In this document: positions 1 to 64,000 of the stretch, piece by piece
Layout of the letters: every line of letters begins with the position of its first letter
Position numbering within the stretch: position 1 is the stretch's first letter
NCBI RefSeq assembly: GCF_002214805.1
Contig: NZ_CP019914.1
Span: 2,418,001 to 2,482,000 of the forward strand
Direction of reading: 5' to 3'
Length of the DNA stretch: 64,000 nt
From: Brachyspira hampsonii
GTDB taxonomy: Bacteria; Spirochaetota; Brachyspiria; Brachyspirales; Brachyspiraceae
Translations under genes and position numbers: made by a program
The notes under the pieces: model-generated
What the model was told of the DNA's origin: nothing
The model's database searches: none
Seen by the model: the letters and a program-made list of their open reading frames with translations, nothing else

Positions 1-128
1 AGTCCTGCAAGTAAATCTTTTCCAACATGTTTAGCTAAAGATACATTACCTTTAACTAATCCTAACATTTCATAATTATAATTGCTAGGTAAGTAATTAA
101 CAGTAAACATTTTGATATCAGCACTCAT
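1..128 (-). CDS. YbjQ/UPF0145-like protein, N-terminal part only
   Basis: The first 42 codons of a gene that leaves the window on its left side. The start is an ATG preceded by GGAG seven bases upstream. The translation begins MSADIKMFTVNYLPSNYNYE and continues with GLVKGNVSLAKHVGKDLLAGL, the pattern of the small YbjQ family (pentamer-forming, sometimes annotated as heavy-metal binding), where a glycine-rich GxVxG strand is followed by a helix. Only the N-terminus is visible, so integrity cannot be judged. Frameshifted copies of this same 5' end recur near 1270 and 2411, which shows that this gene's start lies at the edge of the tandem array to its right. Confidence 0.6.
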   Translation of the reverse strand, partial: MSADIKMFTVNYLPSNYNYEMLGLVKGNVSLAKHVGKDLLAG

Positions 129-250
129 TTTTGATCTCCATTTATATTGTAAAATATTATGTGAATTTGTCGGAAAAGCTGTAAACATTATTAATGATTT
201 TTTATTATAATGATTTAGCTATAATTAGGAAGTTTTGAAATTAATGGCAT

Positions 251-284
251 AAAAAAGAGTTACTGCAGTATAAACTACAATAAC
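251..284 (-). terminator. rho-independent terminator, array copy 1
   Basis: On the minus strand a 10-bp stem (GTTATTGTAG paired with CTGCAGTAAC, two G-U pairs) with a 6-base loop is followed by a T-rich tract (TCTTTTTT). It sits 35 bases after the stop of the secreted protein gene ending at 320. The same hairpin occurs in array copies 2 and 3. Confidence 0.85.
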
Positions 285-319
285 CCTTTATATGTTTTAT
301 TATTCATTAATTAATATTC

Positions 320-835
320 TTATTTCATTATACCCCATTCTTTCCATAATTGAACAGTGTAATTTTCTTCTTTCTGAGAAGATGAATTAAATAAAGACTC
401 ATTATTAATATTTATAGAAGCTCTTCCGTCTCCATAACCCCATTCGTGATCTTTCCAGAATGTAAAAGGACTAAAAATAAATTCTTGTAATTTTTGCTCA
501 TCTGATAAGATATTAACAAATAATTGCGGATTTTTATCAATAAAATTAAATAGCTCAGGGTTATTTTCAAGAACTGTGAATAATTCAGGATTGTTTTTTA
601 AATTATTAAACAGTGCATCATCTTTAGAAGCAAATAATTGGGCATTATTTTCTAAGAAATAAGCACGTATAGCTTCCTCATATTTAATTATATCCTCCAG
701 GGCTCTTACTATATCCTCCAGATCCTTACCACTATAATACTCTTTTTCATTTGGTGTATCATATGAAGTCTGAGCATAACAGAATAATGAGAATAATAAA
801 ACAAATAGAAACAAGAAAATTATAAATTTTTTCAT
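320..835 (-). CDS. secreted protein, array copy 1 (171 aa), function unknown
   Basis: The ATG is preceded by AAGGAG. Residues 1-21 are a Sec signal peptide (MKKF then a Phe/Leu-rich core, likely cut after CYA). Residues about 33-57 are a charged helix-forming segment. Residues about 60-118 hold a short degenerate repeat built on NNPELF/KNPQLF/NNAQLF at roughly 11-residue spacing. The C-terminus has an aromatic stretch (FTFWKDHEWGYGDGRAS) and ends QLWKEWGIMK. I recognise no family. Its neighbour at 1458-1967 encodes an identical protein from about residue 58 to the end, while residues 33-57 are unrelated. The Cys at 19 could be a loose lipobox, but copy 3 lacks it, so signal peptidase I cleavage is more likely. 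Confidence 0.8.
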   Translation of the reverse strand: MKKFIIFLFLFVLLFSLFCYAQTSYDTPNEKEYYSGKDLEDIVRALEDIIKYEEAIRAYFLENNAQLFASKDDALFNNLKNNPELFTVLENNPELFNFIDKNPQLFVNILSDEQKLQEFIFSPFTFWKDHEWGYGDGRASININNESLFNSSSQKEENYTVQLWKEWGIMK

Positions 836-1083
836 TCTTTTTCTCCTTATAATGAATAATTATATTTATAATATATATTTTATTAATAATAAATAAAAAG
901 TCAATATATATTTATTAATAAATATATATAATACCAAACCAAATGATAATATGTTTGTAAAAATACAAATTGTACTTAATGAAAAAAATAAATTTAGTAA
1001 TTTTTATTCATATTATAAAATATTTATATGCTCTCATATATATTTTTTTACATCTTTTATATTTTGTAAGTCCATATAATTTA

Positions 1084-1270
1084 TTAATTGGCTAACTGTA
1101 CTTTTTTAATTAAGCCTGTGGAAAGTTCAGGAATATAAATAACATCATTAACCAAATCTATATCAGCAGTACCTTTTAAGTTTCCTTATTTTCTTTAACT
1201 AATTCTAATATTTCATAATTATAATTTGCTTTAAGTAATTAACTGTGAACATATTGATATAAGCACTCAT
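1084..1270 (-). pseudogene. fused remnants: YbjQ-like 5' end and lipoprotein 3' end
   Basis: Reading the minus strand from 1270, the start MSAYINMFTVNYL matches the YbjQ-like gene at the left edge, then loses frame and stops. At about 1187 the sequence switches to the last 30 or so codons of the beta-propeller lipoprotein family (GNLKGTADIDLVNDVIYIPELS, ending KKVQL), which is intact at 4841-5779. Neither piece has its other half. This is the scar of an illegitimate junction inside the tandem unit. Confidence 0.8.
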
Positions 1271-1388
1271 TATTACTTTAGTTTATATAATAAATATTAT
1301 GTTAATCTATTAAAAAGCGTAAACATTATTAATGATTTTTTTATTATAATTATTTAGCTATATTAGAAAGTTTTGAAATTAATGGCAT

Positions 1389-1422
1389 AAAAAAGAGTTA
1401 CTGCAGTATAAACTGCAATAAC
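1389..1422 (-). terminator. rho-independent terminator, array copy 2
   Basis: Minus-strand hairpin GTTATTGCAG / CTGCAGTAAC with a 6-base loop and a following T tract, 35 bases beyond the stop of the copy 2 gene. It has one G-U pair fewer than copy 1. Confidence 0.85.
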
Positions 1423-1457
1423 CCTTTATATGTTTTATTATTCATCAATTAATATTC

Positions 1458-1967
1458 TTATTTCATTATACCCCATTCTTTCCATAATTGAACAGTGTAA
1501 TTTTCTTCTTTCTGAGAAGATGAATTAAATAAAGACTCATTATTAATATTTATAGAAGCTCTTCCGTCTCCATAACCCCATTCGTGATCTTTCCAGAATG
1601 TAAAAGGACTAAAAATAAATTCTTGTAATTTTTGCTCATCTGATAAGATATTAACAAATAATTGCGGATTTTTATCAATAAAATTAAATAGCTCAGGGTT
1701 ATTTTCAAGAACTGTGAATAATTCAGGATTGTTTTTTAAATTATTAAACAGTGCATCATCTTTAGAAGCAAATAATTGGGCATTATTTTCTAAGAAATAA
1801 GCACGTCTACCTTGCTTATATTGATTTAGAATCTCCTTTATGGCTTCTACTATATCTTTAACACTAGCATACTCTTTTTCATTTGGTGTATTATATGAAG
1901 CCTGACCATAACAGAATAATGAGAATAATAAAACAAATAGAAACAAGAAAATTATAAATTTTTTCAT
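1458..1967 (-). CDS. secreted protein, array copy 2 (169 aa), function unknown
   Basis: Paralogue of the gene at 320-835, offset by about 1.14 kb. The signal peptide is nearly identical (cleavage probably after CYG or CYGQA), and everything from RAYFLENN to the C-terminal WKEWGIMK is the same, including at DNA level as far as I can see by eye. Residues about 33-55 (ASVKDIVEAIKEILNQYKQG) differ almost completely from copy 1. The length differs by two codons. The ATG has AAGGAG upstream and the gene ends before its own terminator copy. Function unknown; export is the only confident statement. Confidence 0.8.
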   Translation of the reverse strand: MKKFIIFLFLFVLLFSLFCYGQASYNTPNEKEYASVKDIVEAIKEILNQYKQGRRAYFLENNAQLFASKDDALFNNLKNNPELFTVLENNPELFNFIDKNPQLFVNILSDEQKLQEFIFSPFTFWKDHEWGYGDGRASININNESLFNSSSQKEENYTVQLWKEWGIMK

Positions 1968-2224
1968 TCTTTTTCTCCTTATAATGAATAATTATATTTA
2001 TAATATATATTTTATTAATAATAAATAAAAAGTCAATATATATTTATTAACAAATATATATAATATAAAACCAAATGATAATATTGCTGTAAAAAATAAA
2101 TGTAAAAGTAGAAATTTGTTTTAATTAAAAAAAATTACTAATTTTTATTCATATTATAAAATACTTATATGCTCTCATATATATTTTTTTACATCTTTTA
2201 TATTTTGTAAGTCCATATAATTTA

Positions 2225-2411
2225 TTAATTGGCTAACTGTACTTTTTTAATTAAGCCTGTGGAAAGTTCAGGAATATAAATAACATCATTAACCAAATCT
2301 ATATCAGCAGCACCTTTTAAGTTTCCTTATTTTCTTTAACTAATTCTAATATTTCATAATTATAATTTGCTTTAAGTAATTAACTGTGAACATATTGATA
2401 TAAGCACTCAT
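2225..2411 (-). pseudogene. second copy of the fused YbjQ/lipoprotein remnants
   Basis: Repeat of the remnant at 1084-1270 at an offset of 1141 bases with only scattered substitutions (for example GAADIDL in place of GTADIDL). It carries the same YbjQ-like frameshift and the same junction, so the chimeric junction arose before the unit was duplicated. Confidence 0.8.
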
Positions 2412-2529
2412 TATTACTTTAGTTTATATAATAAATATTATGTTAATTTGTTAAAAAGCGTAAACATTATTAATGATTTTTTTATTATAATTATTTAGCT
2501 ATATTAGAAAGTTTTGAAATTAATGGCAT

Positions 2530-2563
2530 AAAAAAGAGTTACTGCAGTATAAACTGCAATAAC
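2530..2563 (-). terminator. rho-independent terminator, array copy 3
   Basis: Third copy of the GTTATTGCAG / CTGCAGTAAC hairpin with a T tract on the minus strand, 35 bases after the stop of the 55-codon gene at 2599-2766. Confidence 0.85.
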
Positions 2564-2598
2564 CCTTTATATGTTTTATTATTCATTAATTAATATTC

Positions 2599-2766
2599 TT
2601 ATTTCATTATGCCCCATTCTTTCCATAATTGAACAGTTTGATTTTCTTCTTCCTGAGAATAAGAAGGCCACCAAGGTGGTTTTTTATGTACTACATGAAT
2701 ACGGGCATAAGATATTGATGAAAATAATAAAATGAATAAAAATAAAAAACTTATAAACTTTTTCAT
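2599..2766 (-). CDS. short secreted peptide, collapsed array copy 3 (55 aa)
   Basis: An intact 55-codon frame. The start ATG at 2766 is preceded by AGGAGG. A signal peptide of about 21 residues (MKKFISFLFLFILLF..., likely cut after SYA) is joined to a mature part of about 34 residues: RIHVVHKKPPWWPS, then EEENQTVQLWKEWGIMK. Compared with copies 1 and 2, the signal peptide and C-terminal tail remain, while the whole central repeat region is replaced by a short His/Pro/Trp-rich linker. That the frame stayed open through this event suggests a functional peptide, but it could be a recent remnant. Function unknown. Confidence 0.6.
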   Translation of the reverse strand: MKKFISFLFLFILLFSSISYARIHVVHKKPPWWPSYSQEEENQTVQLWKEWGIMK

Positions 2767-2799
2767 TATAGTTTCCTCCTTTTAATGAATAAGTCTAAA

Positions 2800-3770
2800 T
2801 ATATTTTATAAATAATAAATAAAAAAATCAATATTTTTTTATTATTAGTCAATAAATATTTATTTAGTTTGTACTATACAATTTCTTAAATACAAGATAT
2901 AAAAACAAATTAATAAATATAAAGTTAAATATTTTTTAATGGAACTATATTCATTAAAAAACTAAATTAATATTTATGTTTTTGCAGGCATCATTTTATT
3001 TTTTATAATTTAGTCCTTTATATACACGCGTTAAACTAATTATAAGAAGATAGCTAGTCATAGTTTATAATTCCTACTATAAACTTAAATCTATTTACCG
3101 CGTGCTGTTAAAGTTCACAAATAAAAAAATAGCTTGGGCGGGTTTGCTTTTTGAAATAAAATATCAAGTATTAATAGAATTTTTATTACAGGTTTAAATG
3201 TTAAACTTATGGGGTGGGGATTAAAATAAATTTTTTAATCTAATTACTAGTATCTTTTCAGCTTTTACTAATATGACATAAAAAAGCTTAAAAATATGTT
3301 TTTTAAAAAACTTAATAACACTATAATAAATATGAATTCATTTAACTGTATATCTATTTAGTATGCTTGTTCGTGTAAAATTATCAGAACTTACTATATA
3401 TTAAATGAGTTTAAATGTACTTATTCACAATTGTAAAAATACTAAAATATAAAACAGCATAAGTATTTATTTAGTTTTAAAATAAGTCTATTATTTCAAT
3501 TAGGTTAAAATGTATGTAATAAAAAATTATTTAATTTAATAGTAATAGCATATATATAAAATTCGATGATTTTTTTTAATTATTTTATAAAAAATTCTTA
3601 AATTATTCTAGTATTTTATTATATTTTTAATATATGAAATACCTAATATAAGTATTCTTATAAAAATTGAAATTAGCTAAATAAAAAATAAAAAACTTAA
3701 TTAAAAAAAATTTTTCATTGTGATTTTCCTCCTTTGATTTATTTTCATAGGAGGATTTTTTATGAAAAAT
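2800..3770. other. gene-free kilobase with GC-rich islands
   Basis: I see no convincing coding frame here. The AT-rich background contains sharp islands: ACGCGTTAAA near 3026, ATTTACCGCGTGC at 3093-3105, GGGCGGG at 3136-3142 and GGGGTGGGG at 3211-3219. Similar motifs occur at 10034-10380 and 47181. Near 3715-3765, CCTCCT and AGGAGG arms form an inverted repeat with a T run on the plus side. Its minus strand resembles the ribosome site and ATGAAAAA start of a lost MKKF-type signal-peptide gene that stops after five codons. Confidence 0.6.
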
Positions 3771-4694
3771 TTATAATTGTACCTTTTTTATTAATCCTGT
3801 AGATAATTCTGGTATATATATAGTATTATTTTCATTTACATCTATATCAGCAGCACCTTTCAAGTTTCCTTCAATTTTTTCTAATTGTTCTTTTGTATTT
3901 AAATCAAATACATATATGCATGCATTAGTACCATTTTCTCCCCAATCAGAGACATATAATTTATTATTATAAACAGCTATTCCGTCTAATCCGCCGCTTC
4001 CTATTATATCATCTTTCCATTTTTCTAAACCGCTGCCGTCAGCATTAAAAGAGTAGACATAACCTGTATTTTCTGCTCCCATAAATCCGCTTGTTGCAAC
4101 ATATAATTTTCCATTATCAAAGGCTATGCCATTAGCACCATAAACATTATCTACAGAATTTGAAAGTGATAAAGATGAATTATTCTCTACATTTACAAAA
4201 TATACTTTATTATTACCTGTATCACTAACTGCTATAGTTGTATTGTCTATTGCTGCTATATCATTTAATAATTTAGCCTCATCTATAGTTAATTTTGTTA
4301 TAATAGAATTGTCTTTAACATTAGCTAATACTACATTTCCAGATAGCCCTTTATCTGCGTCTTGATCTGCAATTGCTATAACATCATCAGTAATAAAATA
4401 AAATCCTCTAGGGGCATCTAATTCACCTTCAAAAAGTTTTATAGGATTGCTTCCGTCTTCATTAACGCATAGAAAAAAACCGTCTTTTTCTATATCAGCA
4501 TTACCAATATTTGCAATATATAATTTTCCATTTTTTAATCTTATACTTTCAGGTGAAGAAGTACCTTCAGCATTAATAATATTTATTTCCCTTAAAACGG
4601 TTTCATTTTTACTATTAATATTGCTTGTATTATTGTTAGAACAGCTTAATATAAATAATATGCTAGAAATTAAAATAAATATAATTTTACTCAT
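3771..4694 (-). CDS. beta-propeller lipoprotein (SMP-30/NHL-like), paralogue A
   Basis: A 307-residue lipoprotein. The signal peptide MSKIIFILISSILFILSC ends in a lipobox with Cys18, followed by an Asn/Ser-rich tether (residues 19-30). The rest repeats strands such as GKLYIANIG, DVIAIADQD, TTIAVSDTGNNKVY, GKLYVATSG and NKLYVSDWG, the blade signature of SMP-30/gluconolactonase or NHL-type propellers. Substrate and activity are unknown; no gluconolactonase metal ligands are obvious to me. It lies 146 bases downstream of paralogue B on the same strand, but a strong terminator separates them. The C-terminus (LIKKVQL) is the part found as remnants in the tandem array. Confidence 0.75.
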   Translation of the reverse strand: MSKIIFILISSILFILSCSNNNTSNINSKNETVLREINIINAEGTSSPESIRLKNGKLYIANIGNADIEKDGFFLCVNEDGSNPIKLFEGELDAPRGFYFITDDVIAIADQDADKGLSGNVVLANVKDNSIITKLTIDEAKLLNDIAAIDNTTIAVSDTGNNKVYFVNVENNSSLSLSNSVDNVYGANGIAFDNGKLYVATSGFMGAENTGYVYSFNADGSGLEKWKDDIIGSGGLDGIAVYNNKLYVSDWGENGTNACIYVFDLNTKEQLEKIEGNLKGAADIDVNENNTIYIPELSTGLIKKVQL

Positions 4695-4774
4695 AATAAA
4701 ACTCCTTAATATTTTTTATAATTTATATTATTTTTTTTTTAATATATCAATATGAAAATTTCAATTGATTATAA

Positions 4775-4815
4775 TAAAAAAGCATCTTTAAATAACTTAA
4801 TATTTAAAGATGCTT
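4775..4815 (-). terminator. rho-independent terminator after paralogue B
   Basis: A perfect 15-bp stem (AAGCATCTTTAAATA / TATTTAAAGATGCTT) with a 6-base loop, followed on the minus strand by TTTTTAT. It is 25 bases after the stop at 4841. Confidence 0.92.
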
Positions 4816-4840
4816 AGAGCTACTATGACAAAATTATAAA

Positions 4841-5779
4841 TTATAATTGTACTTTTTTAATTAAGCTAGTAGAAAGTTCAGGAATATAAATAACATTATT
4901 AACCAAATCTATATCAGCAACGCCGCTTAAAGAACCTTCAATTTTTTCTAACTGTTCTTTAGTATTTAAATCAAATACATATATGCAAGCATTGTTATTA
5001 GCACCATCTACGCCCCAGTCAGAAACATATAGTTTGCCATTAGCTATAGCAATACCATCTAAAGCACCAGCACCTAATACTGAAGCTGTCCATTTAGTTA
5101 ATCCTGTTCCGTCTATATTTAAAGTATAAATATCTCCTCCATTAGGATCGCCGCCGAATGTACTTCCAGCTATATATAATACTCCGTTATCTAATAATAT
5201 ACCATTAGCACCAACTACTCCTGTTACAGATGAAGTTATAGATAAAGATGAATTATTATCTACTTTAACAAAATGAACAGTTGAAGCACCTGTATCAGTT
5301 AGAGCTACAGTTGTAGGATCTATTACTACTGTATCATTTAAGAATTTAGAGCCTTCTATAGGAAGTTTAGTTATTATTTTATTTTCTTTAATATTAGCTA
5401 ATACTAAATTTCCTGTTAAAGAACTGTCATTTACTTGATCAGGAATAATAATAATGTCATCAGTTAAGAAAGAAAAACCTTTAGGGCTGTCTAATTGTCC
5501 TTCAAAAAGTTTTTGAGGATTAGAACCGTCTTCGTTAGCAACGATTATAAATCCGTCTGCAGGAGCATTAGGATCTCCTAAATTAGCGATATATAATTTT
5601 CCGTTTCTTAATTTAACACTTTCAGGTGCGGCTAATCCGTCGATATTGATAGTTACTGCTTCTTTTTTAGTTGGCTGAGCAGTTTGAGCGTTATTAGATG
5701 TTGTTTTGTCAGCATTATTTGAACATGATACAGCAAATAAGAAAGCTGATAAAACTATTGAAGTAAAAAATTTATTCAT
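4841..5779 (-). CDS. beta-propeller lipoprotein (SMP-30/NHL-like), paralogue B
   Basis: 312 residues, start ATG with AAGGAG upstream. The lipoprotein signal MNKFFTSIVLSAFLFAVSC ends at Cys19, then a polar linker to about residue 42. Blade repeats (GKLYIANLGD, DIIIIPDQ, TVALTDTGAST, GVLYIAGS, GKLYVSDWGVDG) match paralogue A throughout, and the two end in the same LSTxLIKKVQL. It is divergent from the Rrf2 regulator at 5946, and the 166-base gap holds an imperfect palindrome, so local control is plausible. Function unknown; a periplasmic or surface ligand-binding or lactonase-like role is only an analogy. Confidence 0.75.
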   Translation of the reverse strand: MNKFFTSIVLSAFLFAVSCSNNADKTTSNNAQTAQPTKKEAVTINIDGLAAPESVKLRNGKLYIANLGDPNAPADGFIIVANEDGSNPQKLFEGQLDSPKGFSFLTDDIIIIPDQVNDSSLTGNLVLANIKENKIITKLPIEGSKFLNDTVVIDPTTVALTDTGASTVHFVKVDNNSSLSITSSVTGVVGANGILLDNGVLYIAGSTFGGDPNGGDIYTLNIDGTGLTKWTASVLGAGALDGIAIANGKLYVSDWGVDGANNNACIYVFDLNTKEQLEKIEGSLSGVADIDLVNNVIYIPELSTSLIKKVQL

Positions 5780-5861
5780 TTGAATTTCTCCTTATTAGTA
5801 AAAATTGTTATTAGAATTTATAATATTTTTATAATTATATCAATAATAAAAGATAAAAATA

Positions 5862-5882
5862 TTGTTACCAAAATGATTACAA
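5862..5882. promoter_or_regulatory. imperfect inverted repeat in a divergent intergenic region
   Basis: Arms TTGTTACC and GATTACAA (6 of 8 positions complementary) separated by AAAAT, between the lipoprotein start at 5779 and the Rrf2 gene at 5946. Size and placement fit a dimeric regulator operator. Whether the binder is the adjacent Rrf2 protein is inference. Confidence 0.35.
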
Positions 5883-5908
5883 TTATTTTATATTATTTAA
5901 ATTATTTA

Positions 5909-5936
5909 TTGACTATTATAATTTTTTGAGTATATT
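5909..5936 (+). promoter_or_regulatory. sigma70-like promoter of the Rrf2 gene
   Basis: TTGACT, a 16-base spacer, then TATATT. The expected start site lies within a few bases of the ATG at 5946 and no ribosome-binding sequence is visible, so the mRNA may be leaderless or nearly so. Confidence 0.5.
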
Positions 5937-5945
5937 TATAATACT

Positions 5946-6386
5946 ATGAAAATTAATACTAAGTTATCAGTTGCATCACATATTGTTTTGTGTATAGCAT
6001 TTTTTGAAAATGAAGGCACTACATCTCATCTGCTTGCCAAAAGTGTAAGGACTAATCCTTCTATAATAAGAAAGATTTTATTGAAACTTCAGGCAGCAGG
6101 AATAGTTGAAACTAATAAAAAGGGCAGCAGACTTATAAAAGATGAAAAAGATATAACACTTCTTTCTATATATGAAGCTGTATTTACCGAGGAAGAGAGG
6201 GGACTTTTTAATTTTCATGAACCTAATCATGTATGCCCTGTAGGATGTGCTATGTTTGATGTTTTAGGCGAAGAGTTCAATAATGTAAGACTTGATTTTG
6301 AAAAGTCTATGTCTAAAATAACTATTAAACAAATAGCTGATGAAGTTAGAAAAAGAAAAAAGCATTTGGATTTTATGAATAAATAA
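5946..6386 (+). CDS. Rrf2-family transcriptional regulator
   Basis: 146 residues, the usual Rrf2 length. An N-terminal winged helix (residues about 5-60) includes SHLLAKSVRTNPSIIRKILLKLQAAGIVETNKKGS, the recognition-helix and wing pattern of Rrf2/YwnA proteins. The C-terminal half has CPVGCAMFDVL near residue 95, a two-cysteine motif in place of the three-cysteine cluster of IscR/NsrR, so redox or ligand sensing is possible but an Fe-S cluster is not assured. It ends 9 bases before the convergent Crp/Fnr gene. The divergent lipoprotein is a candidate target. Confidence 0.85.
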   Translation: MKINTKLSVASHIVLCIAFFENEGTTSHLLAKSVRTNPSIIRKILLKLQAAGIVETNKKGSRLIKDEKDITLLSIYEAVFTEEERGLFNFHEPNHVCPVGCAMFDVLGEEFNNVRLDFEKSMSKITIKQIADEVRKRKKHLDFMNK

Positions 6387-6395
6387 TTTTTAATA

Positions 6396-7070
6396 TTAAT
6401 TTTTTATATTTATGATGCTTATTCTGTTTCCGTCTAGTTCTATAATATTTTCTCTTGATAATCTGTTTAATTCTCTTGATAATGCACTTCTGTCTGCGGA
6501 TATAAACTCTGCTAATTTATCTCTATTAAACGGTATTATTATATTTTTAGATTTTTGAATATTAGCCATATATTTAATGTATATTATTATTTTACTCCTT
6601 AGACTTTTTTGACTAAGAATATCATTTTTGAATGCTAGGAATTTATTTTTATCAGATATAACTCTTAATAAATTATGCAGAAATATATTTTTGATATTGT
6701 TATCATTTGCTTTAAATATATTTTCTATATTTATTTTTATTATTTCTGTATTTTCTAATGCAAGAGCCTGTATAGATGATACTTTATTTGTAGAAAAAGC
6801 AAATGCTTCTGCAAATATATCACCTTGATTTAGTATATTTACAATATTTTTTCTAGCATCATCATATTCTTTTGAAATTTCTACTTTTCCTTTTAAGATA
6901 ATATAAATATTTTCTACTATATCTCCGGTATCTATTATTATATTTGACTTTTTAAAAGATTTCTTTTGTGTTTTAAAATCATCTAAAATATTAATGATTT
7001 CATCTTTACTTATACTTTTAAATACTTCTGATTTAATTAAAATGTCTATATATTCATTTGCCATATTCAT
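6396..7070 (-). CDS. Crp/Fnr-family regulator
   Basis: 224 residues. The N-terminal cyclic-nucleotide-binding-like beta-roll (about 10-130) contains GDIVENIYIILKGKVEIS and NILNQGDIFAEAFAFS. A C-terminal helix-turn-helix (about 170-215) contains RDKLAEFISADRSALSRELNRLSRENIIELDG. The Cys residues of an Fnr cluster are absent, and the effector pocket is too divergent to assign cAMP binding. The order resembles the sensor-regulators of anaerobes that control nitrosative or metal stress genes. It is transcribed away from the symporter at 7259, whose promoter carries a palindrome that this protein might bind. Confidence 0.85.
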   Translation of the reverse strand: MNMANEYIDILIKSEVFKSISKDEIINILDDFKTQKKSFKKSNIIIDTGDIVENIYIILKGKVEISKEYDDARKNIVNILNQGDIFAEAFAFSTNKVSSIQALALENTEIIKINIENIFKANDNNIKNIFLHNLLRVISDKNKFLAFKNDILSQKSLRSKIIIYIKYMANIQKSKNIIIPFNRDKLAEFISADRSALSRELNRLSRENIIELDGNRISIINIKN

Positions 7071-7186
7071 TAAAAATATTAATATTAATTTTGTATAATG
7101 CTAGCATTTTTTTATAAAAAATCAACATCTTTATTTATTTTGATAAATCTATTTTTTTATAAAATTTAATTTATTCTTATCTTTTA

Positions 7187-7250
7187 TTGACAATACAAAT
7201 TTATTTGACTATACTATAGTTGTTCACGTGAACAATATTATTTATAGGAG
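7187..7250 (+). promoter_or_regulatory. strong promoter with palindromic operator at the start site
   Basis: TTGACA at 7187-7192, a 17-base spacer and TATACT at 7210-7215 form a near-consensus promoter. The perfect palindrome TTGTTCACGTGAACAA at 7220-7235 covers the expected transcription start, a position typical of a repressor operator. AGGAG at 7246-7250 is the ribosome site for the ATG at 7259. Confidence 0.75.
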
Positions 7251-7258
7251 AACTTAAT

Positions 7259-8788
7259 ATGGCTTGGCATTGGTTTGACTGGGTAGTCATTGGGCTATAC
7301 TTTATCGTAATGTTTCTAATTGGTATGTTTTTTGCCAAAAGAACAAAATCTACAGATGATTATTTTAAAGCAGGAGGAAGAGTTCCTGCATTGGTAACAG
7401 CTATGAGTATTTACGCTACAGCTTTATCATCTATTTCATTTATTGCTATACCTGCTTCTGTTTATAATAACAGCTGGCTATTGGGTATGGCTCCTTTAGG
7501 TATTATTTTAATAGTATTGTGGGTAGCCCCTACATTTGTACCATTCTTTAGAAGAGTTAATGTTACAACTGCTTATGAATATTTAGGAAAAAGATTTAAT
7601 AGTTCTTTCAGATTAGTTGGAAGTTTAACATTTATACTTTTCCATGTGGTAAGAATGGCTATAGTAATTTACCTTCCTACTTTGGCTATACAGCAAGTAT
7701 TGCCTGCTCTTAATCCTGTTTTAATAACAATTATAGTATCAATATTCTGTGTTGCTTATACATCTATGGGCGGTATAGAAGCTGTATTATGGTCTGATGC
7801 TATACAAACAGTTGTACTTCTTTTGGGAGCTTTCCTAATCATTATTGTAGGTTTCGCTTCTGCACCTGAAGGAATAGGGCAAGGTTTTCAGCTTTTAGCT
7901 GATGACGGTAAAATCATAAGTCCTGATTTCTTCTCATTAGATTTAGCTAAATCTAGTATATGGGTTATGATAGTGGGCGGTTTTGTTAATTCTATATATT
8001 CTTATATAGGAAGCCAAGACATAGTTCAAAGATACTCTACAAATAAAAATGAACATGAAGCAAAAAAAAGTTTGTATATGAATATTCCTTTGCTTTGTAC
8101 TAGTATTGTAATATTTATAGGTATGGGTTCTGCTTTATATATTTACTTCCATTTCAAAGCTACTTTACCTGAAAGTGTTAATGGTAATGCTATACTTCCT
8201 TATTTCGTTGTAAATGCTTTGCCTGTTGGTATATCCGGACTTGTAATAGCTGCTATATTTGCTGCTGCTCAGTCTACAGTATCATCTAGTCTTAACTCTG
8301 TTTCTACTTGTATGACTGCTGATATATTAGAGTTTTTAAAACCTGGTATGGAAGATGCTTCTAAATTAAAATTTGCTAGATTATCAAGCTGGATTGTAGG
8401 TATATTCAGTACATTACTTGCTATTTACTTCATATATAATGGTCAGGGAGATATGTTCCTTTACTTCCAAGCTATAACAGGTCTTTTAGGCGGTCCTATA
8501 GCTGCTGTATTCTTGGTAGGTATATTCTTTGATAAAATTGAAACTAAAGCTGTATGGGTAGGATTTATACTTTCTGTTATAGTAGCATTCTATATAAGCG
8601 ATCCTGCCGGAATGCTTACTAAATTTATACCGGGTTATGTTAAACCTAAAATTTTTGAGTTTATGCTTTCATTTATAATTATAGGTGTTGGTGTAATAGG
8701 TTCTTTCTTGGCTTCTTTTGTTTTTGGAAAACCATCTGCAGAAAAAATAAAAGGATTAACTTATTCTACAACTATGAAAAATAAATAA
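7259..8788 (+). CDS. Na+/solute symporter (SSS family), sialic-acid type
   Basis: 509 residues with about 13 hydrophobic segments. The N-terminus WFDWVVIGLYFIVMFLIGMFFAKRTKSTDDYFKAGGR and the MSIYATALSSISFIAIPASVY segment are the SSS signature and its Na+-site region; TSMGGIEAVLWSDAIQTVVLL is the usual TM5-6 motif. The protein would import a solute with Na+ across the inner membrane. The partner gene 12 bases downstream is a NanM-like epimerase, which makes sialic acid the most likely substrate, as in SiaT-type transporters. Glucose- or solute-specific SSS members cannot be excluded from sequence alone. Confidence 0.85.
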   Translation: MAWHWFDWVVIGLYFIVMFLIGMFFAKRTKSTDDYFKAGGRVPALVTAMSIYATALSSISFIAIPASVYNNSWLLGMAPLGIILIVLWVAPTFVPFFRRVNVTTAYEYLGKRFNSSFRLVGSLTFILFHVVRMAIVIYLPTLAIQQVLPALNPVLITIIVSIFCVAYTSMGGIEAVLWSDAIQTVVLLLGAFLIIIVGFASAPEGIGQGFQLLADDGKIISPDFFSLDLAKSSIWVMIVGGFVNSIYSYIGSQDIVQRYSTNKNEHEAKKSLYMNIPLLCTSIVIFIGMGSALYIYFHFKATLPESVNGNAILPYFVVNALPVGISGLVIAAIFAAAQSTVSSSLNSVSTCMTADILEFLKPGMEDASKLKFARLSSWIVGIFSTLLAIYFIYNGQGDMFLYFQAITGLLGGPIAAVFLVGIFFDKIETKAVWVGFILSVIVAFYISDPAGMLTKFIPGYVKPKIFEFMLSFIIIGVGVIGSFLASFVFGKPSAEKIKGLTYSTTMKNK

Positions 8789-8800
8789 TGAGGTGATAAA

Positions 8801-9961
8801 ATGAAGAAAATTTGTTTAATATTTTTATTTATATTTAGTATATTTGCTTTAAGCTGTTCAACTAATACTGCATCTTCTTCAAACAGTAATGTATTAGATT
8901 CAAAAGTTGATAAAAAAATAGTTTGGGAAATGGGCGGACATTTGCCTGCTCAAACAGGAATGGAAAAAAATATTGGTACTGCCGGAGTTTTATATGGTTC
9001 TTTAGGCGGTAAATATATAGTTGTAGGCGGCGGAGCCAACTTCCCTGAAGAATCTGTACTTAATGGCGGAGCTAAAAAAACTTATTCTGATATTTATATG
9101 CTTGAAGATAAAAACGGCGTATTAGAAGTTGTTGAGCATATTAATTGGGAAAATGAATTAGGATATGGTGCTTCTGTTACTACTGCAGACGGTATATACT
9201 ATATTGGAGGATCTTCAAACCCTGATGCTGATGATGATATATTATTTATAACATTGAAAGATAATAAATTAAATGTAGAAAAGATAGGAGATTTACCTTT
9301 TACATTACAAAATGGGGTAGCTGTTTATAAAGATAATAAATTATATGTTATCACAGGAAAACAAGCAGGCAAAGGCAGCAACAAAGTTTATGAATATGAT
9401 TTAACTGCTAAAGAAGCTAAAGAATTAGCTCCTGTACCAGGTGAAGAAAGCAGAACTCAGGCAGTTGCTCAATTATTAAACGGCAATATATATGTATTTA
9501 GCGGCGGTGATGCTATAGCATATACTGATGGTTATAAATATGATTTTGAAAAAAATACTTGGGAAAAAGTTGCTGATGTAGCTCTTAATAATGAAGGAAT
9601 ATCTTTGCTTGGTGCGGTATCTGTTAAACTTAATGAAAGTGAAATGCTTGTTATAGGCGGATTTAATAAAGCTATTTATGATGATGCTGTTTATAATTTA
9701 GGTAATCTTCAAGGTACTGAATTAGCTAATTTCAGAGCTGGATATTTCGGAGCTGATCCTTATGAGTTTAATTGGAATAGTAATATATTAATTTATAACT
9801 GCGATTCTAATACTTGGAAAACAATAGGCGAAATTCCTTTTGATGCTCCTTGCGGCGAAGGTTTAATATTAATAGGAAATAAAATTTATTCTATAAATGG
9901 TGAAATTAAACCCGGCGTAAGAACAGATAAAATGTATGTCGGTACAATTACTGCTAAATAA
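8801..9961 (+). CDS. nanM: N-acetylneuraminate epimerase-like Kelch lipoprotein
   Basis: 386 residues. The signal peptide MKKICLIFLFIFSIFALSC gives a lipoprotein with Cys19, unlike soluble periplasmic E. coli NanM. Kelch blades follow: GGKYIVVGGGANFPEE, GIYYIGGSSNP, NKLYVITGKQ, GNIYVFSGGDA, EMLVIGGFN and a closing NKIYSINGE. The GGGANFP stretch and overall length match the NanM/YjhT family, which converts alpha- to beta-sialic acid outside the inner membrane. The start uses TGAGGTGAT 12 bases after the symporter stop, so the two form one operon with mutarotation feeding uptake. Confidence 0.75.
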   Translation: MKKICLIFLFIFSIFALSCSTNTASSSNSNVLDSKVDKKIVWEMGGHLPAQTGMEKNIGTAGVLYGSLGGKYIVVGGGANFPEESVLNGGAKKTYSDIYMLEDKNGVLEVVEHINWENELGYGASVTTADGIYYIGGSSNPDADDDILFITLKDNKLNVEKIGDLPFTLQNGVAVYKDNKLYVITGKQAGKGSNKVYEYDLTAKEAKELAPVPGEESRTQAVAQLLNGNIYVFSGGDAIAYTDGYKYDFEKNTWEKVADVALNNEGISLLGAVSVKLNESEMLVIGGFNKAIYDDAVYNLGNLQGTELANFRAGYFGADPYEFNWNSNILIYNCDSNTWKTIGEIPFDAPCGEGLILIGNKIYSINGEIKPGVRTDKMYVGTITAK

Positions 9962-9992
9962 AGACAATATCTATTATTAAAAGTTTTCCATA

Positions 9993-10033
9993 AATAAGGG
10001 CTTACTTAAAATGAGTAAGCTCTTATTTTTTAT
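9993..10033 (+). terminator. rho-independent terminator after nanM
   Basis: A 13-bp stem (AATAAGGGCTTAC / GTAAGCTCTTATT, one G-U pair) with a short loop, then TTTTTATTATT. Confidence 0.9.
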
Positions 10034-10426
10034 TATTGATAGTAAAATATATTTTAAATCCCGCCCATTATGCTTTTTGGTTTTTATAAAAAATAAAAAA
10101 GAATACTGTTTTTTTGCTTAATTCATTAAAGCATGCCCGCCCAAATTTTTTATTATATTTTTGTTTTATTTAACGCACGGTAAATGAATTTTTGTATATA
10201 ATAAAAACTGCAATTACTGTTTTGTTTATATATATATAAATATGTTTATCGTGCGGTGAAAAATACTATAATTTTTTTAAAACTAGGGTGGGGGTAAAAA
10301 TAACAGATTAAAATTTGAAAGGAAGTATGAAATAAAAATGACATAATAGATAGAAAGCCTATAGGGTGGGATTATAAGAATATTCTAATAATTGATTGAT
10401 ATGTTTATCTTTGTGATATTAAAGAA
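10034..10426. other. intergenic island with clustered GC-rich motifs
   Basis: No gene is seen. Motifs include CCCGCCC at 10060-10066, GCCCGCCC at 10135-10142, AACGCACGGTAAAT at 10172-10185, a roughly inverted CGTGCGGTGAA at 10250-10260, GGGTGGGGG at 10286-10294 and GGGTGGG at 10364-10370. They stand out against the AT-rich background and resemble those at 3026-3219 and 47181-47197, suggesting one dispersed intergenic element family. Confidence 0.55.
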
Positions 10427-10645
10427 TTATTCCATATCTTTAATGGTTACAACTAATCCTGCAGCTTCGAGTAATGATATAATATATAATTTATCTTTAT
10501 CTTCTATATCTATGGCCATATTGCATACACCAAATACAGGTTCTGGGGCAGGACGAACAACAACTTCTATTCCTGCATCCAATAAAATTTTTTCAGCCTT
10601 AATCAAATCTCTAGGAGTTTGTAAATAACAAAAACTTTTTACCAT
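10427..10645 (-). CDS. DUF3343 protein (Se/S carrier-like)
   Basis: 72 residues. The sequence KSFCYLQTPRDLIKAEKILLDAGIEVVVRPAPEPVFGVCNMAIDI is the DUF3343 pattern: an early strand-and-helix unit followed by a short segment carrying a conserved Cys. Family members are encoded next to selenium-utilisation genes and have been proposed as Se/S carriers, without a proven reaction. It starts 2 bases after the cysteine-desulfurase-like gene and closes a three-gene operon with it and yedF. It ends in the GC-rich intergenic island. Confidence 0.75.
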   Translation of the reverse strand: MVKSFCYLQTPRDLIKAEKILLDAGIEVVVRPAPEPVFGVCNMAIDIEDKDKLYIISLLEAAGLVVTIKDME

Positions 10646-10647
10646 AA

Positions 10648-11763
10648 TTATTGTCCTAATACTTTTATTAAATATTTTAAATCTTCTTTTGTTGTATAAG
10701 GTGAAAAAGAAAATCTCAAAGCACCTTCATCATTTTTATAAAAGTTATGGGCTAAAAATGAGCAATGAAAACCATATCGGCATTCTATATTATAATCTTC
10801 ATATAGTTTATGAGCAAAATTAGCCATATTCATATTATTGTTAATGGCTGCTATAGAAAATAAAAATCCTTGCGTATCTTTATTTTTAGACCATATAACT
10901 TTATATTTATTCATAGCCTCTATTTGTTTTATAGTATCAATTATATCATCTATATTTATATTCCAATTAGGTCTATTTTTTAATGCCGCCAAAAGTCCTA
11001 TTATTCCTACAGTATTTGGAGTTCCAGCTTCATATATTTCCGGTATGCTATAAGGTGTTTCGTAGCCATCACCAAAACCTCCTCCAAAATATGCAGGGTT
11101 CAATTTTTCTGGATTTTTAACATAAAATCCTCCTGTTCCTGTAGGACCAAGAAGTCCTTTATGTCCTGTAAATGCTATAAAATCTATATCCCACTCATCA
11201 GCTTTTATATTATGTATACCTACAGATTGGGTGGCATCTACTAGCAATGGTATGTCTCCTATAGTTTCTTTTATTTTTTTTATAGGCTGTATAACCCCGC
11301 TTATATTGCTTTCCATATTAATAATAACTAATGATATTTTTTCTTTTTTTATTATTTCAGTAATAGCATTAATATCTGTTATTCCGCTTTCTAAAGATGG
11401 TATTATTTTGTACTCTACATTTTTATTTTTACTTAATTTGTATATAGGTCTAACTACGGCATTATGCTCTAAAGCGGATATTAATACTTTACAGTGGCTT
11501 AAATCTAGTCCTGTAAGTATATCATTTATTGATCTTGTGGCTCCGGGTGTAAATACTATATTTGAGGCATTTTTTACACCCAAAAAATTTTCAGCTAATA
11601 ATTCTCTGCATTCTTCTATTTTTTGAGTAGTTTCTTTTCCTCTTTTAGTATTAACTCTGCCGTAAGTTCCTCCTACATTTATTAAGAAATTATACATTTC
11701 CTCAGCAACTTCTTTCGGCTTTGGAAAACTTGTAGTAGAGTTATCAAAATAATAATTTTTCAT
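10648..11763 (-). CDS. class V aminotransferase, cysteine desulfurase family
   Basis: 371 residues. YYFDNSTTSFPKP at the N-terminus is the typical substrate-site opening. PLP-binding features are VDATQSVGIHNI (Asp) and FIAFTGHKGLLGPTGTGG, in which the HK lysine forms the Schiff base. The active-site cysteine loop is ECRYGFHCSFLAH near residue 330, matching the RxGxHC(A/S)PxxH form of the desulfurase group found with YedF and DUF3343. Expected reaction: removal of S or Se from (seleno)cysteine to a carrier. The gene lies between yedF and DUF3343 with gaps of 12 and 2 bases, supporting sulfur or selenium transfer rather than IscS housekeeping. Confidence 0.85.
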   Translation of the reverse strand: MKNYYFDNSTTSFPKPKEVAEEMYNFLINVGGTYGRVNTKRGKETTQKIEECRELLAENFLGVKNASNIVFTPGATRSINDILTGLDLSHCKVLISALEHNAVVRPIYKLSKNKNVEYKIIPSLESGITDINAITEIIKKEKISLVIINMESNISGVIQPIKKIKETIGDIPLLVDATQSVGIHNIKADEWDIDFIAFTGHKGLLGPTGTGGFYVKNPEKLNPAYFGGGFGDGYETPYSIPEIYEAGTPNTVGIIGLLAALKNRPNWNINIDDIIDTIKQIEAMNKYKVIWSKNKDTQGFLFSIAAINNNMNMANFAHKLYEDYNIECRYGFHCSFLAHNFYKNDEGALRFSFSPYTTKEDLKYLIKVLGQ

Positions 11764-11775
11764 AATACTATTTTT

Positions 11776-12348
11776 TTAAACCCTTATAACAGCAGAAGCA
11801 TTTGCCATAGCCTCTATAATACCAAGCATATTAGTTTGTTCTTCAACTTTTATCTCATTTAATTCATAGAATTTAACGCAAGTACCGCAGAAAAATATTT
11901 TTATTCCAGCATTTCTTAATTCTTGTAATAAAGTTTTATACGGCTCTTCAATGCCTAAATAAACTCCGCCGTTATAACAATATAATGCCTCTGGTTTTGG
12001 ATTAGCATCTTTTAACGCTCCTAAAAATGCTTTTAATAATAATTCACCTAATTCATCATTTCCTTGTCCCATTACTTTTTTATCAACAACAGCAATTACA
12101 GGACCTGAAGATTTTTCTTTACTAGTATCATTAGAAGATAATTCTTTATTTTTTATAATTTTAAAATTTAATCCTTCATTTGTATATGTTATGCCGTTAT
12201 TTTTTAAAAAGTCTGTAATATTGTGAAATGCCACTTCATCATCTATCAATACTTCTATTTCTTCATTTAAAGCAGCATTTGTTATTGCGGTTTTTGTTAA
12301 GATTAATGGTTTTGGACAAGGCACGCCTTTAGCATTTACTGTTTTCAT
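11776..12348 (-). CDS. yedF: YedF: TusA-like plus DsrE-like selenium metabolism protein
   Basis: 190 residues with two parts. Residues 1-70 are a TusA/SirA-like domain with the sulfur-accepting Cys in AKGVPCPKPLI. Residues about 85-190 are a DsrE/F-like domain (VIAVVDKKVMGQGNDELGELLLKAFLGAL... FFCGTCVKFYEL). This arrangement is the YedF form found in the selenium-use gene set. The ATG has AAGGAAG upstream and is first in an operon with the desulfurase-like enzyme and DUF3343. Proposed role: accept persulfide or perselenide from the desulfurase. No selD or selA is in the window, so selenium use is inferred only. Confidence 0.85.
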   Translation of the reverse strand: MKTVNAKGVPCPKPLILTKTAITNAALNEEIEVLIDDEVAFHNITDFLKNNGITYTNEGLNFKIIKNKELSSNDTSKEKSSGPVIAVVDKKVMGQGNDELGELLLKAFLGALKDANPKPEALYCYNGGVYLGIEEPYKTLLQELRNAGIKIFFCGTCVKFYELNEIKVEEQTNMLGIIEAMANASAVIRV

Positions 12349-12459
12349 AATTTTACTTCCTTAAATATATAATTTGTAATAATAGCGTATATGATATATT
12401 AAAAAAAATTTATTGTCAATTATATGCATCAAAATAAGATTTAATAAAATAAATTTTTA

Positions 12460-12939
12460 TTATATAAAATGTGCCATATAATTATCTTTTTCAAATGCTA
12501 AAAATACATTATGGAATAATTCAAATATATAATTGAGTATAATTGATTTTGAAAATAATTGAGTGTTTTCAGGAGATAAAGTTATGATTATACCAACTAC
12601 AAAATAAATAATAGCACTTGATATAAATAATAATACAGCTGCACCAATTATTCTATCTGCCCAAGAGAGATATATTATTTTTAATATGTCTTTTACACTT
12701 TTTTCCACTTTAGAAAGTATTATCCTCGTGATGGAGTATGTAGCTATTAAAGATATTATTTTTAATATAAAAGAATGATCAAAATATTTAGACAGATGAT
12801 TATATATTAATGGTGCTATTATAAATGTTATGATTACTGCTATAACAGGGATAATAATTGATATTAATCCTCTATACAATCCATATATTAAAGCAAAAAC
12901 TAATATTGCAATTAATAGTATATCAATATTACTGAACAT
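12460..12939 (-). CDS. CvpA-family membrane protein
   Basis: 159 residues with four hydrophobic segments. IDILLIAILVFALIYGLYRGLISIIIPVIAVIITFIIAPLIY is the CvpA family N-terminal pattern, in which a Gly-rich first helix (xxYGxxRGL) is followed by a second membrane helix. CvpA proteins are inner-membrane proteins linked to colicin V export and envelope stress; the molecular function is not settled. It begins 2 bases after the MCP-like gene upstream and has no clear ribosome site, so translation is probably coupled. It is the last of three genes. Confidence 0.75.
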   Translation of the reverse strand: MFSNIDILLIAILVFALIYGLYRGLISIIIPVIAVIITFIIAPLIYNHLSKYFDHSFILKIISLIATYSITRIILSKVEKSVKDILKIIYLSWADRIIGAAVLLFISSAIIYFVVGIIITLSPENTQLFSKSIILNYIFELFHNVFLAFEKDNYMAHFI

Positions 12940-12940
12940 A

Positions 12941-14905
12941 TTATGATGATTTCTTTAATAAAGATATTATAGGAGCAAATGTAAAGCTGCTTTTCTTTCT
13001 ATGCGTATTAATAATATTTGATAATGCTTCTATATCGGTATGAGAAAATGAAGAATAATTTCCTATTTTCTTAGTTATTTCATTAAGATCATCTTTAGAT
13101 TTTATTACATTATTAAAGTTATTAAATATTTTATATATGTCTTGGTTTTGATATTCTATTTTTGAGTTTAGATTATTTTGAACTTCCAGCATAGCTGATA
13201 TATTTTCTTTTATTGAGAGTACTATTAAATTTTGATTTACCAATATATTTGACATTACATCATTATACTGCTCTAAGGATTTAAAATGGCTTAATTTTTT
13301 AGAGTCATTATTGATATTATTTTCCATTTCCTCAATAAATTTATCTATAGTATCTGATATTCTATTAATTTCTTTTTCTATTATTTTGCATCTGTCTTTT
13401 ATATAGAAAGAAGAATTTTCTATCATAACTAATCCGGCAAATATATCAGTAAGCATTTTTTCTATTGAATCTGTTCCCTTGGATATTTCAAATGATAAGC
13501 TTCCTATTTCTTTCGCTACTACAGAGAAACTTTTACCATAAAATCCAGCCTTAGATGCTTGAATACCGGCATTAATTGATAAAAGATTGGTTTTATTTGT
13601 GATAGCTTTAATATATTCTATTGTATTATATATAGATTCTGTAATATTGTTTACATCTTTAAACTGATTTGCAGATTCTATTATTGTATTCAAGAATTTA
13701 CTTGTACTTTCTTTAAAACTTTCTTTTATAAGTCTTAAATCATTTTTCAATGATATTATTTGTTCATTAGAGAAATCCGATTCTTTCATATTAGAAATAG
13801 TTTGATTCAATACTCTAAGATGCTCCTGCATTTGTGATTTATATTTATCAAAGAATGTGAATATGGTATTTGTATATTTTAAACCGTCTTTTATAAGATT
13901 TTTCTTACTATTTTTAGCATCCATTAATTTATCATTAGCTTCTAAAATGGAATCTATTTTTGAACTTATTATACTGTATGCATCTTTTGCTTCTTTATCT
14001 ATTTCAAAAACAAACATAGATGTATCCATCAAATTCCTATCTATAATATTTAATTCCTCTGATATTCTATCTATATTATTTAATGTTTTAAGATTCAAAT
14101 GTAATTTATTATTTAATAAACTTTCTTTTTTTATTGATTCAAGAGCATTTTTAGCAAAAGTTGAAAATATAGATATAGATCTGAATGATGATGATATTAC
14201 TATGGCAAAACCTATTGAGTCAAAATCTATATTATCTGTAATTCTTTCTAAATACATATACCTTACTATTAATATTAATGCTATAACTATAGATATTATC
14301 ATAAGTATATTAGATTTATAATCATAATTAATTATCATATCTGCCAAAGTTGATACAAACATAATTAAAAATACTGATAATATAATATAATTTTTAAATA
14401 CATAAAATAATCCTTCAGGTTTTATATAGTATGAATTGGTTACTGTATAATAGTAATTAATTGTAGTTCTAAAAAAGATGTTAGGATATATTATACCTAA
14501 AATGATTAATACTACAGATGATATAAGTACAATTACAAATATACCGTTATTTAAATTTATTATATTTTTATTTTTTGATATAAAACTTTTAGAGTTTATA
14601 GGCATTAATATTATTGCCAATAGTATTATTATATTATTTGCTAAATACAGAGCTACCGATATATTTTGATTAGTTTTGTATGATCCATAAGTACCCAAAA
14701 ATATTATAATAAGAGATATAATATTGTATATTAATATCAATAATAAAGTAACGGAGATAGTGATATATATACCTTTTCTTGTTTTTATAGATAATAGTAA
14801 ATACATCATAATAAAAACAGACATTAGAGAAATACCAATAATAGGTGCTAGTAATTGTATTACTGTTATATTATATCCATATATTAAATTAGAAAATATA
14901 TTCAT
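12941..14905 (-). CDS. 7TM-type MCP-like signalling protein A
   Basis: 654 residues. About seven hydrophobic segments (residues 10-245) replace the usual two-helix periplasmic sensor, with no HAMP that I can identify. From about residue 260 to the C-terminus the protein is mostly coiled coil. The hairpin tip reads TNLLSINAGIQASKAGFYGKSFSVVAKEIGSLS, clearly derived from the chemoreceptor tip (canonical LALNAAIEAARAGE...FAVVADEVR), but the Glu is Gln and Arg is Lys. CheA/CheW coupling may be altered. It is 11 bases from the paralogue upstream and 1 base from cvpA. Confidence 0.75.
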   Translation of the reverse strand: MNIFSNLIYGYNITVIQLLAPIIGISLMSVFIMMYLLLSIKTRKGIYITISVTLLLILIYNIISLIIIFLGTYGSYKTNQNISVALYLANNIIILLAIILMPINSKSFISKNKNIINLNNGIFVIVLISSVVLIILGIIYPNIFFRTTINYYYTVTNSYYIKPEGLFYVFKNYIILSVFLIMFVSTLADMIINYDYKSNILMIISIVIALILIVRYMYLERITDNIDFDSIGFAIVISSSFRSISIFSTFAKNALESIKKESLLNNKLHLNLKTLNNIDRISEELNIIDRNLMDTSMFVFEIDKEAKDAYSIISSKIDSILEANDKLMDAKNSKKNLIKDGLKYTNTIFTFFDKYKSQMQEHLRVLNQTISNMKESDFSNEQIISLKNDLRLIKESFKESTSKFLNTIIESANQFKDVNNITESIYNTIEYIKAITNKTNLLSINAGIQASKAGFYGKSFSVVAKEIGSLSFEISKGTDSIEKMLTDIFAGLVMIENSSFYIKDRCKIIEKEINRISDTIDKFIEEMENNINNDSKKLSHFKSLEQYNDVMSNILVNQNLIVLSIKENISAMLEVQNNLNSKIEYQNQDIYKIFNNFNNVIKSKDDLNEITKKIGNYSSFSHTDIEALSNIINTHRKKSSFTFAPIISLLKKSS

Positions 14906-14916
14906 AACTATTCCTT

Positions 14917-16851
14917 TTACATAACTTTGGAGTATTCATCTACTTTACTTTCTAAATCATTTGTATATTCTAAAAACTTTTTCATCTCTTCGTTAAGTTT
15001 ATTAGTTATAGATTCCAAATCATCAGATGTTGCTAAAAGTTTATTCATATCTCTCATAAGGTTTTTTATTTCCGAATTTTCTGCAGATGCTTTATCTGAT
15101 ATATCAATTACATAATCATTTATTTCTTCTATTCTTGTTTTTATATTCAAAAAGTCATTTTCTTCATTAATTATAATATTTGTCATATTTGATATTGAAT
15201 TATGCATTTTGTCAGTATTTTTTATTATATTCATATTATAATCATTTTGTTTTTCCATACTAATATTAAATTTATTTATTCTATCATAATGTATAGAAAT
15301 TTCTTCTGATAATTGAGACATATTATTATTAATATTATTGCTGGAATATGTATATTTTTTAAATATGTCTTCTATTGTAAATAATAGATTTTGCATTCTA
15401 TTTGTAGCCTGAGAAGTTTCATTTACTAGTTCGCTAACCTCTTTGGATACAACACTGAAGTTACTATGCCATTCTCCTGCTTTTGAGGCTTGTATGCTTG
15501 AATTTATGGCGAGAGTTTTTGTTTTATCTGACATATTTGTCATAAATGATATTATTTTATTTATTTGAAAATTTAATTGATTGAAAGTTTCTGATTTGGC
15601 AAATTCTTTAATGAAATTATTTTTTTCTGCTTCTAAATTCTTTTGCAAATCTTCAAATATAGCTATTATATTTCTGCTTTGTGCTTGTAAAGCATATATT
15701 TTTTCTACAGATTCATGCAGTTTTACATTAGATTCTTCAAGTGTTTTCTTCTGCAATTCCACAGAAGCCTGAAGATTTGGATATGTTTCTATCAATTCAT
15801 TTATTTTGTCTACATTAATCTTTCCATCATTTATTTGGAAATTTTCTATAGTGATAAATTCGTTTGTATATTCTATAACTCTGTTTATATCATTTTTTAA
15901 ATTATTAATAGTGGAATAAGTATTTTCTACTTTACTTACTAAGTTATTAACAGATTCAGAGAAATTTGTTTTTAATTCAGATAATTTTTCAGATGTATTT
16001 ATCGCTGTATTAATTATTATGGAGTCCTGAGCTTTTATACTTTCTAAATCATAAGATTGATTAGTTTTCTTATATACAGCTGAAATAAATCTGCTTACAG
16101 ATGAATATATCATTATGATATTAAATATGGCATATACTAAAGTAATTCTAGTAAATGTAGAATTTTTAAAAATTAAGAAATTACTTGAATATTTGGTATA
16201 TATTGATATTCCATTAAAATCATCAAAAAATGCCAAAGATATTAATGCCATTAATATTAATAGAAGAACATTTTCTTTAATTTTTTTATTTACAGTCATT
16301 TCATATATAAATGAACATATAATGACAAAGCAATATATAGTAAAGACAAAATCTCTAATTATATATACTGTTCCCAATTCACCTCTGCTTTTTATACTAT
16401 TTTTCATAGTTTCGTTTAATGTAGTTATAGGTTCAGATGTTGATATGAAAAGCTGAGGATATAGTAGTGATATAGCAGATAAAAGTATTAATATAAATAT
16501 AATAGCTATATATAATTTATATAATACGGAATGGAAATGTTCGCTTAAAGTTAATTGAGTTCGTATATACATCATCCATGGTATAATAGTCAGAGAAAGA
16601 GCTAATTGTTCAAATTTATACATATTAAGTGCTAAATAATTATTCTTGCTGTATAGAGAAAGTATTATATTTGATGCTTCCAATCCTGAAAATAAAAAAG
16701 ATAGGAAACCTAAAAGTAATATAATAGCCTGAGGTTCTTCATAGAGCTGAAAATATATATAAGAATATAATATTATACCAACTATTGATATTATAGTTGC
16801 CATAACAGGAATTCCTAATTCCAATGTTATAAGGGAAAAATTGTAATCCAT
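14917..16851 (-). CDS. 7TM-type MCP-like signalling protein B
   Basis: About 644 residues from the ATG at 16851, which is preceded by AGAGGA; an in-frame TTG seven codons further upstream is less likely. Architecture as in protein A: about seven membrane helices (residues 10-250), then a long coiled coil with the chemoreceptor-like tip KTKTLAINSSIQASKAGEWHSNFSVVSKEVSELVNE. The same Glu-to-Gln and Arg-to-Lys changes occur at the tip. Ligand unknown; multi-TM sensors often respond to membrane or lipophilic signals, but that is analogy. It is the first gene of the operon with protein A and cvpA. Confidence 0.75.
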   Translation of the reverse strand: MDYNFSLITLELGIPVMATIISIVGIILYSYIYFQLYEEPQAIILLLGFLSFLFSGLEASNIILSLYSKNNYLALNMYKFEQLALSLTIIPWMMYIRTQLTLSEHFHSVLYKLYIAIIFILILLSAISLLYPQLFISTSEPITTLNETMKNSIKSRGELGTVYIIRDFVFTIYCFVIICSFIYEMTVNKKIKENVLLLILMALISLAFFDDFNGISIYTKYSSNFLIFKNSTFTRITLVYAIFNIIMIYSSVSRFISAVYKKTNQSYDLESIKAQDSIIINTAINTSEKLSELKTNFSESVNNLVSKVENTYSTINNLKNDINRVIEYTNEFITIENFQINDGKINVDKINELIETYPNLQASVELQKKTLEESNVKLHESVEKIYALQAQSRNIIAIFEDLQKNLEAEKNNFIKEFAKSETFNQLNFQINKIISFMTNMSDKTKTLAINSSIQASKAGEWHSNFSVVSKEVSELVNETSQATNRMQNLLFTIEDIFKKYTYSSNNINNNMSQLSEEISIHYDRINKFNISMEKQNDYNMNIIKNTDKMHNSISNMTNIIINEENDFLNIKTRIEEINDYVIDISDKASAENSEIKNLMRDMNKLLATSDDLESITNKLNEEMKKFLEYTNDLESKVDEYSKVM

Positions 16852-17090
16852 AAATCCTCTGTAATTAATCAAATGATATTATATAAATACTATTATAAGT
16901 TAATTTTAATATATTAAAAGTATAAAAAATAAAATTAACGAAAAAACAAAATACCGTTTATATGTTCGGAATTAGTTTATCAAGTATTTACTTTCTTATA
17001 ATAATTTTTTAATTTGAATAATTATTCATACTATTTATAATAGGAAATATATATTATGGTTATTAACTTACATATTAAACATAAATAACG

Positions 17091-18491
17091 CTATTCTGTG
17101 AGTTTTCTTACCCATCGTTCTTTTTTCAGCATTATAACACCAATTGTAATTTTGGCAAAATCAGTTAATTTAGCTATACCAAACATAGCCACAGGACCTA
17201 CAGAAGTAAATTTGGCCAATATTAATGCTAGAGGTGCGAACATAAGCAATGATACAGGAACATCAACAGCAAAACCAAATATAGTGTCGCCTCCAGCTCT
17301 TGAAACTGCAAACTGAGCATTAATATATGTCCATACAGGCATATAACAGGCTATAAGTGTTACTAAATTTCTTGTTATTGCCTGAGCATCTATTGTAAGT
17401 TTAGAGAATATAAAAGGTATCAATAGGGTAGAAGACATTTGTACTAATCCAACCGCTAAACCTGCTATAACAGCTCCGTTTAATATCCATCTTGCTTTAT
17501 TTTTAGCATCTTCTAACTCGCCTCGTCCAAGTGTACCGCCTACAACTACCATAGTAGATACAAATATACCCTGAAAAACTAAGTAGAAGATATTGGCTAT
17601 AGTAAATCCAGATGCCATACCTGCAACTGTTTCAGCTCCGCCTCTGCTATTATATAAAGCAGTCATGAACATTTCGCTTAATCCCCAGCTTATTTCACTT
17701 AAAAATATTAAACTTGATTTTTTCAGCATAGAATAAAATACATCTAATTTTACTTTAAGTATTTCTCTAGTTCGCACATAAAATTTTTCATGACGAAGTT
17801 TTATATATACTATAAATAAAACCATTTCTATTATTCTAGCTATTAATGTAGCAATAGCAGCACCTGTTTCTTCTAGTCTTGTAGCTCCGAAATTTCCATA
17901 TATAAGTATATAATTTCCCATAGTATTACATAATGTAGCTATTACTGATATTATCAGCGGTATATGAGGTTTTCCTATCTCTCTGTATGAACTTCCTATA
18001 GCACCGGATATTGATATTGGAATAAAAGTAAATGCTATTATACTCATGTATTTTGTACTTGACATCAATATTGCTTCCTGAGATGCATTTCCTCTAGTCA
18101 TTAAACGCATAAATATTTCAGGATTGACTAGCATTAATATCATATAAGAAATAGAAATAACAAGAGGAAGTATTACTTTAAATCTAAATGCCTGCTGCAT
18201 ACCTTCTTTATTATTAGCACCGTTATTCTGTGCCATATATATTCCGCCTGCCGCGTAGCATGTATTAAGTATTACTAAGTATATAAAATTTAATTGATTC
18301 GATACATTCACAGCAGCCATTTTTATATCGCCTAATTCGGCCACCATGAAATTATCTATTAGTGATACCATTCCCATTATCAGCTGCTGAAGCATTACAG
18401 GTACGGCAATGGATATGCATAATTTATAAAAATCAAAATTTCCAAAAAGAGTTTTTTTACCGGTATTAAATTTCATTGAATTGGTATTCAT
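17091..18491 (-). CDS. MATE-family efflux transporter
   Basis: 466 residues from the internal ATG at 18491 (MNTNSMKFN), which has AAGAGA upstream; a longer frame to 18542 adds 17 residues without a ribosome site. Twelve hydrophobic segments in two halves. The opening KLCISIAVPVMLQQLIMGMVSLIDNFMVAELGDIKMAAVNVSNQ is the MATE signature (PVMLQQL...D.FMV...G). Expected function: Na+- or H+-driven export of cationic compounds across the inner membrane. Substrate not predictable. It stands alone: the MCP operon lies about 240 bases downstream and a divergent or separate lipoprotein gene lies upstream. Confidence 0.88.
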   Translation of the reverse strand: MNTNSMKFNTGKKTLFGNFDFYKLCISIAVPVMLQQLIMGMVSLIDNFMVAELGDIKMAAVNVSNQLNFIYLVILNTCYAAGGIYMAQNNGANNKEGMQQAFRFKVILPLVISISYMILMLVNPEIFMRLMTRGNASQEAILMSSTKYMSIIAFTFIPISISGAIGSSYREIGKPHIPLIISVIATLCNTMGNYILIYGNFGATRLEETGAAIATLIARIIEMVLFIVYIKLRHEKFYVRTREILKVKLDVFYSMLKKSSLIFLSEISWGLSEMFMTALYNSRGGAETVAGMASGFTIANIFYLVFQGIFVSTMVVVGGTLGRGELEDAKNKARWILNGAVIAGLAVGLVQMSSTLLIPFIFSKLTIDAQAITRNLVTLIACYMPVWTYINAQFAVSRAGGDTIFGFAVDVPVSLLMFAPLALILAKFTSVGPVAMFGIAKLTDFAKITIGVIMLKKERWVRKLTE

Positions 18492-18648
18492 AATATAATC
18501 TCTTTTATATAAAAAATCAAAGTATAAATTTGCTATAATCAATAAAACGAGATGTAATATATAGCTATTTTTATATTTGTCAATATGATTTATCTAATTT
18601 TTTAGCATTATTTATAAAAATATTAAGAAATTATATATTTGCTGTATA

Positions 18649-19182
18649 TCATTGCTTTTGTTGTAATAAATCCTGCATTTCATTATAAAGTCTCATTAAA
18701 TCATTTGCGGCACTTTCTTTTACTTTGAAATTTTTAAATCCGTCAGCAGTTTCTACCCTTATATCTGTAACTTTTTTCATATCTGTTACTTTATTTTCTG
18801 CCTGTATGCTGTATGTTCTGTCCACATACGCTGTATCCATAAAATATATAGAAGTACCATATATTATTTCATTATCTGTTTTAGGCATTGAAGATGTGTA
18901 ATATAAGTTTAAAAATGTACCGTCAGAAAATTTTAATACTACTTTACTTTTTTCTGTAATATTAAAAGAACCATCTGTAATGTATTGTGCTTCTAACACT
19001 ATATTATCAGTGCCGCCTATATTTTTTAATCTAAACTTTATAGTTGCAGACCAAAAAGTGATAGATACATAATCAGTTTGATAGAATTTTTGTCCATAAA
19101 AAGAGTCTTCTATTAGATTCACTTTAGCAGCACATGATGATAATGTTAGAATAAATATAAAAAGCAGTATTATTTTTTTCAA
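18649..19182 (-). CDS. small lipoprotein, function unknown
   Basis: 177 residues from a TTG start at 19182, chosen because GGAG lies 8 bases upstream and the reading begins with a signal peptide (KKIILLFIFILTLSSC). An in-frame ATG at 19275 would put 31 unrelated residues before it. Cys after LSS gives a lipoprotein. The mature part is beta-rich and polar (TDYVSITFWSATIKFRLKN, SKVVLKFSDGTFLNLYYTSS) and ends in a Gln/Lys-rich tail (MQDLLQQKQ). I recognise no family. It is divergent from the McrB gene at 19332. Confidence 0.65.
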   Translation of the reverse strand: MKKIILLFIFILTLSSCAAKVNLIEDSFYGQKFYQTDYVSITFWSATIKFRLKNIGGTDNIVLEAQYITDGSFNITEKSKVVLKFSDGTFLNLYYTSSMPKTDNEIIYGTSIYFMDTAYVDRTYSIQAENKVTDMKKVTDIRVETADGFKNFKVKESAANDLMRLYNEMQDLLQQKQ

Positions 19183-19268
19183 TATTTTCTCCGTAAGTTT
19201 TATAACTATATTATTATATAACCTATTTATTTTTTGTAAATAAAACATATGGTTTATAATTAATATTA

Positions 19269-19296
19269 TTGACATTTATATATTTTGTGTTATATT
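19269..19296 (+). promoter_or_regulatory. promoter of the McrBC-type locus
   Basis: TTGACA at 19269-19274, a 16-base spacer and TATATT at 19291-19296, followed by an AT-rich leader of about 30 bases to the ATG at 19332. No clear ribosome-binding sequence. Confidence 0.5.
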
Positions 19297-19331
19297 ATTT
19301 AATATAAAATACATAATTATAGTAGTGTTAT

Positions 19332-20954
19332 ATGGAACTAAAAAAAGTTTTTGCATGCGGAGTTAGCTGGGGTGGTGGTAAGCCTTCATATTTTGAAGAG
19401 TTTAAAAAGTATAATTCTGCTATATTAGGAAGCTACAACAGAAGAATAGAAGGTTTTAGAAATTTAAAAGTTGGTGATTTAATAGCCGCAAAGAATGGGG
19501 AAAAAATAATAGCTTTAGGACAAGTTGCTTCAGCTTTAGAAGAGTATTGGAGTTGGAAAGATTTAATAGATGAAGAAAAAGCCAATTATTACGGTGTGTC
19601 TTTAGAAGATGAAGTTGATATAATTAAAGTTAATAAATGGATAAAACTAGGAGAACCTATTAACTATCCTACTTCTTCAGGTACAGGATTTGTTCAAAAC
19701 AATAGAAGTGATTATTTAACACAATGTAATAATGCTTATTATAAGGAACTAAAAAAAATGGAAAAAGAAGAGATTATTAATATACTAAGTCAAAAAAAGC
19801 AGATCATACTTCAAGGGGCTCCGGGTACTGGAAAAACTTATTCTACTGCCGAAATTGCTGTTAATCTAATTGATGAAAAAGTACCAGATGACAGAAAAGA
19901 AGTTATGAAAAGATATAAAGAGCTTATAAAAAATAATCAGATATTTTTCACAACTTTTCATCAGTCAATGGATTATGAGGAGTTTGTTGAAGGATATAAA
20001 CCTATCTCTAATGACGGCAATATATCTTATGAAATAACAGACGGAATTTTTAAAGAGGCTTGCAGATATTCAATTACAGCAGGTAATGATAAAAATAATA
20101 TAGAATATGTATGGAATGAATTTCAAAATAAATTAATTGAAGAAGATATAAGATTCGATGAAAAAAACAATAATATTGGAAAGATTACTCTAAAAACAAA
20201 AACTGGTCTTGATTTTTATTTAACTACTGATGACAACGGATATGTAAGATATAAGCCCGCATCTCAAATAGGCGATAATTGGAGATATATAAGAGCTGCT
20301 TTATTTGGTCTGTATTTTAATAAATATAAATCTGCTTTATCATATACCGAGCCTTTATTAGATTATTTAAAAGAAAATTATAATTTATCAGAGCCTATTG
20401 AAAATAATAAAAATCCTGTTGTGCTTATAATAGATGAAATTAACCGCGGTAATATAGCAAAAATATTCGGAGAGCTTATTACATTATTAGAAGCTGATAA
20501 AAGAAAAAATGCTGACAATGAAATAGAAGTTAAGCTGCCTTATTCAAAAGAAATATTTTCTGTGCCTAGCAATTTATATATAATAGGTACTATGAATACA
20601 ACTGACAGAAGCATAGGATATATTGATTATGCTTTAAGAAGAAGATTTGCATTTATAACTATCAAGTCTGATATAGAAAAAATTGAAAATTATTATAATG
20701 ATAATGAAGAATTAAAATCAAAAGCTTCTGCACTATTTAATAATATAGAAAACATTATTAAAGAAAATTTAAATGAAGAATTTGAGATTGATGATATTAT
20801 GATAGGGCATAGCTATTTTATGGCTAAAGATGAAAAAGAGCTAAAAAGAAAATTAGATTATGAAATAAAGCCTTTATTATTAGAGTATTATAAAGACGGT
20901 ATATTAAAAAGTGATAAAGAACTAAAAGACAAAATTAAAGAGTTGGCAATATAA
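19332..20954 (+). CDS. McrB-like restriction AAA+ GTPase with N-terminal EVE-like domain
   Basis: 540 residues. Residues 1-140 look like an EVE/PUA-type domain (VFACGVSWGGGKP... FRNLKVGDLIAAKNGEKIIALGQVAS), a fold used to read modified bases. From about residue 145 an McrB AAA+ motor follows: Walker A GAPGTGKTYS, TTFHQSMDYEEFVEGYKP, Walker B VVLIIDEINRGNIAKIFGELITLLE, then GTMNTTDRSIGYIDYALRRRFAF with the MNTxDRS signature and Arg fingers. Expected role: recognise modified DNA and drive translocation with an McrC nuclease partner, which follows at 20960 but is frameshifted. It stands between housekeeping genes, as expected for a defence insertion. Confidence 0.88.
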   Translation: MELKKVFACGVSWGGGKPSYFEEFKKYNSAILGSYNRRIEGFRNLKVGDLIAAKNGEKIIALGQVASALEEYWSWKDLIDEEKANYYGVSLEDEVDIIKVNKWIKLGEPINYPTSSGTGFVQNNRSDYLTQCNNAYYKELKKMEKEEIINILSQKKQIILQGAPGTGKTYSTAEIAVNLIDEKVPDDRKEVMKRYKELIKNNQIFFTTFHQSMDYEEFVEGYKPISNDGNISYEITDGIFKEACRYSITAGNDKNNIEYVWNEFQNKLIEEDIRFDEKNNNIGKITLKTKTGLDFYLTTDDNGYVRYKPASQIGDNWRYIRAALFGLYFNKYKSALSYTEPLLDYLKENYNLSEPIENNKNPVVLIIDEINRGNIAKIFGELITLLEADKRKNADNEIEVKLPYSKEIFSVPSNLYIIGTMNTTDRSIGYIDYALRRRFAFITIKSDIEKIENYYNDNEELKSKASALFNNIENIIKENLNEEFEIDDIMIGHSYFMAKDEKELKRKLDYEIKPLLLEYYKDGILKSDKELKDKIKELAI

Positions 20955-20959
20955 TTCTT

Positions 20960-22190
20960 ATGGATAATTTAAATAATCAATGCGAATGTGAATTTTGTAA
21001 AAATAATTCTGCTTCATTTAAGGAACATAATGATATAAATTGTGATTCACTTATTGAACATATAAATAATTCAAAATACAGAGAATACATATTTGGAGAA
21101 GATTTATACGGCAAAACTCTTTCCTATTTATATAGGTGCTTTCTGGCTTGATAATGAATATACAAAAAATATTATAATTAATCCTAAAATAGAGAATATT
21201 GATTTTATGAAAATGTTTTCAAAATGCTTGTCTTATTCAAGTATTATAAAAGATTTTGATAAAATATACAGCATTAATTTTGAAGAGCCTCCTATAGATT
21301 ATAAAGGAAATATATTAATAAAAGGACTTGATGCATTAACGAGTATACATTTTTTGAGAATGCTCGAATTAGAACTTCATAATGGACTTAAAAGAAATTT
21401 TATAAAAAAAGAAGAAAATCTTAATTCAAAAATAAAAGGTAAAATAAACTTTTCAAATCATATAAAGAAAAATATTATGGCTGCCAGAAATGACAGGGTA
21501 TACTGTTCTTATTTTGATTATGATATAAACTGCTTGGAAAATAGAATACTAAAAAAGGCATTAAAAATATGCTACTCCAATATAGGAAGTATTTATAATT
21601 CTTTTTCTTGTATGAGCTTTTTTTCTGAAGTATCTGATGAGCTTCATTTTTATGAACTTCATAATATAAAATTAAATCCCCTATATAAAAAATATAAACT
21701 TCTTATAAAATTAGCTATTAATATAATAAAATTAAAAAGATATAAGGACTCATGCAGTAAAAACGAAGCCCATCCTTTTTATATTGATATGTCATTATTA
21801 TTTGAGAAATATGTTTATGCTTTACTTGACGATTCACTAAAAAATAAAAATGCAAAAATATTATATCAAGAAGGATATAGCCGTCATAAATTAAAACCTG
21901 ATTTTATTATTAAGGGCAATGGATATGATTATATAGCTGATTCCAAATATAAAAGCAGCTATAATAATGGTATAAACATAGAAGATATTAGACAGCTTTC
22001 TGGATATGGAAGAGTTGAAAGTATAGTAGAAGAGTTTGCAAATGATATTGAAAACTATGTTCCAAAATGCCTTATAATATATCCTTTAAATGATTCAAAT
22101 AATAAAAGCATAGATTTTGAAAAAAAAGAAAAAATTAGTGGTTTAGTGAAGTTTTATAAACTTGGTGTTAGCCTTCCAGTATTAGATTAA
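20960..22190 (+). pseudogene. McrC-like nuclease subunit, interrupted by a -1 frameshift
   Basis: Two overlapping frames form one protein. The first (20960-21151) gives MDNLNNQCECEFCKNN... FGEDLYGKTL and then runs out; the second continues from about 21120 as FPIYIGAFWLDNEYTKNIIINPK to 22190, about 355 residues. Restoring one T in the TTT at 21120-21122 would read GKTLFPIYIGAF and join them at about 410 residues, a normal McrC size. The C-terminal PD-(D/E)xK-like region is kept (KLKPDFIIKGNGYDYIADSKYK, i.e. D...xAxxK). The cause may be a real mutation, phase variation, ribosomal slippage or a sequencing error. If real, restriction is probably inactive. It starts 5 bases after mcrB. Confidence 0.75.
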
Positions 22191-22292
22191 TAATTTTATA
22201 TTTTCTCGTAAATTCATTTTATACAATTGCTATTTTAACAGTTTTATTATATACTTTTACATCAATATTTATTATTGCAAGGGGTTAAATTA

Positions 22293-23342
22293 ATGGAGAA
22301 TCCTATAAAAAATATTACAGAAACAATCATAGGCGAATGCCGTAATTTTAAACATACATTAAAAGAAATATTATACGCAATAATTATTGTGCTTCTTATA
22401 AATACATTTTTAATACAGAATTATCAAATACCAACAGGCTCTATGATTCCTATTATAATGCCCGGAGACAGACTTTTTGCCAATAGATTTGTATACGGAG
22501 TTAAATTGCCTTTTACAGACGGACTTTTAGGATACAGACTTCCTAAAATAAAATCACCTCAAAGAGGGGATTTGGTAGTATTTAGAGCACCTCCTTCTGC
22601 TTCTTTCGGATGTGAGTCTGCTATGCCTTATTATGAGCCTTCTCCATTGGTTCAGTTTTTAAAACTTCCAGTTATGATATTTGCTCTCACACCTTTTACT
22701 TGGGACCCTAGATTTTTACTTGCAGACTATATAGGAGAAAAACTTACTGGGGGTACGCATTTAGCACCTGCTAATTTATTTTTGGGACTTAAAACTGTGG
22801 ATTTGGATCCTAGAAAAGAATTTGTTAAGCGTGTCATAGCTACAGCTGGAGAAACTGTTGAAATTAGAAATAAAAAAATAATTATAAATGGAAATGAAAT
22901 AGAAGATAAATGGGGTTATTTCTTTTATGGAAATGATAGAGAGTTTGTTCCTCGTATAGATATATATGGACCTATTTATGTTCCTAAAAAAGGTGATGTT
23001 ATGATATTTAAAAAGATAGTTGATAAAACAGATTATTATAATGATTACAGTTCTTTTGAAGTTTATATAAATGATGAGATAGTAAGCGATGATATAAAAT
23101 TATGGTATTGGATGAATATATATGTTCCTAATGCCAAAGACAGACCAGATGAATATATATACAATGTCCCAGAAGATTATTTCTTTGTAATGGGAGATAA
23201 CAGAGACCAAAGCTGCGACAGCAGAATGTGGGGATTAGTTCCTTACAGACATATAAAAGGTCAGCCTATGATTGCTTGGATACAGTCTAAAAGACCTGAT
23301 GATGTTGAACAAGGCTTCTTTAAATACTTTATAATTAAATAA
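22293..23342 (+). CDS. lepB: signal peptidase I
   Basis: 349 residues from the ATG at 22293 with AAGGGG upstream (a TTG six codons earlier is less likely). One N-terminal membrane helix (about 26-43), then box B QIPTGSMIPIIMPGD with nucleophile Ser50, box D EFVKRVIATAGETVEI with general base Lys179, and box E VMGDNRDQSCDSRMWGLVP near residue 300. The protein cleaves signal peptides at the outer face of the inner membrane. Two insertions between boxes C and E make it longer than the E. coli core. It is first in a tight series with the unknown gene at 23353 and queA. Confidence 0.95.
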   Translation: MENPIKNITETIIGECRNFKHTLKEILYAIIIVLLINTFLIQNYQIPTGSMIPIIMPGDRLFANRFVYGVKLPFTDGLLGYRLPKIKSPQRGDLVVFRAPPSASFGCESAMPYYEPSPLVQFLKLPVMIFALTPFTWDPRFLLADYIGEKLTGGTHLAPANLFLGLKTVDLDPRKEFVKRVIATAGETVEIRNKKIIINGNEIEDKWGYFFYGNDREFVPRIDIYGPIYVPKKGDVMIFKKIVDKTDYYNDYSSFEVYINDEIVSDDIKLWYWMNIYVPNAKDRPDEYIYNVPEDYFFVMGDNRDQSCDSRMWGLVPYRHIKGQPMIAWIQSKRPDDVEQGFFKYFIIK

Positions 23343-23352
23343 GAATAGCAAT

Positions 23353-24999
23353 ATGTATGATCAAATTTCTCAAGATACTTTAAAAGAATTATGTAAAATT
23401 TGGAAAGCAAAAAATACAGAGGATTTACAAACAAAATCTTCTAATGTTTTTATTGTCTCTTTTAAATTTTATGCTTTATCCAAAGAAGCTAAAGATATTG
23501 TGCTTTATGTACTGAAAAATGAAAGCAAAGAACTAAACTCTATAGATATAGCATATTCTCTTAAATATACTCAAAAACAAATACCTGCTTTCTTCAATTA
23601 TATAGATGAAATAAAAAAATCAGGACTTCTATATTTAAAAATAAAAAGAAGAAGATTAAACTCTCATGATGATACTTTGTACTTTCTTCCTAATGTTAAG
23701 CCTATAATAGAAAGTATTATACTAAAAGAAAGTATTAAAATTACTAATTATATAGATTGTACATACACTGCTAATATATATAAAAAATATCTTCAGAAAA
23801 TAATTAATATATATGAAAATGGAAATATTGTAGAATATAATAAAGCAAAAATAGATGATGATGAATTATTTACTTTATGCAAATCTAATATTCTTTCTGT
23901 TTATTTTTATCAAAATGATCTTAAGGTTTATGTTGCTGTCAATAATAAAAATGTTTTAGAGAATTTAGAGAAGAGTTTAAAAGAGAATATTGAAAGTTCA
24001 GTTTTTATTTATAATCATTTTAATATATTGAATGATATTGAAACTTTTATATATGAATGCGATGTTCAGAAATTATCTTCTGATGATATTAATATAAATT
24101 TTTTAACTAATAATTTGGATTCTTCTGTTATAATAAATATATGTTTAAAATTGGATTTAATTAAATTAGATAATAAAAATTTTATATCATTGGAATATGA
24201 TAATATAAAAAAATATCTTTCATCTTCTATAGAAGAAAGAATTGATAATATAACAAAAAAAGTTTATAAAAATTATTCTGATTATTATAAGCATATTTTT
24301 TCTATTATGGAGAAAGAAAGCATATCAAAATCAGTACTTTTTATGAAATTGAAAGAAAAATATAATATCTCTATAACTGCTGAAACATATAATAATATTA
24401 TTTATTCTATGTTTATTTTAGGTATTGCTGAAGTATCTTTTTATGAGAATGCCGTACTTGCAGTTAGAAATGTTAATACTTATACAGAAGAAAGCAATTT
24501 AAAAAGATCATTCATTAATGGAAATTTTGAACTTACATTGATAAATCATTATTTGTTTTCTAATAATTTTATTTATATGTGTAATTTATATTTTGAACTT
24601 GATAAGCAGGAAACAGTATACACTTATACTATGACAGAAGAAAACATATTAAAAGGAAAAACTATTATAAGCGATGAAGAGTCAGAATATTCATTTAATA
24701 AATTTTTGGCAGTATTAAAAAATACATTATTAGACAATAATGTGGATATTCCTAAGCATATAGAAACTAGTATAAAGAGATGGTATGAGAGAGGCATTAT
24801 TTCTTATGTATATGATAATGTTACTCTTGTTATAATAAAAGATGCCAATAAATTAGAAGAAATAATTTATGAGGCTAAAAGAAAAGGCATAATTATAACA
24901 AAAATTAATGATGAATATGCTATAGTAAAATCTAGTTCTTCAACTAAAAAAAGCCTTACCAAATTTTTAAGACAAAGAAAGATAATAGTAACATTCTAA
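23353..24999 (+). CDS. unknown protein, possibly winged-helix/Helicase_C_3-like
   Basis: 548 residues, 10 bases after lepB and 24 before queA. No catalytic motif is visible. Residues about 35-100 (LSKEAKDIVLYVLKNESKELNSIDIAYSLKYTQKQIPAFFNYIDEIKKSGLLYL) look like a winged-helix module, and similar HTH-like blocks recur near 310-350 and 470-500. The C-terminus (EEIIYEAKRKGIIITKINDEYAIVKSSS... LRQRKIIVTF) weakly recalls the Helicase_C_3 domain found without a motor in some bacterial XPB-related proteins. That is a tentative idea. The strong Asn/Lys/Ile bias is ordinary for this genome. Confidence 0.5.
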   Translation: MYDQISQDTLKELCKIWKAKNTEDLQTKSSNVFIVSFKFYALSKEAKDIVLYVLKNESKELNSIDIAYSLKYTQKQIPAFFNYIDEIKKSGLLYLKIKRRRLNSHDDTLYFLPNVKPIIESIILKESIKITNYIDCTYTANIYKKYLQKIINIYENGNIVEYNKAKIDDDELFTLCKSNILSVYFYQNDLKVYVAVNNKNVLENLEKSLKENIESSVFIYNHFNILNDIETFIYECDVQKLSSDDININFLTNNLDSSVIINICLKLDLIKLDNKNFISLEYDNIKKYLSSSIEERIDNITKKVYKNYSDYYKHIFSIMEKESISKSVLFMKLKEKYNISITAETYNNIIYSMFILGIAEVSFYENAVLAVRNVNTYTEESNLKRSFINGNFELTLINHYLFSNNFIYMCNLYFELDKQETVYTYTMTEENILKGKTIISDEESEYSFNKFLAVLKNTLLDNNVDIPKHIETSIKRWYERGIISYVYDNVTLVIIKDANKLEEIIYEAKRKGIIITKINDEYAIVKSSSSTKKSLTKFLRQRKIIVTF

Positions 25000-25023
25000 A
25001 TAAAAAATGAGCGGTAAAAAGTT

Positions 25024-26103
25024 ATGACAGATTATTTTAATAAAGAAACCTATAATTTTTATTTACCTGAGAACTTAATAGCAACTAATCCTAATTATGA
25101 AAGAGATCATTGTAAATTAATGACTTTGAATAAGAATACGGGTAAATTAGAACATAAGATATTTGCAGATATTATTAATTATTTAAATAAAGATGATGTA
25201 TTAGTTTTAAATGACAGCAAAGTAATACCTGCTAGAATATACGCTAAAAAAAATACAGGAGGCAATTCGGAAATTCTGCTTCTTAATAAAGTTAATAATG
25301 ACGAAAGTACTTGGGAATGTTTGATAAAGGGTAAAAATATTAAAGAGGCTGATACATTATATTTAGATTATTCTCATTTAGATAATGTAGGAAATATTGA
25401 GGCATTAATAGAAAAAGATAATATATCAACTAAATTAATAAAATTTTCAAAGCCATTAACAAGTGATATTTTAGATGCCATAGGAAAGATTCCGCTTCCT
25501 CCTTATATAATTCAAAGCAGAAAAAGAAAAGGAGAGGAGGAATACAATAGTAATGATAAAGAGTTTTATCAGAATGTATATGCCAAAAATGAGGGCAGTA
25601 TAGCTTCTCCTACTTCCGGACTTCATTTTACAAAAGAGCTTTTAGAGAAAATAAAATCTATTGGAGTTACTGTATGCTATGTTACATTGCATGTAGGTTT
25701 CTCAACTTTTAATCCTTTAAAAGAAGATGATTTAAGAAATCATATTATGCATGAAGAAAAGTTTATTATACCAAAAGAGAGCTATGACATTATAATAAAT
25801 GCCAAAAAAGATGGTAGAAGAGTCGTATCATGCGGAACTACAGTTGCAAGAGTATTAGAAAGCGAATATGATAATTATGATTTTAAAAGAATGGAAGGAT
25901 CCACTAATATATTTATTTATCCGCCGTATAAGTTTAAATGTGTTGATGCTTTAATTACTAATTTCCACACCCCGCATTCTACATTGATTGCTATGGTTAG
26001 TGCTTTTGCAGGATATGATAATATAATGAATGCATATAAAACAGCAGTAGAAAATAATTATAGATTTTTTTCTTACGGCGATGCTATGTTTATGTTTGAA
26101 TAG
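25024..26103 (+). CDS. queA: tRNA preQ1(34) S-adenosylmethionine ribosyltransferase-isomerase
   Basis: 359 residues, full length. Signature stretches are YFLPENLIA-like NFYLPENLIATNPNYERDHCKLM, VLNDSKVIPARIYAKK, the IPLPPYIIQ segment, then NEGSIASPTSGLHFT and HVGFSTFNPLKEDDLRNHIMHEE. It transfers and isomerises the ribosyl moiety of SAM onto preQ1 in the tRNA wobble position to make epoxyqueuosine. It is third in the lepB series and converges with the gene ending at 26108. The anticodons that receive queuosine (GUN) do not include the tRNA-Gln in this window. Confidence 0.95.
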   Translation: MTDYFNKETYNFYLPENLIATNPNYERDHCKLMTLNKNTGKLEHKIFADIINYLNKDDVLVLNDSKVIPARIYAKKNTGGNSEILLLNKVNNDESTWECLIKGKNIKEADTLYLDYSHLDNVGNIEALIEKDNISTKLIKFSKPLTSDILDAIGKIPLPPYIIQSRKRKGEEEYNSNDKEFYQNVYAKNEGSIASPTSGLHFTKELLEKIKSIGVTVCYVTLHVGFSTFNPLKEDDLRNHIMHEEKFIIPKESYDIIINAKKDGRRVVSCGTTVARVLESEYDNYDFKRMEGSTNIFIYPPYKFKCVDALITNFHTPHSTLIAMVSAFAGYDNIMNAYKTAVENNYRFFSYGDAMFMFE

Positions 26104-26107
26104 ATTT

Positions 26108-26806
26108 CTATGCTAAATATATTTTTGGGAAATCTCTTTCATTGATTAATCCGTCTTTAATTAAAATAGCTCTTAATACATCTATATCACTGTAAATATC
26201 GATCAAAGAATCATTATTAAATTCATCAATCATTTTTTTAAATCCCAAATTTATAATGCATATAGAGCTTTTTATATCTTTTTTTATTTTTTGTTTTTTA
26301 CTATTATCCATACAGCCTTCATCTAATTCTATGTATCTATTCATGAATTTTTCAATCGTTGGTATATAATAATCAATTATAGAATTATAAGTTCTTTTAT
26401 ATGATTTATTATTGCTGGTTTTTTCTAAAATAAAATTGAGTTTGTAAAGCACATCATTTATAATAAGTCTTAAATCAGAATCATCTATTTGAGATATGTT
26501 TGTTTTTATATTCTTGTCAAAACTATTTGTTTTATTATTATTATTATTTGATTCTGTGTTATGGTTATTATCGTATGAAGTTTCTTTTTCATCGACTCTA
26601 TTAGTTTTATCAAACTTAATATTTTTAATATAGCTTTGTAATTTATCTTGCAATGTGTAAAATAAAATTAACAATAAGAATACAAATATAATAATTGAAA
26701 TCAATTTAAAAGATATTACCCAAAATACTAAGCCTGAAAATACTAATAGTGATATTGATATAATAAAATTAATATTGCTTGAAAATAAATCTGTATATTT
26801 TTTCAT
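26108..26806 (-). CDS. XpaC-like (halogen hydrolase-named family) membrane protein
   Basis: 232 residues from the ATG at 26806, which has GGAG 8 bases upstream (a longer frame to 26857 lacks a site). Two adjacent membrane helices (residues about 12-50), a polar Asn-rich linker (75-105), then a helical domain (110-230) with YNSIIDYYIPTIEKFMNRYIELDEG and DIDVLRAILIKDGLI. The RxxxxYYxPTxxKxxxxYxEL and DxxVLxxxLxxDGL pattern is that of the XpaC family, named for 5-bromo-4-chloroindolyl phosphate hydrolysis but without a proven enzyme activity. The assignment is moderate. Confidence 0.5.
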   Translation of the reverse strand: MKKYTDLFSSNINFIISISLLVFSGLVFWVISFKLISIIIFVFLLLILFYTLQDKLQSYIKNIKFDKTNRVDEKETSYDNNHNTESNNNNNKTNSFDKNIKTNISQIDDSDLRLIINDVLYKLNFILEKTSNNKSYKRTYNSIIDYYIPTIEKFMNRYIELDEGCMDNSKKQKIKKDIKSSICIINLGFKKMIDEFNNDSLIDIYSDIDVLRAILIKDGLINERDFPKIYLA

Positions 26807-26887
26807 AATAATGTCTCCATATAAATGTAAAAAATATTTACTTTTTATATGATACAATAAAAATGAAAAATATCAATTATTAAATAA

Positions 26888-27838
26888 TTATTTTACTACT
26901 TCTTTTATAATTCTATGGAAATTTTTATATTCTATTTTCTCTATTTCTTCATCATTAAATCCGGCTTCTTTTAATTTTATTATAATATCATAAGACTTTG
27001 ATGCATTTTCTAAACCTTTTATATAAGGGGCATCTTCATCTTCAAAATATTCATTATAGTCAAAACCAAGCCCTATATGATCTATTCCTATTTTATCAGC
27101 TATATATTTTATATGGTCTATGCCTCTGTCTATATTCTGTTTTTCTTTGTTTTCATCAATGAAGCCTTTATAAGAATTAAATCCTATAACGCCATTAACA
27201 TCTCTTATTGCTTTTAATTGTTCATCTGTAAGATTTCTCATACTATTGCATAATGCTCTGGAATTAGAATGTGAGGCTATAACAGGACATGAAGTAATAT
27301 CCATAACATCAAAGAAAGATTTATCATTTAAATGCGATACATCAACTATCATACCTATATCCTGCATTTTTTTTACAGCCTTTTTTCCTAATTCAGTTAA
27401 TCCTCTTGATGAATTTCCTCTCACTCCCGCAGCTAATTTATTTTCTTCATTCCAAGTAAGACTAGCATGTCTTGCCCCATACTCATAAAACTCGTCTATC
27501 AAATCAATATTATCATCTATGGATATAAGTCCTTCAAATCCTATAAATATATATAATTTATTTTCTTTTTGTGCATTAATAATATCATTATAATTCTTTG
27601 CTATTAATATAATATCATTTATATATTCAAGTTCTTTATTTATAGAATACTGAATTTCTCTTACTCTTTCTAATGCTCTATGATAATTTTTCGGCTCAGT
27701 CCATATTACAAATATAGATCCTCCTATTTTACCTTTTATCATATTATCATAATGATGCTTTTTTATAATATTGTTTTCACCTTTGAAAGTTTTTACAGCA
27801 ACATCAGTCCATATATCAGAATGAGCATCGAAAATCAT
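26888..27838 (-). CDS. membrane dipeptidase family (M19) dipeptidase
   Basis: 316 residues. The metal-binding opening is MIFDAHSDIWTDV (HxD). Further ligands are FIGFEGL (Glu), VDVSHLNDKSFFDVM and PVIASHSNSRALCNSMRNLTDEQ (two His), then HIGLGFDYNEYFED (Asp). These are the M19 renal-dipeptidase motifs, a dinuclear zinc enzyme that hydrolyses dipeptides including some with D-residues. No signal peptide, so cytoplasmic. It follows the ECF S component gene by 26 bases, suggesting that the pair takes up and processes one small molecule, but the substrate is unknown. Confidence 0.88.
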   Translation of the reverse strand: MIFDAHSDIWTDVAVKTFKGENNIIKKHHYDNMIKGKIGGSIFVIWTEPKNYHRALERVREIQYSINKELEYINDIILIAKNYNDIINAQKENKLYIFIGFEGLISIDDNIDLIDEFYEYGARHASLTWNEENKLAAGVRGNSSRGLTELGKKAVKKMQDIGMIVDVSHLNDKSFFDVMDITSCPVIASHSNSRALCNSMRNLTDEQLKAIRDVNGVIGFNSYKGFIDENKEKQNIDRGIDHIKYIADKIGIDHIGLGFDYNEYFEDEDAPYIKGLENASKSYDIIIKLKEAGFNDEEIEKIEYKNFHRIIKEVVK

Positions 27839-27864
27839 ATTTATTTGCCTCTTGTTTATATCAG

Positions 27865-28455
27865 TTAATTTTTATCATTATTATTTGAAGTATTTGGATT
27901 ATTTATACAGTCATTTTTTTGAAACAAAATTATTTTTTTTATTGCTATGTATACAATAATGCATGATAATACTTTATCAAATATATTCGTTAATAATCTA
28001 ATTATAAAAGATGCATGAAAAAGATCTACGCCGTTTTCATTTAAAATTTTTATAAAGCTGTCTATTTTTGCACCTGTGAATCCGTCAGATAATATTATAG
28101 ATATTGGGGTTCCTATTAAAGGTGATATTATTCCAATTATAATTCCTGATATAATAGCTGGTATAATATTAAATTTAATTTTTTTTGCTATAAGCCCAAT
28201 TATTATCCCTATTAATGCATTTATTACTGCAAAATTTAAATGCGAATAGTTTATAAATAACGATATTATAATATTTGTTAATATACCTACAATAGCACCG
28301 TAAATAGGTCCAAGCAAAACAGCGGATAAAATAGTGCCTACAGAATCTAAAAATAAAAATGGTATTTTAAATAATAATACTATAAATGTTAAAGCAAAAT
28401 TAATTACTATTCCTATAAATACTATTAATATATTGTATTTTAAATCATTATTCAT
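27865..28455 (-). CDS. ECF transporter S component (substrate-binding membrane subunit)
   Basis: 196 residues with six hydrophobic segments. LFLDSVGTILSAVLLGPIYGAIVGILTNIIISLF is the usual helix 2-3 motif of energy-coupling-factor S components. The C-terminus is a polar Asn-rich tail. Such a protein binds one vitamin-like or small substrate and docks onto a shared EcfAAT motor, which is not in this window. The co-directional M19 dipeptidase 26 bases downstream is the only clue to substrate. Its 5' region (28456-28640) contains no riboswitch I can name. Confidence 0.8.
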   Translation of the reverse strand: MNNDLKYNILIVFIGIVINFALTFIVLLFKIPFLFLDSVGTILSAVLLGPIYGAIVGILTNIIISLFINYSHLNFAVINALIGIIIGLIAKKIKFNIIPAIISGIIIGIISPLIGTPISIILSDGFTGAKIDSFIKILNENGVDLFHASFIIRLLTNIFDKVLSCIIVYIAIKKIILFQKNDCINNPNTSNNNDKN

Positions 28456-28642
28456 TTTTCTTTTTCCAAATAATTCCGTAAAATATAATTTATTTAAGTA
28501 ATATATTTTTAAAGTATTAAACTAGTTTTTATCGCAGTAATATTAGCGTCCTTATACTTAAATATTATAAAAGCACTAAAGATAAAACTTTATATAATTA
28601 TTATACTGAAATAAAATTTATTTTCAATATTATTTTCTATAT

Positions 28643-28681
28643 AAAAAAACTCCTAGTAAATATATTTTATTTACTAGGAGT
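28643..28681 (-). terminator. rho-independent terminator after nox
   Basis: A perfect 13-bp stem (ACTCCTAGTAAAT / ATTTACTAGGAGT) with a 7-base loop followed by TTTTTTAT on the minus strand. Confidence 0.93.
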
Positions 28682-28707
28682 TAATTTACTGATTTAATTA
28701 CTATTTA

Positions 28708-30066
28708 TTATTTAGCAGTATAAGCAACCATAGTCATCCAAGATAATGGTTTGTTGTAATGAGGCAAGAAGAAGAAGTCAGATAAAGCGAATTCCTGAAC
28801 AGTCATACCTCTTTGTATAGCTAAAGAGAATGCATGAATAGCTTCAGCATGATTATGTTCAGAAGCAATTTGTGCACCTAATAAACGGCCTGTATCTTCT
28901 TCATAAACGATTTTTACTAATACATCTTCGTTGCCAGGCATAAATTCAGGTCTTTCAGAATCTTTGAAGAAATTAGATTTTGCTTTTAATCCTTTTTTCT
29001 TAGCAGTTTCTTCAGACCATCCAGTAGAAGCCATATTATATCCGAATACGCATATAGCATTAGAACCTTGAGTACCGCAGTATTCAACATGTTTTCCTAA
29101 AGCATTATTAGCAGCAACAATACCCATTCTTACAGCATTAGTAGCTAAAGCAATATATTCTTGTTTTTCAGAAGCTCTAGAATATACAGTAGCACAGTCT
29201 CCTATAGCATAAACATCAGGATCTTTACTGCTTTTCATAGTAGTGTCTACTACAATAGCACCATTAGGTAAAGTTTCTAAATAGTCTTTATAAAGGTCGC
29301 TATTAGGTCTGAAACCAACAGACATAACTACCATATCTACATCATAAGAACCTTTATCAGTAACAACTTTTTTAACTCTGTCATCACCTTCGAACTTTTT
29401 AACAGTTTCGCCTAAATGCATTTCTATTCCAGCTTCTTTGATTCTTTTTTCAGCTTCATCAGTGATTTCTTTATCAAAATAGTTAGCCATAACTCTAGGC
29501 ATAGCTTCCATTAAGATAACTTCTTTACCATGATTTTTGAATGCTTCTATAAGCTCAACACCTATATAACCAGCACCAACAACCATAACCCTTTTTACAT
29601 CAGGTTTAGCTATTTCATTAATAATATCCTGTCCTTGTTGGAACAATTTAGCAAAGAAAATACCTTTTTTAAGACCATATTCAGTACCTTCCTGTTTTAA
29701 TCCTTCTATAGGAGGAGTTACAGGCCAAGAACCAGTAGCAAGTATAAGTTTGTCGTAATTATCTTCAAACTCTTTTCCTGTTTTTAGTTCTTTTACATGT
29801 AATTTTTTGTTAGCCCAGTCTATTTTTGTTACTTCATGTCCCATATAAACATCAATACCTTCGCCTTTTAGACTTTCAGGACTAGCATAGAATAGACCCT
29901 TAGGATCTTTAACTACTCCTCCAACCCAAAGTGCTATACCGCAGGCTAAGAAAGATATATTATCGTTTCTATCGTAAGTAACTACTTTACAATTAGGATC
30001 TGTAGCTTTCAAAGTTTTTGCTGCCCAAGTACCAGCATGGTTACATCCTATTACAATAACTTTCAT
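28708..30066 (-). CDS. nox: NADH oxidase, H2O-forming, FAD-dependent
   Basis: 452 residues. The FAD fold begins MKVIVIGCNHAGTWAAKTL. The redox Cys42 lies in NISFLACGIALW. The NADH fold is RVMVVGAGYIGVELIEAF near residue 160, and the second FAD motif is VYAIGDCATV near 275. The C-terminal dimerisation domain ends MTVQEFALSDFFFLPHYNKP. Single-Cys enzymes of this type reduce O2 to water and protect anaerobes from oxygen while regenerating NAD+. In Brachyspira the gene is the standard diagnostic marker. It is monocistronic, with its own promoter (30116-30144), ribosome site AAGGGG and terminator. Confidence 0.95.
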   Translation of the reverse strand: MKVIVIGCNHAGTWAAKTLKATDPNCKVVTYDRNDNISFLACGIALWVGGVVKDPKGLFYASPESLKGEGIDVYMGHEVTKIDWANKKLHVKELKTGKEFEDNYDKLILATGSWPVTPPIEGLKQEGTEYGLKKGIFFAKLFQQGQDIINEIAKPDVKRVMVVGAGYIGVELIEAFKNHGKEVILMEAMPRVMANYFDKEITDEAEKRIKEAGIEMHLGETVKKFEGDDRVKKVVTDKGSYDVDMVVMSVGFRPNSDLYKDYLETLPNGAIVVDTTMKSSKDPDVYAIGDCATVYSRASEKQEYIALATNAVRMGIVAANNALGKHVEYCGTQGSNAICVFGYNMASTGWSEETAKKKGLKAKSNFFKDSERPEFMPGNEDVLVKIVYEEDTGRLLGAQIASEHNHAEAIHAFSLAIQRGMTVQEFALSDFFFLPHYNKPLSWMTMVAYTAK

Positions 30067-30115
30067 AATAATTTAACCCCTTATTAAAAATAAATTGAAT
30101 ATAAAATTGGTGTTT

Positions 30116-30144
30116 ATTATAGTACAAAAAAAATACTTAGTCAA
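30116..30144 (-). promoter_or_regulatory. promoter of nox
   Basis: On the minus strand TTGACT, a 17-base spacer and TATAAT, about 50 bases before the ATG. The remainder of the 434-base gap between nox and mtnK is AT-rich with only the mtnK promoter recognisable. Confidence 0.75.
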
Positions 30145-30441
30145 GTTATATTATATTTATATTAGTAAATTTTAAGAATTTTAGTATGTTTTTTATGTAA
30201 TAATTTCACTAATTAGGGAAAATGATTATAAATAAAATGTTTATTGTTTTTTATTATACTTATGCATCAAAATTTGTATGTAAAATTTTTATGATAAAAG
30301 TATAATAATTTTACAAAAATATTAAAATTATAAAAAATAGCTTTAATAATACTATAATGTTTATATAAATAGTAGTTTAAAATAAAGCAAATTATGTGAT
30401 ATATAATAATAATAATATAAAAATATTATTGTTATAATGTA

Positions 30442-30469
30442 TTGATATTTATACTTTTTATGCTATATT
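30442..30469 (+). promoter_or_regulatory. promoter of mtnK-mtnA
   Basis: TTGATA, 16-base spacer, TATATT, about 30 bases before the ATG at 30501. No SAM riboswitch or other known leader motif is seen. Confidence 0.5.
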
Positions 30470-30500
30470 ATTAAAAAATTGAAATTATAGGTTTAATATT

Positions 30501-31715
30501 ATGACAAATTTTAATGAGTATTTTTTGATGGAAGAGAAAGATGTTTTGCTTTATGTAAAAAATAAATTAAAATATTTTTCTCAAGATGATAATATAATTT
30601 GTAAAGAAATAGGCGACGGTAATATTAATTATGTATATAGAATAAGTAATGGTAAGGATTCAATAATACTTAAACAGGCAGGCGTACATACTAGAAGCAA
30701 TTCATCAGGAAGAATACTTGATATTAACAGAAATTCAAGAGAGGCTGATATTTTATCTTTTTACGGCAGCATACTTCCTGATTTAGCCCCTAAAATCATT
30801 TCTATAGATAGAGTTATGAATTTATTTGTAATGGAAGATTTAAAATCTTTTCTTGTACTTAGAGATGCTTTAATGAAAGGACATATATATCATCATTTAC
30901 AAGAACAGATAACAGATTTTTTAGTTGAAACAACATTGTCTACAGCTGATTTTTTTATGGACCCATTTACCAAAAAAGAAAATGTTATAAAATATACTAA
31001 TAAAGAACTTTGTAAGATAAGTGAAGAATTAGTATTCAGAGAACCATTTTTTAATGTTCTTAAAGAAAATGTTTTTTCTGAATCATTAAATAAATTTGTA
31101 GAGGATAATCTTTATAACAATAAGCAGCTGCAATTAGAAGCGGCAAAATTAAAGTATGAATTTATGAATAATCCTCAGGCTTTAATACATGGAGATTTAC
31201 ATACAGGCTCTATATTTGTTAATGAAGATTATATAAAGGTAATGGACTGCGAATTTGCCTTTTATGGTCCTATAGGCTATGATTTAGGTACTATTATAGC
31301 TAATTTTATATTTTCTTATGTTTATCATTTATATGTTACTAAAGATAAAAATTATACATCATTTCTTTTCAATGTTATTGATAATACTCTAAAACTTTTT
31401 AAAAATAAGTTCATTAGTAAATTCTTGAATGAAAGTACTGATATATCAGCACAAAATGATTATTTTGTAGAATATTATCTTCTTGAGGTATTGAAAACAG
31501 GGTTTGGTATATGCGGGCTTGAATTATTGAGAAGAACTACAGGATGTGCCAGAGTAAAAGAAATAGAGTCCGTTTCTGATGATGATATAAGAAGAGATAT
31601 AGAGTACACTCTTTTAAATATAGGTATTGAGTGCTTATCATATAGAGACAGACTTTCTGAAGAAGAAAAGTTTATGAAATTTGTAGATAATGTAATTGAT
31701 AATATAAATTTATAA
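30501..31715 (+). CDS. mtnK: 5-methylthioribose kinase
   Basis: 404 residues, full length. The N-lobe has EIGDGNINYVYRIS and SIILKQAG; the catalytic loop is ALIHGDLHTGSIFV near residue 230, with the metal-binding CEFAFYGPIGYDLG following. These are the MtnK/aminoglycoside-kinase-fold motifs, with the DCEF...GPxGYD form specific to MtnK. It phosphorylates 5-methylthioribose, the product of methylthioadenosine nucleosidase, in methionine salvage. mtnA lies 39 bases downstream; later salvage genes (mtnB, C, D) are not in the window. Confidence 0.92.
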   Translation: MTNFNEYFLMEEKDVLLYVKNKLKYFSQDDNIICKEIGDGNINYVYRISNGKDSIILKQAGVHTRSNSSGRILDINRNSREADILSFYGSILPDLAPKIISIDRVMNLFVMEDLKSFLVLRDALMKGHIYHHLQEQITDFLVETTLSTADFFMDPFTKKENVIKYTNKELCKISEELVFREPFFNVLKENVFSESLNKFVEDNLYNNKQLQLEAAKLKYEFMNNPQALIHGDLHTGSIFVNEDYIKVMDCEFAFYGPIGYDLGTIIANFIFSYVYHLYVTKDKNYTSFLFNVIDNTLKLFKNKFISKFLNESTDISAQNDYFVEYYLLEVLKTGFGICGLELLRRTTGCARVKEIESVSDDDIRRDIEYTLLNIGIECLSYRDRLSEEEKFMKFVDNVIDNINL

Positions 31716-31754
31716 TTTTTAAATTTGTGTTTTTAATAATTTTTGGAGTTTTTT

Positions 31755-32810
31755 ATGATTAATAGAATAGATAAAGAATTAGCTTTTATGCTTCAGTTTG
31801 AAAATATAGCTTGGTATGATGACGGATGCGTTAAAATATTAGATAGGAGAGTTTATCCTAATAAAGTTAATTTTGTTGAATGTAAAACTCATAAAGAAGT
31901 TTCAAAAGCCATAGCAGATATGGTAACACAAAGTGCCGGTCCTTATTTGGCTGTTGCTATGGGAATGGCATTGGCCGGATATGAATCAAAACATTTAGAA
32001 GGTAATGACAGAATAGATTTTCTAACTTATGCCTGCAATACTTTGGCTAATTCAAGACCTACAACAAGTGCCAGAATGATGTCTATAACAAAATCATGTT
32101 TAGAAGCTGGTACTGAGGCTATAAAATCAGGCAAAGACCCAATAGAAGCTATGTTTAATAGGGGAATAGAACTTTCTACAAAAAGATATTCCAAAATAAA
32201 AAAAATAGCAGAGAATCTTGTTTCAATGTTTCCGGATAAAGGTAGTATACTTACTCAATGTTTCGGTGAGTCTATAGTAGGTTTTATGATACAGGAGTTT
32301 CAGAAAAAAAATAAAGATATAAAGGTTGTGTGTGCTGAAACTAGACCTTATTTTCAAGGTGCTAGGCTTACAGCAACGGTTGCTTATGATCAGGGTGCTG
32401 ATGTTACAGTTATTACTGATAATATGGTGGCATACACTATGCAGGAGAAAAAAATTGATGTATTTACTTCAGCTGCTGATTTAATATGTTTGAATGGGGC
32501 AGTTGTAAATAAAATAGGAACCTTCCAAATTGCAATAGTAGCAAAATATTTAGGTATTCCTTATTTTGTAACAGGAGCTCCGGATAAAGGATATCATGGA
32601 CTTGAAGATGTGCATTTTGAGTTTAGAGATGAAAAACTTGTAACTGAGGCTATGGGTGTAAAGACATCTAAAGAAGGAGTAAAAGGTTTTTATCCGGCAT
32701 TCGATTATACTCCGCCGCATTTAGTCAGTGCTGTTGTAACAGATTTAGGTATTTACAGTCCTTATGATGTATTTAAATATTATATAGGCAATGATGAAGG
32801 TGAATATTAA
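31755..32810 (+). CDS. mtnA: S-methyl-5-thioribose-1-phosphate isomerase
   Basis: 351 residues from the ATG at 31755 with GGAG 7 bases upstream (a TTG four codons earlier coincides with the ribosome site). Recognisable motifs are FLTYACNTLANSRPTTSARM, the active-site ILTQCFGES (Cys), CAETRPYFQGARLTA and VTVITDNMVAYTM. It converts 5-methylthioribose-1-phosphate into the ribulose form after MtnK. It overlaps the 3' end of the convergent HD-GYP-like gene by 4 bases. Confidence 0.92.
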   Translation: MINRIDKELAFMLQFENIAWYDDGCVKILDRRVYPNKVNFVECKTHKEVSKAIADMVTQSAGPYLAVAMGMALAGYESKHLEGNDRIDFLTYACNTLANSRPTTSARMMSITKSCLEAGTEAIKSGKDPIEAMFNRGIELSTKRYSKIKKIAENLVSMFPDKGSILTQCFGESIVGFMIQEFQKKNKDIKVVCAETRPYFQGARLTATVAYDQGADVTVITDNMVAYTMQEKKIDVFTSAADLICLNGAVVNKIGTFQIAIVAKYLGIPYFVTGAPDKGYHGLEDVHFEFRDEKLVTEAMGVKTSKEGVKGFYPAFDYTPPHLVSAVVTDLGIYSPYDVFKYYIGNDEGEY

Positions 32811-34264
32811 TAATTTTCCTTTAGCGGATTTTTTATATTTTCTTTTTTTATGTCTATTAAAAAATCTATAAACAATTCAAATAATATAGGATCCAATTTT
32901 GTTTCTTTAACTATATAATTATCATATATTAATTTTACAGCATCTTCAGCACTCATGTCTTTTCTGTTATAATTTTTTTGAGGCATTACAGTTGTGTCAA
33001 ATAAATCTATTATTTCTAATACTTTAGCAGGGAAAAATGCTAGGCTTTGAAGTGTTTGAATATCATCAACATCATCTGATATAAGAGAAGAAGGATTTAA
33101 AGATTTATTTTCATTGAATTGTTTATTTATTATTTTTATTACATCATTTCCATAACCGTAGTATTCATGATGCATTCCTACAATCAATGATATATTATCA
33201 TTATAATTTCTGAAAAGTTTTAAGAATTGGTAACCTTTAATAGCATGTGAAGTTGATTCTTTAGCATACTCTTTTGATTTATTAATATTTAAATAGTCTA
33301 ATTCTTTTACTTTAACAACATCATGCCAAAATGCTCCGGCAGCAAATGATGCTATATTTTCTATTGATATTTTTTTAAGTCCGTTTTTAAATACATCATT
33401 GAATTTAATATTAGTTTTATCTATATTATATTTTTTGAAAACATTTTCATAAAAGCTTTTAAATTTTTTATTAAAATTTATAATAGTTCTTAGATTTAAC
33501 TGGTTATCTATTTGATCATTGTAATAAAGCATAAATTCTATAAATATAATAAAAACTCTATTTCCATGTCCTATAACATTTCTGCAGTCAAAATTGTCTA
33601 ATCCGTAAAATAAACTTATATTAGGGTATATTTTTTCTACTAACTTGGTGATTGACAATATCAAGTCATTTGTTACTATTTGTGTATCATAATATTCTAA
33701 ATCATCAAAATATATTTGATTCATTTTGTCTTTAGAAGCATTTACTAAATGAATTAAATTAATTCTTTCTATAAACGCAAGTCTGGTTATTATATCTAAT
33801 ATATATTTTATAGCATCAGCATACAAGCCCTCATTATAGTATTGATTTAATATGTCAATATAGTTTTTTATAGATATGAATCTTTCTTTAGGGCTTTCCT
33901 CTAATATCATCTCTAACATTTTATATTCGAAAATTTTTGTATTTTCAGAATCCGGCATACAGTCTTTATATACTTTAATGAACTGATTAATGTTTTCAAT
34001 ATGTTTGTATTCGTTTTTTTCATTTTTTTCAATTACTAAATCTATAATTGATTTTGAATTTTTGGGTATATAGAAATTATCAAATATATCACTGTTTATA
34101 GCATTTTTGTCGAAAAGGATATTTATTTTATAATTAGGTATTGATAAATATAAATTATCATTGCTTGTACATATAATTTCTGGAGAATTAAATTTAATAT
34201 TGTCTATATTATCTTTTATAAAGTTTATATCTATTGCTGTATATTTATCTAAATCAATATCCAT
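32807..34264 (-). CDS. HD-GYP-like metal-dependent phosphohydrolase with degenerate GYP
   Basis: 485 residues. The N-terminal 180 residues resemble no domain I know. From about residue 225 an HD domain reads HGNRVFIIFIEFML, then AGAFWHDVVKVKEL (HD plus Lys, as in HDxxK), SHAIKGYQFL, GMHHEYYGYGND in place of HHExxDGxGYP, and EIIDLFDTTVMPQKNYNRKDMSAEDAVKLI, the usual HD-GYP tail. The metal His/Asp residues appear kept; the GYP loop is shortened. A cyclic-di-GMP phosphodiesterase role is likely but not certain. No membrane segment. It is convergent with mtnA. Confidence 0.7.
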   Translation of the reverse strand: MDIDLDKYTAIDINFIKDNIDNIKFNSPEIICTSNDNLYLSIPNYKINILFDKNAINSDIFDNFYIPKNSKSIIDLVIEKNEKNEYKHIENINQFIKVYKDCMPDSENTKIFEYKMLEMILEESPKERFISIKNYIDILNQYYNEGLYADAIKYILDIITRLAFIERINLIHLVNASKDKMNQIYFDDLEYYDTQIVTNDLILSITKLVEKIYPNISLFYGLDNFDCRNVIGHGNRVFIIFIEFMLYYNDQIDNQLNLRTIINFNKKFKSFYENVFKKYNIDKTNIKFNDVFKNGLKKISIENIASFAAGAFWHDVVKVKELDYLNINKSKEYAKESTSHAIKGYQFLKLFRNYNDNISLIVGMHHEYYGYGNDVIKIINKQFNENKSLNPSSLISDDVDDIQTLQSLAFFPAKVLEIIDLFDTTVMPQKNYNRKDMSAEDAVKLIYDNYIVKETKLDPILFELFIDFLIDIKKENIKNPLKENY

Positions 34265-34395
34265 ATTCAGCCTTTAAAATTAAATACTGATAATTATTGT
34301 AATGATATACTTTTTTTATTTTTTATCAATAATTTTATATGATTTAATTAATTTTTATTTGTTAAAAAAATAATGTAAAAAATCATTTTAAGGTA

Positions 34396-34423
34396 TTGAC
34401 AATTTTTTTTTATATAGTAGAAT
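34396..34423 (+). promoter_or_regulatory. promoter of tRNA-Gln (and probably prs)
   Basis: TTGACA at 34396-34401, a 16-base spacer and TAGAAT at 34418-34423, about 38 bases upstream of the tRNA. No terminator lies between the tRNA and prs. Confidence 0.65.
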
Positions 34424-34460
34424 ATGAAACTCATAGAACTAAAAGTTCATTTATTAATAC

Positions 34461-34532
34461 TGGGGTGTCGTCAAGCGGTAAGACAATTGGTTTTGGTCCA
34501 ATTATTCGAGGGTTCGAATCCTTCCACCCCAA
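34461..34532 (+). tRNA. tRNA-Gln (TTG anticodon)
   Basis: The 7-bp acceptor stem is TGGGGTG / CACCCCA with U1-A72, as in bacterial tRNA-Gln. The D arm contains AAGCGGTAAG. The anticodon arm is ATTGG-TTTTGGT-CCAAT with TTG at 34-36, and the T arm contains GGTTCGAATCC. CCA is not encoded. The prs ATG lies only 23 bases downstream, so tRNA and prs are probably one transcript that is processed. Confidence 0.97.
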
Positions 34533-34555
34533 CTTTTCTCTTATATGGTACTTAA

Positions 34556-35509
34556 ATGGGAATAACAGACGAAATATTAATATTAAGCGGTACAGCAAAT
34601 CCTCAGTTATCTGAAGATGTTGTTAAGAATCTTGGTCTTAAATTGGGAAATATGGAAATACGCAAATTTGCTGATGGCGAGACTTTTGTTCAGGTAGAAG
34701 AAACTGTTAGGAACAAAGATACTTATGTAATACAGCCTACAGGACGACCTTCCAGCAGTGAAAGTTGGATGGAGCTTTACTGTATTATAGATGCTTTAAA
34801 AAGAGCTAGTGCTAAAAGAATTACCGCAGTTATTCCATATTATGGTTATTCTAGGCAGGATAGAAAGAATGAACCTAGGGTGCCTATAACAGCTAAATTA
34901 GTTGCTAATCTTTTGTCAGAAGCCGGAGCACATAGAGTTTTGGCTTTAGATTTGCATGCAGCTCAGATACAAGGCTTTTTTGATATTCCTGTGGATCATA
35001 TGCTTTCAAAACATGTATTCTTGGATAAAATAAGAAAAGATCTTGATATGTCTAATTCTATTATTGTTTCTCCTGATATAGGAGGCGTAGGAAGGGCTAG
35101 AGCTATAGCTAAACAATTAAATCTTGATATAGCTATCATAGACAAAAGAAGAGACAGAGCCAATGAATGTGAAGTAATGAATATTATAGGCGATGTTAAT
35201 GGCAAAGATGCTATTATTATAGATGATATAATAGATACAGGTGGTACTCTTATAAAAAGTATGCAGGCTTTGAAAAAAGCTGGTATGAGAAAGATATATG
35301 TATTTATAACTCATGCAGTATGTTCCGGTGATGTTTATGAGAGAATTAATGCCAGTGATATAGAAAAGCTTTATATAACAGACAGCTTAAAAGTTATGAA
35401 AGATAGATTAGGCAGTAAAATAGAAGTTCTTTCAGTTGCTCCTGTTATTGCTGATGCTATAAGACATATACATATGGAGCTTTCTATAAGTGTTCTATTT
35501 GATAAGTAA
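34556..35509 (+). CDS. prs: ribose-phosphate pyrophosphokinase
   Basis: 317 residues, the usual length. Motifs are SGTANPQLSEDVVKNLG at the N-terminus, AVIPYYGYSRQDRKNEPR, the catalytic loop VDHMLSKHVF then SPDIGGVGRARAIAKQL, DKRRDRAN, and the PRPP loop DAIIIDDIIDTGGTL. It makes PRPP from ribose-5-phosphate and ATP for nucleotide, His and Trp synthesis. It directly follows tRNA-Gln and leads into rplY and two pth genes. No clear ribosome site precedes the ATG. Confidence 0.95.
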   Translation: MGITDEILILSGTANPQLSEDVVKNLGLKLGNMEIRKFADGETFVQVEETVRNKDTYVIQPTGRPSSSESWMELYCIIDALKRASAKRITAVIPYYGYSRQDRKNEPRVPITAKLVANLLSEAGAHRVLALDLHAAQIQGFFDIPVDHMLSKHVFLDKIRKDLDMSNSIIVSPDIGGVGRARAIAKQLNLDIAIIDKRRDRANECEVMNIIGDVNGKDAIIIDDIIDTGGTLIKSMQALKKAGMRKIYVFITHAVCSGDVYERINASDIEKLYITDSLKVMKDRLGSKIEVLSVAPVIADAIRHIHMELSISVLFDK

Positions 35510-35526
35510 AATTAAAGGAAAGAAAA

Positions 35527-36117
35527 ATGAGTGAGAATTATACTATTAAAGCTTTGCAAAGAGATACTAAATTTAAAAGTGTTGGCCGTAAATTGAGAAA
35601 TGAAGGTTATGCTTTGGCTACTCTTTACGGAAGAGAAAATCAATATTCTATTGCTGTAGAGTTAAAAGAATTTGTTAAAGTTTTTTCTTTAGCAGGTCAG
35701 CATGATATAATCACTTTAGACATACAGAATGATAAAGCAAGAGAAGTATTGGTTAAAGATTATCAAATAGATGGTATCAAAAGAAGTATTAGACATATAG
35801 ATTTTTATGAAATAGATAGAAATAAAAAAATCAAAACTTATGTTCCTATTCACATCGAAGGTACTCCTGAAGGTGTTCGCTTAGGCGGAGGTACTTTAGA
35901 GCAGGTTGAATACGGTTTGAATATTAAAGCTTTTCCGGGTTCTATACCTAGAGAATTGGTTGTTGATGTTAGCGAATTAAAGGTTGGAGACAGTTTGCAT
36001 ATTAGCGATATAAAATTCCCAGAAGGTGTTGATCCTGTTGGTGATGCTTCTAAAGCTATTGTTACTGTTGTTACTACTCAAGATGAAGATGCTAACAAAG
36101 GTGCAGCAGAAGCATAA
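35527..36117 (+). CDS. rplY: large-subunit ribosomal protein L25/Ctc
   Basis: 196 residues with AAAGGA upstream. The N-terminal L25 domain (about 1-95) binds 5S rRNA (LKALQRDTKFKSVGRKLRNEGYALATLYGREN). The C-terminal TL5/Ctc beta domain (about 96-185) contains YVPIHIEGTPEGVRLGGGTLEQV, ending in an acidic, Ala-rich tail. This is the long Ctc form, coupled in many bacteria to prs and pth just as here. Confidence 0.93.
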   Translation: MSENYTIKALQRDTKFKSVGRKLRNEGYALATLYGRENQYSIAVELKEFVKVFSLAGQHDIITLDIQNDKAREVLVKDYQIDGIKRSIRHIDFYEIDRNKKIKTYVPIHIEGTPEGVRLGGGTLEQVEYGLNIKAFPGSIPRELVVDVSELKVGDSLHISDIKFPEGVDPVGDASKAIVTVVTTQDEDANKGAAEA

Positions 36118-36142
36118 AATATAGTTCTAGGGTTACTATTAT

Positions 36143-36733
36143 ATGATGAAATTAGTAATGGGACTAGGCAATCCAGGAGAACAGTATAAAAATCATAGAC
36201 ATAATGTCGGATACATGATTTTGGATAGAATTGCCAAGAAACTTAATGTAGAACTTGACATAAAAAAGAAAAAAACAGTTTTTGGAAAGGGTAAATCTGG
36301 TAAAATGGAGTATTTGCTCCTTAAGCCTCAGACTTTTATGAATCTTTCCGGTGAAGCTGCTCTTTATATGGCAAGTTTTATGAAAATCACTGTTGAAAAC
36401 ATTATAGTTATATATGATGATATGGATATACCTATAGGTGAATTTAGGGTTATACCTTCTAAAAATGATGATTCCGAAGCCGAAGTCAATGATATTGAAA
36501 TAGATCATAATGGTGTAAAAAGTATAAGAGATTCCTTAAAAAGCTACAATTTTACTAAAATAGGTGTTGGTATAGGAGCATGTCCGGAAGATGAAGAAAA
36601 AGCTGACTTTCTTTTAGCTCCTTTTACTAAAGATGAAAGAAAAAAGATAAGAGATATATCTGACAATGTTGTAGATGCTGCTTGTGTTGCTTTATTTGAA
36701 TCTCCTCAGGCTGCTAAAAAGAAATATCCATGA
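36143..36733 (+). CDS. pth: peptidyl-tRNA hydrolase, first copy, diverged
   Basis: 196 residues. Catalytic elements are present: MGLGNPGEQYKNHRHNVGY (Asn and the catalytic His), QTFMNLSGEA (Asn) and IYDDMDIPIG (Asp). The normally glycine-rich loop GGxxGGHNG is replaced by about 20 mostly acidic residues (PSKNDDSEAEVNDIEIDHNG), leaving only HNG. Otherwise a standard Pth that recycles peptidyl-tRNA. The second copy begins at 36730, overlapping by 4 bases (ATGA), so they are translationally coupled. Duplication followed by divergence of the tRNA-facing loop is the likely history. Confidence 0.88.
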   Translation: MMKLVMGLGNPGEQYKNHRHNVGYMILDRIAKKLNVELDIKKKKTVFGKGKSGKMEYLLLKPQTFMNLSGEAALYMASFMKITVENIIVIYDDMDIPIGEFRVIPSKNDDSEAEVNDIEIDHNGVKSIRDSLKSYNFTKIGVGIGACPEDEEKADFLLAPFTKDERKKIRDISDNVVDAACVALFESPQAAKKKYP

Positions 36734-37626
36734 TAACTAAATTAATTATAGGGCTAGGAAATCCGGGAGATGAGTATAAAAATAATAGGCATAATGTAGG
36801 TTTTATACTCATAGATAAAATAGCTGAAAATTTTAATATCAATTTTGATAATAATAAAAAGAAATCATTATATGCAAGATCCAAAGAAAAGAATATAGAA
36901 TATATACTTCTTAAACCGCAGACTTTTATGAATCTTTCCGGCGAATCTGCGATTTTTATATCAAAATTTTTTAATATAAAACCAGAAGATATAATAGTCA
37001 TATACGATGATATGGATATACCTTTTGGTACTTTTAAAATCAAAAAAGGCGGAAGTTCAGGCGGACATAATGGTATAAAAAGCCTTATTTCTCATTTACA
37101 AAGCGACGATTTCACAAGAATCAGAATCGGTATAGGAAGACCTAGTGCCGGTAAAAAAGTTAATGATTATGTTCTTTCAAATTTTAGCAAGAAAGAAAGA
37201 GAAGAATTAGATACGGTAATTGCAGATGATATAATAGATGCTGTTAAAATAGCTTTATTTGAATCTCCTGTGATAGCTCAAAATAAATACAATAAAAAAA
37301 TAGGCAAAGAAAATTCAGATAAAAATAAAGGTAATAAAAATATGATTAAAATAGTAGCTAGAAATCCTGTAAGCCATGAAAATAAATCAAAATTTATAGA
37401 AAAAGCTAAAGAACTTATTGATAAAAGCAGAAAAGAAAAAGGATGCATTTCTTACAATTTATATGAAAGTGTAGACGGAAAATATCTTACTTTTATAGAA
37501 GAATGGAAAGATGAGAAAGCCATAGAAAGTCATAATAATTCAGAGCATTTCAAAGCGATAGTTCCTAAATTGGGAGAATTAACTTCAGGCGATAAAGATG
37601 TTATTTTATATAAAGAAGTAAAATAA
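36730..37626 (+). CDS. pth: peptidyl-tRNA hydrolase, second copy, joined to an ABM monooxygenase domain
   Basis: 298 residues in one frame. Residues 1-190 are a canonical Pth (GLGNPGDEYKNNRHNVGF, TFMNLSGES, IYDDMDIPFG, intact GGSSGGHNGIKSL). A Lys/Asn linker (191-204) is followed from residue 205 by an antibiotic biosynthesis monooxygenase-type ferredoxin fold (MIKIVARNPVSHENKSKFIEKA... KGCISYNLYESVDGKYLTFIEEWKDEKAIESHNNSEHF). The Met at 37342 has AAAGG 10 bases upstream, so a separate 94-residue ABM protein may also be made. Fusion versus readthrough of two former genes is open. Confidence 0.88.
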   Translation: MITKLIIGLGNPGDEYKNNRHNVGFILIDKIAENFNINFDNNKKKSLYARSKEKNIEYILLKPQTFMNLSGESAIFISKFFNIKPEDIIVIYDDMDIPFGTFKIKKGGSSGGHNGIKSLISHLQSDDFTRIRIGIGRPSAGKKVNDYVLSNFSKKEREELDTVIADDIIDAVKIALFESPVIAQNKYNKKIGKENSDKNKGNKNMIKIVARNPVSHENKSKFIEKAKELIDKSRKEKGCISYNLYESVDGKYLTFIEEWKDEKAIESHNNSEHFKAIVPKLGELTSGDKDVILYKEVK

Positions 37627-37638
37627 TATTAAAAGTTT

Positions 37639-38727
37639 TTATTTTATCTTAAATGCTGCGATAGTAAAATCATCATCAGGCGACATATATGAAAGATAAT
37701 CATAAAAATCTTTTTCTATGTTTATGATTATATTTTCAGCGGCATTGTTCCTATTGTTAAATAGCACTTTTTTAAATCTATCTATTCCATAAAAGTCATA
37801 TTTATTTTTAGATCTTGATGCTTCTGTTACTCCGTCAGTATAAAATATTAATACATCGTCTTTTTTTATATTAACAGTTTCTTCCTCATAATATGCCTGA
37901 GGGAAAAGCCCTATTATAGTTCCGCCTTTATTGTACTCTTTTATTGCAGAATTTTGTAATATGAGCATGGGGGTATGGGAGGCATTAGAATATTTTACTG
38001 TTTTATTTTTTAAATCTATTTCTGCTGCCGTCATTGTAAGATAGTAATTTATAGGTAGAATTTTGATTATGTAGTTATTGATATCATATAAAAAAGAAGA
38101 AGGTGATTTGAATGACTGAGCAAAATTTCTAAAAACAGTTTTAAACATAGCAGTTATTATTGCAGCCTCAACACCATGTCCGCTGATATCCGAAATTATA
38201 AAAAGTATTCTGTCTTCATCAAGATATATATAATCAAAAAAATCTCCTCCTATAGTTTCAAGAGGTTTATATAAAGATGCAGAATTTATTCTATTATTGT
38301 TAGGCATTTTTTTGGGCATCATAGTTTCCTGCAGTTTTCTTGCCTTTTTCATATCTTTTTTATATTGTTTTTTTATATCATCTAAAACATCATATCTACC
38401 TAATATATAACTATTTTTTTCTTTCAAATCTTTTATTGCTGTTTGATAATCATTTATTATTGTACTGTTTATTTTTGAGAATCTATATATTTTACCATCT
38501 GATGATTTTTCTTCTACCTGCTTATAATCTTGGATTAGGTATAAATTTATAATGTTTTTATATAAAATAATACCGGGAATAAAAAATAACATAAATAATA
38601 CTAATAAAAGTATAAAAATAAATTTATTTTTATAATATGATATACATGCTATATTTAAAAGTAAAAAGAGTATAAGAAATACCATAGAAATAAATTTAAA
38701 AAATATTAAAATTCGTTCATTTTTCAT
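37639..38727 (-). CDS. SpoIIE/RsbU-type PP2C serine phosphatase, membrane-anchored
   Basis: 362 residues. Two N-terminal membrane helices (about 8-28 and 32-52), a coiled-coil linker (75-135) ending QETMMPKKMPN, then a PPM/SpoIIE domain: GGDFFDYIYLDEDRILFIISDISGHGVEAAIITAM (metal Asp residues), SNASHTPMLIL, VLIFYTDGVTEASRSKN, and the closing PDDDFTIAAFKIK. It would dephosphorylate an anti-anti-sigma-like partner or another regulator. No such partner is in the window. It converges with the pth operon with only 12 bases between stops. Confidence 0.85.
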   Translation of the reverse strand: MKNERILIFFKFISMVFLILFLLLNIACISYYKNKFIFILLLVLFMLFFIPGIILYKNIINLYLIQDYKQVEEKSSDGKIYRFSKINSTIINDYQTAIKDLKEKNSYILGRYDVLDDIKKQYKKDMKKARKLQETMMPKKMPNNNRINSASLYKPLETIGGDFFDYIYLDEDRILFIISDISGHGVEAAIITAMFKTVFRNFAQSFKSPSSFLYDINNYIIKILPINYYLTMTAAEIDLKNKTVKYSNASHTPMLILQNSAIKEYNKGGTIIGLFPQAYYEEETVNIKKDDVLIFYTDGVTEASRSKNKYDFYGIDRFKKVLFNNRNNAAENIIINIEKDFYDYLSYMSPDDDFTIAAFKIK

Positions 38728-38945
38728 ATTAATTTTGCTTGGGATTGAAAATTATGCTATAGATTATATCAAAAAGATTGTAGTTTGCAAATATTTTTTA
38801 TAAAATAATAGCTATGGATATTGCAAAAAATATACATACTTTATAGAATATAAATATATTAGTTAAAAGGATTTTTAATTATTTTATCTTTGTTCTCGAG
38901 TGCATAACAGCATTTGATTATATATTAAAAAACGGAGGAGTTATT

Positions 38946-39410
38946 ATGATATTAAAACCAATAAAAAGCGAATTCAATCAGGATTTTCATAATTCTATTT
39001 GGAAGGCAAAAAATTACATAAGGGATCATTATGATGAATTAAAAAAACTTCCTAACGGTAAGCATTTGCTAGACAAAGAAATTTGCGAAGGTGCTTTTAT
39101 CAATGTTACAGAGTATGACAATAAAGATAATCCGCCTTGGGAATCACATTTAAAATATGTTGATGTTCAGATAATATTTGAGGGAGCTGAAGATTTTATA
39201 ATAGCAAATACTTCTTCATTAAAACCTAAAACTTATGATGAAGCAAGCGATTATCATGATTGGGAAGGAGAGGGAACTGTTCGTTTAACTTTATCTCAGG
39301 GAGATATGCTTATACTTCTTCCTTATGATGCTCATAGAGTAGGACTTCCTCCAAAATCAGGAAAAAATCATGTTAAAAAAGCTATAGTTAAAGTACCTTA
39401 TAAAGGTTAA
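38946..39410 (+). CDS. YhcH/YjgK/YiaL-family protein (DUF386)
   Basis: 154 residues with GGAGGAG upstream. Family features are AFINVTEYDNKD, PPWESHLKYVDVQIIFEGAE (Glu and His metal ligands) and DMLILLPYDAHRVGLPP (His). The protein is a cupin-like, metal-binding enzyme; members act as sugar anomerases, including on sialic acid. A role downstream of the sialic-acid uptake genes at 7259-9961 is possible but they are 29 kb away. It is monocistronic with its own terminator. The 218-base gap upstream shows no clear promoter to me. Confidence 0.85.
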   Translation: MILKPIKSEFNQDFHNSIWKAKNYIRDHYDELKKLPNGKHLLDKEICEGAFINVTEYDNKDNPPWESHLKYVDVQIIFEGAEDFIIANTSSLKPKTYDEASDYHDWEGEGTVRLTLSQGDMLILLPYDAHRVGLPPKSGKNHVKKAIVKVPYKG

Positions 39411-39438
39411 TCATTAATAATTAATAATTGAAATATTA

Positions 39439-39474
39439 AAGACTGATGCTTATTTTTAAGTATCGGTCTTTTTT
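39439..39474 (+). terminator. rho-independent terminator after the YhcH gene
   Basis: A 14-bp stem (AAGACTGATGCTTA / TAAGTATCGGTCTT, with G-U pairs) and a 4-base loop followed by TTTTG. Confidence 0.88.
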
Positions 39475-39490
39475 GTATCATAATTGGCTA

Positions 39491-39519
39491 TTGACAATAC
39501 TGAAAATATATTGTATACT
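39491..39519 (+). promoter_or_regulatory. near-consensus promoter of the flavodoxin-type reductase
   Basis: TTGACA, a 17-base spacer and TATACT. Transcription should begin near 39526, leaving a leader of about 140 bases before the ATG at 39665. Confidence 0.8.
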
Positions 39520-39525
39520 ATATAT

Positions 39526-39660
39526 TATAAGGTAGGGCTTATACTTCTTTCTAGGATATAAGATTTCCGATAAACTTCGATAATTTACTCTTTTTATATC
39601 AAAAACGAAGACTAGCTGCCTGTCTAGTAATTATAATTTCAATAAAAAAGGAGAATTATA
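39526..39660 (+). ncRNA. candidate structured 5' leader (riboswitch-like), class unknown
   Basis: Helices seen by eye: CTTATA / TATAAG (39538-39543 with 39556-39561), CTTCG / CGAAG (39575-39579 with 39606-39610) and ACTAG / CTAGT (39611-39615 with 39624-39628). The loop of the last one contains CTGCCT, which complements AGGTAG at 39530-39535, giving a possible long-range pseudoknot. GGAG before the ATG is at 39650-39653. I cannot match it to a known riboswitch class, and AT-rich DNA gives chance helices. Confidence 0.4.
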
Positions 39661-39664
39661 TTCT

Positions 39665-40615
39665 ATGAAAGTTATGGGAATAGTTGCCGGAAGACATAAC
39701 GGAAATAGTGAAATTTTAGTGAAACAAGCTTTAACAGCGGTAAAAGATGCAGGCGGAGAAGCTATACTTATTAATTTATTTGATTATAATATAAAGCCTT
39801 GTTCAGGCTGCGAATCTTGTACAATAGGTATGGAAAAGTCATTTAAAGAAGGAAAAGAATATAAAGGATGCATCTATAAAGAAAAAGATGACATGGACAA
39901 GATAGTGGAAGTTATGAATCAATGTCAGGGAATAATAGTAGGATGTCCAACTTATGATTTGCTTCCATCTTCTTTATATTTATCATTTGCTCAAAGATTT
40001 TTGGCTTATGAATTATCGTTTAGAATAAAAATAGGGCAGGTGAAAGAAGATCCTAATACAGTGGCTGGACTTATAGGAGTGGGAGGCTCTAAACATGATT
40101 GGCAGACTATGAGTTTGGAGGGGCTTGCTGCTACAATGTTTACTCAGTCCATTACTGTAGTGGATATGTATTTGGCTGAGAGTGTTGGAAGACCCGGAAA
40201 TGTTCTTATACATAAAGATTATTTGGATAGGGCATATCAGATGGGTAAAAATGTAGCTCAGGCAATAAAGACTCCTGTTAATGAAAGAAAATGGCTAGGG
40301 GATCCAAATTTAGGATTATGTCCTAGATGCCATTCATCTTTAGTATATCCAGGAGAAGAACATTGGGACGGAGTAAAATTTAATTTTGAATGTGCTGTTT
40401 GCGGTGCGGGCGGAGATTTAGTAAAAAATGATAATGGAGAATATAAATTTGTAATTGCAGAAAACGGGCTTATAAGAGATAGAAATATAAATGAGGCAAG
40501 AGCAGTACATTTACAGGAAATAATGCATACAAGAGATAATTTTATGTCAAAAAAGAGCGAAATAGAAGAAGAATATAAAAGATTCAGAGAAATGAAATTT
40601 GAAACTATAAAATAG
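39665..40615 (+). CDS. NADPH-dependent FMN reductase/flavodoxin-family protein with zinc ribbon
   Basis: 316 residues. Residues 1-185 are a flavodoxin-like fold: MGIVAGRHNGNSEILVKQAL (phosphate loop), KPCSGCESCTIG (Cys motif typical of this family), GIIVGCPTYDLLPSS and AGLIGVGGSKHDWQT. Residues about 215-255 carry CPRCHSSLVYPGEEHWDGVKFNFECAVCGAGG, a CxxC...CxxC zinc ribbon. The rest is a charged helical tail. Likely a flavin-dependent reductase of unknown substrate. It has its own strong promoter and a structured leader, and shares a bidirectional terminator with hydA. Confidence 0.8.
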   Translation: MKVMGIVAGRHNGNSEILVKQALTAVKDAGGEAILINLFDYNIKPCSGCESCTIGMEKSFKEGKEYKGCIYKEKDDMDKIVEVMNQCQGIIVGCPTYDLLPSSLYLSFAQRFLAYELSFRIKIGQVKEDPNTVAGLIGVGGSKHDWQTMSLEGLAATMFTQSITVVDMYLAESVGRPGNVLIHKDYLDRAYQMGKNVAQAIKTPVNERKWLGDPNLGLCPRCHSSLVYPGEEHWDGVKFNFECAVCGAGGDLVKNDNGEYKFVIAENGLIRDRNINEARAVHLQEIMHTRDNFMSKKSEIEEEYKRFREMKFETIK

Positions 40616-40648
40616 CCGTTAATAAAACTTTTTCAATAATATAAAAAC

Positions 40649-40689
40649 AGCACTATGATAATATTTACTTATTTATCATAGTGCTTTTT
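40649..40689. terminator. bidirectional terminator between the reductase and hydA
   Basis: A perfect 13-bp stem (AGCACTATGATAA / TTATCATAGTGCT) flanked by T runs on both strands (GCTTTTTA on plus; GCTGTTTTTAT on minus), between convergent genes. Confidence 0.9.
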
Positions 40690-40707
40690 AGTTATAAGTT
40701 TTAGATA

Positions 40708-42456
40708 TTATTTTGTATATTTTTCATCAGATTGGTATTTAGTGTGAAGGAAGTGATGAGCTCTCTCTCCAAGCGGTTTTCCTAAGAATTCATCATAAAG
40801 TTTTTTAAGATTTTCATTTTCATGAGAGCATCTATGTTTAACAGTATTTTTATCTTCATTGTATAAACCGCCCGCTCTTTCAATTCTTACTTCATTAGTA
40901 GGACCATAAGGCTGACCTCCGCCTCCTACACATCCTCCCGGACAGGCCATAACTTCTATAAAGTGATAAGGAGGATTTTCTCCTTTTTCTTTAGCCGCCC
41001 TTATTTCCTGCATTACAGAATCAACATTATGAAGTCCATTTACAACAGCAACTTTTACTTCTTTATCTAATATTTTTATTGTAGATCTTTTTACTCCTTC
41101 AAGTCCTCTTACTTCTTCAAAATCAACATTATTAAGATTATTTCCTGCGATTATATTATAAGCAGTTCTTAAAGCCGCTTCCATAACACCGCCTGTAGCA
41201 CCAAATATAGCACCAGCTCCTGAATATTCTCCTAATATACTGTCAGCTTCTTCAGCTTCAATACCGGCAATATCTATACCATAGTGTTTAATCATTCTTG
41301 CAAATTCCCTTGTAGTAAGTACAACATCAACATCTTTATAACCGCTTGAATACATAGTTTCATTCTTTCTAATTTCATTTTTCTTAGCAGTACAAGGCAT
41401 AATCGATACATTGAATATGCTGAAAGGGTCTACATGAGCTTTTTCAGAATAATAAGTTTTAGTCATAGGAGCAAGCATCATATGAGGAGATTTAGAAGTT
41501 GATATATTATCAAGCAAATCCGGATAATATTTTTCTGCATATTTTACCCAAGCAGGACAGCATGATGTAGTCATACAAACTTTTCCTTCACTTTCAGTAA
41601 ATCTTTTAACAAATTCATGAGCCTCTTCCATTATAGTCATATCCGCTCCGAAATTTGTATCAAATATAGCATTGAATCCCATTAAACGCATAGCAGCATA
41701 AATTTTACCTGTAATATTCTCTCCGGCTTTAAGTCCGAAGTATTCTCCCAAAGCAACCCTTACAGAAGGTGCCATTTGAACAGTAACATAAGTGTCTGCA
41801 TCATCTATAGCATCTTCAACTTCTCTAGTTTGATCTTTTTCATATATAGCAGCTACAGGGCAATGAGCAGCACATTGTCCGCAGTCTACACAAGGAGAAT
41901 CCTTTAATGAAACAGCACCAGGAGCAAAGTATGTATCGAATCCTCTATTAACGAATCCTAAAGCATGCACTTTCTGCATCTCCTGACAAACAACAACACA
42001 TCTTCCGCATTTTATACATTTTTCAGGATTAAGAACTATACTTCCTGCAGAATCATCTCTAGGGTGATTTTGTTTTATATTATCATATTTAGAGTTTCTA
42101 ACTCCGAAGTCAGCAGCGGCAGTTTGAAGTTCGCATTCACCGTTTCTTATACAGTTTAAACAATCGTTAGGATGTGCTGACAATACTAATTCCAAAACTC
42201 CTTTTCTCACTGTGTTAATTTCTGAATCATGCGTAATAATATCCATTCCGTCTTCTACAGTCATAGAACATGATCTTACATATTTATTTCCCTGATTGGC
42301 TAATTTTACAACACATATTCCGCATGCTGAAGTAGGCGGTATATCAGGGTGATAACATAGAGAAGGAATTTTTATACCTAATTTCTTAGCAGCCTTTAAA
42401 ATTGTAAGCCCTTCTTCCACTTCAATCTGTTTGCCGTTTATTTTTATTTTAACCAT
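40708..42456 (-). CDS. hydA: [FeFe]-hydrogenase catalytic subunit, NAD-linked type
   Basis: 582 residues. N-terminal 2Fe-2S domain (Cys34, 45, 48, 63), a His-Cys3 4Fe-4S site (HPNDCLNCIRNGEC, 95-108) and two 4Fe-4S clusters (CIKCGRCVVVC, 147-157; CVDCGQCAAHC, 189-199). H-cluster motifs are TSCCPAW (Cys300 region), MPCTAKKNE (Cys355) and EVMACPGGCVGGGGQP (Cys505, Cys509). It makes or takes up H2 at the H-cluster. With hydB and hydC it forms an NADH-dependent, probably electron-bifurcating complex in the cytoplasm. It is last in the hydCBA operon, 15 bases after hydB. Maturases HydEFG are not in the window. Confidence 0.95.
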   Translation of the reverse strand: MVKIKINGKQIEVEEGLTILKAAKKLGIKIPSLCYHPDIPPTSACGICVVKLANQGNKYVRSCSMTVEDGMDIITHDSEINTVRKGVLELVLSAHPNDCLNCIRNGECELQTAAADFGVRNSKYDNIKQNHPRDDSAGSIVLNPEKCIKCGRCVVVCQEMQKVHALGFVNRGFDTYFAPGAVSLKDSPCVDCGQCAAHCPVAAIYEKDQTREVEDAIDDADTYVTVQMAPSVRVALGEYFGLKAGENITGKIYAAMRLMGFNAIFDTNFGADMTIMEEAHEFVKRFTESEGKVCMTTSCCPAWVKYAEKYYPDLLDNISTSKSPHMMLAPMTKTYYSEKAHVDPFSIFNVSIMPCTAKKNEIRKNETMYSSGYKDVDVVLTTREFARMIKHYGIDIAGIEAEEADSILGEYSGAGAIFGATGGVMEAALRTAYNIIAGNNLNNVDFEEVRGLEGVKRSTIKILDKEVKVAVVNGLHNVDSVMQEIRAAKEKGENPPYHFIEVMACPGGCVGGGGQPYGPTNEVRIERAGGLYNEDKNTVKHRCSHENENLKKLYDEFLGKPLGERAHHFLHTKYQSDEKYTK

Positions 42457-42471
42457 AATTTTATACTCCTT

Positions 42472-44160
42472 TTAATTTTTCTTTGGAACAGGAGGAGTAA
42501 ATATTCCAGCCTTGTACTCTTCCTCAAAATGCTTCAATGTAGACATTACAGGATTGGCAGCCGTAGAACCTAAAGCACATAATGAAGCATTTTTCATAGT
42601 TAAGGCAATATCTTTTAATTTTTGTATATCATCTTCTTTGGCTCTTTTTTTGGTGAACTTTTCTAATATTTTAAGCATCTGCATTCCGCCGACTCTGCAA
42701 GGCACACATTTACCGCAGCTTTCATCAACACAAAATCCAAGATAGAATTTAGCAAAATCAACCATATTACTGTCTTCATCTATTACAATCATACCGCCTG
42801 AGCCCATCATAGAACCCAATTCAACTAAATTATCAAAATCTATATTAGTACCGAATAATGATTCAGGAAGTATTCCTCCAGAAGGTCCTCCTGTCTGAAC
42901 ACCTTTTACAAACTTGTCATTAGGTATTCCACCTCCTATATCGAATACTATTTCTCTTATAGTAGTTCCCATAGGTACTTCTACAAGTCCAGATACATTA
43001 ACATTACCTGTTAAAGCGAATACTTTAGTACCTTTTGAATTTTTAGTACCTATAGAAGAAAACCAATTGCCTCCGTTATTTATTATAGCTGTAACATTAG
43101 CAAATGTTTCAACATTATTAATAACTGTAGGATAATCAAATAACCCTTTTATGGCAGGGAAAGGAGGTCTTGGTCTTGGTGTACCTCTGTTGCCTTCTAT
43201 AGATGCTAAAAGTGCAGTTTCTTCACCGCATACAAAAGCACCGGCTCCAAGTCTTATATCCAAATCAAATGAAAAATCACTTCCTAAAATTTTCTCTCCT
43301 AATAAACCATAATCATAAGCCTGTTTCAAAGCTATTTTTACTCTATCAACAGCTAGTCCGTACTCAGCTCTTATATATAGGTATCCCTTATTTGCCCCCA
43401 CAGTATATGCTGCTATAGTCATCGCTTCTATTACAGAATGAGGATCTCCTTCAAGTATACTTCTATCCATATAGGCACCTGGATCCCCCTCATCAGCATT
43501 GCATACTATATATTTTTGTTCAGATTCAACTGCTTTTGTGAAACTCCATTTCTTCCAAGTAGGAAATCCCGCTCCGCCTCGTCCTCTAAGTCCTGAAATC
43601 TGCATTTCTTTGATTACATCATCAGGTGTCATCTCAAATAATACTTTAGATAAAGCTTTATAACCATCATTGCCTATATATTCATCTATATTTTCAGGAT
43701 CTATAACTCCGCAGTTTTTTAATACTATTCTTCTTTGTTTTTGATAGAAGTTAATCTCTTTGGAAAAATCCCTATGCTCTCTTTGTTCTTTATATAGTAT
43801 TCTTAATAATAATTCGCCTTTCATTATATGTTTTTCTATGATATCCTGAGCATGTTCAGGTCCTACATGTGTATAAAAAACTCTGCCCGGCATAATTTTT
43901 ACAACAGGACCCTGACTGCAGAAACCAAAACATCCTGTTTTTACAACTAATACTTCATCAGCAATACCATTTTTTTCTGCATATTCTCTTAACAGCCTTA
44001 CAATTTCATCACTTTTACCTGATTCGCATGCTGTACCTCCGCATACAAGTATATGATGTTTATAAGATGTAGATGACTCTCCGCCTTTTCTTAAACCTAT
44101 TTCTTTTTCTTTATTAAGTCTATATTCTTCTAATTTTTTTCTATCTAATTTTTCTGCCAT
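42472..44160 (-). CDS. hydB: NAD-linked hydrogenase beta subunit (NuoF-like)
   Basis: 562 residues from the ATG at 44160, which has GGAG 7 bases upstream; a further upstream ATG overlaps hydC. A thioredoxin-like 2Fe-2S domain comes first (HHILVCGGTACESG... KTGCFGFCSQGPVV). Then a NuoF-type domain with NADH/FMN motifs SGLRGRGGAGFPTWKKW and VCNADEGDPGAYMDR, and the 4Fe-4S site ESCGKCVPCRVGGMQML. The C-terminus stops soon after, without the extra ferredoxin clusters of Thermotoga HydB. It accepts electrons from NADH and passes them to HydA. Confidence 0.95.
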   Translation of the reverse strand: MAEKLDRKKLEEYRLNKEKEIGLRKGGESSTSYKHHILVCGGTACESGKSDEIVRLLREYAEKNGIADEVLVVKTGCFGFCSQGPVVKIMPGRVFYTHVGPEHAQDIIEKHIMKGELLLRILYKEQREHRDFSKEINFYQKQRRIVLKNCGVIDPENIDEYIGNDGYKALSKVLFEMTPDDVIKEMQISGLRGRGGAGFPTWKKWSFTKAVESEQKYIVCNADEGDPGAYMDRSILEGDPHSVIEAMTIAAYTVGANKGYLYIRAEYGLAVDRVKIALKQAYDYGLLGEKILGSDFSFDLDIRLGAGAFVCGEETALLASIEGNRGTPRPRPPFPAIKGLFDYPTVINNVETFANVTAIINNGGNWFSSIGTKNSKGTKVFALTGNVNVSGLVEVPMGTTIREIVFDIGGGIPNDKFVKGVQTGGPSGGILPESLFGTNIDFDNLVELGSMMGSGGMIVIDEDSNMVDFAKFYLGFCVDESCGKCVPCRVGGMQMLKILEKFTKKRAKEDDIQKLKDIALTMKNASLCALGSTAANPVMSTLKHFEEEYKAGIFTPPVPKKN

Positions 44161-44174
44161 TTTGATACTCCATT

Positions 44175-44675
44175 TCACTCTTTTTTATCCTGATTATTGC
44201 TGATAAAATTTGCTATATCATCAACAGTTACCCTTCCAGAAACTTCCTCATTAAATGTTACTACAGGTGCTAAACCGCAGCAGCCTATACATCTTACTTC
44301 TTCCAATTTATATTTCCTATCAGCTGAATATTTTTGATCTCCTTTTAGGTTTAATTTCCTTTTAATCTCTTCTACTAATTGTCCGCCTCCCTTTAAATAA
44401 CATGCTGTACCCATACAAACACCGATACTATTTTCAGCAGGCGGTTCTAGTGAGAAATAATTATAAAATGTAAGAATTTCATAAATTCTAGCAAGCGGTA
44501 TATTTACTTCTTCTGATACATATTTTGCAACATTTCTAGGAACATAACCATAATACTTCTGAATACCATGACAAATCATAATAAGATTTCCTTCAGAATC
44601 TTTCCACTTTTCAACTAATGATTTTATTTCATCAGCAATATCCTCTTTAGTTAATAGAGAAACATCTTCGCTCAT
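44175..44675 (-). CDS. hydC: NAD-linked hydrogenase gamma subunit (NuoE-like)
   Basis: 166 residues from the ATG at 44675, preceded by GGAGG; seven extra codons upstream lack a site. An N-terminal helical bundle is followed by a thioredoxin-like 2Fe-2S domain with ligands in GVCMGTACYLKGGGQ and EVRCIGCCGLAPVV. It is the 24-kDa-like subunit that works with HydB in NADH oxidation. It is first in the hydCBA operon. Confidence 0.93.
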   Translation of the reverse strand: MSEDVSLLTKEDIADEIKSLVEKWKDSEGNLIMICHGIQKYYGYVPRNVAKYVSEEVNIPLARIYEILTFYNYFSLEPPAENSIGVCMGTACYLKGGGQLVEEIKRKLNLKGDQKYSADRKYKLEEVRCIGCCGLAPVVTFNEEVSGRVTVDDIANFISNNQDKKE

Positions 44676-44720
44676 TATATACCTCCACTTATACAATAAA
44701 AATTAAAATCATATCCTTAT

Positions 44721-44749
44721 AGTATAGGAAAAAATATATTCAAATTCAA
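44721..44749 (-). promoter_or_regulatory. promoter of the hydCBA operon
   Basis: On the minus strand TTGAAT, a 17-base spacer and TATACT, about 45 bases before the hydC ATG. Confidence 0.65.
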
Positions 44750-44905
44750 TATTATTATTATATATATGTGATTTTTTATGTACATATTTACAGGAAATAT
44801 ACGATATAATACTACTATATGGTATTTTATACTGATGTAATAGCTTTATAATATTACAATTTTATTTATTTTTATTAAATTATAGAGATATTTCTATTTT
44901 TATCA

Positions 44906-45790
44906 TTAATTATGTCTTTTTCCTGAAGCATATTCAAGCATATTAATATCCAAAATTTCTCTATGCGGTTTTAGAAGAGATTTTTCATACTGACATTTCC
45001 ATTGTACATTTTCAAATATGCTTTGTATAGTATCGCCGCTTTTTATAATATCGCCTTTATCAAATATATAAGCAGCTATATTTAAAGCATGTGAGATTAC
45101 ATCATTAGGATTTAGATCATGAAAATGATATTGTATATCCGGTAAGCCTATAGCATACATTCCTAAAGTATCAACTATAATATCATTTGAATCCTGAACA
45201 TTAAAAAGTCTTATATTAACTCCGGAGAGCATAAATCTAAAATCTTTAGGGTAGTTATTATTGAGTATTTGTTCTGGAAGAAGAAGTTTGCCGCTTTGCT
45301 CATTGTACACAGCTACACAATTATTGAAAAGCTGTAATGCTGTATAAAGCCAATTATTTAAAAGTGTTGTTCTATCTTTATAATCAAGACCTGCTGCCAA
45401 AAAATCACTAAGCATTATTTCATAATTACAGTTCTTTATAACTTCCTTAGGTTCTTTTATATCCCACATCTGACTATAATAATAATCGCTTATAGTAGTA
45501 TAATCAAATTCCATAGCACTAGGCATCAATATTTGTGCTGGAACTTCTTTATCATCTTTGTATTTTACTTTTAAATCATTTATTGCTATGCTGTAAATAC
45601 CATTATCTGATGATATTACTTCTATATCATTATAGAATTTTTTTATTTTCTGTTTGATTAATTCTATATTAGGTAATTCTGGTTTTTCTTCAAATAAAAG
45701 TTTATAGAAATATACATGTGAGAAATTGGCCTCATCATGATTTATACTTTTATGATTAGTATTTGGATTAACTTCTTTTTTATCTTTCAT
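44906..45790 (-). CDS. DUF4261-domain protein
   Basis: 294 residues. The hydrophilic N-terminus (1-25) is probably disordered. The C-terminal half has the DUF4261 features: LGMYAIGLPDIQYHFHDLNPNDV, then SGDTIQSIFENVQWKCQYEKSLLKPHREILDINM, where the Trp and PxR motifs are characteristic. Function unknown; some DUF4261 proteins occur near secretion or immunity clusters, but nothing here supports that. It is a single gene between the hyd promoter and the outer-membrane protein terminator. Confidence 0.7.
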   Translation of the reverse strand: MKDKKEVNPNTNHKSINHDEANFSHVYFYKLLFEEKPELPNIELIKQKIKKFYNDIEVISSDNGIYSIAINDLKVKYKDDKEVPAQILMPSAMEFDYTTISDYYYSQMWDIKEPKEVIKNCNYEIMLSDFLAAGLDYKDRTTLLNNWLYTALQLFNNCVAVYNEQSGKLLLPEQILNNNYPKDFRFMLSGVNIRLFNVQDSNDIIVDTLGMYAIGLPDIQYHFHDLNPNDVISHALNIAAYIFDKGDIIKSGDTIQSIFENVQWKCQYEKSLLKPHREILDINMLEYASGKRHN

Positions 45791-45887
45791 ATTTAAAAAA
45801 CTCCTATAAATATAAATATTACTATATTTTTTAATAAAAGCAATTTATTATTATTATATAAGTTTATATTTTTTATATTGTAAAATC

Positions 45888-45931
45888 ATAAAATAATAGC
45901 GATAATCTAGAATATAGGCTAGTTTATCGCT
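45888..45931 (-). terminator. rho-independent terminator after the outer-membrane protein gene
   Basis: Stem AGCGATAAaCTAG / CTAGaTTATCGCT (one internal mismatch) with a T-rich tail on the minus strand, 22 bases after the stop at 45953. Confidence 0.75.
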
Positions 45932-45952
45932 GTCAATAATAAAAATTATTAA

Positions 45953-47056
45953 TTACTGTTTTACTGGTACTAAATATGTAAAGTCAAATTGTAAACTTTG
46001 ATCGTATCTTATTCCTATTTCATTTTTTTCATTGAGGAATAATCCATTAACTAAAGCAAGTCCTAATACTATACCATTGTCAAATACGAAGTCTTTCTTT
46101 AAATTAAGTCCAAAATAGAAAGGTACTCTATAGAAAGGATCGCCTTCAACACTTATGAATTTATGCTTTTTATCTATATACCACCCTGAAACAAATATTA
46201 TAGGCTCTATTTCAAACCAAGTCATAACAGGTATTGTTCCTCTTAAGAAAAGTCCATGTCCGAATACTCCCGGCTCATTATCTCTGTCAGCAAGGTTATA
46301 AGAGGCCATATAAAGTATAGATAAATAATAACTATTAATACCGATAGCCCCAACATAGTTCTCTGTAATAGCAGGACTTCCAGCTACGAATGGATATTCA
46401 TGCCCTCCGTTATGCCAATAGTGAACGGCCGCATAAGGAGTTGCTATATCATGAACAAAGTCCATAGCATAAGTAAGTCCTACATCAAATCTTTCTCTAT
46501 GTTTGGCATTATGCTGTATCTGCCAATTCATATATATTTCACCTTTACCGCCTTTAAACCATTCAAAAGAAGCACCATACTCATAATATCCATGTGTGAA
46601 AGGTTCATTATATTTATATTCTTCCGGTCCTTTTGCTATTAATGTATTATCTGGAGTAGAACGAACAACTGGTGTCATATCCATTAAAGGATCTCTTATA
46701 GGTGATGGTAAATTATGTCCTCCTGTCATTGTGCCTATTCTCAAAGAAATATATTCATTAGATAATTGTGTTGTAACTATAGGAAAAACTCTTATTCCTT
46801 GAGGAAATTCAAATGTGAATGGAAAAAATATTGAAGCTCCTACTCTTAAACTTATAAAATCATTAAATTTTATATCAAAAGCTCCTTCTGTGAAATTTTC
46901 AAAATATGTTAATGTTGTTCTAGTGTCCTGCCATAAAGTGTTTTCGGCGTTATATGCATAGGAACTTGAAAATAATCTGAAATCTACAGTTACCGCTGCA
47001 TATATATTACTTATAAGAATAACAAAGATAAAACAAAAATATAAGAAATGTTTCAT
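45953..47056 (-). CDS. probable outer-membrane beta-barrel protein
   Basis: 367 residues. Signal peptide MKHFLYFCFIFVILISNIYA (cleaved after IYA). The mature protein is a run of alternating amphipathic strands (VTVDFRLFSSSYAY, ISLRVGASIFFPFTFEF, YISLRIGTMTGG, GYYEYGASFEWFKGGKGEIYMNWQIQ, YVGAIGINSYYLSILYMASYN) with polar turns and no long helices, as expected for a transmembrane barrel of about 16 strands. It ends FDFTYLVPVKQ, not the classical terminal Phe. A porin-like role is inferred from shape only. The ribosome site is AAGGG. A G-quadruplex motif lies about 125 bases upstream. Confidence 0.65.
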   Translation of the reverse strand: MKHFLYFCFIFVILISNIYAAVTVDFRLFSSSYAYNAENTLWQDTRTTLTYFENFTEGAFDIKFNDFISLRVGASIFFPFTFEFPQGIRVFPIVTTQLSNEYISLRIGTMTGGHNLPSPIRDPLMDMTPVVRSTPDNTLIAKGPEEYKYNEPFTHGYYEYGASFEWFKGGKGEIYMNWQIQHNAKHRERFDVGLTYAMDFVHDIATPYAAVHYWHNGGHEYPFVAGSPAITENYVGAIGINSYYLSILYMASYNLADRDNEPGVFGHGLFLRGTIPVMTWFEIEPIIFVSGWYIDKKHKFISVEGDPFYRVPFYFGLNLKKDFVFDNGIVLGLALVNGLFLNEKNEIGIRYDQSLQFDFTYLVPVKQ

Positions 47057-47180
47057 AAACTAACCCTTATTTTTAATGGAATATTATATTAGAATTAATA
47101 ATATAAAAATTTATTATAACATAGTTAACATAAAATTACAATTATGATAACTATATAAATGCTTACGCAGAAAAAATTTT

Positions 47181-47197
47181 GGGGCGGGTGGGCGGGG
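47181..47197 (+). other. perfect G-quadruplex motif with single-base loops
   Basis: GGGGCGGGTGGGCGGGG: four G runs of 3-4 with one-base loops, in an otherwise very AT-rich genome. It lies between the end of the AAA/TOPRIM operon and the outer-membrane protein gene, upstream of the latter with the G-rich strand as template. A flanking GCTTACGC / GCTTGCG pair may be part of the same element. Confidence 0.8.
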
Positions 47198-47225
47198 TTT
47201 AGTATTGATGCTTGCGATGAAAAGA

Positions 47226-47363
47226 TTATTTAGTTTTTTTATGAATAGGTCTATTATCTAAACAAAATTTAATAAACTCATGCATATTTGAAATATTTTT
47301 TACTTTTAGTAGTTTCTTATAAAATTCTTCTTGTTTATATTTATTTTGCATCCATTTAGTCAT
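47226..47363 (-). CDS. small basic protein (45 aa) at the end of the AAA/TOPRIM operon
   Basis: A 45-codon frame starting MTKWMQNKYKQEEFYKKLL and ending NRPIHKKTK, strongly Lys-rich and helical. AGAGGA lies 13 bases before the ATG, rather far. It begins 24 bases after the TOPRIM stop on the same strand. It could be a third component, an antitoxin-like partner, or a remnant; a frame this short in AT-rich DNA can be chance. Confidence 0.35.
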   Translation of the reverse strand: MTKWMQNKYKQEEFYKKLLKVKNISNMHEFIKFCLDNRPIHKKTK

Positions 47364-47387
47364 TAATTTTCTATATCCTCTTTTTAT

Positions 47388-47834
47388 TTATTTACTCGTA
47401 TTTTTTCTAATATCAATTAATTTTGCCTTATAAAAAACATCTTCTAATTTTTTGTCATTATATATTGGTACAATATATTTTCTTAAGTTTGTATCTTTAA
47501 ACATACTTTTATTTATAAATTCAGATTTCTGATCAGGAGTACAATCATCAGTATCCATTATTATAAAAATTTTAAAACTACTAATAATTTCATCATTTTT
47601 ATAATCAATTATATCACCATATTCTTTTATAAAATCATCATAATTATTTAATTTATGTTTATCTAATTCATCATATAAACTAGTTATTTGTATGGATGTA
47701 CTCCCATTATCCCTAGAAATAATTTTCATGTTTAATTTAAGTTCAGCTTTAATTACATCACAAATATCTTTTTCTGACTTACCATGGCATATCACTATTA
47801 CTTTAAGATAATCTTTACTATATGTGTAATTCAT
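47388..47834 (-). CDS. TOPRIM-like nuclease partner of the AAA ATPase
   Basis: 148 residues. VIVICHGKSEKDICDVIKAEL places a Glu (residue 21) after the first strand, and FKIFIIMDTDDCTPDQK carries Asp94 and Asp96, the Glu...DxD layout of the TOPRIM fold found in OLD nucleases and RloB-like proteins. KIISRDNGSTSIQI between them is a further conserved-looking block. It follows the AAA gene by 16 bases. Predicted: a metal-dependent nuclease or effector controlled by the ATPase. The exact family is uncertain, and it is shorter than AriB or RloB. Confidence 0.6.
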   Translation of the reverse strand: MNYTYSKDYLKVIVICHGKSEKDICDVIKAELKLNMKIISRDNGSTSIQITSLYDELDKHKLNNYDDFIKEYGDIIDYKNDEIISSFKIFIIMDTDDCTPDQKSEFINKSMFKDTNLRKYIVPIYNDKKLEDVFYKAKLIDIRKNTSK

Positions 47835-47850
47835 AACAAATAATTTATTC

Positions 47851-49173
47851 CTATTTTTTTAATATATCTTCAAAATCTATTCCTGAAGTTATTGGAATGC
47901 CATTATATATTCCATTTAAATATCTTTTTCTAAAATTTATATTTGGATGTTCATTTTCATAAGATTTTATTGGTACTAATATTTTATTACCTATACTGTC
48001 AATATTAAATACATATATAGAATCTTTATCTATATTAGATTCTAAAATAGTTGTATTATGAGTTGTAATAAAAAATTGCCCATTTATGTTATTAAATAAT
48101 GAAACTAATATTTCTGAAGTTAATAAATCATGAATTCCGCTATCTAGTTCATCTACAGCTACTACTCGTGGTTTTTGTTCATCTAAAGAAGTTAATAAAA
48201 ATGGGAGTAATTTTAATAATTTTTGTGTTCCATTCGATTCTAAATCAAAATTTACATCTATCATTTTTCCATATACTCTTTTTTTAAAAAATAAATTATA
48301 TAATATTCTATCTTCCTTAATCTTTTTCTTATAGAATACTTTTTTAACATCACTATAAATAGAAGTAAAAAAATCATTCAATATTTCTTCAGTAAATTTT
48401 AGTTTATGTTCATCATTTTTCTTTATAATTCCTTTATCCATATTGATAATTACATCTTTTAATGATGATATTTTTCCTATCTTTATACTCTTATTTTTTT
48501 CAAGATGAATTGACATAGATAAGAAATATTCTATAACATCAAAAATATTTTTTTTTATGTTATCATCTATATATTGTTTTGTCTTATCATTTCTTTCAAA
48601 TAATAATATTGATAAAAATGAATGTTTACCCCAAAATTTATCAATTAGATCTTTTATTTCATTATAATATTTTTCTTTAAATAAAGATTTATTAATATAT
48701 TTCTTTTTACTATCTATTTCAAAATAAATTGTTTTATTTTTAGTTAATGTATATTCTAATTTTTCTTTTACTATATTTTTATTATCTGTTTCTATATAAT
48801 ATACCCCATTTTTATCTTTGTTTGACTCTTTATCTTTCAATATAAATCCAAATTCTAAAACCATATTACCATTTGAACCAATTGTTTTTGAATCATTAAT
48901 AATATAATCTGTACTTTTGAATATATCTTTTATAATATCTAAATTATTTTTATTATCTAAATTTTCATTTATAAGTTTATTAATTTTATCATAATGTATT
49001 TTAGTGTTTAATGTTTCAAATAAAGTAAAAAATGCATTTATAAAATTAGTTTTGCCAGCTCCATTTTCTCCGTAAATGATAATCATTTTTTTGGGATTAT
49101 TTTTTGATGATGTTAAATCTACTTCAAAATCTACTAATGATTTATAATTTTTAAGTTTTACATAAGTAAACAT
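47851..49173 (-). CDS. AAA15/OLD-type ABC-like ATPase, putative defence protein
   Basis: 440 residues. Walker A GENGAGKTNFINAFFTLFE near residue 35 follows LKNYKSLVDFEVDL, the start of AAA15/AAA21 ATPases. A Gly/Asn-type signature region (DLESNGTQKLLKLLPFLL) and Walker B PRVVAVDELDSGIHDLL come near 320-345, then FFITTHNTTILE with the switch His. The C-terminus FRKRYLNGIYNGIPI is typical of the ATPase that pairs with RloB/TOPRIM genes. Together with 47388-47834 it forms a two-gene module like OLD, PARIS or retron-type effectors. Phage defence is inferred. No coiled-coil insertion is evident. Confidence 0.75.
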   Translation of the reverse strand: MFTYVKLKNYKSLVDFEVDLTSSKNNPKKMIIIYGENGAGKTNFINAFFTLFETLNTKIHYDKINKLINENLDNKNNLDIIKDIFKSTDYIINDSKTIGSNGNMVLEFGFILKDKESNKDKNGVYYIETDNKNIVKEKLEYTLTKNKTIYFEIDSKKKYINKSLFKEKYYNEIKDLIDKFWGKHSFLSILLFERNDKTKQYIDDNIKKNIFDVIEYFLSMSIHLEKNKSIKIGKISSLKDVIINMDKGIIKKNDEHKLKFTEEILNDFFTSIYSDVKKVFYKKKIKEDRILYNLFFKKRVYGKMIDVNFDLESNGTQKLLKLLPFLLTSLDEQKPRVVAVDELDSGIHDLLTSEILVSLFNNINGQFFITTHNTTILESNIDKDSIYVFNIDSIGNKILVPIKSYENEHPNINFRKRYLNGIYNGIPITSGIDFEDILKK

Positions 49174-49254
49174 TTTATTTTAGCCTTTATTTTATCGGTT
49201 TTTATGACATTTTATCATAAATTTAGTAAAAATCAAGATAAAATAAAATTACTC

Positions 49255-49282
49255 TTTACAATAACACATTTTATATTATAAT
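49255..49282 (+). promoter_or_regulatory. promoter of purH
   Basis: TTTACA, a 16-base spacer and TATAAT, then a leader of about 60 bases with AGGAG before the ATG at 49350. Confidence 0.55.
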
Positions 49283-49349
49283 GTATTATCGTTTTTATTT
49301 ATTTCAAATAATAAAAAACTATTAAAAACTATTATTAGGAGTTGCTGTA

Positions 49350-50879
49350 ATGATTAAAAGAGCATTGATATCCGTATTTTATAAAGACGGAATATTAGAG
49401 TTCGCTAAGTTTTTAGCTTCAAAAAATGTGGAAATAGTTTCTACAGGAGGAACTTATAAATATTTAAAAGAGAATGGTATAAATGTTATAGAGGTTGCTG
49501 AAGTTACAGGTGCTAAAGAAATGCTTGACGGAAGGGTAAAAACTTTAGACCCTAAAATACATGGAGCAATACTTGCTATAAGAGATAATCCTACTCATAT
49601 GGAAACTATTAAAGAGAGAGGAATAACTCCTATTGATATGGTGATAGTTAATCTTTATCCTTTCTTTGAAAAGGTACAAGATGACAGTTTGAAGTTTGAA
49701 GAGAAAATAGAGTTTATAGATATAGGCGGACCTACAATGCTTCGTTCTGCTGCTAAATCTTTCAAAGATGTTGTGGTTATAAGTGATGTCAAAGATTATG
49801 ATTTAGTTAAAAATGAAATGGAAAAAGGGGAAGTGAGTTTTGAGACTAAGAAATATTTAGCTTCTAAAGTATTTAATTTAACTTCTGCTTATGATGCAGC
49901 AGTGTCAGAGTTTATGTTTAATTCACTAGAAAGTAAAGAAGATAAAAAACTTAATTATCTAAATATGTCTTATAGATTAGAGGAGAAATTAAGATACGGA
50001 GAGAATCCTCATCAGGGAGCAAGCTACTATGTATCAACCACAGATAAAGGCTCTATGAAAGATTTTGAACAGTTAAACGGAAAAGAGCTTTCATTTAATA
50101 ATATTAGAGACATGGATATAGCTTTAAAAATAGTATTAGAGTTCGATGAGGCTAAAAATGAATATGCTTGTTCAGCAATAAAACACTCTACGCCTTGCGG
50201 TGCTGCTTTGGGTTCTAATGTACTTGAGGCTTATACTAGAACTTATAACTGCGATCCTACTTCTATATTCGGAGGTATTGTTGCTTTTAACAGTACAGTA
50301 GATGAGGATACAGCTAAAGAACTTATAAAAATATTTTTAGAAATTGTTATTGCTAAAGACTTTACTCCTGAAGCTTTGGAAGTATTAAAAAGCAAAAAGA
50401 ATTTAAGAGTTATAAAATATAAAACTAATACAAGCGATAAAATCAATCTTGTTAAAGTAGATGGAGGATTACTTGTTCAAGATGAGGACAGTGTTTTAGT
50501 TGAAGATTATAAAGTTGTAACTGATAAAAAACCTACTGAAGAAGAGATGAAAAATTTAATATTTGGAATGAAGGTTGTAAAATATGCTAAATCAAATGCT
50601 ATAGTGGTAATAAAAGACTTTATGGCCAAAGGTATAGGAAGCGGACAGACTAACAGAATATGGGCTTGCGAAGATGCTTTGGAACGTGCCGGAGATGGAG
50701 TTGTAATGGCATCTGATGCATTTTTCCCATTCAGAGATGTTGTAGATGCTTGTGCTAAATATAATATTAAAGCTATAATTCAGCCGGGCGGATCTATGAG
50801 AGATCAGGAATCAATAGATGCTTGTAATGAACATGGCATTGCTATGATATTTACCGGTATAAGACATTTTAAACACTAA
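49350..50879 (+). CDS. purH: AICAR transformylase/IMP cyclohydrolase
   Basis: 509 residues, full length. The N-terminal cyclohydrolase (1-200) has [35 protein letters not shown] and [16 protein letters not shown]. The C-terminal transformylase has [27 protein letters not shown] (catalytic Lys-His) and a terminal [33 protein letters not shown]. It performs the last two steps of IMP synthesis. It is monocistronic with its own terminator. Confidence 0.95.
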
Positions 50880-50903
50880 TATATTATTTCTTATAATATT
50901 TCA

Positions 50904-50937
50904 AAGCGAAGTTAATTTTCATTAGCTTCGCTTTTTT
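50904..50937 (+). terminator. rho-independent terminator after purH
   Basis: A 12-bp stem (AGCGAAGTTAAT / ATTAGCTTCGCT) with a 4-base loop followed by TTTTTT. Confidence 0.93.
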
Positions 50938-50991
50938 ATATATTAAAATTTTCAATAAAGGGAAAGATTTTTGACTTAATATTATTTTTTA

Positions 50992-51402
50992 TTATTTTAA
51001 ATGTGATGAAAGCTGAAAATATCCTGCATTTATAAGATTATTAATATTTGTAAAACCCAATTTATACATACGCATACAGGCTGTACCTGAACGGTTTCCG
51101 CTTGCACAGTATACTATATATTCTTTATCTTTATCAAGTTTAGACATTTTTTCATTGAATTTAGAATCATCTAAAGGAATATTAATACTGTTTTTTATAT
51201 ACCCGCTTTGCTGAACTTCCATATAACTTCTAACATCTATTAAGCCTATATTTTTATTATTTTTATAAATGGAAACTGCATCATTTACATTTATATTTTT
51301 GAATTTTCCTTTACTTCTTATATTAAAAATAATTTTTCTTATAGTACTTAATATTATAAAAGTTAATATAATCCCTATTATTAAGGTTAAAGCATTATTC
51401 AT
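50992..51402 (-). CDS. membrane-anchored rhodanese-like protein
   Basis: 136 residues. A single N-terminal membrane helix (about 4-22) and a basic linker are followed by a rhodanese domain: VNDAVSIYKNNKNIGLIDVRSYMEVQQSGYIKNSINIPL and the active-site loop YCASGNRSGTACMRMYKLGF with Cys near residue 98. A sulfurtransferase or sulfur-carrier role at the inner membrane is likely. AGGGGG precedes the ATG. It lies 85 bases after tenA on the same strand and may be co-transcribed, which would be notable because thiamine-thiazole synthesis needs sulfur, but it may have its own promoter. Confidence 0.85.
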   Translation of the reverse strand: MNNALTLIIGIILTFIILSTIRKIIFNIRSKGKFKNINVNDAVSIYKNNKNIGLIDVRSYMEVQQSGYIKNSINIPLDDSKFNEKMSKLDKDKEYIVYCASGNRSGTACMRMYKLGFTNINNLINAGYFQLSSHLK

Positions 51403-51486
51403 TATATACCCCCTATATGTATAATATTATTATATCATACAGGGAATTAAATTTCAATTAGTTAACTTAATTTATTTAAATAAATT

Positions 51487-52149
51487 TCACACATTATAAA
51501 AATCATCTAAATTATAAGCATCATTCCAAAATCTGTACTCCCAAACAAAGGCTATATCAAAAGCAATTATCATTTTTTCTTTGACATAATCAGAAGCATT
51601 ATTATATAGCTCATCAATAATTTTAATCATATTTTCTGTTGATTTTGAAAACTCTTCATCAGCATAAGCATCAATCCAGTTTTTGTATGGATTATTTTCT
51701 ATTTTTGCATTTTCTTTTATGTGTTTTCCTACTTCATTATATATCCAAAAGCATGGAAGTATAGCAGCAGCAGCTGCCTCAAAAGCCTCAGTATGAGTCG
51801 TGTTAATTAAAAAACTAGTATAACCAATATTGGCAGTTGTAATTTTATTTGTATTTTTTAATTGAAAAGCGTCTCTGAAATATTTATGTACAATTTCTTC
51901 TTCTACTATATAGGCATTCATAGATGATTTTAAAAAAGCAATAGCATAATCTGCATTATTATTTATTTTTGAAGATATTGTTGCTAATACTTTAGAGTAG
52001 TATTTTAGATATAGGCTGTCTTGTTCTATGTAATAAGCAAATTTTTCTTTATCTAAAGTACCTTCCATAAGCTCTTTATTAAATGGCATATCAATTATTT
52101 TTTTATATAGCCCTTCATTTTTTTTCCAAACTATTTCTGAAAATTTCAT
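51487..52149 (-). CDS. tenA: TenA-family aminopyrimidine aminohydrolase/thiaminase II
   Basis: 220 residues. The family residues are present: YIEQDSLYLKYY (Asp), AAAAAILPCFWIYNEVG with the nucleophile Cys near 134, and AFVWEYRFWNDAYNL with the catalytic Glu near 205. TenA hydrolyses damaged thiamine or aminomethyl-aminopyrimidine to give HMP for salvage. It is 78 bases downstream of the binding lipoprotein in the transcript that begins with a TPP riboswitch, supporting thiamine salvage. The rest of thiamine synthesis is not in the window. Confidence 0.92.
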   Translation of the reverse strand: MKFSEIVWKKNEGLYKKIIDMPFNKELMEGTLDKEKFAYYIEQDSLYLKYYSKVLATISSKINNNADYAIAFLKSSMNAYIVEEEIVHKYFRDAFQLKNTNKITTANIGYTSFLINTTHTEAFEAAAAAILPCFWIYNEVGKHIKENAKIENNPYKNWIDAYADEEFSKSTENMIKIIDELYNNASDYVKEKMIIAFDIAFVWEYRFWNDAYNLDDFYNV

Positions 52150-52227
52150 CTTATTCTCCTTTTTATTTGAGTATTAATTATTAGATTTTTATGTTTTTAT
52201 TTTATCAAGTATATTTTCTTACTTTTG

Positions 52228-53835
52228 CTATTCTTCTATATATGCATAATTAAATTTATATCTGCCCAAAGGCTCATCAATATAATTTTTTAATTTGGGA
52301 TTAACTACCAAAAAGTCAGTTCTATATATAAAAGGTATAATAGGTACTTCTTCAAAAAGTATAGATTCTGCTTCTTTTAACGCCCCCATTCTCTTCTTTG
52401 CATTTGTTGCCGTAATGGCAAAATCTATTAAAGAATCGTATCTTTCATTTGAAAAGCCTCCGTAATTTATATCGCTATCGCTTGTCATAATTTGAAGCAT
52501 AGTAAGAGGATCATTATAATCACCTGTCCAGCTTGTTCTAGCCATTTGATAATTTCCAGATTCTCTAAAAGGCAGAGTAATTTTTGATTCTTCTGTTCTT
52601 ACAGCTATTTCTATATTAAGTGCTTCTTTCCACATTTGCTGTACTGCTTCCATAACTGTAGTATAAAATCCTGATGATACTTTTAACTCTAAAATAGGAA
52701 AGTTTTCTCCATTTGGGTATCCCGCTTCGGCTAATAATTTTCTTGCTTCTTCAACATTTTTATTATAATTATTAGCTATAATATAATTACTGCTTTCTTC
52801 TCTGAATGATTTTTCAAGTCCTTTTACTGCTGGAGGTACGAATGCTTCTGCTGATATTAATTTACCATATCCTATATTTGATACTATATAGTTTCTGTCT
52901 ATTGCTAGAGATAATGCCTTTCTTACTCTTTTATCAGATAGTGTTTTATCTTTAGTATTTAAGTCTATATAATAAATACCTATAATATCGCTTACTGCCA
53001 TTAGATTTTCTTTTATAAGATTTTCTATCTCTCCAATAGGGGGAGCATTTATAGAAAAATCAACATCTCCTGTCCTAACAGCATTAAGTGAAATATATTC
53101 ATCGGCTATCAAAACGAAATTTATTTTTTTAGAAACTTGATTTGTATAATTCCAATAATTAGTATTAATTTCAAAAACTATTTTTTCATCAGGTTTTCTT
53201 TCTGTCATTTTATAAGCACCGTTACATATATAAGTATCAGGATTCCAAGTCCAATCATCACCGTATTTTTCTATTATATCCTCTCTTACAGGCATATATA
53301 CGCCTCCTGATGCTAATAAGTCAGTAAAATATATTGTAGGCTCTTCAAGTTCTATCACTAATGTATTTTCATCTATAGCCGTAACTCCTAGATTTTCTAC
53401 GCTCTGTTTGCCTCTTATTATGTCTTTAGCATTTTTTATATATTCCATTAAATAGCTTAATGGCGAAGCTGTTTTTGGGTCTGCTGCTCTTCTATAAGAA
53501 TAAACAAAATCATCAGCTGTTACTTTTTTACCGTCGCTCCATTTTGCATTATCTCTTAAATGAAATGTATATGTTAGTTTATCATCGCTTATATCCCATT
53601 TTTCAGCAACGCCTTCTACAATATTGCCATTTATATCTTTATTAAGAAGTCCTTCAAATGCATGATTAATATAAATGTATCCGTAAGTTTCATCATTTAA
53701 AGTGGGGTCTATAGTATTAAGTTCATATCCTAGATTTACAGTGATTTCATCTTTAATATTTTTCGTTTGTTTTTTACAAGATATGAAGGATACAAATAGA
53801 AATAACAAAATAATAAATTTTTGTATTGAAGTCAT
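52228..53835 (-). CDS. OppA-type (SBP family 5) binding lipoprotein under TPP riboswitch control
   Basis: 535 residues. Lipoprotein signal MTSIQKFIILLFLFVSFISC (Cys20). The mature part is a full family-5 solute-binding protein: LNTIDPTLNDETYGYIYINHAFEGLL, YTFHLRDNAKWSDGKKVTADDFVYSYRRAADPKTASPL, DKRVRKALSLAIDRNYIV and VPIIPFIYRTDFLVVNPKLKN. These usually bind peptides, nickel or murein peptides for ABC uptake. Here the gene is behind a TPP riboswitch and before tenA, so the ligand may be a thiamine-related compound or precursor. No permease or ATPase gene adjoins it. Confidence 0.9.
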   Translation of the reverse strand: MTSIQKFIILLFLFVSFISCKKQTKNIKDEITVNLGYELNTIDPTLNDETYGYIYINHAFEGLLNKDINGNIVEGVAEKWDISDDKLTYTFHLRDNAKWSDGKKVTADDFVYSYRRAADPKTASPLSYLMEYIKNAKDIIRGKQSVENLGVTAIDENTLVIELEEPTIYFTDLLASGGVYMPVREDIIEKYGDDWTWNPDTYICNGAYKMTERKPDEKIVFEINTNYWNYTNQVSKKINFVLIADEYISLNAVRTGDVDFSINAPPIGEIENLIKENLMAVSDIIGIYYIDLNTKDKTLSDKRVRKALSLAIDRNYIVSNIGYGKLISAEAFVPPAVKGLEKSFREESSNYIIANNYNKNVEEARKLLAEAGYPNGENFPILELKVSSGFYTTVMEAVQQMWKEALNIEIAVRTEESKITLPFRESGNYQMARTSWTGDYNDPLTMLQIMTSDSDINYGGFSNERYDSLIDFAITATNAKKRMGALKEAESILFEEVPIIPFIYRTDFLVVNPKLKNYIDEPLGRYKFNYAYIEE

Positions 53836-53929
53836 AAAAAGCTCCTTGATATATTAAAAAAATAGAGATTTTTATAACACCGTTTGTTTTGTTTTATTGA
53901 AATTTTTAGTCTTGCTTGATATTTTTTAA

Positions 53930-53960
53930 TAAAACAAGACCAACTTTAGAAAAGGTCTCA
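53930..53960 (-). terminator. candidate terminator in the TPP leader (expression platform)
   Basis: On the minus strand GAGACC and GGTCTT arms (5-6 bp) with a 12-base loop, followed by TGTTTTATT, between the riboswitch and the gene. It could be the transcription-termination arm switched by TPP. The stem is modest and an alternative antiterminator was not worked out. Confidence 0.45.
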
Positions 53961-53993
53961 TTTTATTAGCCGTATTTGAAAAATTAATAAAAG

Positions 53994-54088
53994 AGATAAT
54001 TCCCTACGCTGGCATTACCCAAACAGGTTATAAGGGTCGAAGTCAAACTATTTAAACTTCCTCTCAGCCTTTTCAAGCTCCCCAGTTT
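53994..54088 (-). ncRNA. TPP riboswitch (THI element)
   Basis: On the minus strand the conserved elements occur in order: CTGGGGAGC, then GGCTGAGAGGAAG (the pyrimidine-sensing CUGAGA), a variable P3 arm, GACCCTTATAACCTG, and GGGTAATGCCAGCGTAGGGAA (pyrophosphate-sensing half). This is a complete canonical aptamer. It lies about 160 bases upstream of the OppA-type gene ATG at 53835, in the same direction, with tenA behind. TPP binding is expected to turn the operon off. Confidence 0.96.
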
Positions 54089-54235
54089 TATACCAAAAAT
54101 GATATAGTATTTTTATTTTTATATCAAGCATTTACTTATAGAATTTTTTAAAAATCATGTTCTTTTAATAGTATTAGTATAAAAATTAAAATATTTTTTA
54201 ATTGCATAAAATATAAAGAAAATATGATGAGAAAA

Positions 54236-54272
54236 ATAATTAAATGGGTATTAAATGAATAATACCCATTAT
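54236..54272 (-). terminator. hairpin terminator after the PTS operon
   Basis: A perfect 11-bp stem (AATGGGTATTA / TAATACCCATT) with a 6-base loop, 25 bases beyond the stop at 54295. The minus-strand T tract (TAATTATTTTT) is imperfect. Confidence 0.65.
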
Positions 54273-54294
54273 TAATTAATTTGAGAATAAAAAA

Positions 54295-54621
54295 TTATTT
54301 ATGGTTCATTTTCAATATGTCAATAAGCTCATTTATTAAATTTTTTTCGCTTATTGCAGTCATTAAATGATCCTGTGCATGTATAAAAAGTAAGTTTATT
54401 ACAAAACTTTCGCCATTAGCTTCTTTCGATATTAAATCAGTTTGGTATTGATGGGACTGCAGTAATAATTGATCAGCTTCATTCATTTTTTTATCGGATT
54501 CTTCAAATTTATTTTCTTTAGCAAGCCTTAAAGCCTCATAAGCTAAACTCTTACTTTCTCCGGCTAATGCTATAATCGGAAATACATTTTCTTCCATAAA
54601 TGTTTCATAATCTTGTGTCAT
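54295..54621 (-). CDS. PTS lactose/cellobiose-family IIA component
   Basis: 108 residues. The three-helix IIA of the lactose/chitobiose family: IIALAGESKSLAYEALRLAKENKFEES, then NEADQLLLQSHQYQTDLI, and the phosphorylation-site region VINLLFIHAQDHLMTAI, where the His of HAQDHLM (about residue 80) accepts phosphate from HPr. It is last of the five-gene operon IIB-IIC-IIC-mupG-IIA and starts 20 bases after mupG. Confidence 0.92.
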   Translation of the reverse strand: MTQDYETFMEENVFPIIALAGESKSLAYEALRLAKENKFEESDKKMNEADQLLLQSHQYQTDLISKEANGESFVINLLFIHAQDHLMTAISEKNLINELIDILKMNHK

Positions 54622-54641
54622 AAGTAATAAACTCCATAAAA

Positions 54642-55724
54642 TTATTCTATTATAATAAATCTTTTAGCCGGACTTATATAATCGAGCAGAAATAAATATT
54701 CATCTTTAATTCTTCCTACTACATTAGTTCTTCCGGTATTTTTTAAATCTTTCAAAGCTATTTGCATTTCTCCGCTATAGCTTCCATATTCTGATGAATC
54801 TATTAGTATATCTCCTCTTTTTATATCGGAAACTGCATTAAATATTTTGAAATTATGTCCTCTATATTTTGCTCTTGTATCTGAAGATCTTATAACATCT
54901 GCAGAAGCATCTAATCTATTTTGATGAAGCATATTTAATACAATACTTTTTTCCTCTTTTGGAATTGAATTTACTAATTCTGCTTTAAAAGTTATTAATC
55001 TTTTATCCATATTATATAATGTTTTTAAAGTATTTTCATTTGCATAACAGTTAGCAATGAAAACACAATCAACGCCAAGAGCAAATAATTCCATAGCTTG
55101 AATATCTATAGGCATATTTCTATGTTCTTCTAAAGAGCAAATACCATCGCTTACAGGCCAAGGTCCGAAAGCGGCTTCTTTGGCATTTACAAACGCAGAT
55201 GAGCTTATAGAATATTTTTTAAAACGTTTCATACTGTTTTTAAAAAGTGTTCTGTCTAGCCCTGTATATGCATGAGGATAAAAATTATAACAGCCTATCA
55301 GATTATCTGTATTAGGATAATATTTCATTATATTATCTAGATAATTTGTATCATTGCTCATATTTAATTCTATCTTTAAATCATATTCATTGTATGTCAT
55401 TAAACTTTCTTCATTGCCTGTAAATCCTAAATCCAATCTTACAGCCCAAGCTCCTAATTTATGGAAGAAGTCAAGATTTTTATAATCTATATCCAGATGT
55501 TTAAATACAGCAGGAGATATATCTAAAGTAGTTCTTATTCCTTTTTCTTTGGCATAATTTATAATAGTTGAAAATTCATTAGTTATTTCATCTTTAGATT
55601 TATCGACAGAGAGCAGGCACATAAAACATCTTGTAAATCCGTATTTAGATGCCAAATCTATATAAGATTTGTTATCTTCCATTTTTGAGTGAAATGGGTA
55701 AATAGATATTCCTAACTCTTTCAT
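54642..55724 (-). CDS. mupG: 6-phospho-N-acetylmuramidase (MupG/DUF871 family)
   Basis: 360 residues. A TIM-barrel part (1-240) starts LGISIYPFHSKMEDNKSYIDLASKYGFTRCFMCLLS and includes TTLDISPAVFKHL, VRLDLGF and GCYNFYPHAYTGLD. A C-terminal cyclophilin-like domain follows, with SSDTRAKYRGHNF and RGDILIDSSEYGSYSGEMQIA. This is the MupG/outer-surface-protein family that cleaves intracellular MurNAc-6P-linked disaccharide. Placed inside a PTS operon, it would split the imported and phosphorylated sugar. The cell-wall disaccharide as substrate follows from the family, not from direct evidence. Confidence 0.85.
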   Translation of the reverse strand: MKELGISIYPFHSKMEDNKSYIDLASKYGFTRCFMCLLSVDKSKDEITNEFSTIINYAKEKGIRTTLDISPAVFKHLDIDYKNLDFFHKLGAWAVRLDLGFTGNEESLMTYNEYDLKIELNMSNDTNYLDNIMKYYPNTDNLIGCYNFYPHAYTGLDRTLFKNSMKRFKKYSISSSAFVNAKEAAFGPWPVSDGICSLEEHRNMPIDIQAMELFALGVDCVFIANCYANENTLKTLYNMDKRLITFKAELVNSIPKEEKSIVLNMLHQNRLDASADVIRSSDTRAKYRGHNFKIFNAVSDIKRGDILIDSSEYGSYSGEMQIALKDLKNTGRTNVVGRIKDEYLFLLDYISPAKRFIIIE

Positions 55725-55755
55725 TTATATGTTCTCCTATTTTTATCTTTTAGAT

Positions 55756-57081
55756 TTATTCATTATCCGGTAAAGTTTTAGCATAAGCATTGATAAAAGG
55801 AGTATATATTAAGTATGACAATAATACTAAACATAAACTCAAAATCATAGCAGGTACACTTAAATTAGTAGATAAGAAAGCACCTAATGGACCAGGAGTT
55901 GTCCAAGGCACTAAAGAAACAATTTTTCCTACAATACCTATTTTTAAAACTGTATATGCTATTATGGCATTAATTATAGGTACACAAATGAAGGGTATAA
56001 ATAGTATAGGGTTCATAACAACAGGAGTACCAAACATAATAGGTTCATTAATATTAAATAACCCAGGTATTACTGATAATCTTCCAATAGATTTAAGATG
56101 GGCATTTTTACTTAATGCCATAGCTATTGCTAAACCTAATGTAGCACCTGCTCCTCCTATATATACATAAACATTAAAGAACTCTCCTGCTACTACTTTT
56201 GGCAAAGCCTCTCCAGCCTGTAAAGCTGCTTGATTCAAAGCCAAATTTGATAATGTTATTGTAGTGATTACAGCATTAACAACATTAGCACCATGTATTC
56301 CAACAAACCATAATATATGTATAACTAAAAGAAGTATTATTACTGATGGTAAACTATCTGATATTGATAATAAAGGAGAAATAATTTTCATTATCAAATT
56401 AGGTACAAGTATCATCATATTTTTCTGTATTATTATATTTATTATTTGGAATAATACTCCTACAACAGCTATAGGTATTATTATTTCAAAAGATTTTGCT
56501 ATTGCCGGCGGTACGGAATCAGGAAGTTTTATAGTCATTTTTTTACTTACCAAGAATCTGTAAATTTCTATTGAAATTATACCGCCTATTATAGCAGAGA
56601 ATATTCCTTTAGCATCTAAAAATCTTGCATCTAATACATTAATATTGCTTCCTGCTTCTACTAAAAATATTCCTGCAAAATCTTCAGCAACAGATAAAGC
56701 ATTTACCTTAGCTGCTATAAGGAAAAATGCAAATAAAGATAAGAATCCTCCAGTAACACTGCTTAAATTATAAGAACCAGCCAAAGAATATCCTATACCA
56801 TAAGCAACGAATACTGATAATATCCCCATACTCACATTGAATATTTGAATAAAATTTCCTGTGAAATTTTTAGCAAAATTATCATACCAACCCATATATA
56901 AAAAATTACTTTTATCTGTAAAAGGTAAATTAAATATCAAAAGTACAAAAGAACCTACTATTAAGAAAGGCATAGTATAAATAAATGCATCTTTAATAGC
57001 ATTTAAATATCTGTTATTAGCTAATTTAGCTGCTGCTGGTGTTATTTTATTTTCTATAAAATTAATAATTTTGTCGTTCAT
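55756..57081 (-). CDS. PTS cellobiose-family IIC permease, second copy
   Basis: 441 residues, about ten membrane segments. Typical motifs are YLNAIKDAFIYTMPFLIVGSFVLLIFNLPF, WFVGIHGANVVNAVI, GGAGATLGLAIAMALSKNAHLKSIGRLSVIPGLFNINEPIMFGTPVVMNPILFIPFI (the NxNEPxxFGxP substrate motif). Nearly the same over most of its length as the copy upstream; differences cluster at residues 60-75, 125-145 and 225-245. It lies 18 bases after the first IIC and 31 before mupG. Confidence 0.92.
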   Translation of the reverse strand: MNDKIINFIENKITPAAAKLANNRYLNAIKDAFIYTMPFLIVGSFVLLIFNLPFTDKSNFLYMGWYDNFAKNFTGNFIQIFNVSMGILSVFVAYGIGYSLAGSYNLSSVTGGFLSLFAFFLIAAKVNALSVAEDFAGIFLVEAGSNINVLDARFLDAKGIFSAIIGGIISIEIYRFLVSKKMTIKLPDSVPPAIAKSFEIIIPIAVVGVLFQIINIIIQKNMMILVPNLIMKIISPLLSISDSLPSVIILLLVIHILWFVGIHGANVVNAVITTITLSNLALNQAALQAGEALPKVVAGEFFNVYVYIGGAGATLGLAIAMALSKNAHLKSIGRLSVIPGLFNINEPIMFGTPVVMNPILFIPFICVPIINAIIAYTVLKIGIVGKIVSLVPWTTPGPLGAFLSTNLSVPAMILSLCLVLLSYLIYTPFINAYAKTLPDNE

Positions 57082-57099
57082 ATTTTTTATCCTTATTTT

Positions 57100-58422
57100 T
57101 TAATTATCTTGTAAAGTTTTAGCATAAGCATTGATGAAAGGAGTATATATTAAATATGATAATAATACTAAACATAAACTCAAAACCATAGCAGGAATAT
57201 TGAAATTTGATGCTATCAAAGCTCCTAAAGGTCCCGGTGTAGTCCAAGTTACAAGAGCTATAATTTTTCCTACAATACCTATTTTCAAAACTGTATATGC
57301 TATTACAGCATTAATTATAGGAACACAAATAAAAGGTATAAATAATATAGGGTTCATAACAATGGGAGTACCAAACATAATAGGCTCATTTATGTTGAAT
57401 ATTCCCGGTATTATAGAAACCCTGCCTATAGATTTTAAATGCTCATTTTTACTTAATGCCATAGCTATTGCTAAACCTAATGTAGCACCTGCTCCTCCTA
57501 TATATACATAAACATTAAAGAACTCTCCTGCTACTACTTTGGGGAAAGCCTCTCCAGCCTGTAAAGCTGCCTGATTCAAAGCTAAATTTGATAATGTTAT
57601 TATGCTGATTATTGCATTGATTACATTTGCCCCATGTATACCTACAAACCATAATATATGTATAATTAAAAGAAGTATTATTACCAATGCTAAACTATCT
57701 GACATTGACAGTAAAGGAGAAGTTATATTATCTATTAGTTTAGAAGTTAACATAAGTAATTTTTTCTGTATTATTATATTTATTATTTGGAATAATATTC
57801 CCACAACAGCTATAGGTATTATTATTTCAAAAGATTTTGCTATTGCCGGGGGTACGGAATCAGGGAGTTTTATAGTCATTTTTTTGCTTACTAAGGATCT
57901 ATAAATTTCTATTGAAATTATACCGCCTATTATAGCAGAGAATATTCCTTCAGCACCTAAAAATCTTGCATCTAATACATTAATATTACTTGCGGCTTCT
58001 ACTAAAAATATTCCGGCAAAATCTTCAGAAACAGATAAAGCACTTACTTTAGCCGATATAATTAAAAATGCAAATAAAGATAAGAACCCTCCAGTAACAC
58101 TGCTTAAATTATAAGAAGCAGCCAAAGAATATCCTATACCATAGGCAATAAATAATGATAATAAGCCCATACTTACATTGAATATTTGAATGAAATGTCC
58201 TGAAAATGCAGCTGTAAAATTATCATACCATTCAATATATAAAAAGCTATTTTCATCTTTAAAAGGTAGGTTAAATATTAAAAGTATAAAAGAGCCTACT
58301 ATTAAAAACGGCGTAATATAATCAAATGCATCTTTTATTGATGAGAGATATCTATTATTTGATAATTTAGCTGCAAATGGAGCTATTTTGTTTTCTATAT
58401 AACTAATAATTTTATCATTCAT
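57100..58422 (-). CDS. PTS cellobiose-family IIC permease, first copy
   Basis: 440 residues with the same ten-helix layout and the same IPGIFNINEPIMFGTPIVMNP substrate motif. It is a tandem paralogue of the following gene. Both are intact, so the single IIA and IIB in the operon probably serve two permeases with slightly different substrate range, or the two form heterodimers. It is 22 bases after the IIB gene. Confidence 0.92.
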   Translation of the reverse strand: MNDKIISYIENKIAPFAAKLSNNRYLSSIKDAFDYITPFLIVGSFILLIFNLPFKDENSFLYIEWYDNFTAAFSGHFIQIFNVSMGLLSLFIAYGIGYSLAASYNLSSVTGGFLSLFAFLIISAKVSALSVSEDFAGIFLVEAASNINVLDARFLGAEGIFSAIIGGIISIEIYRSLVSKKMTIKLPDSVPPAIAKSFEIIIPIAVVGILFQIINIIIQKKLLMLTSKLIDNITSPLLSMSDSLALVIILLLIIHILWFVGIHGANVINAIISIITLSNLALNQAALQAGEAFPKVVAGEFFNVYVYIGGAGATLGLAIAMALSKNEHLKSIGRVSIIPGIFNINEPIMFGTPIVMNPILFIPFICVPIINAVIAYTVLKIGIVGKIIALVTWTTPGPLGALIASNFNIPAMVLSLCLVLLSYLIYTPFINAYAKTLQDN

Positions 58423-58444
58423 AATATGTTCTAATATTAACAGA

Positions 58445-58750
58445 TTATAATTTTAAATTTAAAGCAAAATCTAATATCTTAGCTCCATCCATTTTTCCAT
58501 AGTCTTTAAAATCTATAACATCTAATGGCTTTCCTTTAGCATTAGCTTTTTTAGTTAGTTCATTTTTCATGTATTTAACCTGAGGTCCTAATAGGAAAAT
58601 ATCATAACTATCCGCTAATTCTTCAAATCTTGAAATACTTGCAGCTTCTATCTCTGCATCGATATTGTCTGCTTTAGCTTTATCCTGCATCTTTTTTACT
58701 ATCATACTGGTAGACATACCAGCAGAACATAAAAGTAAAATCTTTTTCAT
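58445..58750 (-). CDS. PTS lactose/cellobiose-family IIB component
   Basis: 101 residues. The phosphocysteine loop is KKILLLCSAGMSTSMIVKKM with Cys8, the family form, followed by LLGPQVKYMKNEL near residue 55. It carries phosphate from IIA to the sugar at IIC. AAAGGAG precedes the ATG. First gene of the operon, divergent from the PRD regulator at 58904 with a 153-base gap that would hold both promoters. Confidence 0.93.
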   Translation of the reverse strand: MKKILLLCSAGMSTSMIVKKMQDKAKADNIDAEIEAASISRFEELADSYDIFLLGPQVKYMKNELTKKANAKGKPLDVIDFKDYGKMDGAKILDFALNLKL

Positions 58751-58903
58751 GCTTTGCTCCTTTTTTTATTTTTCACAATAATAATGTTTTTAAAAAATAA
58801 CTCAAACAATAAAATTTCAGTATTAATATGGTAATTTATTAGCTTTTTCTTTTTATAAAAAAGTATATAATAAAAGGAAAAATTATACAATAAAGTTATA
58901 TTT

Positions 58904-60763
58904 ATGAATATTAAGTATATAAAAGAAATATTATCACTGTTGTCAACAGATTCATATATAACTGCTGAAGCCTTATCAAAACAATTAAATGTAAGTGAAA
59001 AAACAATCAGAACAAAGATAAGAGAAATCAATTATGAATTGCAGAAACTTAATATAAATATAGAATCAAAACCTAGATACGGATATAAATTGGTATGTGA
59101 TAATTATGATAATTTTAAATCTATTGATTTTTTATCTAATATTAATAATGATATTGATTACAGAATTAGAATTATTTTTAAATATTTATTAGAAATGAAT
59201 AGTGAATATATAAAGACTGATGATATATGCGATTCTTTAGATGTATCTAAAACTACTTTAACAAATATATTCAAGATTATGGAATATAATTTAAAATATT
59301 ATAATCTTACACTTGAAAGAAGACCTAATTATGGCATAAGATTAATAGGAAATGAATTTGATATAAGAAATTTTATAATATGTAATTATTTAAATGATTT
59401 TTTATATGAAAATAATATGAATGAAAAATTAATAAGTATAATTATAAATTTTCTCAATAAATATGAAATAAAATTTTCAGAAATTAATTTAGAAAATTTT
59501 ATTCAATATATAAATGTTTCAATAAGCAGAATAAAAAATAATAATTTTATATGTGATTGTGAGAATGATATTGTTAAAGATATAGCTGAAGAGATAAGAT
59601 TATCAGAAGAATTGATAAAGCAGATACAAAATGAAATCGATATAAAGTTTAATGGTGCGGAAATTATATATATAGCTATACATATAGCTTCTAAAAATTT
59701 ATTTTCTATTAAAAATTATAATTCTGTAATACAGGATAAGTTTTCTGCTATAATTTATAAAATGCTTGATATGGTATATAAAAATTTAAAAATAGATTTA
59801 AGAAATAATTTTAATTTGATACTTCTTCTTAATCAGCATATGATACCTTTGGATATAAGAATAAGGTACAATATATTTCAAAAAAATCCTATGCTTAATG
59901 ATATAAAAAATAATTACAGTCTTTCATTTTTATTAGCCTCGGAAAGTGCTGTGATATTGAAGGAGTATTATAACAAAGATATATCAGAAGATGAAATAGG
60001 ATATTTATCATTATTGTTTCAAATAGGATTAGAAGAAACAGTAGAAAATATAAATAAAATGAATATATTAATAGTTTGCGGCAGCGGAAAAACAACTTCA
60101 AATTTATTGGTTACAAAGTATAGAAAAGAATTTAATGATTACATAGAAAATATTTATGCTGTAGATTTAATTGGATTAAAGGATTTTAATTTTTATCAGG
60201 TAGATTATGTATTTTCTACCGTTCCGATTAGTTTTAAATTGCCTGTTCCAATAGTCTATATAAGTAATTTTTTGAAGAGTGATGATATTATTAATGTTAA
60301 AAATTCATTTGAATCTTTAAATAGAAATATTATTTTAGATTATTATAAAAAAGAAATGTTTACAACAGATATAAAAGGTGATACAAAAGAAGAAATCATA
60401 AAGAATATATGTGTGAATATAAAAAAATATAAAAATATACCTGATAATTTTTATGAATTGGTCATGAAAAGGGAGCAATTAGCAGAAACGGATATTGGTA
60501 ATTTAGTTGCTATACCGCATCCTATAGAGGTTGTTACAAAAGATACATTTGTGTATGTTGCTGTATTAGATAAGCCTATATTATGGCAGAAGAATAATGT
60601 TCAGGTGGTATTTTTGATTTCGGTATCAAATAAAAATGATGATTTAAAAAAATTTTATCAATATACTATTAATTTTCTTCTCAATGAGAGCAGTGTAAAG
60701 AAATTAATAGATAATAAAACTTTTGAAAATTTAATTTTTTTACTTAAAAGTAATTCAGAATAA
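58904..60763 (+). CDS. PRD-containing transcriptional regulator with EIIB-like and EIIA domains
   Basis: 619 residues. N-terminal HTH (SYITAEALSKQLNVSEKTIRTKIREIN) and a second HTH near 95-125, two PRD domains (about 170-380) each with phosphorylatable His (for example YIAIHIASKNL and LLNQHMIPLDIRIR), an EIIB-like domain from MNILIVCGSGKTTSNLL (about 385) and an EIIA domain near 480-619 with AIPHPIEVV. This is the MtlR/LicR-type activator layout. Phosphorylation by the PTS should tune its activity on the divergent IIB-IIC-IIC-mupG-IIA operon. It is followed 12 bases later by an HPr-like gene. Confidence 0.9.
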   Translation: MNIKYIKEILSLLSTDSYITAEALSKQLNVSEKTIRTKIREINYELQKLNINIESKPRYGYKLVCDNYDNFKSIDFLSNINNDIDYRIRIIFKYLLEMNSEYIKTDDICDSLDVSKTTLTNIFKIMEYNLKYYNLTLERRPNYGIRLIGNEFDIRNFIICNYLNDFLYENNMNEKLISIIINFLNKYEIKFSEINLENFIQYINVSISRIKNNNFICDCENDIVKDIAEEIRLSEELIKQIQNEIDIKFNGAEIIYIAIHIASKNLFSIKNYNSVIQDKFSAIIYKMLDMVYKNLKIDLRNNFNLILLLNQHMIPLDIRIRYNIFQKNPMLNDIKNNYSLSFLLASESAVILKEYYNKDISEDEIGYLSLLFQIGLEETVENINKMNILIVCGSGKTTSNLLVTKYRKEFNDYIENIYAVDLIGLKDFNFYQVDYVFSTVPISFKLPVPIVYISNFLKSDDIINVKNSFESLNRNIILDYYKKEMFTTDIKGDTKEEIIKNICVNIKKYKNIPDNFYELVMKREQLAETDIGNLVAIPHPIEVVTKDTFVYVAVLDKPILWQKNNVQVVFLISVSNKNDDLKKFYQYTINFLLNESSVKKLIDNKTFENLIFLLKSNSE

Positions 60764-60775
60764 AATGAGGATTTT

Positions 60776-61042
60776 ATGACAGAGTTTAAATACACTATTA
60801 ACAATATAAGTAATATACATGCAAGACCTTTAAGCGAACTTGCCAAAATAGCTAAAGACAGTAATTGTGAAGTATCTGTAAAAAAAGGTGAAAATTTAAA
60901 AGATTTAAAAAAGATTATAGGGCTTATACAGTTGAAATTGAAAGTAGGGGATGAGCTGGATGTTATTATAAACGGAAAAAATGATATTTTAGAAAATACA
61001 GCAAAAGAGAATATATATAATTTTTTTAAAATGAATTTTTGA
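60776..61042 (+). CDS. HPr-family phosphocarrier, lacking the regulatory Ser46
   Basis: 88 residues. NISNIHARPLSELAKIA places the phosphorylatable His at residue 15, followed by the HARP motif of HPr. The Ser46 region, normally (K/N)SIMGLM, reads LKKIIGLIQLKLKVGDELDV, so Lys stands at 46 and HPr kinase could not modify it. TGAGGA precedes the ATG. It is co-transcribed with the PRD regulator, and probably a dedicated phosphate donor or a signalling HPr for that regulator; the general HPr would be elsewhere. Confidence 0.88.
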   Translation: MTEFKYTINNISNIHARPLSELAKIAKDSNCEVSVKKGENLKDLKKIIGLIQLKLKVGDELDVIINGKNDILENTAKENIYNFFKMNF

Positions 61043-61159
61043 TTCATAGATTATTTTATATATAATATATTAAATTTTAATCTAGCTTTTTTATATAATT
61101 CATATTACAATTAATTGTTTTATAAGTTATAAATGTATATTTTATTATGAGTTATATAG

Positions 61160-62635
61160 ATGCTTTTTAATTCTACAGATTTTTTGATATTTTTTCCTAT
61201 AACGCTTATTTTATATTGGATATTTCCAAAAAAATTAAGATATATATGTCTTTTCATAGCTAGTTATATATTTTATATGTTTTGGAATCCAAAGTATGCA
61301 TTGTTAATGGGAACATCTACTGTAGTAACTTTTTTAAGCGGCATATTAATAGAAAAATTAAAATATAAAAGAATAGTTGTAGCTTTCAGCTTTATAATAA
61401 ATATTGCAATACTAGTATTTTTCAAGTATTTTGATTTTTTACTATTAAATATAAATATGATTTTATCGGCATTTAATATAAAATTAATAGAAAAGCCTTT
61501 TGATATAATACTTCCTGTTGGAATATCGTTTTACACTTTTCAGGCATTAAGTTACACAATAGATGTTTACAGAGGAGAAATAAAATCTGAAAAAAATATT
61601 ATCAAGTATGCATTGTTTGTATCATTTTTTCCGCAGCTAGTAGCAGGTCCTATAGAGCGTTCTAAGCATTTGCTTGGGCAAATTCAGAATATGGATAAAA
61701 TAAAAAGATTCGATTATCAAAGAATAACTGAAGGGCTTATTTTGATGCTTTTCGGTTATTTTCAGAAAATGGTAATAGCAGATAGAGCTTCTATATTAGT
61801 AGATACTGTTTTCAACAGATATTATATTTATAACTCAAGCGAATTATTATTATCAGCATTACTTTTTGCAGTGCAGATATACTGTGATTTTGCAAGCTAT
61901 TCACTTATAGCAATAGGAACTGCCAAAGTTATGGGAATAGACTTAATGGAAAACTTTAATACTCCGTATTTTGCTAGGAGCATAAAAGAGTTTTGGGCCA
62001 GATGGCATATATCATTATCTACTTGGTTTAGAGATTATCTTTATATACCTTTAGGCGGAAACAGATGCTCAAAATTAAGAAGAAGTTTTAATATATTAGT
62101 AACTTTTCTTGTAAGCGGTTTATGGCATGGAGCTAATTTTACATTTATAGCTTGGGGTGCTATTCATGGTATATGCTATTTAATAGAAGATATTACTTCA
62201 AAGTTTAGAAATAATGTTTTAAATAAATTTGGAGTGAAGGTGAAAAGTTTCAGTTTTAAACTTCTTGAAGTGATTATTACATTTATAATAGTAGATTTAG
62301 CTTGGATATTTTTTAGGGCAGAAACTATACATGACGCATTTTATTATATAAAGAGAATGTTTACTAAAATAGATTTATGGCGTTTGTTTGACGGCTCTTT
62401 ATATAAATTGGGACTAGACAGTTTTGAAATGAATATACTTATAATATCTTTGATAGTGTTATTTTTAGCTGATGTTATTAAGTATATAAAGAAAGAAACT
62501 ATTTATGAGTTTTTAAAAAATCAATGCTTGTATTTCAGATGGGCTGTAATATTTTTCTTGTTATTTTTTATAATCATATACGGCAAATATGGTGCAGGCT
62601 TTGATCCTAAGCAGTTTATATATTTTCAGTTTTAG
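61160..62635 (+). CDS. MBOAT-family O-acyltransferase (AlgI/DltB-like)
   Basis: 491 residues with about 11 membrane segments. The MBOAT pattern is clear: STDFLIFFPITLILYWIFPKKLRYICLF, LPVGISFYTFQALSYTIDVYRGE, LVAGPIERSKHLL, EFWARWHISLSTWFRDYLYIPLGGN, and FLVSGLWHGANFTFIAWGAIHG with the catalytic His. It would pass acyl (usually acetyl) groups across the inner membrane to a surface glycan. The next gene encodes an SGNH-type protein, the usual partner. The 161-base gap to it has no obvious gene, although AGGAGG lies directly at the stop. Confidence 0.92.
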   Translation: MLFNSTDFLIFFPITLILYWIFPKKLRYICLFIASYIFYMFWNPKYALLMGTSTVVTFLSGILIEKLKYKRIVVAFSFIINIAILVFFKYFDFLLLNINMILSAFNIKLIEKPFDIILPVGISFYTFQALSYTIDVYRGEIKSEKNIIKYALFVSFFPQLVAGPIERSKHLLGQIQNMDKIKRFDYQRITEGLILMLFGYFQKMVIADRASILVDTVFNRYYIYNSSELLLSALLFAVQIYCDFASYSLIAIGTAKVMGIDLMENFNTPYFARSIKEFWARWHISLSTWFRDYLYIPLGGNRCSKLRRSFNILVTFLVSGLWHGANFTFIAWGAIHGICYLIEDITSKFRNNVLNKFGVKVKSFSFKLLEVIITFIIVDLAWIFFRAETIHDAFYYIKRMFTKIDLWRLFDGSLYKLGLDSFEMNILIISLIVLFLADVIKYIKKETIYEFLKNQCLYFRWAVIFFLLFFIIIYGKYGAGFDPKQFIYFQF

Positions 62636-62796
62636 GAGGTATTAAACAATATAATAAAAGTTTTATTAACTATGTATATAGAATTTGTTAATTACACTTT
62701 TGATATAAAGCTGCGTAAAAATAAGAATATATTTATAAACTAAAAAGTTTCGGTATTTATTTAAGTTAAATATAAAAAATAATAGGCTGTTTATAT

Positions 62797-64000
62797 ATGA
62801 TAAAAAACACATTAAAAATTATTTGCTTTATAGCGGTATTTATTATATTACTCTGGACTTCCAGCAGAGTATTAAGATTTAAAAATGAGAATGGTATATA
62901 TCAGGGCGACAGTTTTTATGAACAGAAAACTAACAGCATAGATTTACTTATTCTTGGAAGCAGTCATGTACACTATAATATTAATCCGGCTGCTTTATAT
63001 AATGAGTATGGAATTGCCGCTTATAATTTTACATCTGGAAGCCAGCCTATATGGAGTACATATCATTATTTAATAGAAGCTTTAAAATATCAAAAACCTA
63101 AATTAATAGCATTAGAGTCCTATATTATAGCAGCAAGCAGAACTAATGTCGTAGATTATCAAATAGTAGCAGCTACTTATGCATTAAGATGGTCTCAAAA
63201 TAGAATAAACTCTTTAAAAATTACTGCTGCAGATAGATTTGATGAGTTTATTAACCCAATGTATAGATACCATAACAGATATAAAGATTTAAAAGATGAA
63301 GACTTTATTCCTTATGCTAATAATTATAATCATTATAAATATTTCAAAGGCTATTCTTTTCATAATAAAACATTTCCTGTTAAAGAGCCTAATATAAGAA
63401 ATATAAAAGATACTCTGCCTTTACTTGAAGAGCAGGAAACCTATTACAGAAAAATATTAGAGCTTGCCAAAACTAATAATATACCTATAGTAGTTATAGC
63501 CTCTCCTTTCCCTATGACTGATGATGAGGCTAGACATTTTAATAGGGTAGGTGAGATTGCAAAAGAATATGATGTTCCTTTTATGAATTTTAATCATTAT
63601 TATGATGATTATGATTTGGATTTTTGGACTGATTATAATGATGCTGGGCATTTAAACTATAAGGGAGTAGAAAAATATACTTCATTTTTAGGAAAATATT
63701 TAAAAGATAATTTTGATTTTCCTGACAGAAGAGGAGACAGCAATTATAATACTTGGGAGAAAAATGCTTTATACGAATACAATAGAGTTTATGATATGAA
63801 TCTTAGAGATATAGATAATATTCATAACTATATAACAAAAATAACTAATCTTAATGATTATACTATAGTAATAAATATGTTGGGCAAGTACAATACTAAT
63901 GATAATGTTATAAAAGGGCTTTATTCTAATTTTAATATTACTAATGAAATGTATACTAATAATGTTTCTTATGTTATAGATAAAAATAAATTAGTATTTT
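62797..64000 (+). CDS. SGNH/AlgX-like surface acyltransferase partner, 3' end outside the window
   Basis: The first 401 codons. One N-terminal membrane anchor (residues about 5-23), then an SGNH-like fold: SIDLLILGSSHVHYNINPAALYNEYGIAAYNFTSGSQP with the candidate nucleophile Ser in GSSH, IPIVVIASPFPMT, and YNDAGHLNYKGVEKYTSFLGKYL, where the Asp and His of DxGHLNxxG complete the triad. Such DltD/AlgX/PatB-type proteins receive acyl groups from an MBOAT partner, present directly upstream. The gene leaves the window still in frame, so the C-terminal domain is unseen. Confidence 0.8.
   Translation, partial: MIKNTLKIICFIAVFIILLWTSSRVLRFKNENGIYQGDSFYEQKTNSIDLLILGSSHVHYNINPAALYNEYGIAAYNFTSGSQPIWSTYHYLIEALKYQKPKLIALESYIIAASRTNVVDYQIVAATYALRWSQNRINSLKITAADRFDEFINPMYRYHNRYKDLKDEDFIPYANNYNHYKYFKGYSFHNKTFPVKEPNIRNIKDTLPLLEEQETYYRKILELAKTNNIPIVVIASPFPMTDDEARHFNRVGEIAKEYDVPFMNFNHYYDDYDLDFWTDYNDAGHLNYKGVEKYTSFLGKYLKDNFDFPDRRGDSNYNTWEKNALYEYNRVYDMNLRDIDNIHNYITKITNLNDYTIVINMLGKYNTNDNVIKGLYSNFNITNEMYTNNVSYVIDKNKLVF

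Follow-up and report, generated by a model that had tools for sequence, protein, structure and literature searches.

The stretch of DNA analysed here, which we call the window, comprises 64,000 nucleotides of a complete, 3.19 Mb Brachyspira genome. It carries a TPP riboswitch followed by an oppA-type gene and tenA, with these features:

54099..54127 (-): promoter-like site TTGATA-17 nt-TATCAT for the riboswitch-oppA transcript (consensus scan and leader alignment)
53984..54094 (-): complete TPP riboswitch aptamer (RF00059, 61.6 bits)
53927..53968 (-): terminator-like hairpin (15 bp, 3' end rich in U) and an antiterminator-like upstream pairing that competes with it (from folding; putative function)
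53832..53878 (-): hairpin GUUAUAAAAAUCUC / GAGCUUUUUAUGAC over part of the Shine-Dalgarno sequence and the AUG (from folding; putative function)
52228..53835 (-): oppA-type (SBP_bac_5) substrate-binding lipoprotein of 535 aa, member of a TPP-linked clade (PF00496, tree)
51487..52149 (-): tenA, thiaminase II / aminopyrimidine hydrolase family (PF03070, 106.8 bits)
50992..51402 (-): rhodanese-domain protein, a syntenic neighbour (PF00581, 60.6 bits)

An earlier, sequence-only reading had placed a complete TPP aptamer upstream of an OppA-type lipoprotein gene, with tenA next in the same direction and no ABC permease adjacent, and our searches bear this out. The aptamer exceeds the RF00059 gathering score of 54.3 bits, matches all 105 positions of the model (1-105; window E-value 1.2e-9) and reaches 54094, six bases beyond the end given before. 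The lipoprotein ORF has a lipobox (FISC) and matches PF00496 (SBP_bac_5) at 297.6 bits against a gathering score of 32.4, tenA follows it in the window's genome, and no ABC permease or ATPase gene of an oppBCDF set lies beside it in the window.

The promoter-like site agrees with the consensus at 10 of 12 positions, in a scan where such matches barely exceed chance, and is kept in most of 25 aligned leaders. The 78-nt gap between the oppA-type gene and tenA is without a terminator-like site, and in the window's genome the two genes are probably co-transcribed. The rhodanese gene lies downstream of tenA in about 14 genomes and has a promoter-like site of its own (51457-51429); its membership of the riboswitch-oppA-tenA unit is doubtful.

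Upstream of the riboswitch, positions 54295-58750 (-) encode a PTS IIA protein, MupG, two tandem and very similar PTS EIIC-type permeases (55756-57081 and 57100-58422) and a small IIB-like protein. This is probably a cell-wall sugar uptake cluster, and a BglG-like regulator (58904-60763, +) adjoins it.

Predicted switching in the leader

A 148-nt expression platform separates the OppA-type gene from the aptamer, the core of which is invariant across the aligned leaders of 25 genomes. Folding predicts two elements in this platform. The first is the terminator-like hairpin (-14.6 kcal/mol in the window) together with the pairing that competes with it, whose 5' strand starts at the aptamer end; both fold in 24 of the 25 leaders and are absent in G019. 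The second is the hairpin at the start codon: GUUAUAAAAAUC, kept in all or nearly all 25 leaders in the alignment, is predicted to pair with the Shine-Dalgarno/AUG region in every one of them (mean z -4.1). The probability that the AUG is unpaired is ~0 within this hairpin and 0.56-0.99 when the hairpin's 5' strand is kept unpaired. That strand can alternatively form 7-10 bp with UUAUAAC(C) of the aptamer core, at -7.6 to -8.8 kcal/mol. By prediction, therefore, the leader has the expression platform expected of a TPP riboswitch.

The simplest reading of these foldings is an OFF switch. With TPP bound, the core would stay in the aptamer and the strand would be freed to hide the AUG; plentiful TPP would probably also cause early termination. 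With TPP absent, the aptamer core would capture the strand and leave the AUG accessible, and the OppA-type lipoprotein would be made when TPP is scarce.

Genus-wide linkage and a separate clade

We next consider how closely the riboswitch and the binding protein are tied in Brachyspira; the genome counts given here rest on family and protein searches. An orthologue of the TPP-linked OppA is present in 25 of 26 Brachyspira genomes at 71-100% identity, the next-best homologues reaching at most 55%. In all 25 a TPP switch in the same orientation precedes the gene by 133-221 nt, and because the arrangement recurs throughout the genus, the linkage of aptamer and gene is not due to chance. The 26th genome, G012, is without both the orthologue and its switch and keeps the thiM switch. 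The oppA copy of G010, a genome that also keeps the thiM switch, has a frameshift close to the lipobox or a sequencing error.

The window's genome encodes 16 OppA-type proteins, and only two sites in its 3.19 Mb match RF00059 over the cut-off. The other 15 proteins are 40-52% identical to the TPP-linked one over the alignment, and a TPP switch was found at none of them. The sequence-only reading had proposed a comparison with these paralogues, asking whether the TPP-linked branch is separate and always riboswitch-linked. Both proved to be the case: in a maximum-likelihood tree the switch-linked proteins form one clade with support of 100/100, and the upstream switch is there in each of the 25. 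The stem of the clade is long (0.56 changes per column) and its crown short, and its sister is a group of unswitched OppA copies (L004-L006). When genome contigs were searched with a profile of the TPP-linked alignment, only Brachyspira was found, the closest named locus being from B. hampsonii (96%). No OppA-type protein was found among the first downstream ORFs of ~89 TPP switches from spirochaetes other than Brachyspira.

Only two OppC-type permeases are encoded in the window's genome for the 16 OppA-type proteins, which makes permease sharing likely, as had been supposed for this lipoprotein from the start; it likely uses a shared Opp permease. Orphan OppAs that share permeases are known from Borrelia, with five binding proteins and two permeases, and from E. 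coli MppA (PMC5736914). Most Brachyspira binding proteins have no assigned ligand, both the OppA-type ones (16 in the window's own genome) and the NMT1/SsuA-like ones (6 to 11 in several genomes).

The binding pocket and its possible ligands

By sequence, the nearest solved relatives of the lipoprotein are OppA and MppA, and all of the nearest ones bind peptides. It stays below the cut-off of the OppA equivalog NCBIfam PRK15104 (347.6 against 947 bits), and its only family matches are SBP_bac_5 in Pfam and SBP_bac_5-type models in NCBIfam, with none to the NMT1 / ThiB models of the ThiY / ThiB family. An AlphaFold model from a shallow 21-row alignment (mean pLDDT 61.9) was too poor for use. 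We took published contact residues of Yersinia OppA (PMC9967938), extended to 37 positions, and mapped them by alignment. The pocket residues are thus predicted ones, their positions transferred from other OppA proteins rather than from a structure of this protein.

All 25 TPP-linked proteins keep the equivalents of the peptide anchors Asp419, Arg413, Arg404 and Trp416. In OppA, Asp419 holds the amino end of the peptide and Arg413 its carboxyl end, and the two anchors expected of an OppA equivalog, an Asp for the one end and an Arg for the other, are present throughout the clade. Because they are conserved, a peptide or a peptide-like zwitterion is a possible ligand. At seven further contact positions the TPP-linked proteins depart from OppA: Tyr109 becomes Leu/Ile/Met, Asn247 Ala, Lys307 Gly, His371 Tyr, Trp397 Ser, Gly415 Ser and Thr438 Tyr, and nearly all of these replacements are fixed within the clade.

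Within the clade, 28 of the 37 contact columns are invariant compared with 222 of the 451 others (p 0.002), and 38% of the contact residues of the TPP-linked protein are private among the genome's OppAs, against 11% elsewhere. These figures suggest that a specific ligand is probably under selection in the TPP-linked clade, and that it probably differs from the ligands of the paralogues. A distinctive pocket does not by itself imply a non-peptide ligand, because most paralogues have many private contact residues; in the divergent paralogue L018 the share is 49%, above that of the TPP-linked protein. The pocket also holds an invariant Asp and four invariant basic residues, Lys418, Arg424, Arg433 and Arg505, which make a thiamine phosphate a possible ligand.

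How, then, should the pairing of a vitamin-sensing leader with a peptide-binding fold be read? One answer is that the protein is a peptide-binding OppA under TPP control, so that thiamine shortage shifts peptide uptake (for amino acids or sulphur, for example) and no vitamer is bound. Such a protein would be expected to keep all of the peptide-anchoring residues, as the clade does, and to have peptide binders as its nearest solved relatives; moreover, spirochaetes do regulate single orphan OppAs individually while their permeases are shared (PMC5736914). We nevertheless think this answer rather unlikely, since TPP switches almost everywhere control thiamine synthesis, salvage and uptake (PMC3766115), no other OppA paralogue of the window's genome has a switch, the pocket columns are unlike those of the paralogues, and in the tree strong conservation follows a long stem.

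Another answer takes the protein for an MppA-like muropeptide binder tied to the neighbouring PTS/MupG cell-wall sugar genes, with the riboswitch incidental. MppA is indeed among the closest solved relatives, and in several genomes MupG and PTS genes are found upstream in the same orientation. This neighbourhood is, however, missing in many others (G001, G009, G011, G013, G016 and G019), whereas the riboswitch is always there, and a terminator-like site and the conserved promoter part the MupG/PTS unit from the riboswitch-oppA unit. A link to cell-wall sugars is on these grounds improbable.

Thiamine salvage in Brachyspira and comparison with known systems

ThiC was found in none of the 26 genomes of the genus, so these bacteria must take up the pyrimidine. 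Searches found ThiE in 24 of 26 genomes and strong ThiD matches likewise in 24, both misses being draft genomes. Thiamine pyrophosphokinase (TPK) was found in two of the 26, G001 and G003 (L249 and L250), and no more; the two group together in the OppA tree. Searches of G003 missed thiD, thiE and tenA, which was left out of the evidence because the assembly is 88% complete and in 990 contigs.

The thiM gene sits on or near a second TPP switch, which lies at G000:C1:390825-390940 in the window's genome. This switch is usually followed by a gene for a Gate-domain (YjiH-like) membrane protein (in the window's genome L047:5385-6734 (-), L002) and then by thiM; a PhzF-family gene sometimes separates the latter two. 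The second switch stands directly before thiM in five genomes (G001, G007, G013, G014 and G015), and in G003 and G019 it was not found, the oppA switch being the only one. With these two patterns taken together, and counting genes on TPP switches only, seven genomes have oppA as the one transport-type gene found under such a switch. In a genome of the sister genus, G027, a TPP switch precedes a ThiXYZ-like ABC operon (L075); none of the TPP switches found in Brachyspira leads such an operon.

Several further observations concern the second locus. The YjiH-like protein is a candidate thiazole or thiamine transporter without a close curated family, its best NCBIfam match scoring 35.5 bits against a cut-off of 300. 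The PhzF-family gene between the YjiH-like gene and thiM occurs in many genomes (L077:2726-3529 (-), L078, L079, L081-L083, L085, L088) and not in the window's. The YjiH-like proteins fall into two classes, one 92-97% (L002, L080, L084, L089, L090) and the other 71-75% (L077-L079, L081-L083, L085, L088) identical to the copy in the window's genome. These classes are at odds with OppA divergence, which suggests that alleles of this gene may have been exchanged between species. Among thiM-type TPP leaders (L080, L084, L085, L086, L090), some have a clear intrinsic terminator, CGAGAUCA...UUGGUCUCGUUUUUUU, and others lack it, so the switching mode of thiM-type leaders varies within the genus. We rejected the pattern of OppA- and YjiH-type losses as a sign of redundancy: the two are never missing from one genome together, but 2 and 7 absences would by chance give ~0.5 such cases.

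The TenA of the window belongs to the PF03070 family, and the catalytic Asp, Cys and Glu of B. subtilis TenA align with it; its score for NCBIfam TIGR04306 (salvage_TenA) is just below the cut-off (125.4 against 130 bits). The gene is adjacent to riboswitch-oppA in 15 of 25 genomes, with a 16th perhaps, split by a contig end. Otherwise it lies elsewhere (7 genomes), is a fragment (one) or was not found (G003); G012 is also without it. In G001, a 70-aa tenA-like fragment follows thiD in a TPP-switched thiM-thiE-thiD region (L116:1465-1677 (-)). That the riboswitch serves tenA, a classical TPP-regulated gene that does lie downstream in the window's genome, and that oppA is merely carried along between them is very improbable and contradicted by the genus-wide synteny, since riboswitch-oppA is intact in nearly all of the genomes in which tenA lies at another site, is a fragment or was not found, and no TPP switch was found at the tenA copies that lie elsewhere.

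These distributions also bear on the sequence-only proposal that the lipoprotein scavenges a thiamine-related compound which TenA then processes. The scavenging part gains from the separate, switch-linked clade, the distinctive predicted pocket and the salvage habit of the genus. Processing of the cargo by TenA is not general, because tenA adjoins the unit in just 15, perhaps 16, of 25 genomes and riboswitch-oppA persists without an intact neighbouring copy. A partnership of the two proteins is plausible in the window's genome and is secondary, not the core of the unit.

We favour, with a probability of roughly 55%, the reading that this is a thiamine-salvage switch of Brachyspira, through which an OppA-type lipoprotein with a remodelled pocket takes a thiamine vitamer and feeds a shared Opp permease. 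It draws on computed results, namely the aptamer and its linkage to oppA throughout the genus, the separateness of the clade, the distinctive residues predicted for the pocket and the failure to detect ThiC; from there we infer the direction of regulation, a vitamer as the ligand, the sharing of a permease and the role of TenA. An orphan member of the OppA family, its pocket remodelled, would catch thiamine, a thiamine phosphate or a pyrimidine from its breakdown and pass the vitamer to the shared permease. Inside the cell, ThiD, ThiM and ThiE would rebuild thiamine phosphate, and TenA, where present, would free the pyrimidine. More tentatively, this SBP_bac_5 protein may have become a receptor dedicated to thiamine vitamers, perhaps to thiamine phosphates, that feeds the general peptide permease. 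If so, Opp would serve as an entry route for a vitamin, and spirochaetes without TPK could draw on TMP or TPP taken up ready-made.

Should the salvage reading be right, it would give a function to one of the many poorly resolved orphan OppA lipoproteins of animal and human gut spirochaetes, and would show how thiamine-auxotrophic Brachyspira obtain thiamine. It would also be a clean case of a riboswitch marking the ligand class of one paralogue among sixteen.

In known regulons of the TPP riboswitch (THI element, RF00059), such as those with ThiBPQ, ThiXYZ, ThiT, YkoEDC or HmpT, a TPP-sensing leader likewise precedes a transport component in a thiamine-salvaging organism. In Brachyspira, by contrast, the binding protein is of the SBP_bac_5 family and is encoded without a permease or ATPase. 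The TenA-ThiY system of the Bacillus halodurans type salvages base-degraded thiamine. In that system, as at the Brachyspira locus, tenA goes with a binding protein (periplasmic or a lipoprotein) under TPP control, but Brachyspira has an OppA-type protein where ThiY would stand, and the linkage to tenA is not universal. Compared with Salmonella/E. coli OppA and MppA, the lipoprotein gives a match of ~291 bits across the whole protein and keeps the equivalents of Asp419, Arg404 and Arg413, whereas the seven contact residues from Tyr109 to Thr438 listed above are replaced. With Borrelia OppA1-5 and E. coli MppA it shares a surplus of OppA copies over permeases (lipoproteins in the spirochaetes), individual regulation and membrane components that are probably shared (PMC5736914); in Brachyspira, however, regulation falls to a riboswitch that senses a vitamin, and a plain peptide is probably not what the protein binds. 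Searches of the open-access full-text literature found no earlier report that connects TPP riboswitches to OppA, to oligopeptides, to YjiH or to Brachyspira. TPP-switch control, OppA-type binding proteins and shared permeases are all familiar one by one, and what is new is their combination.
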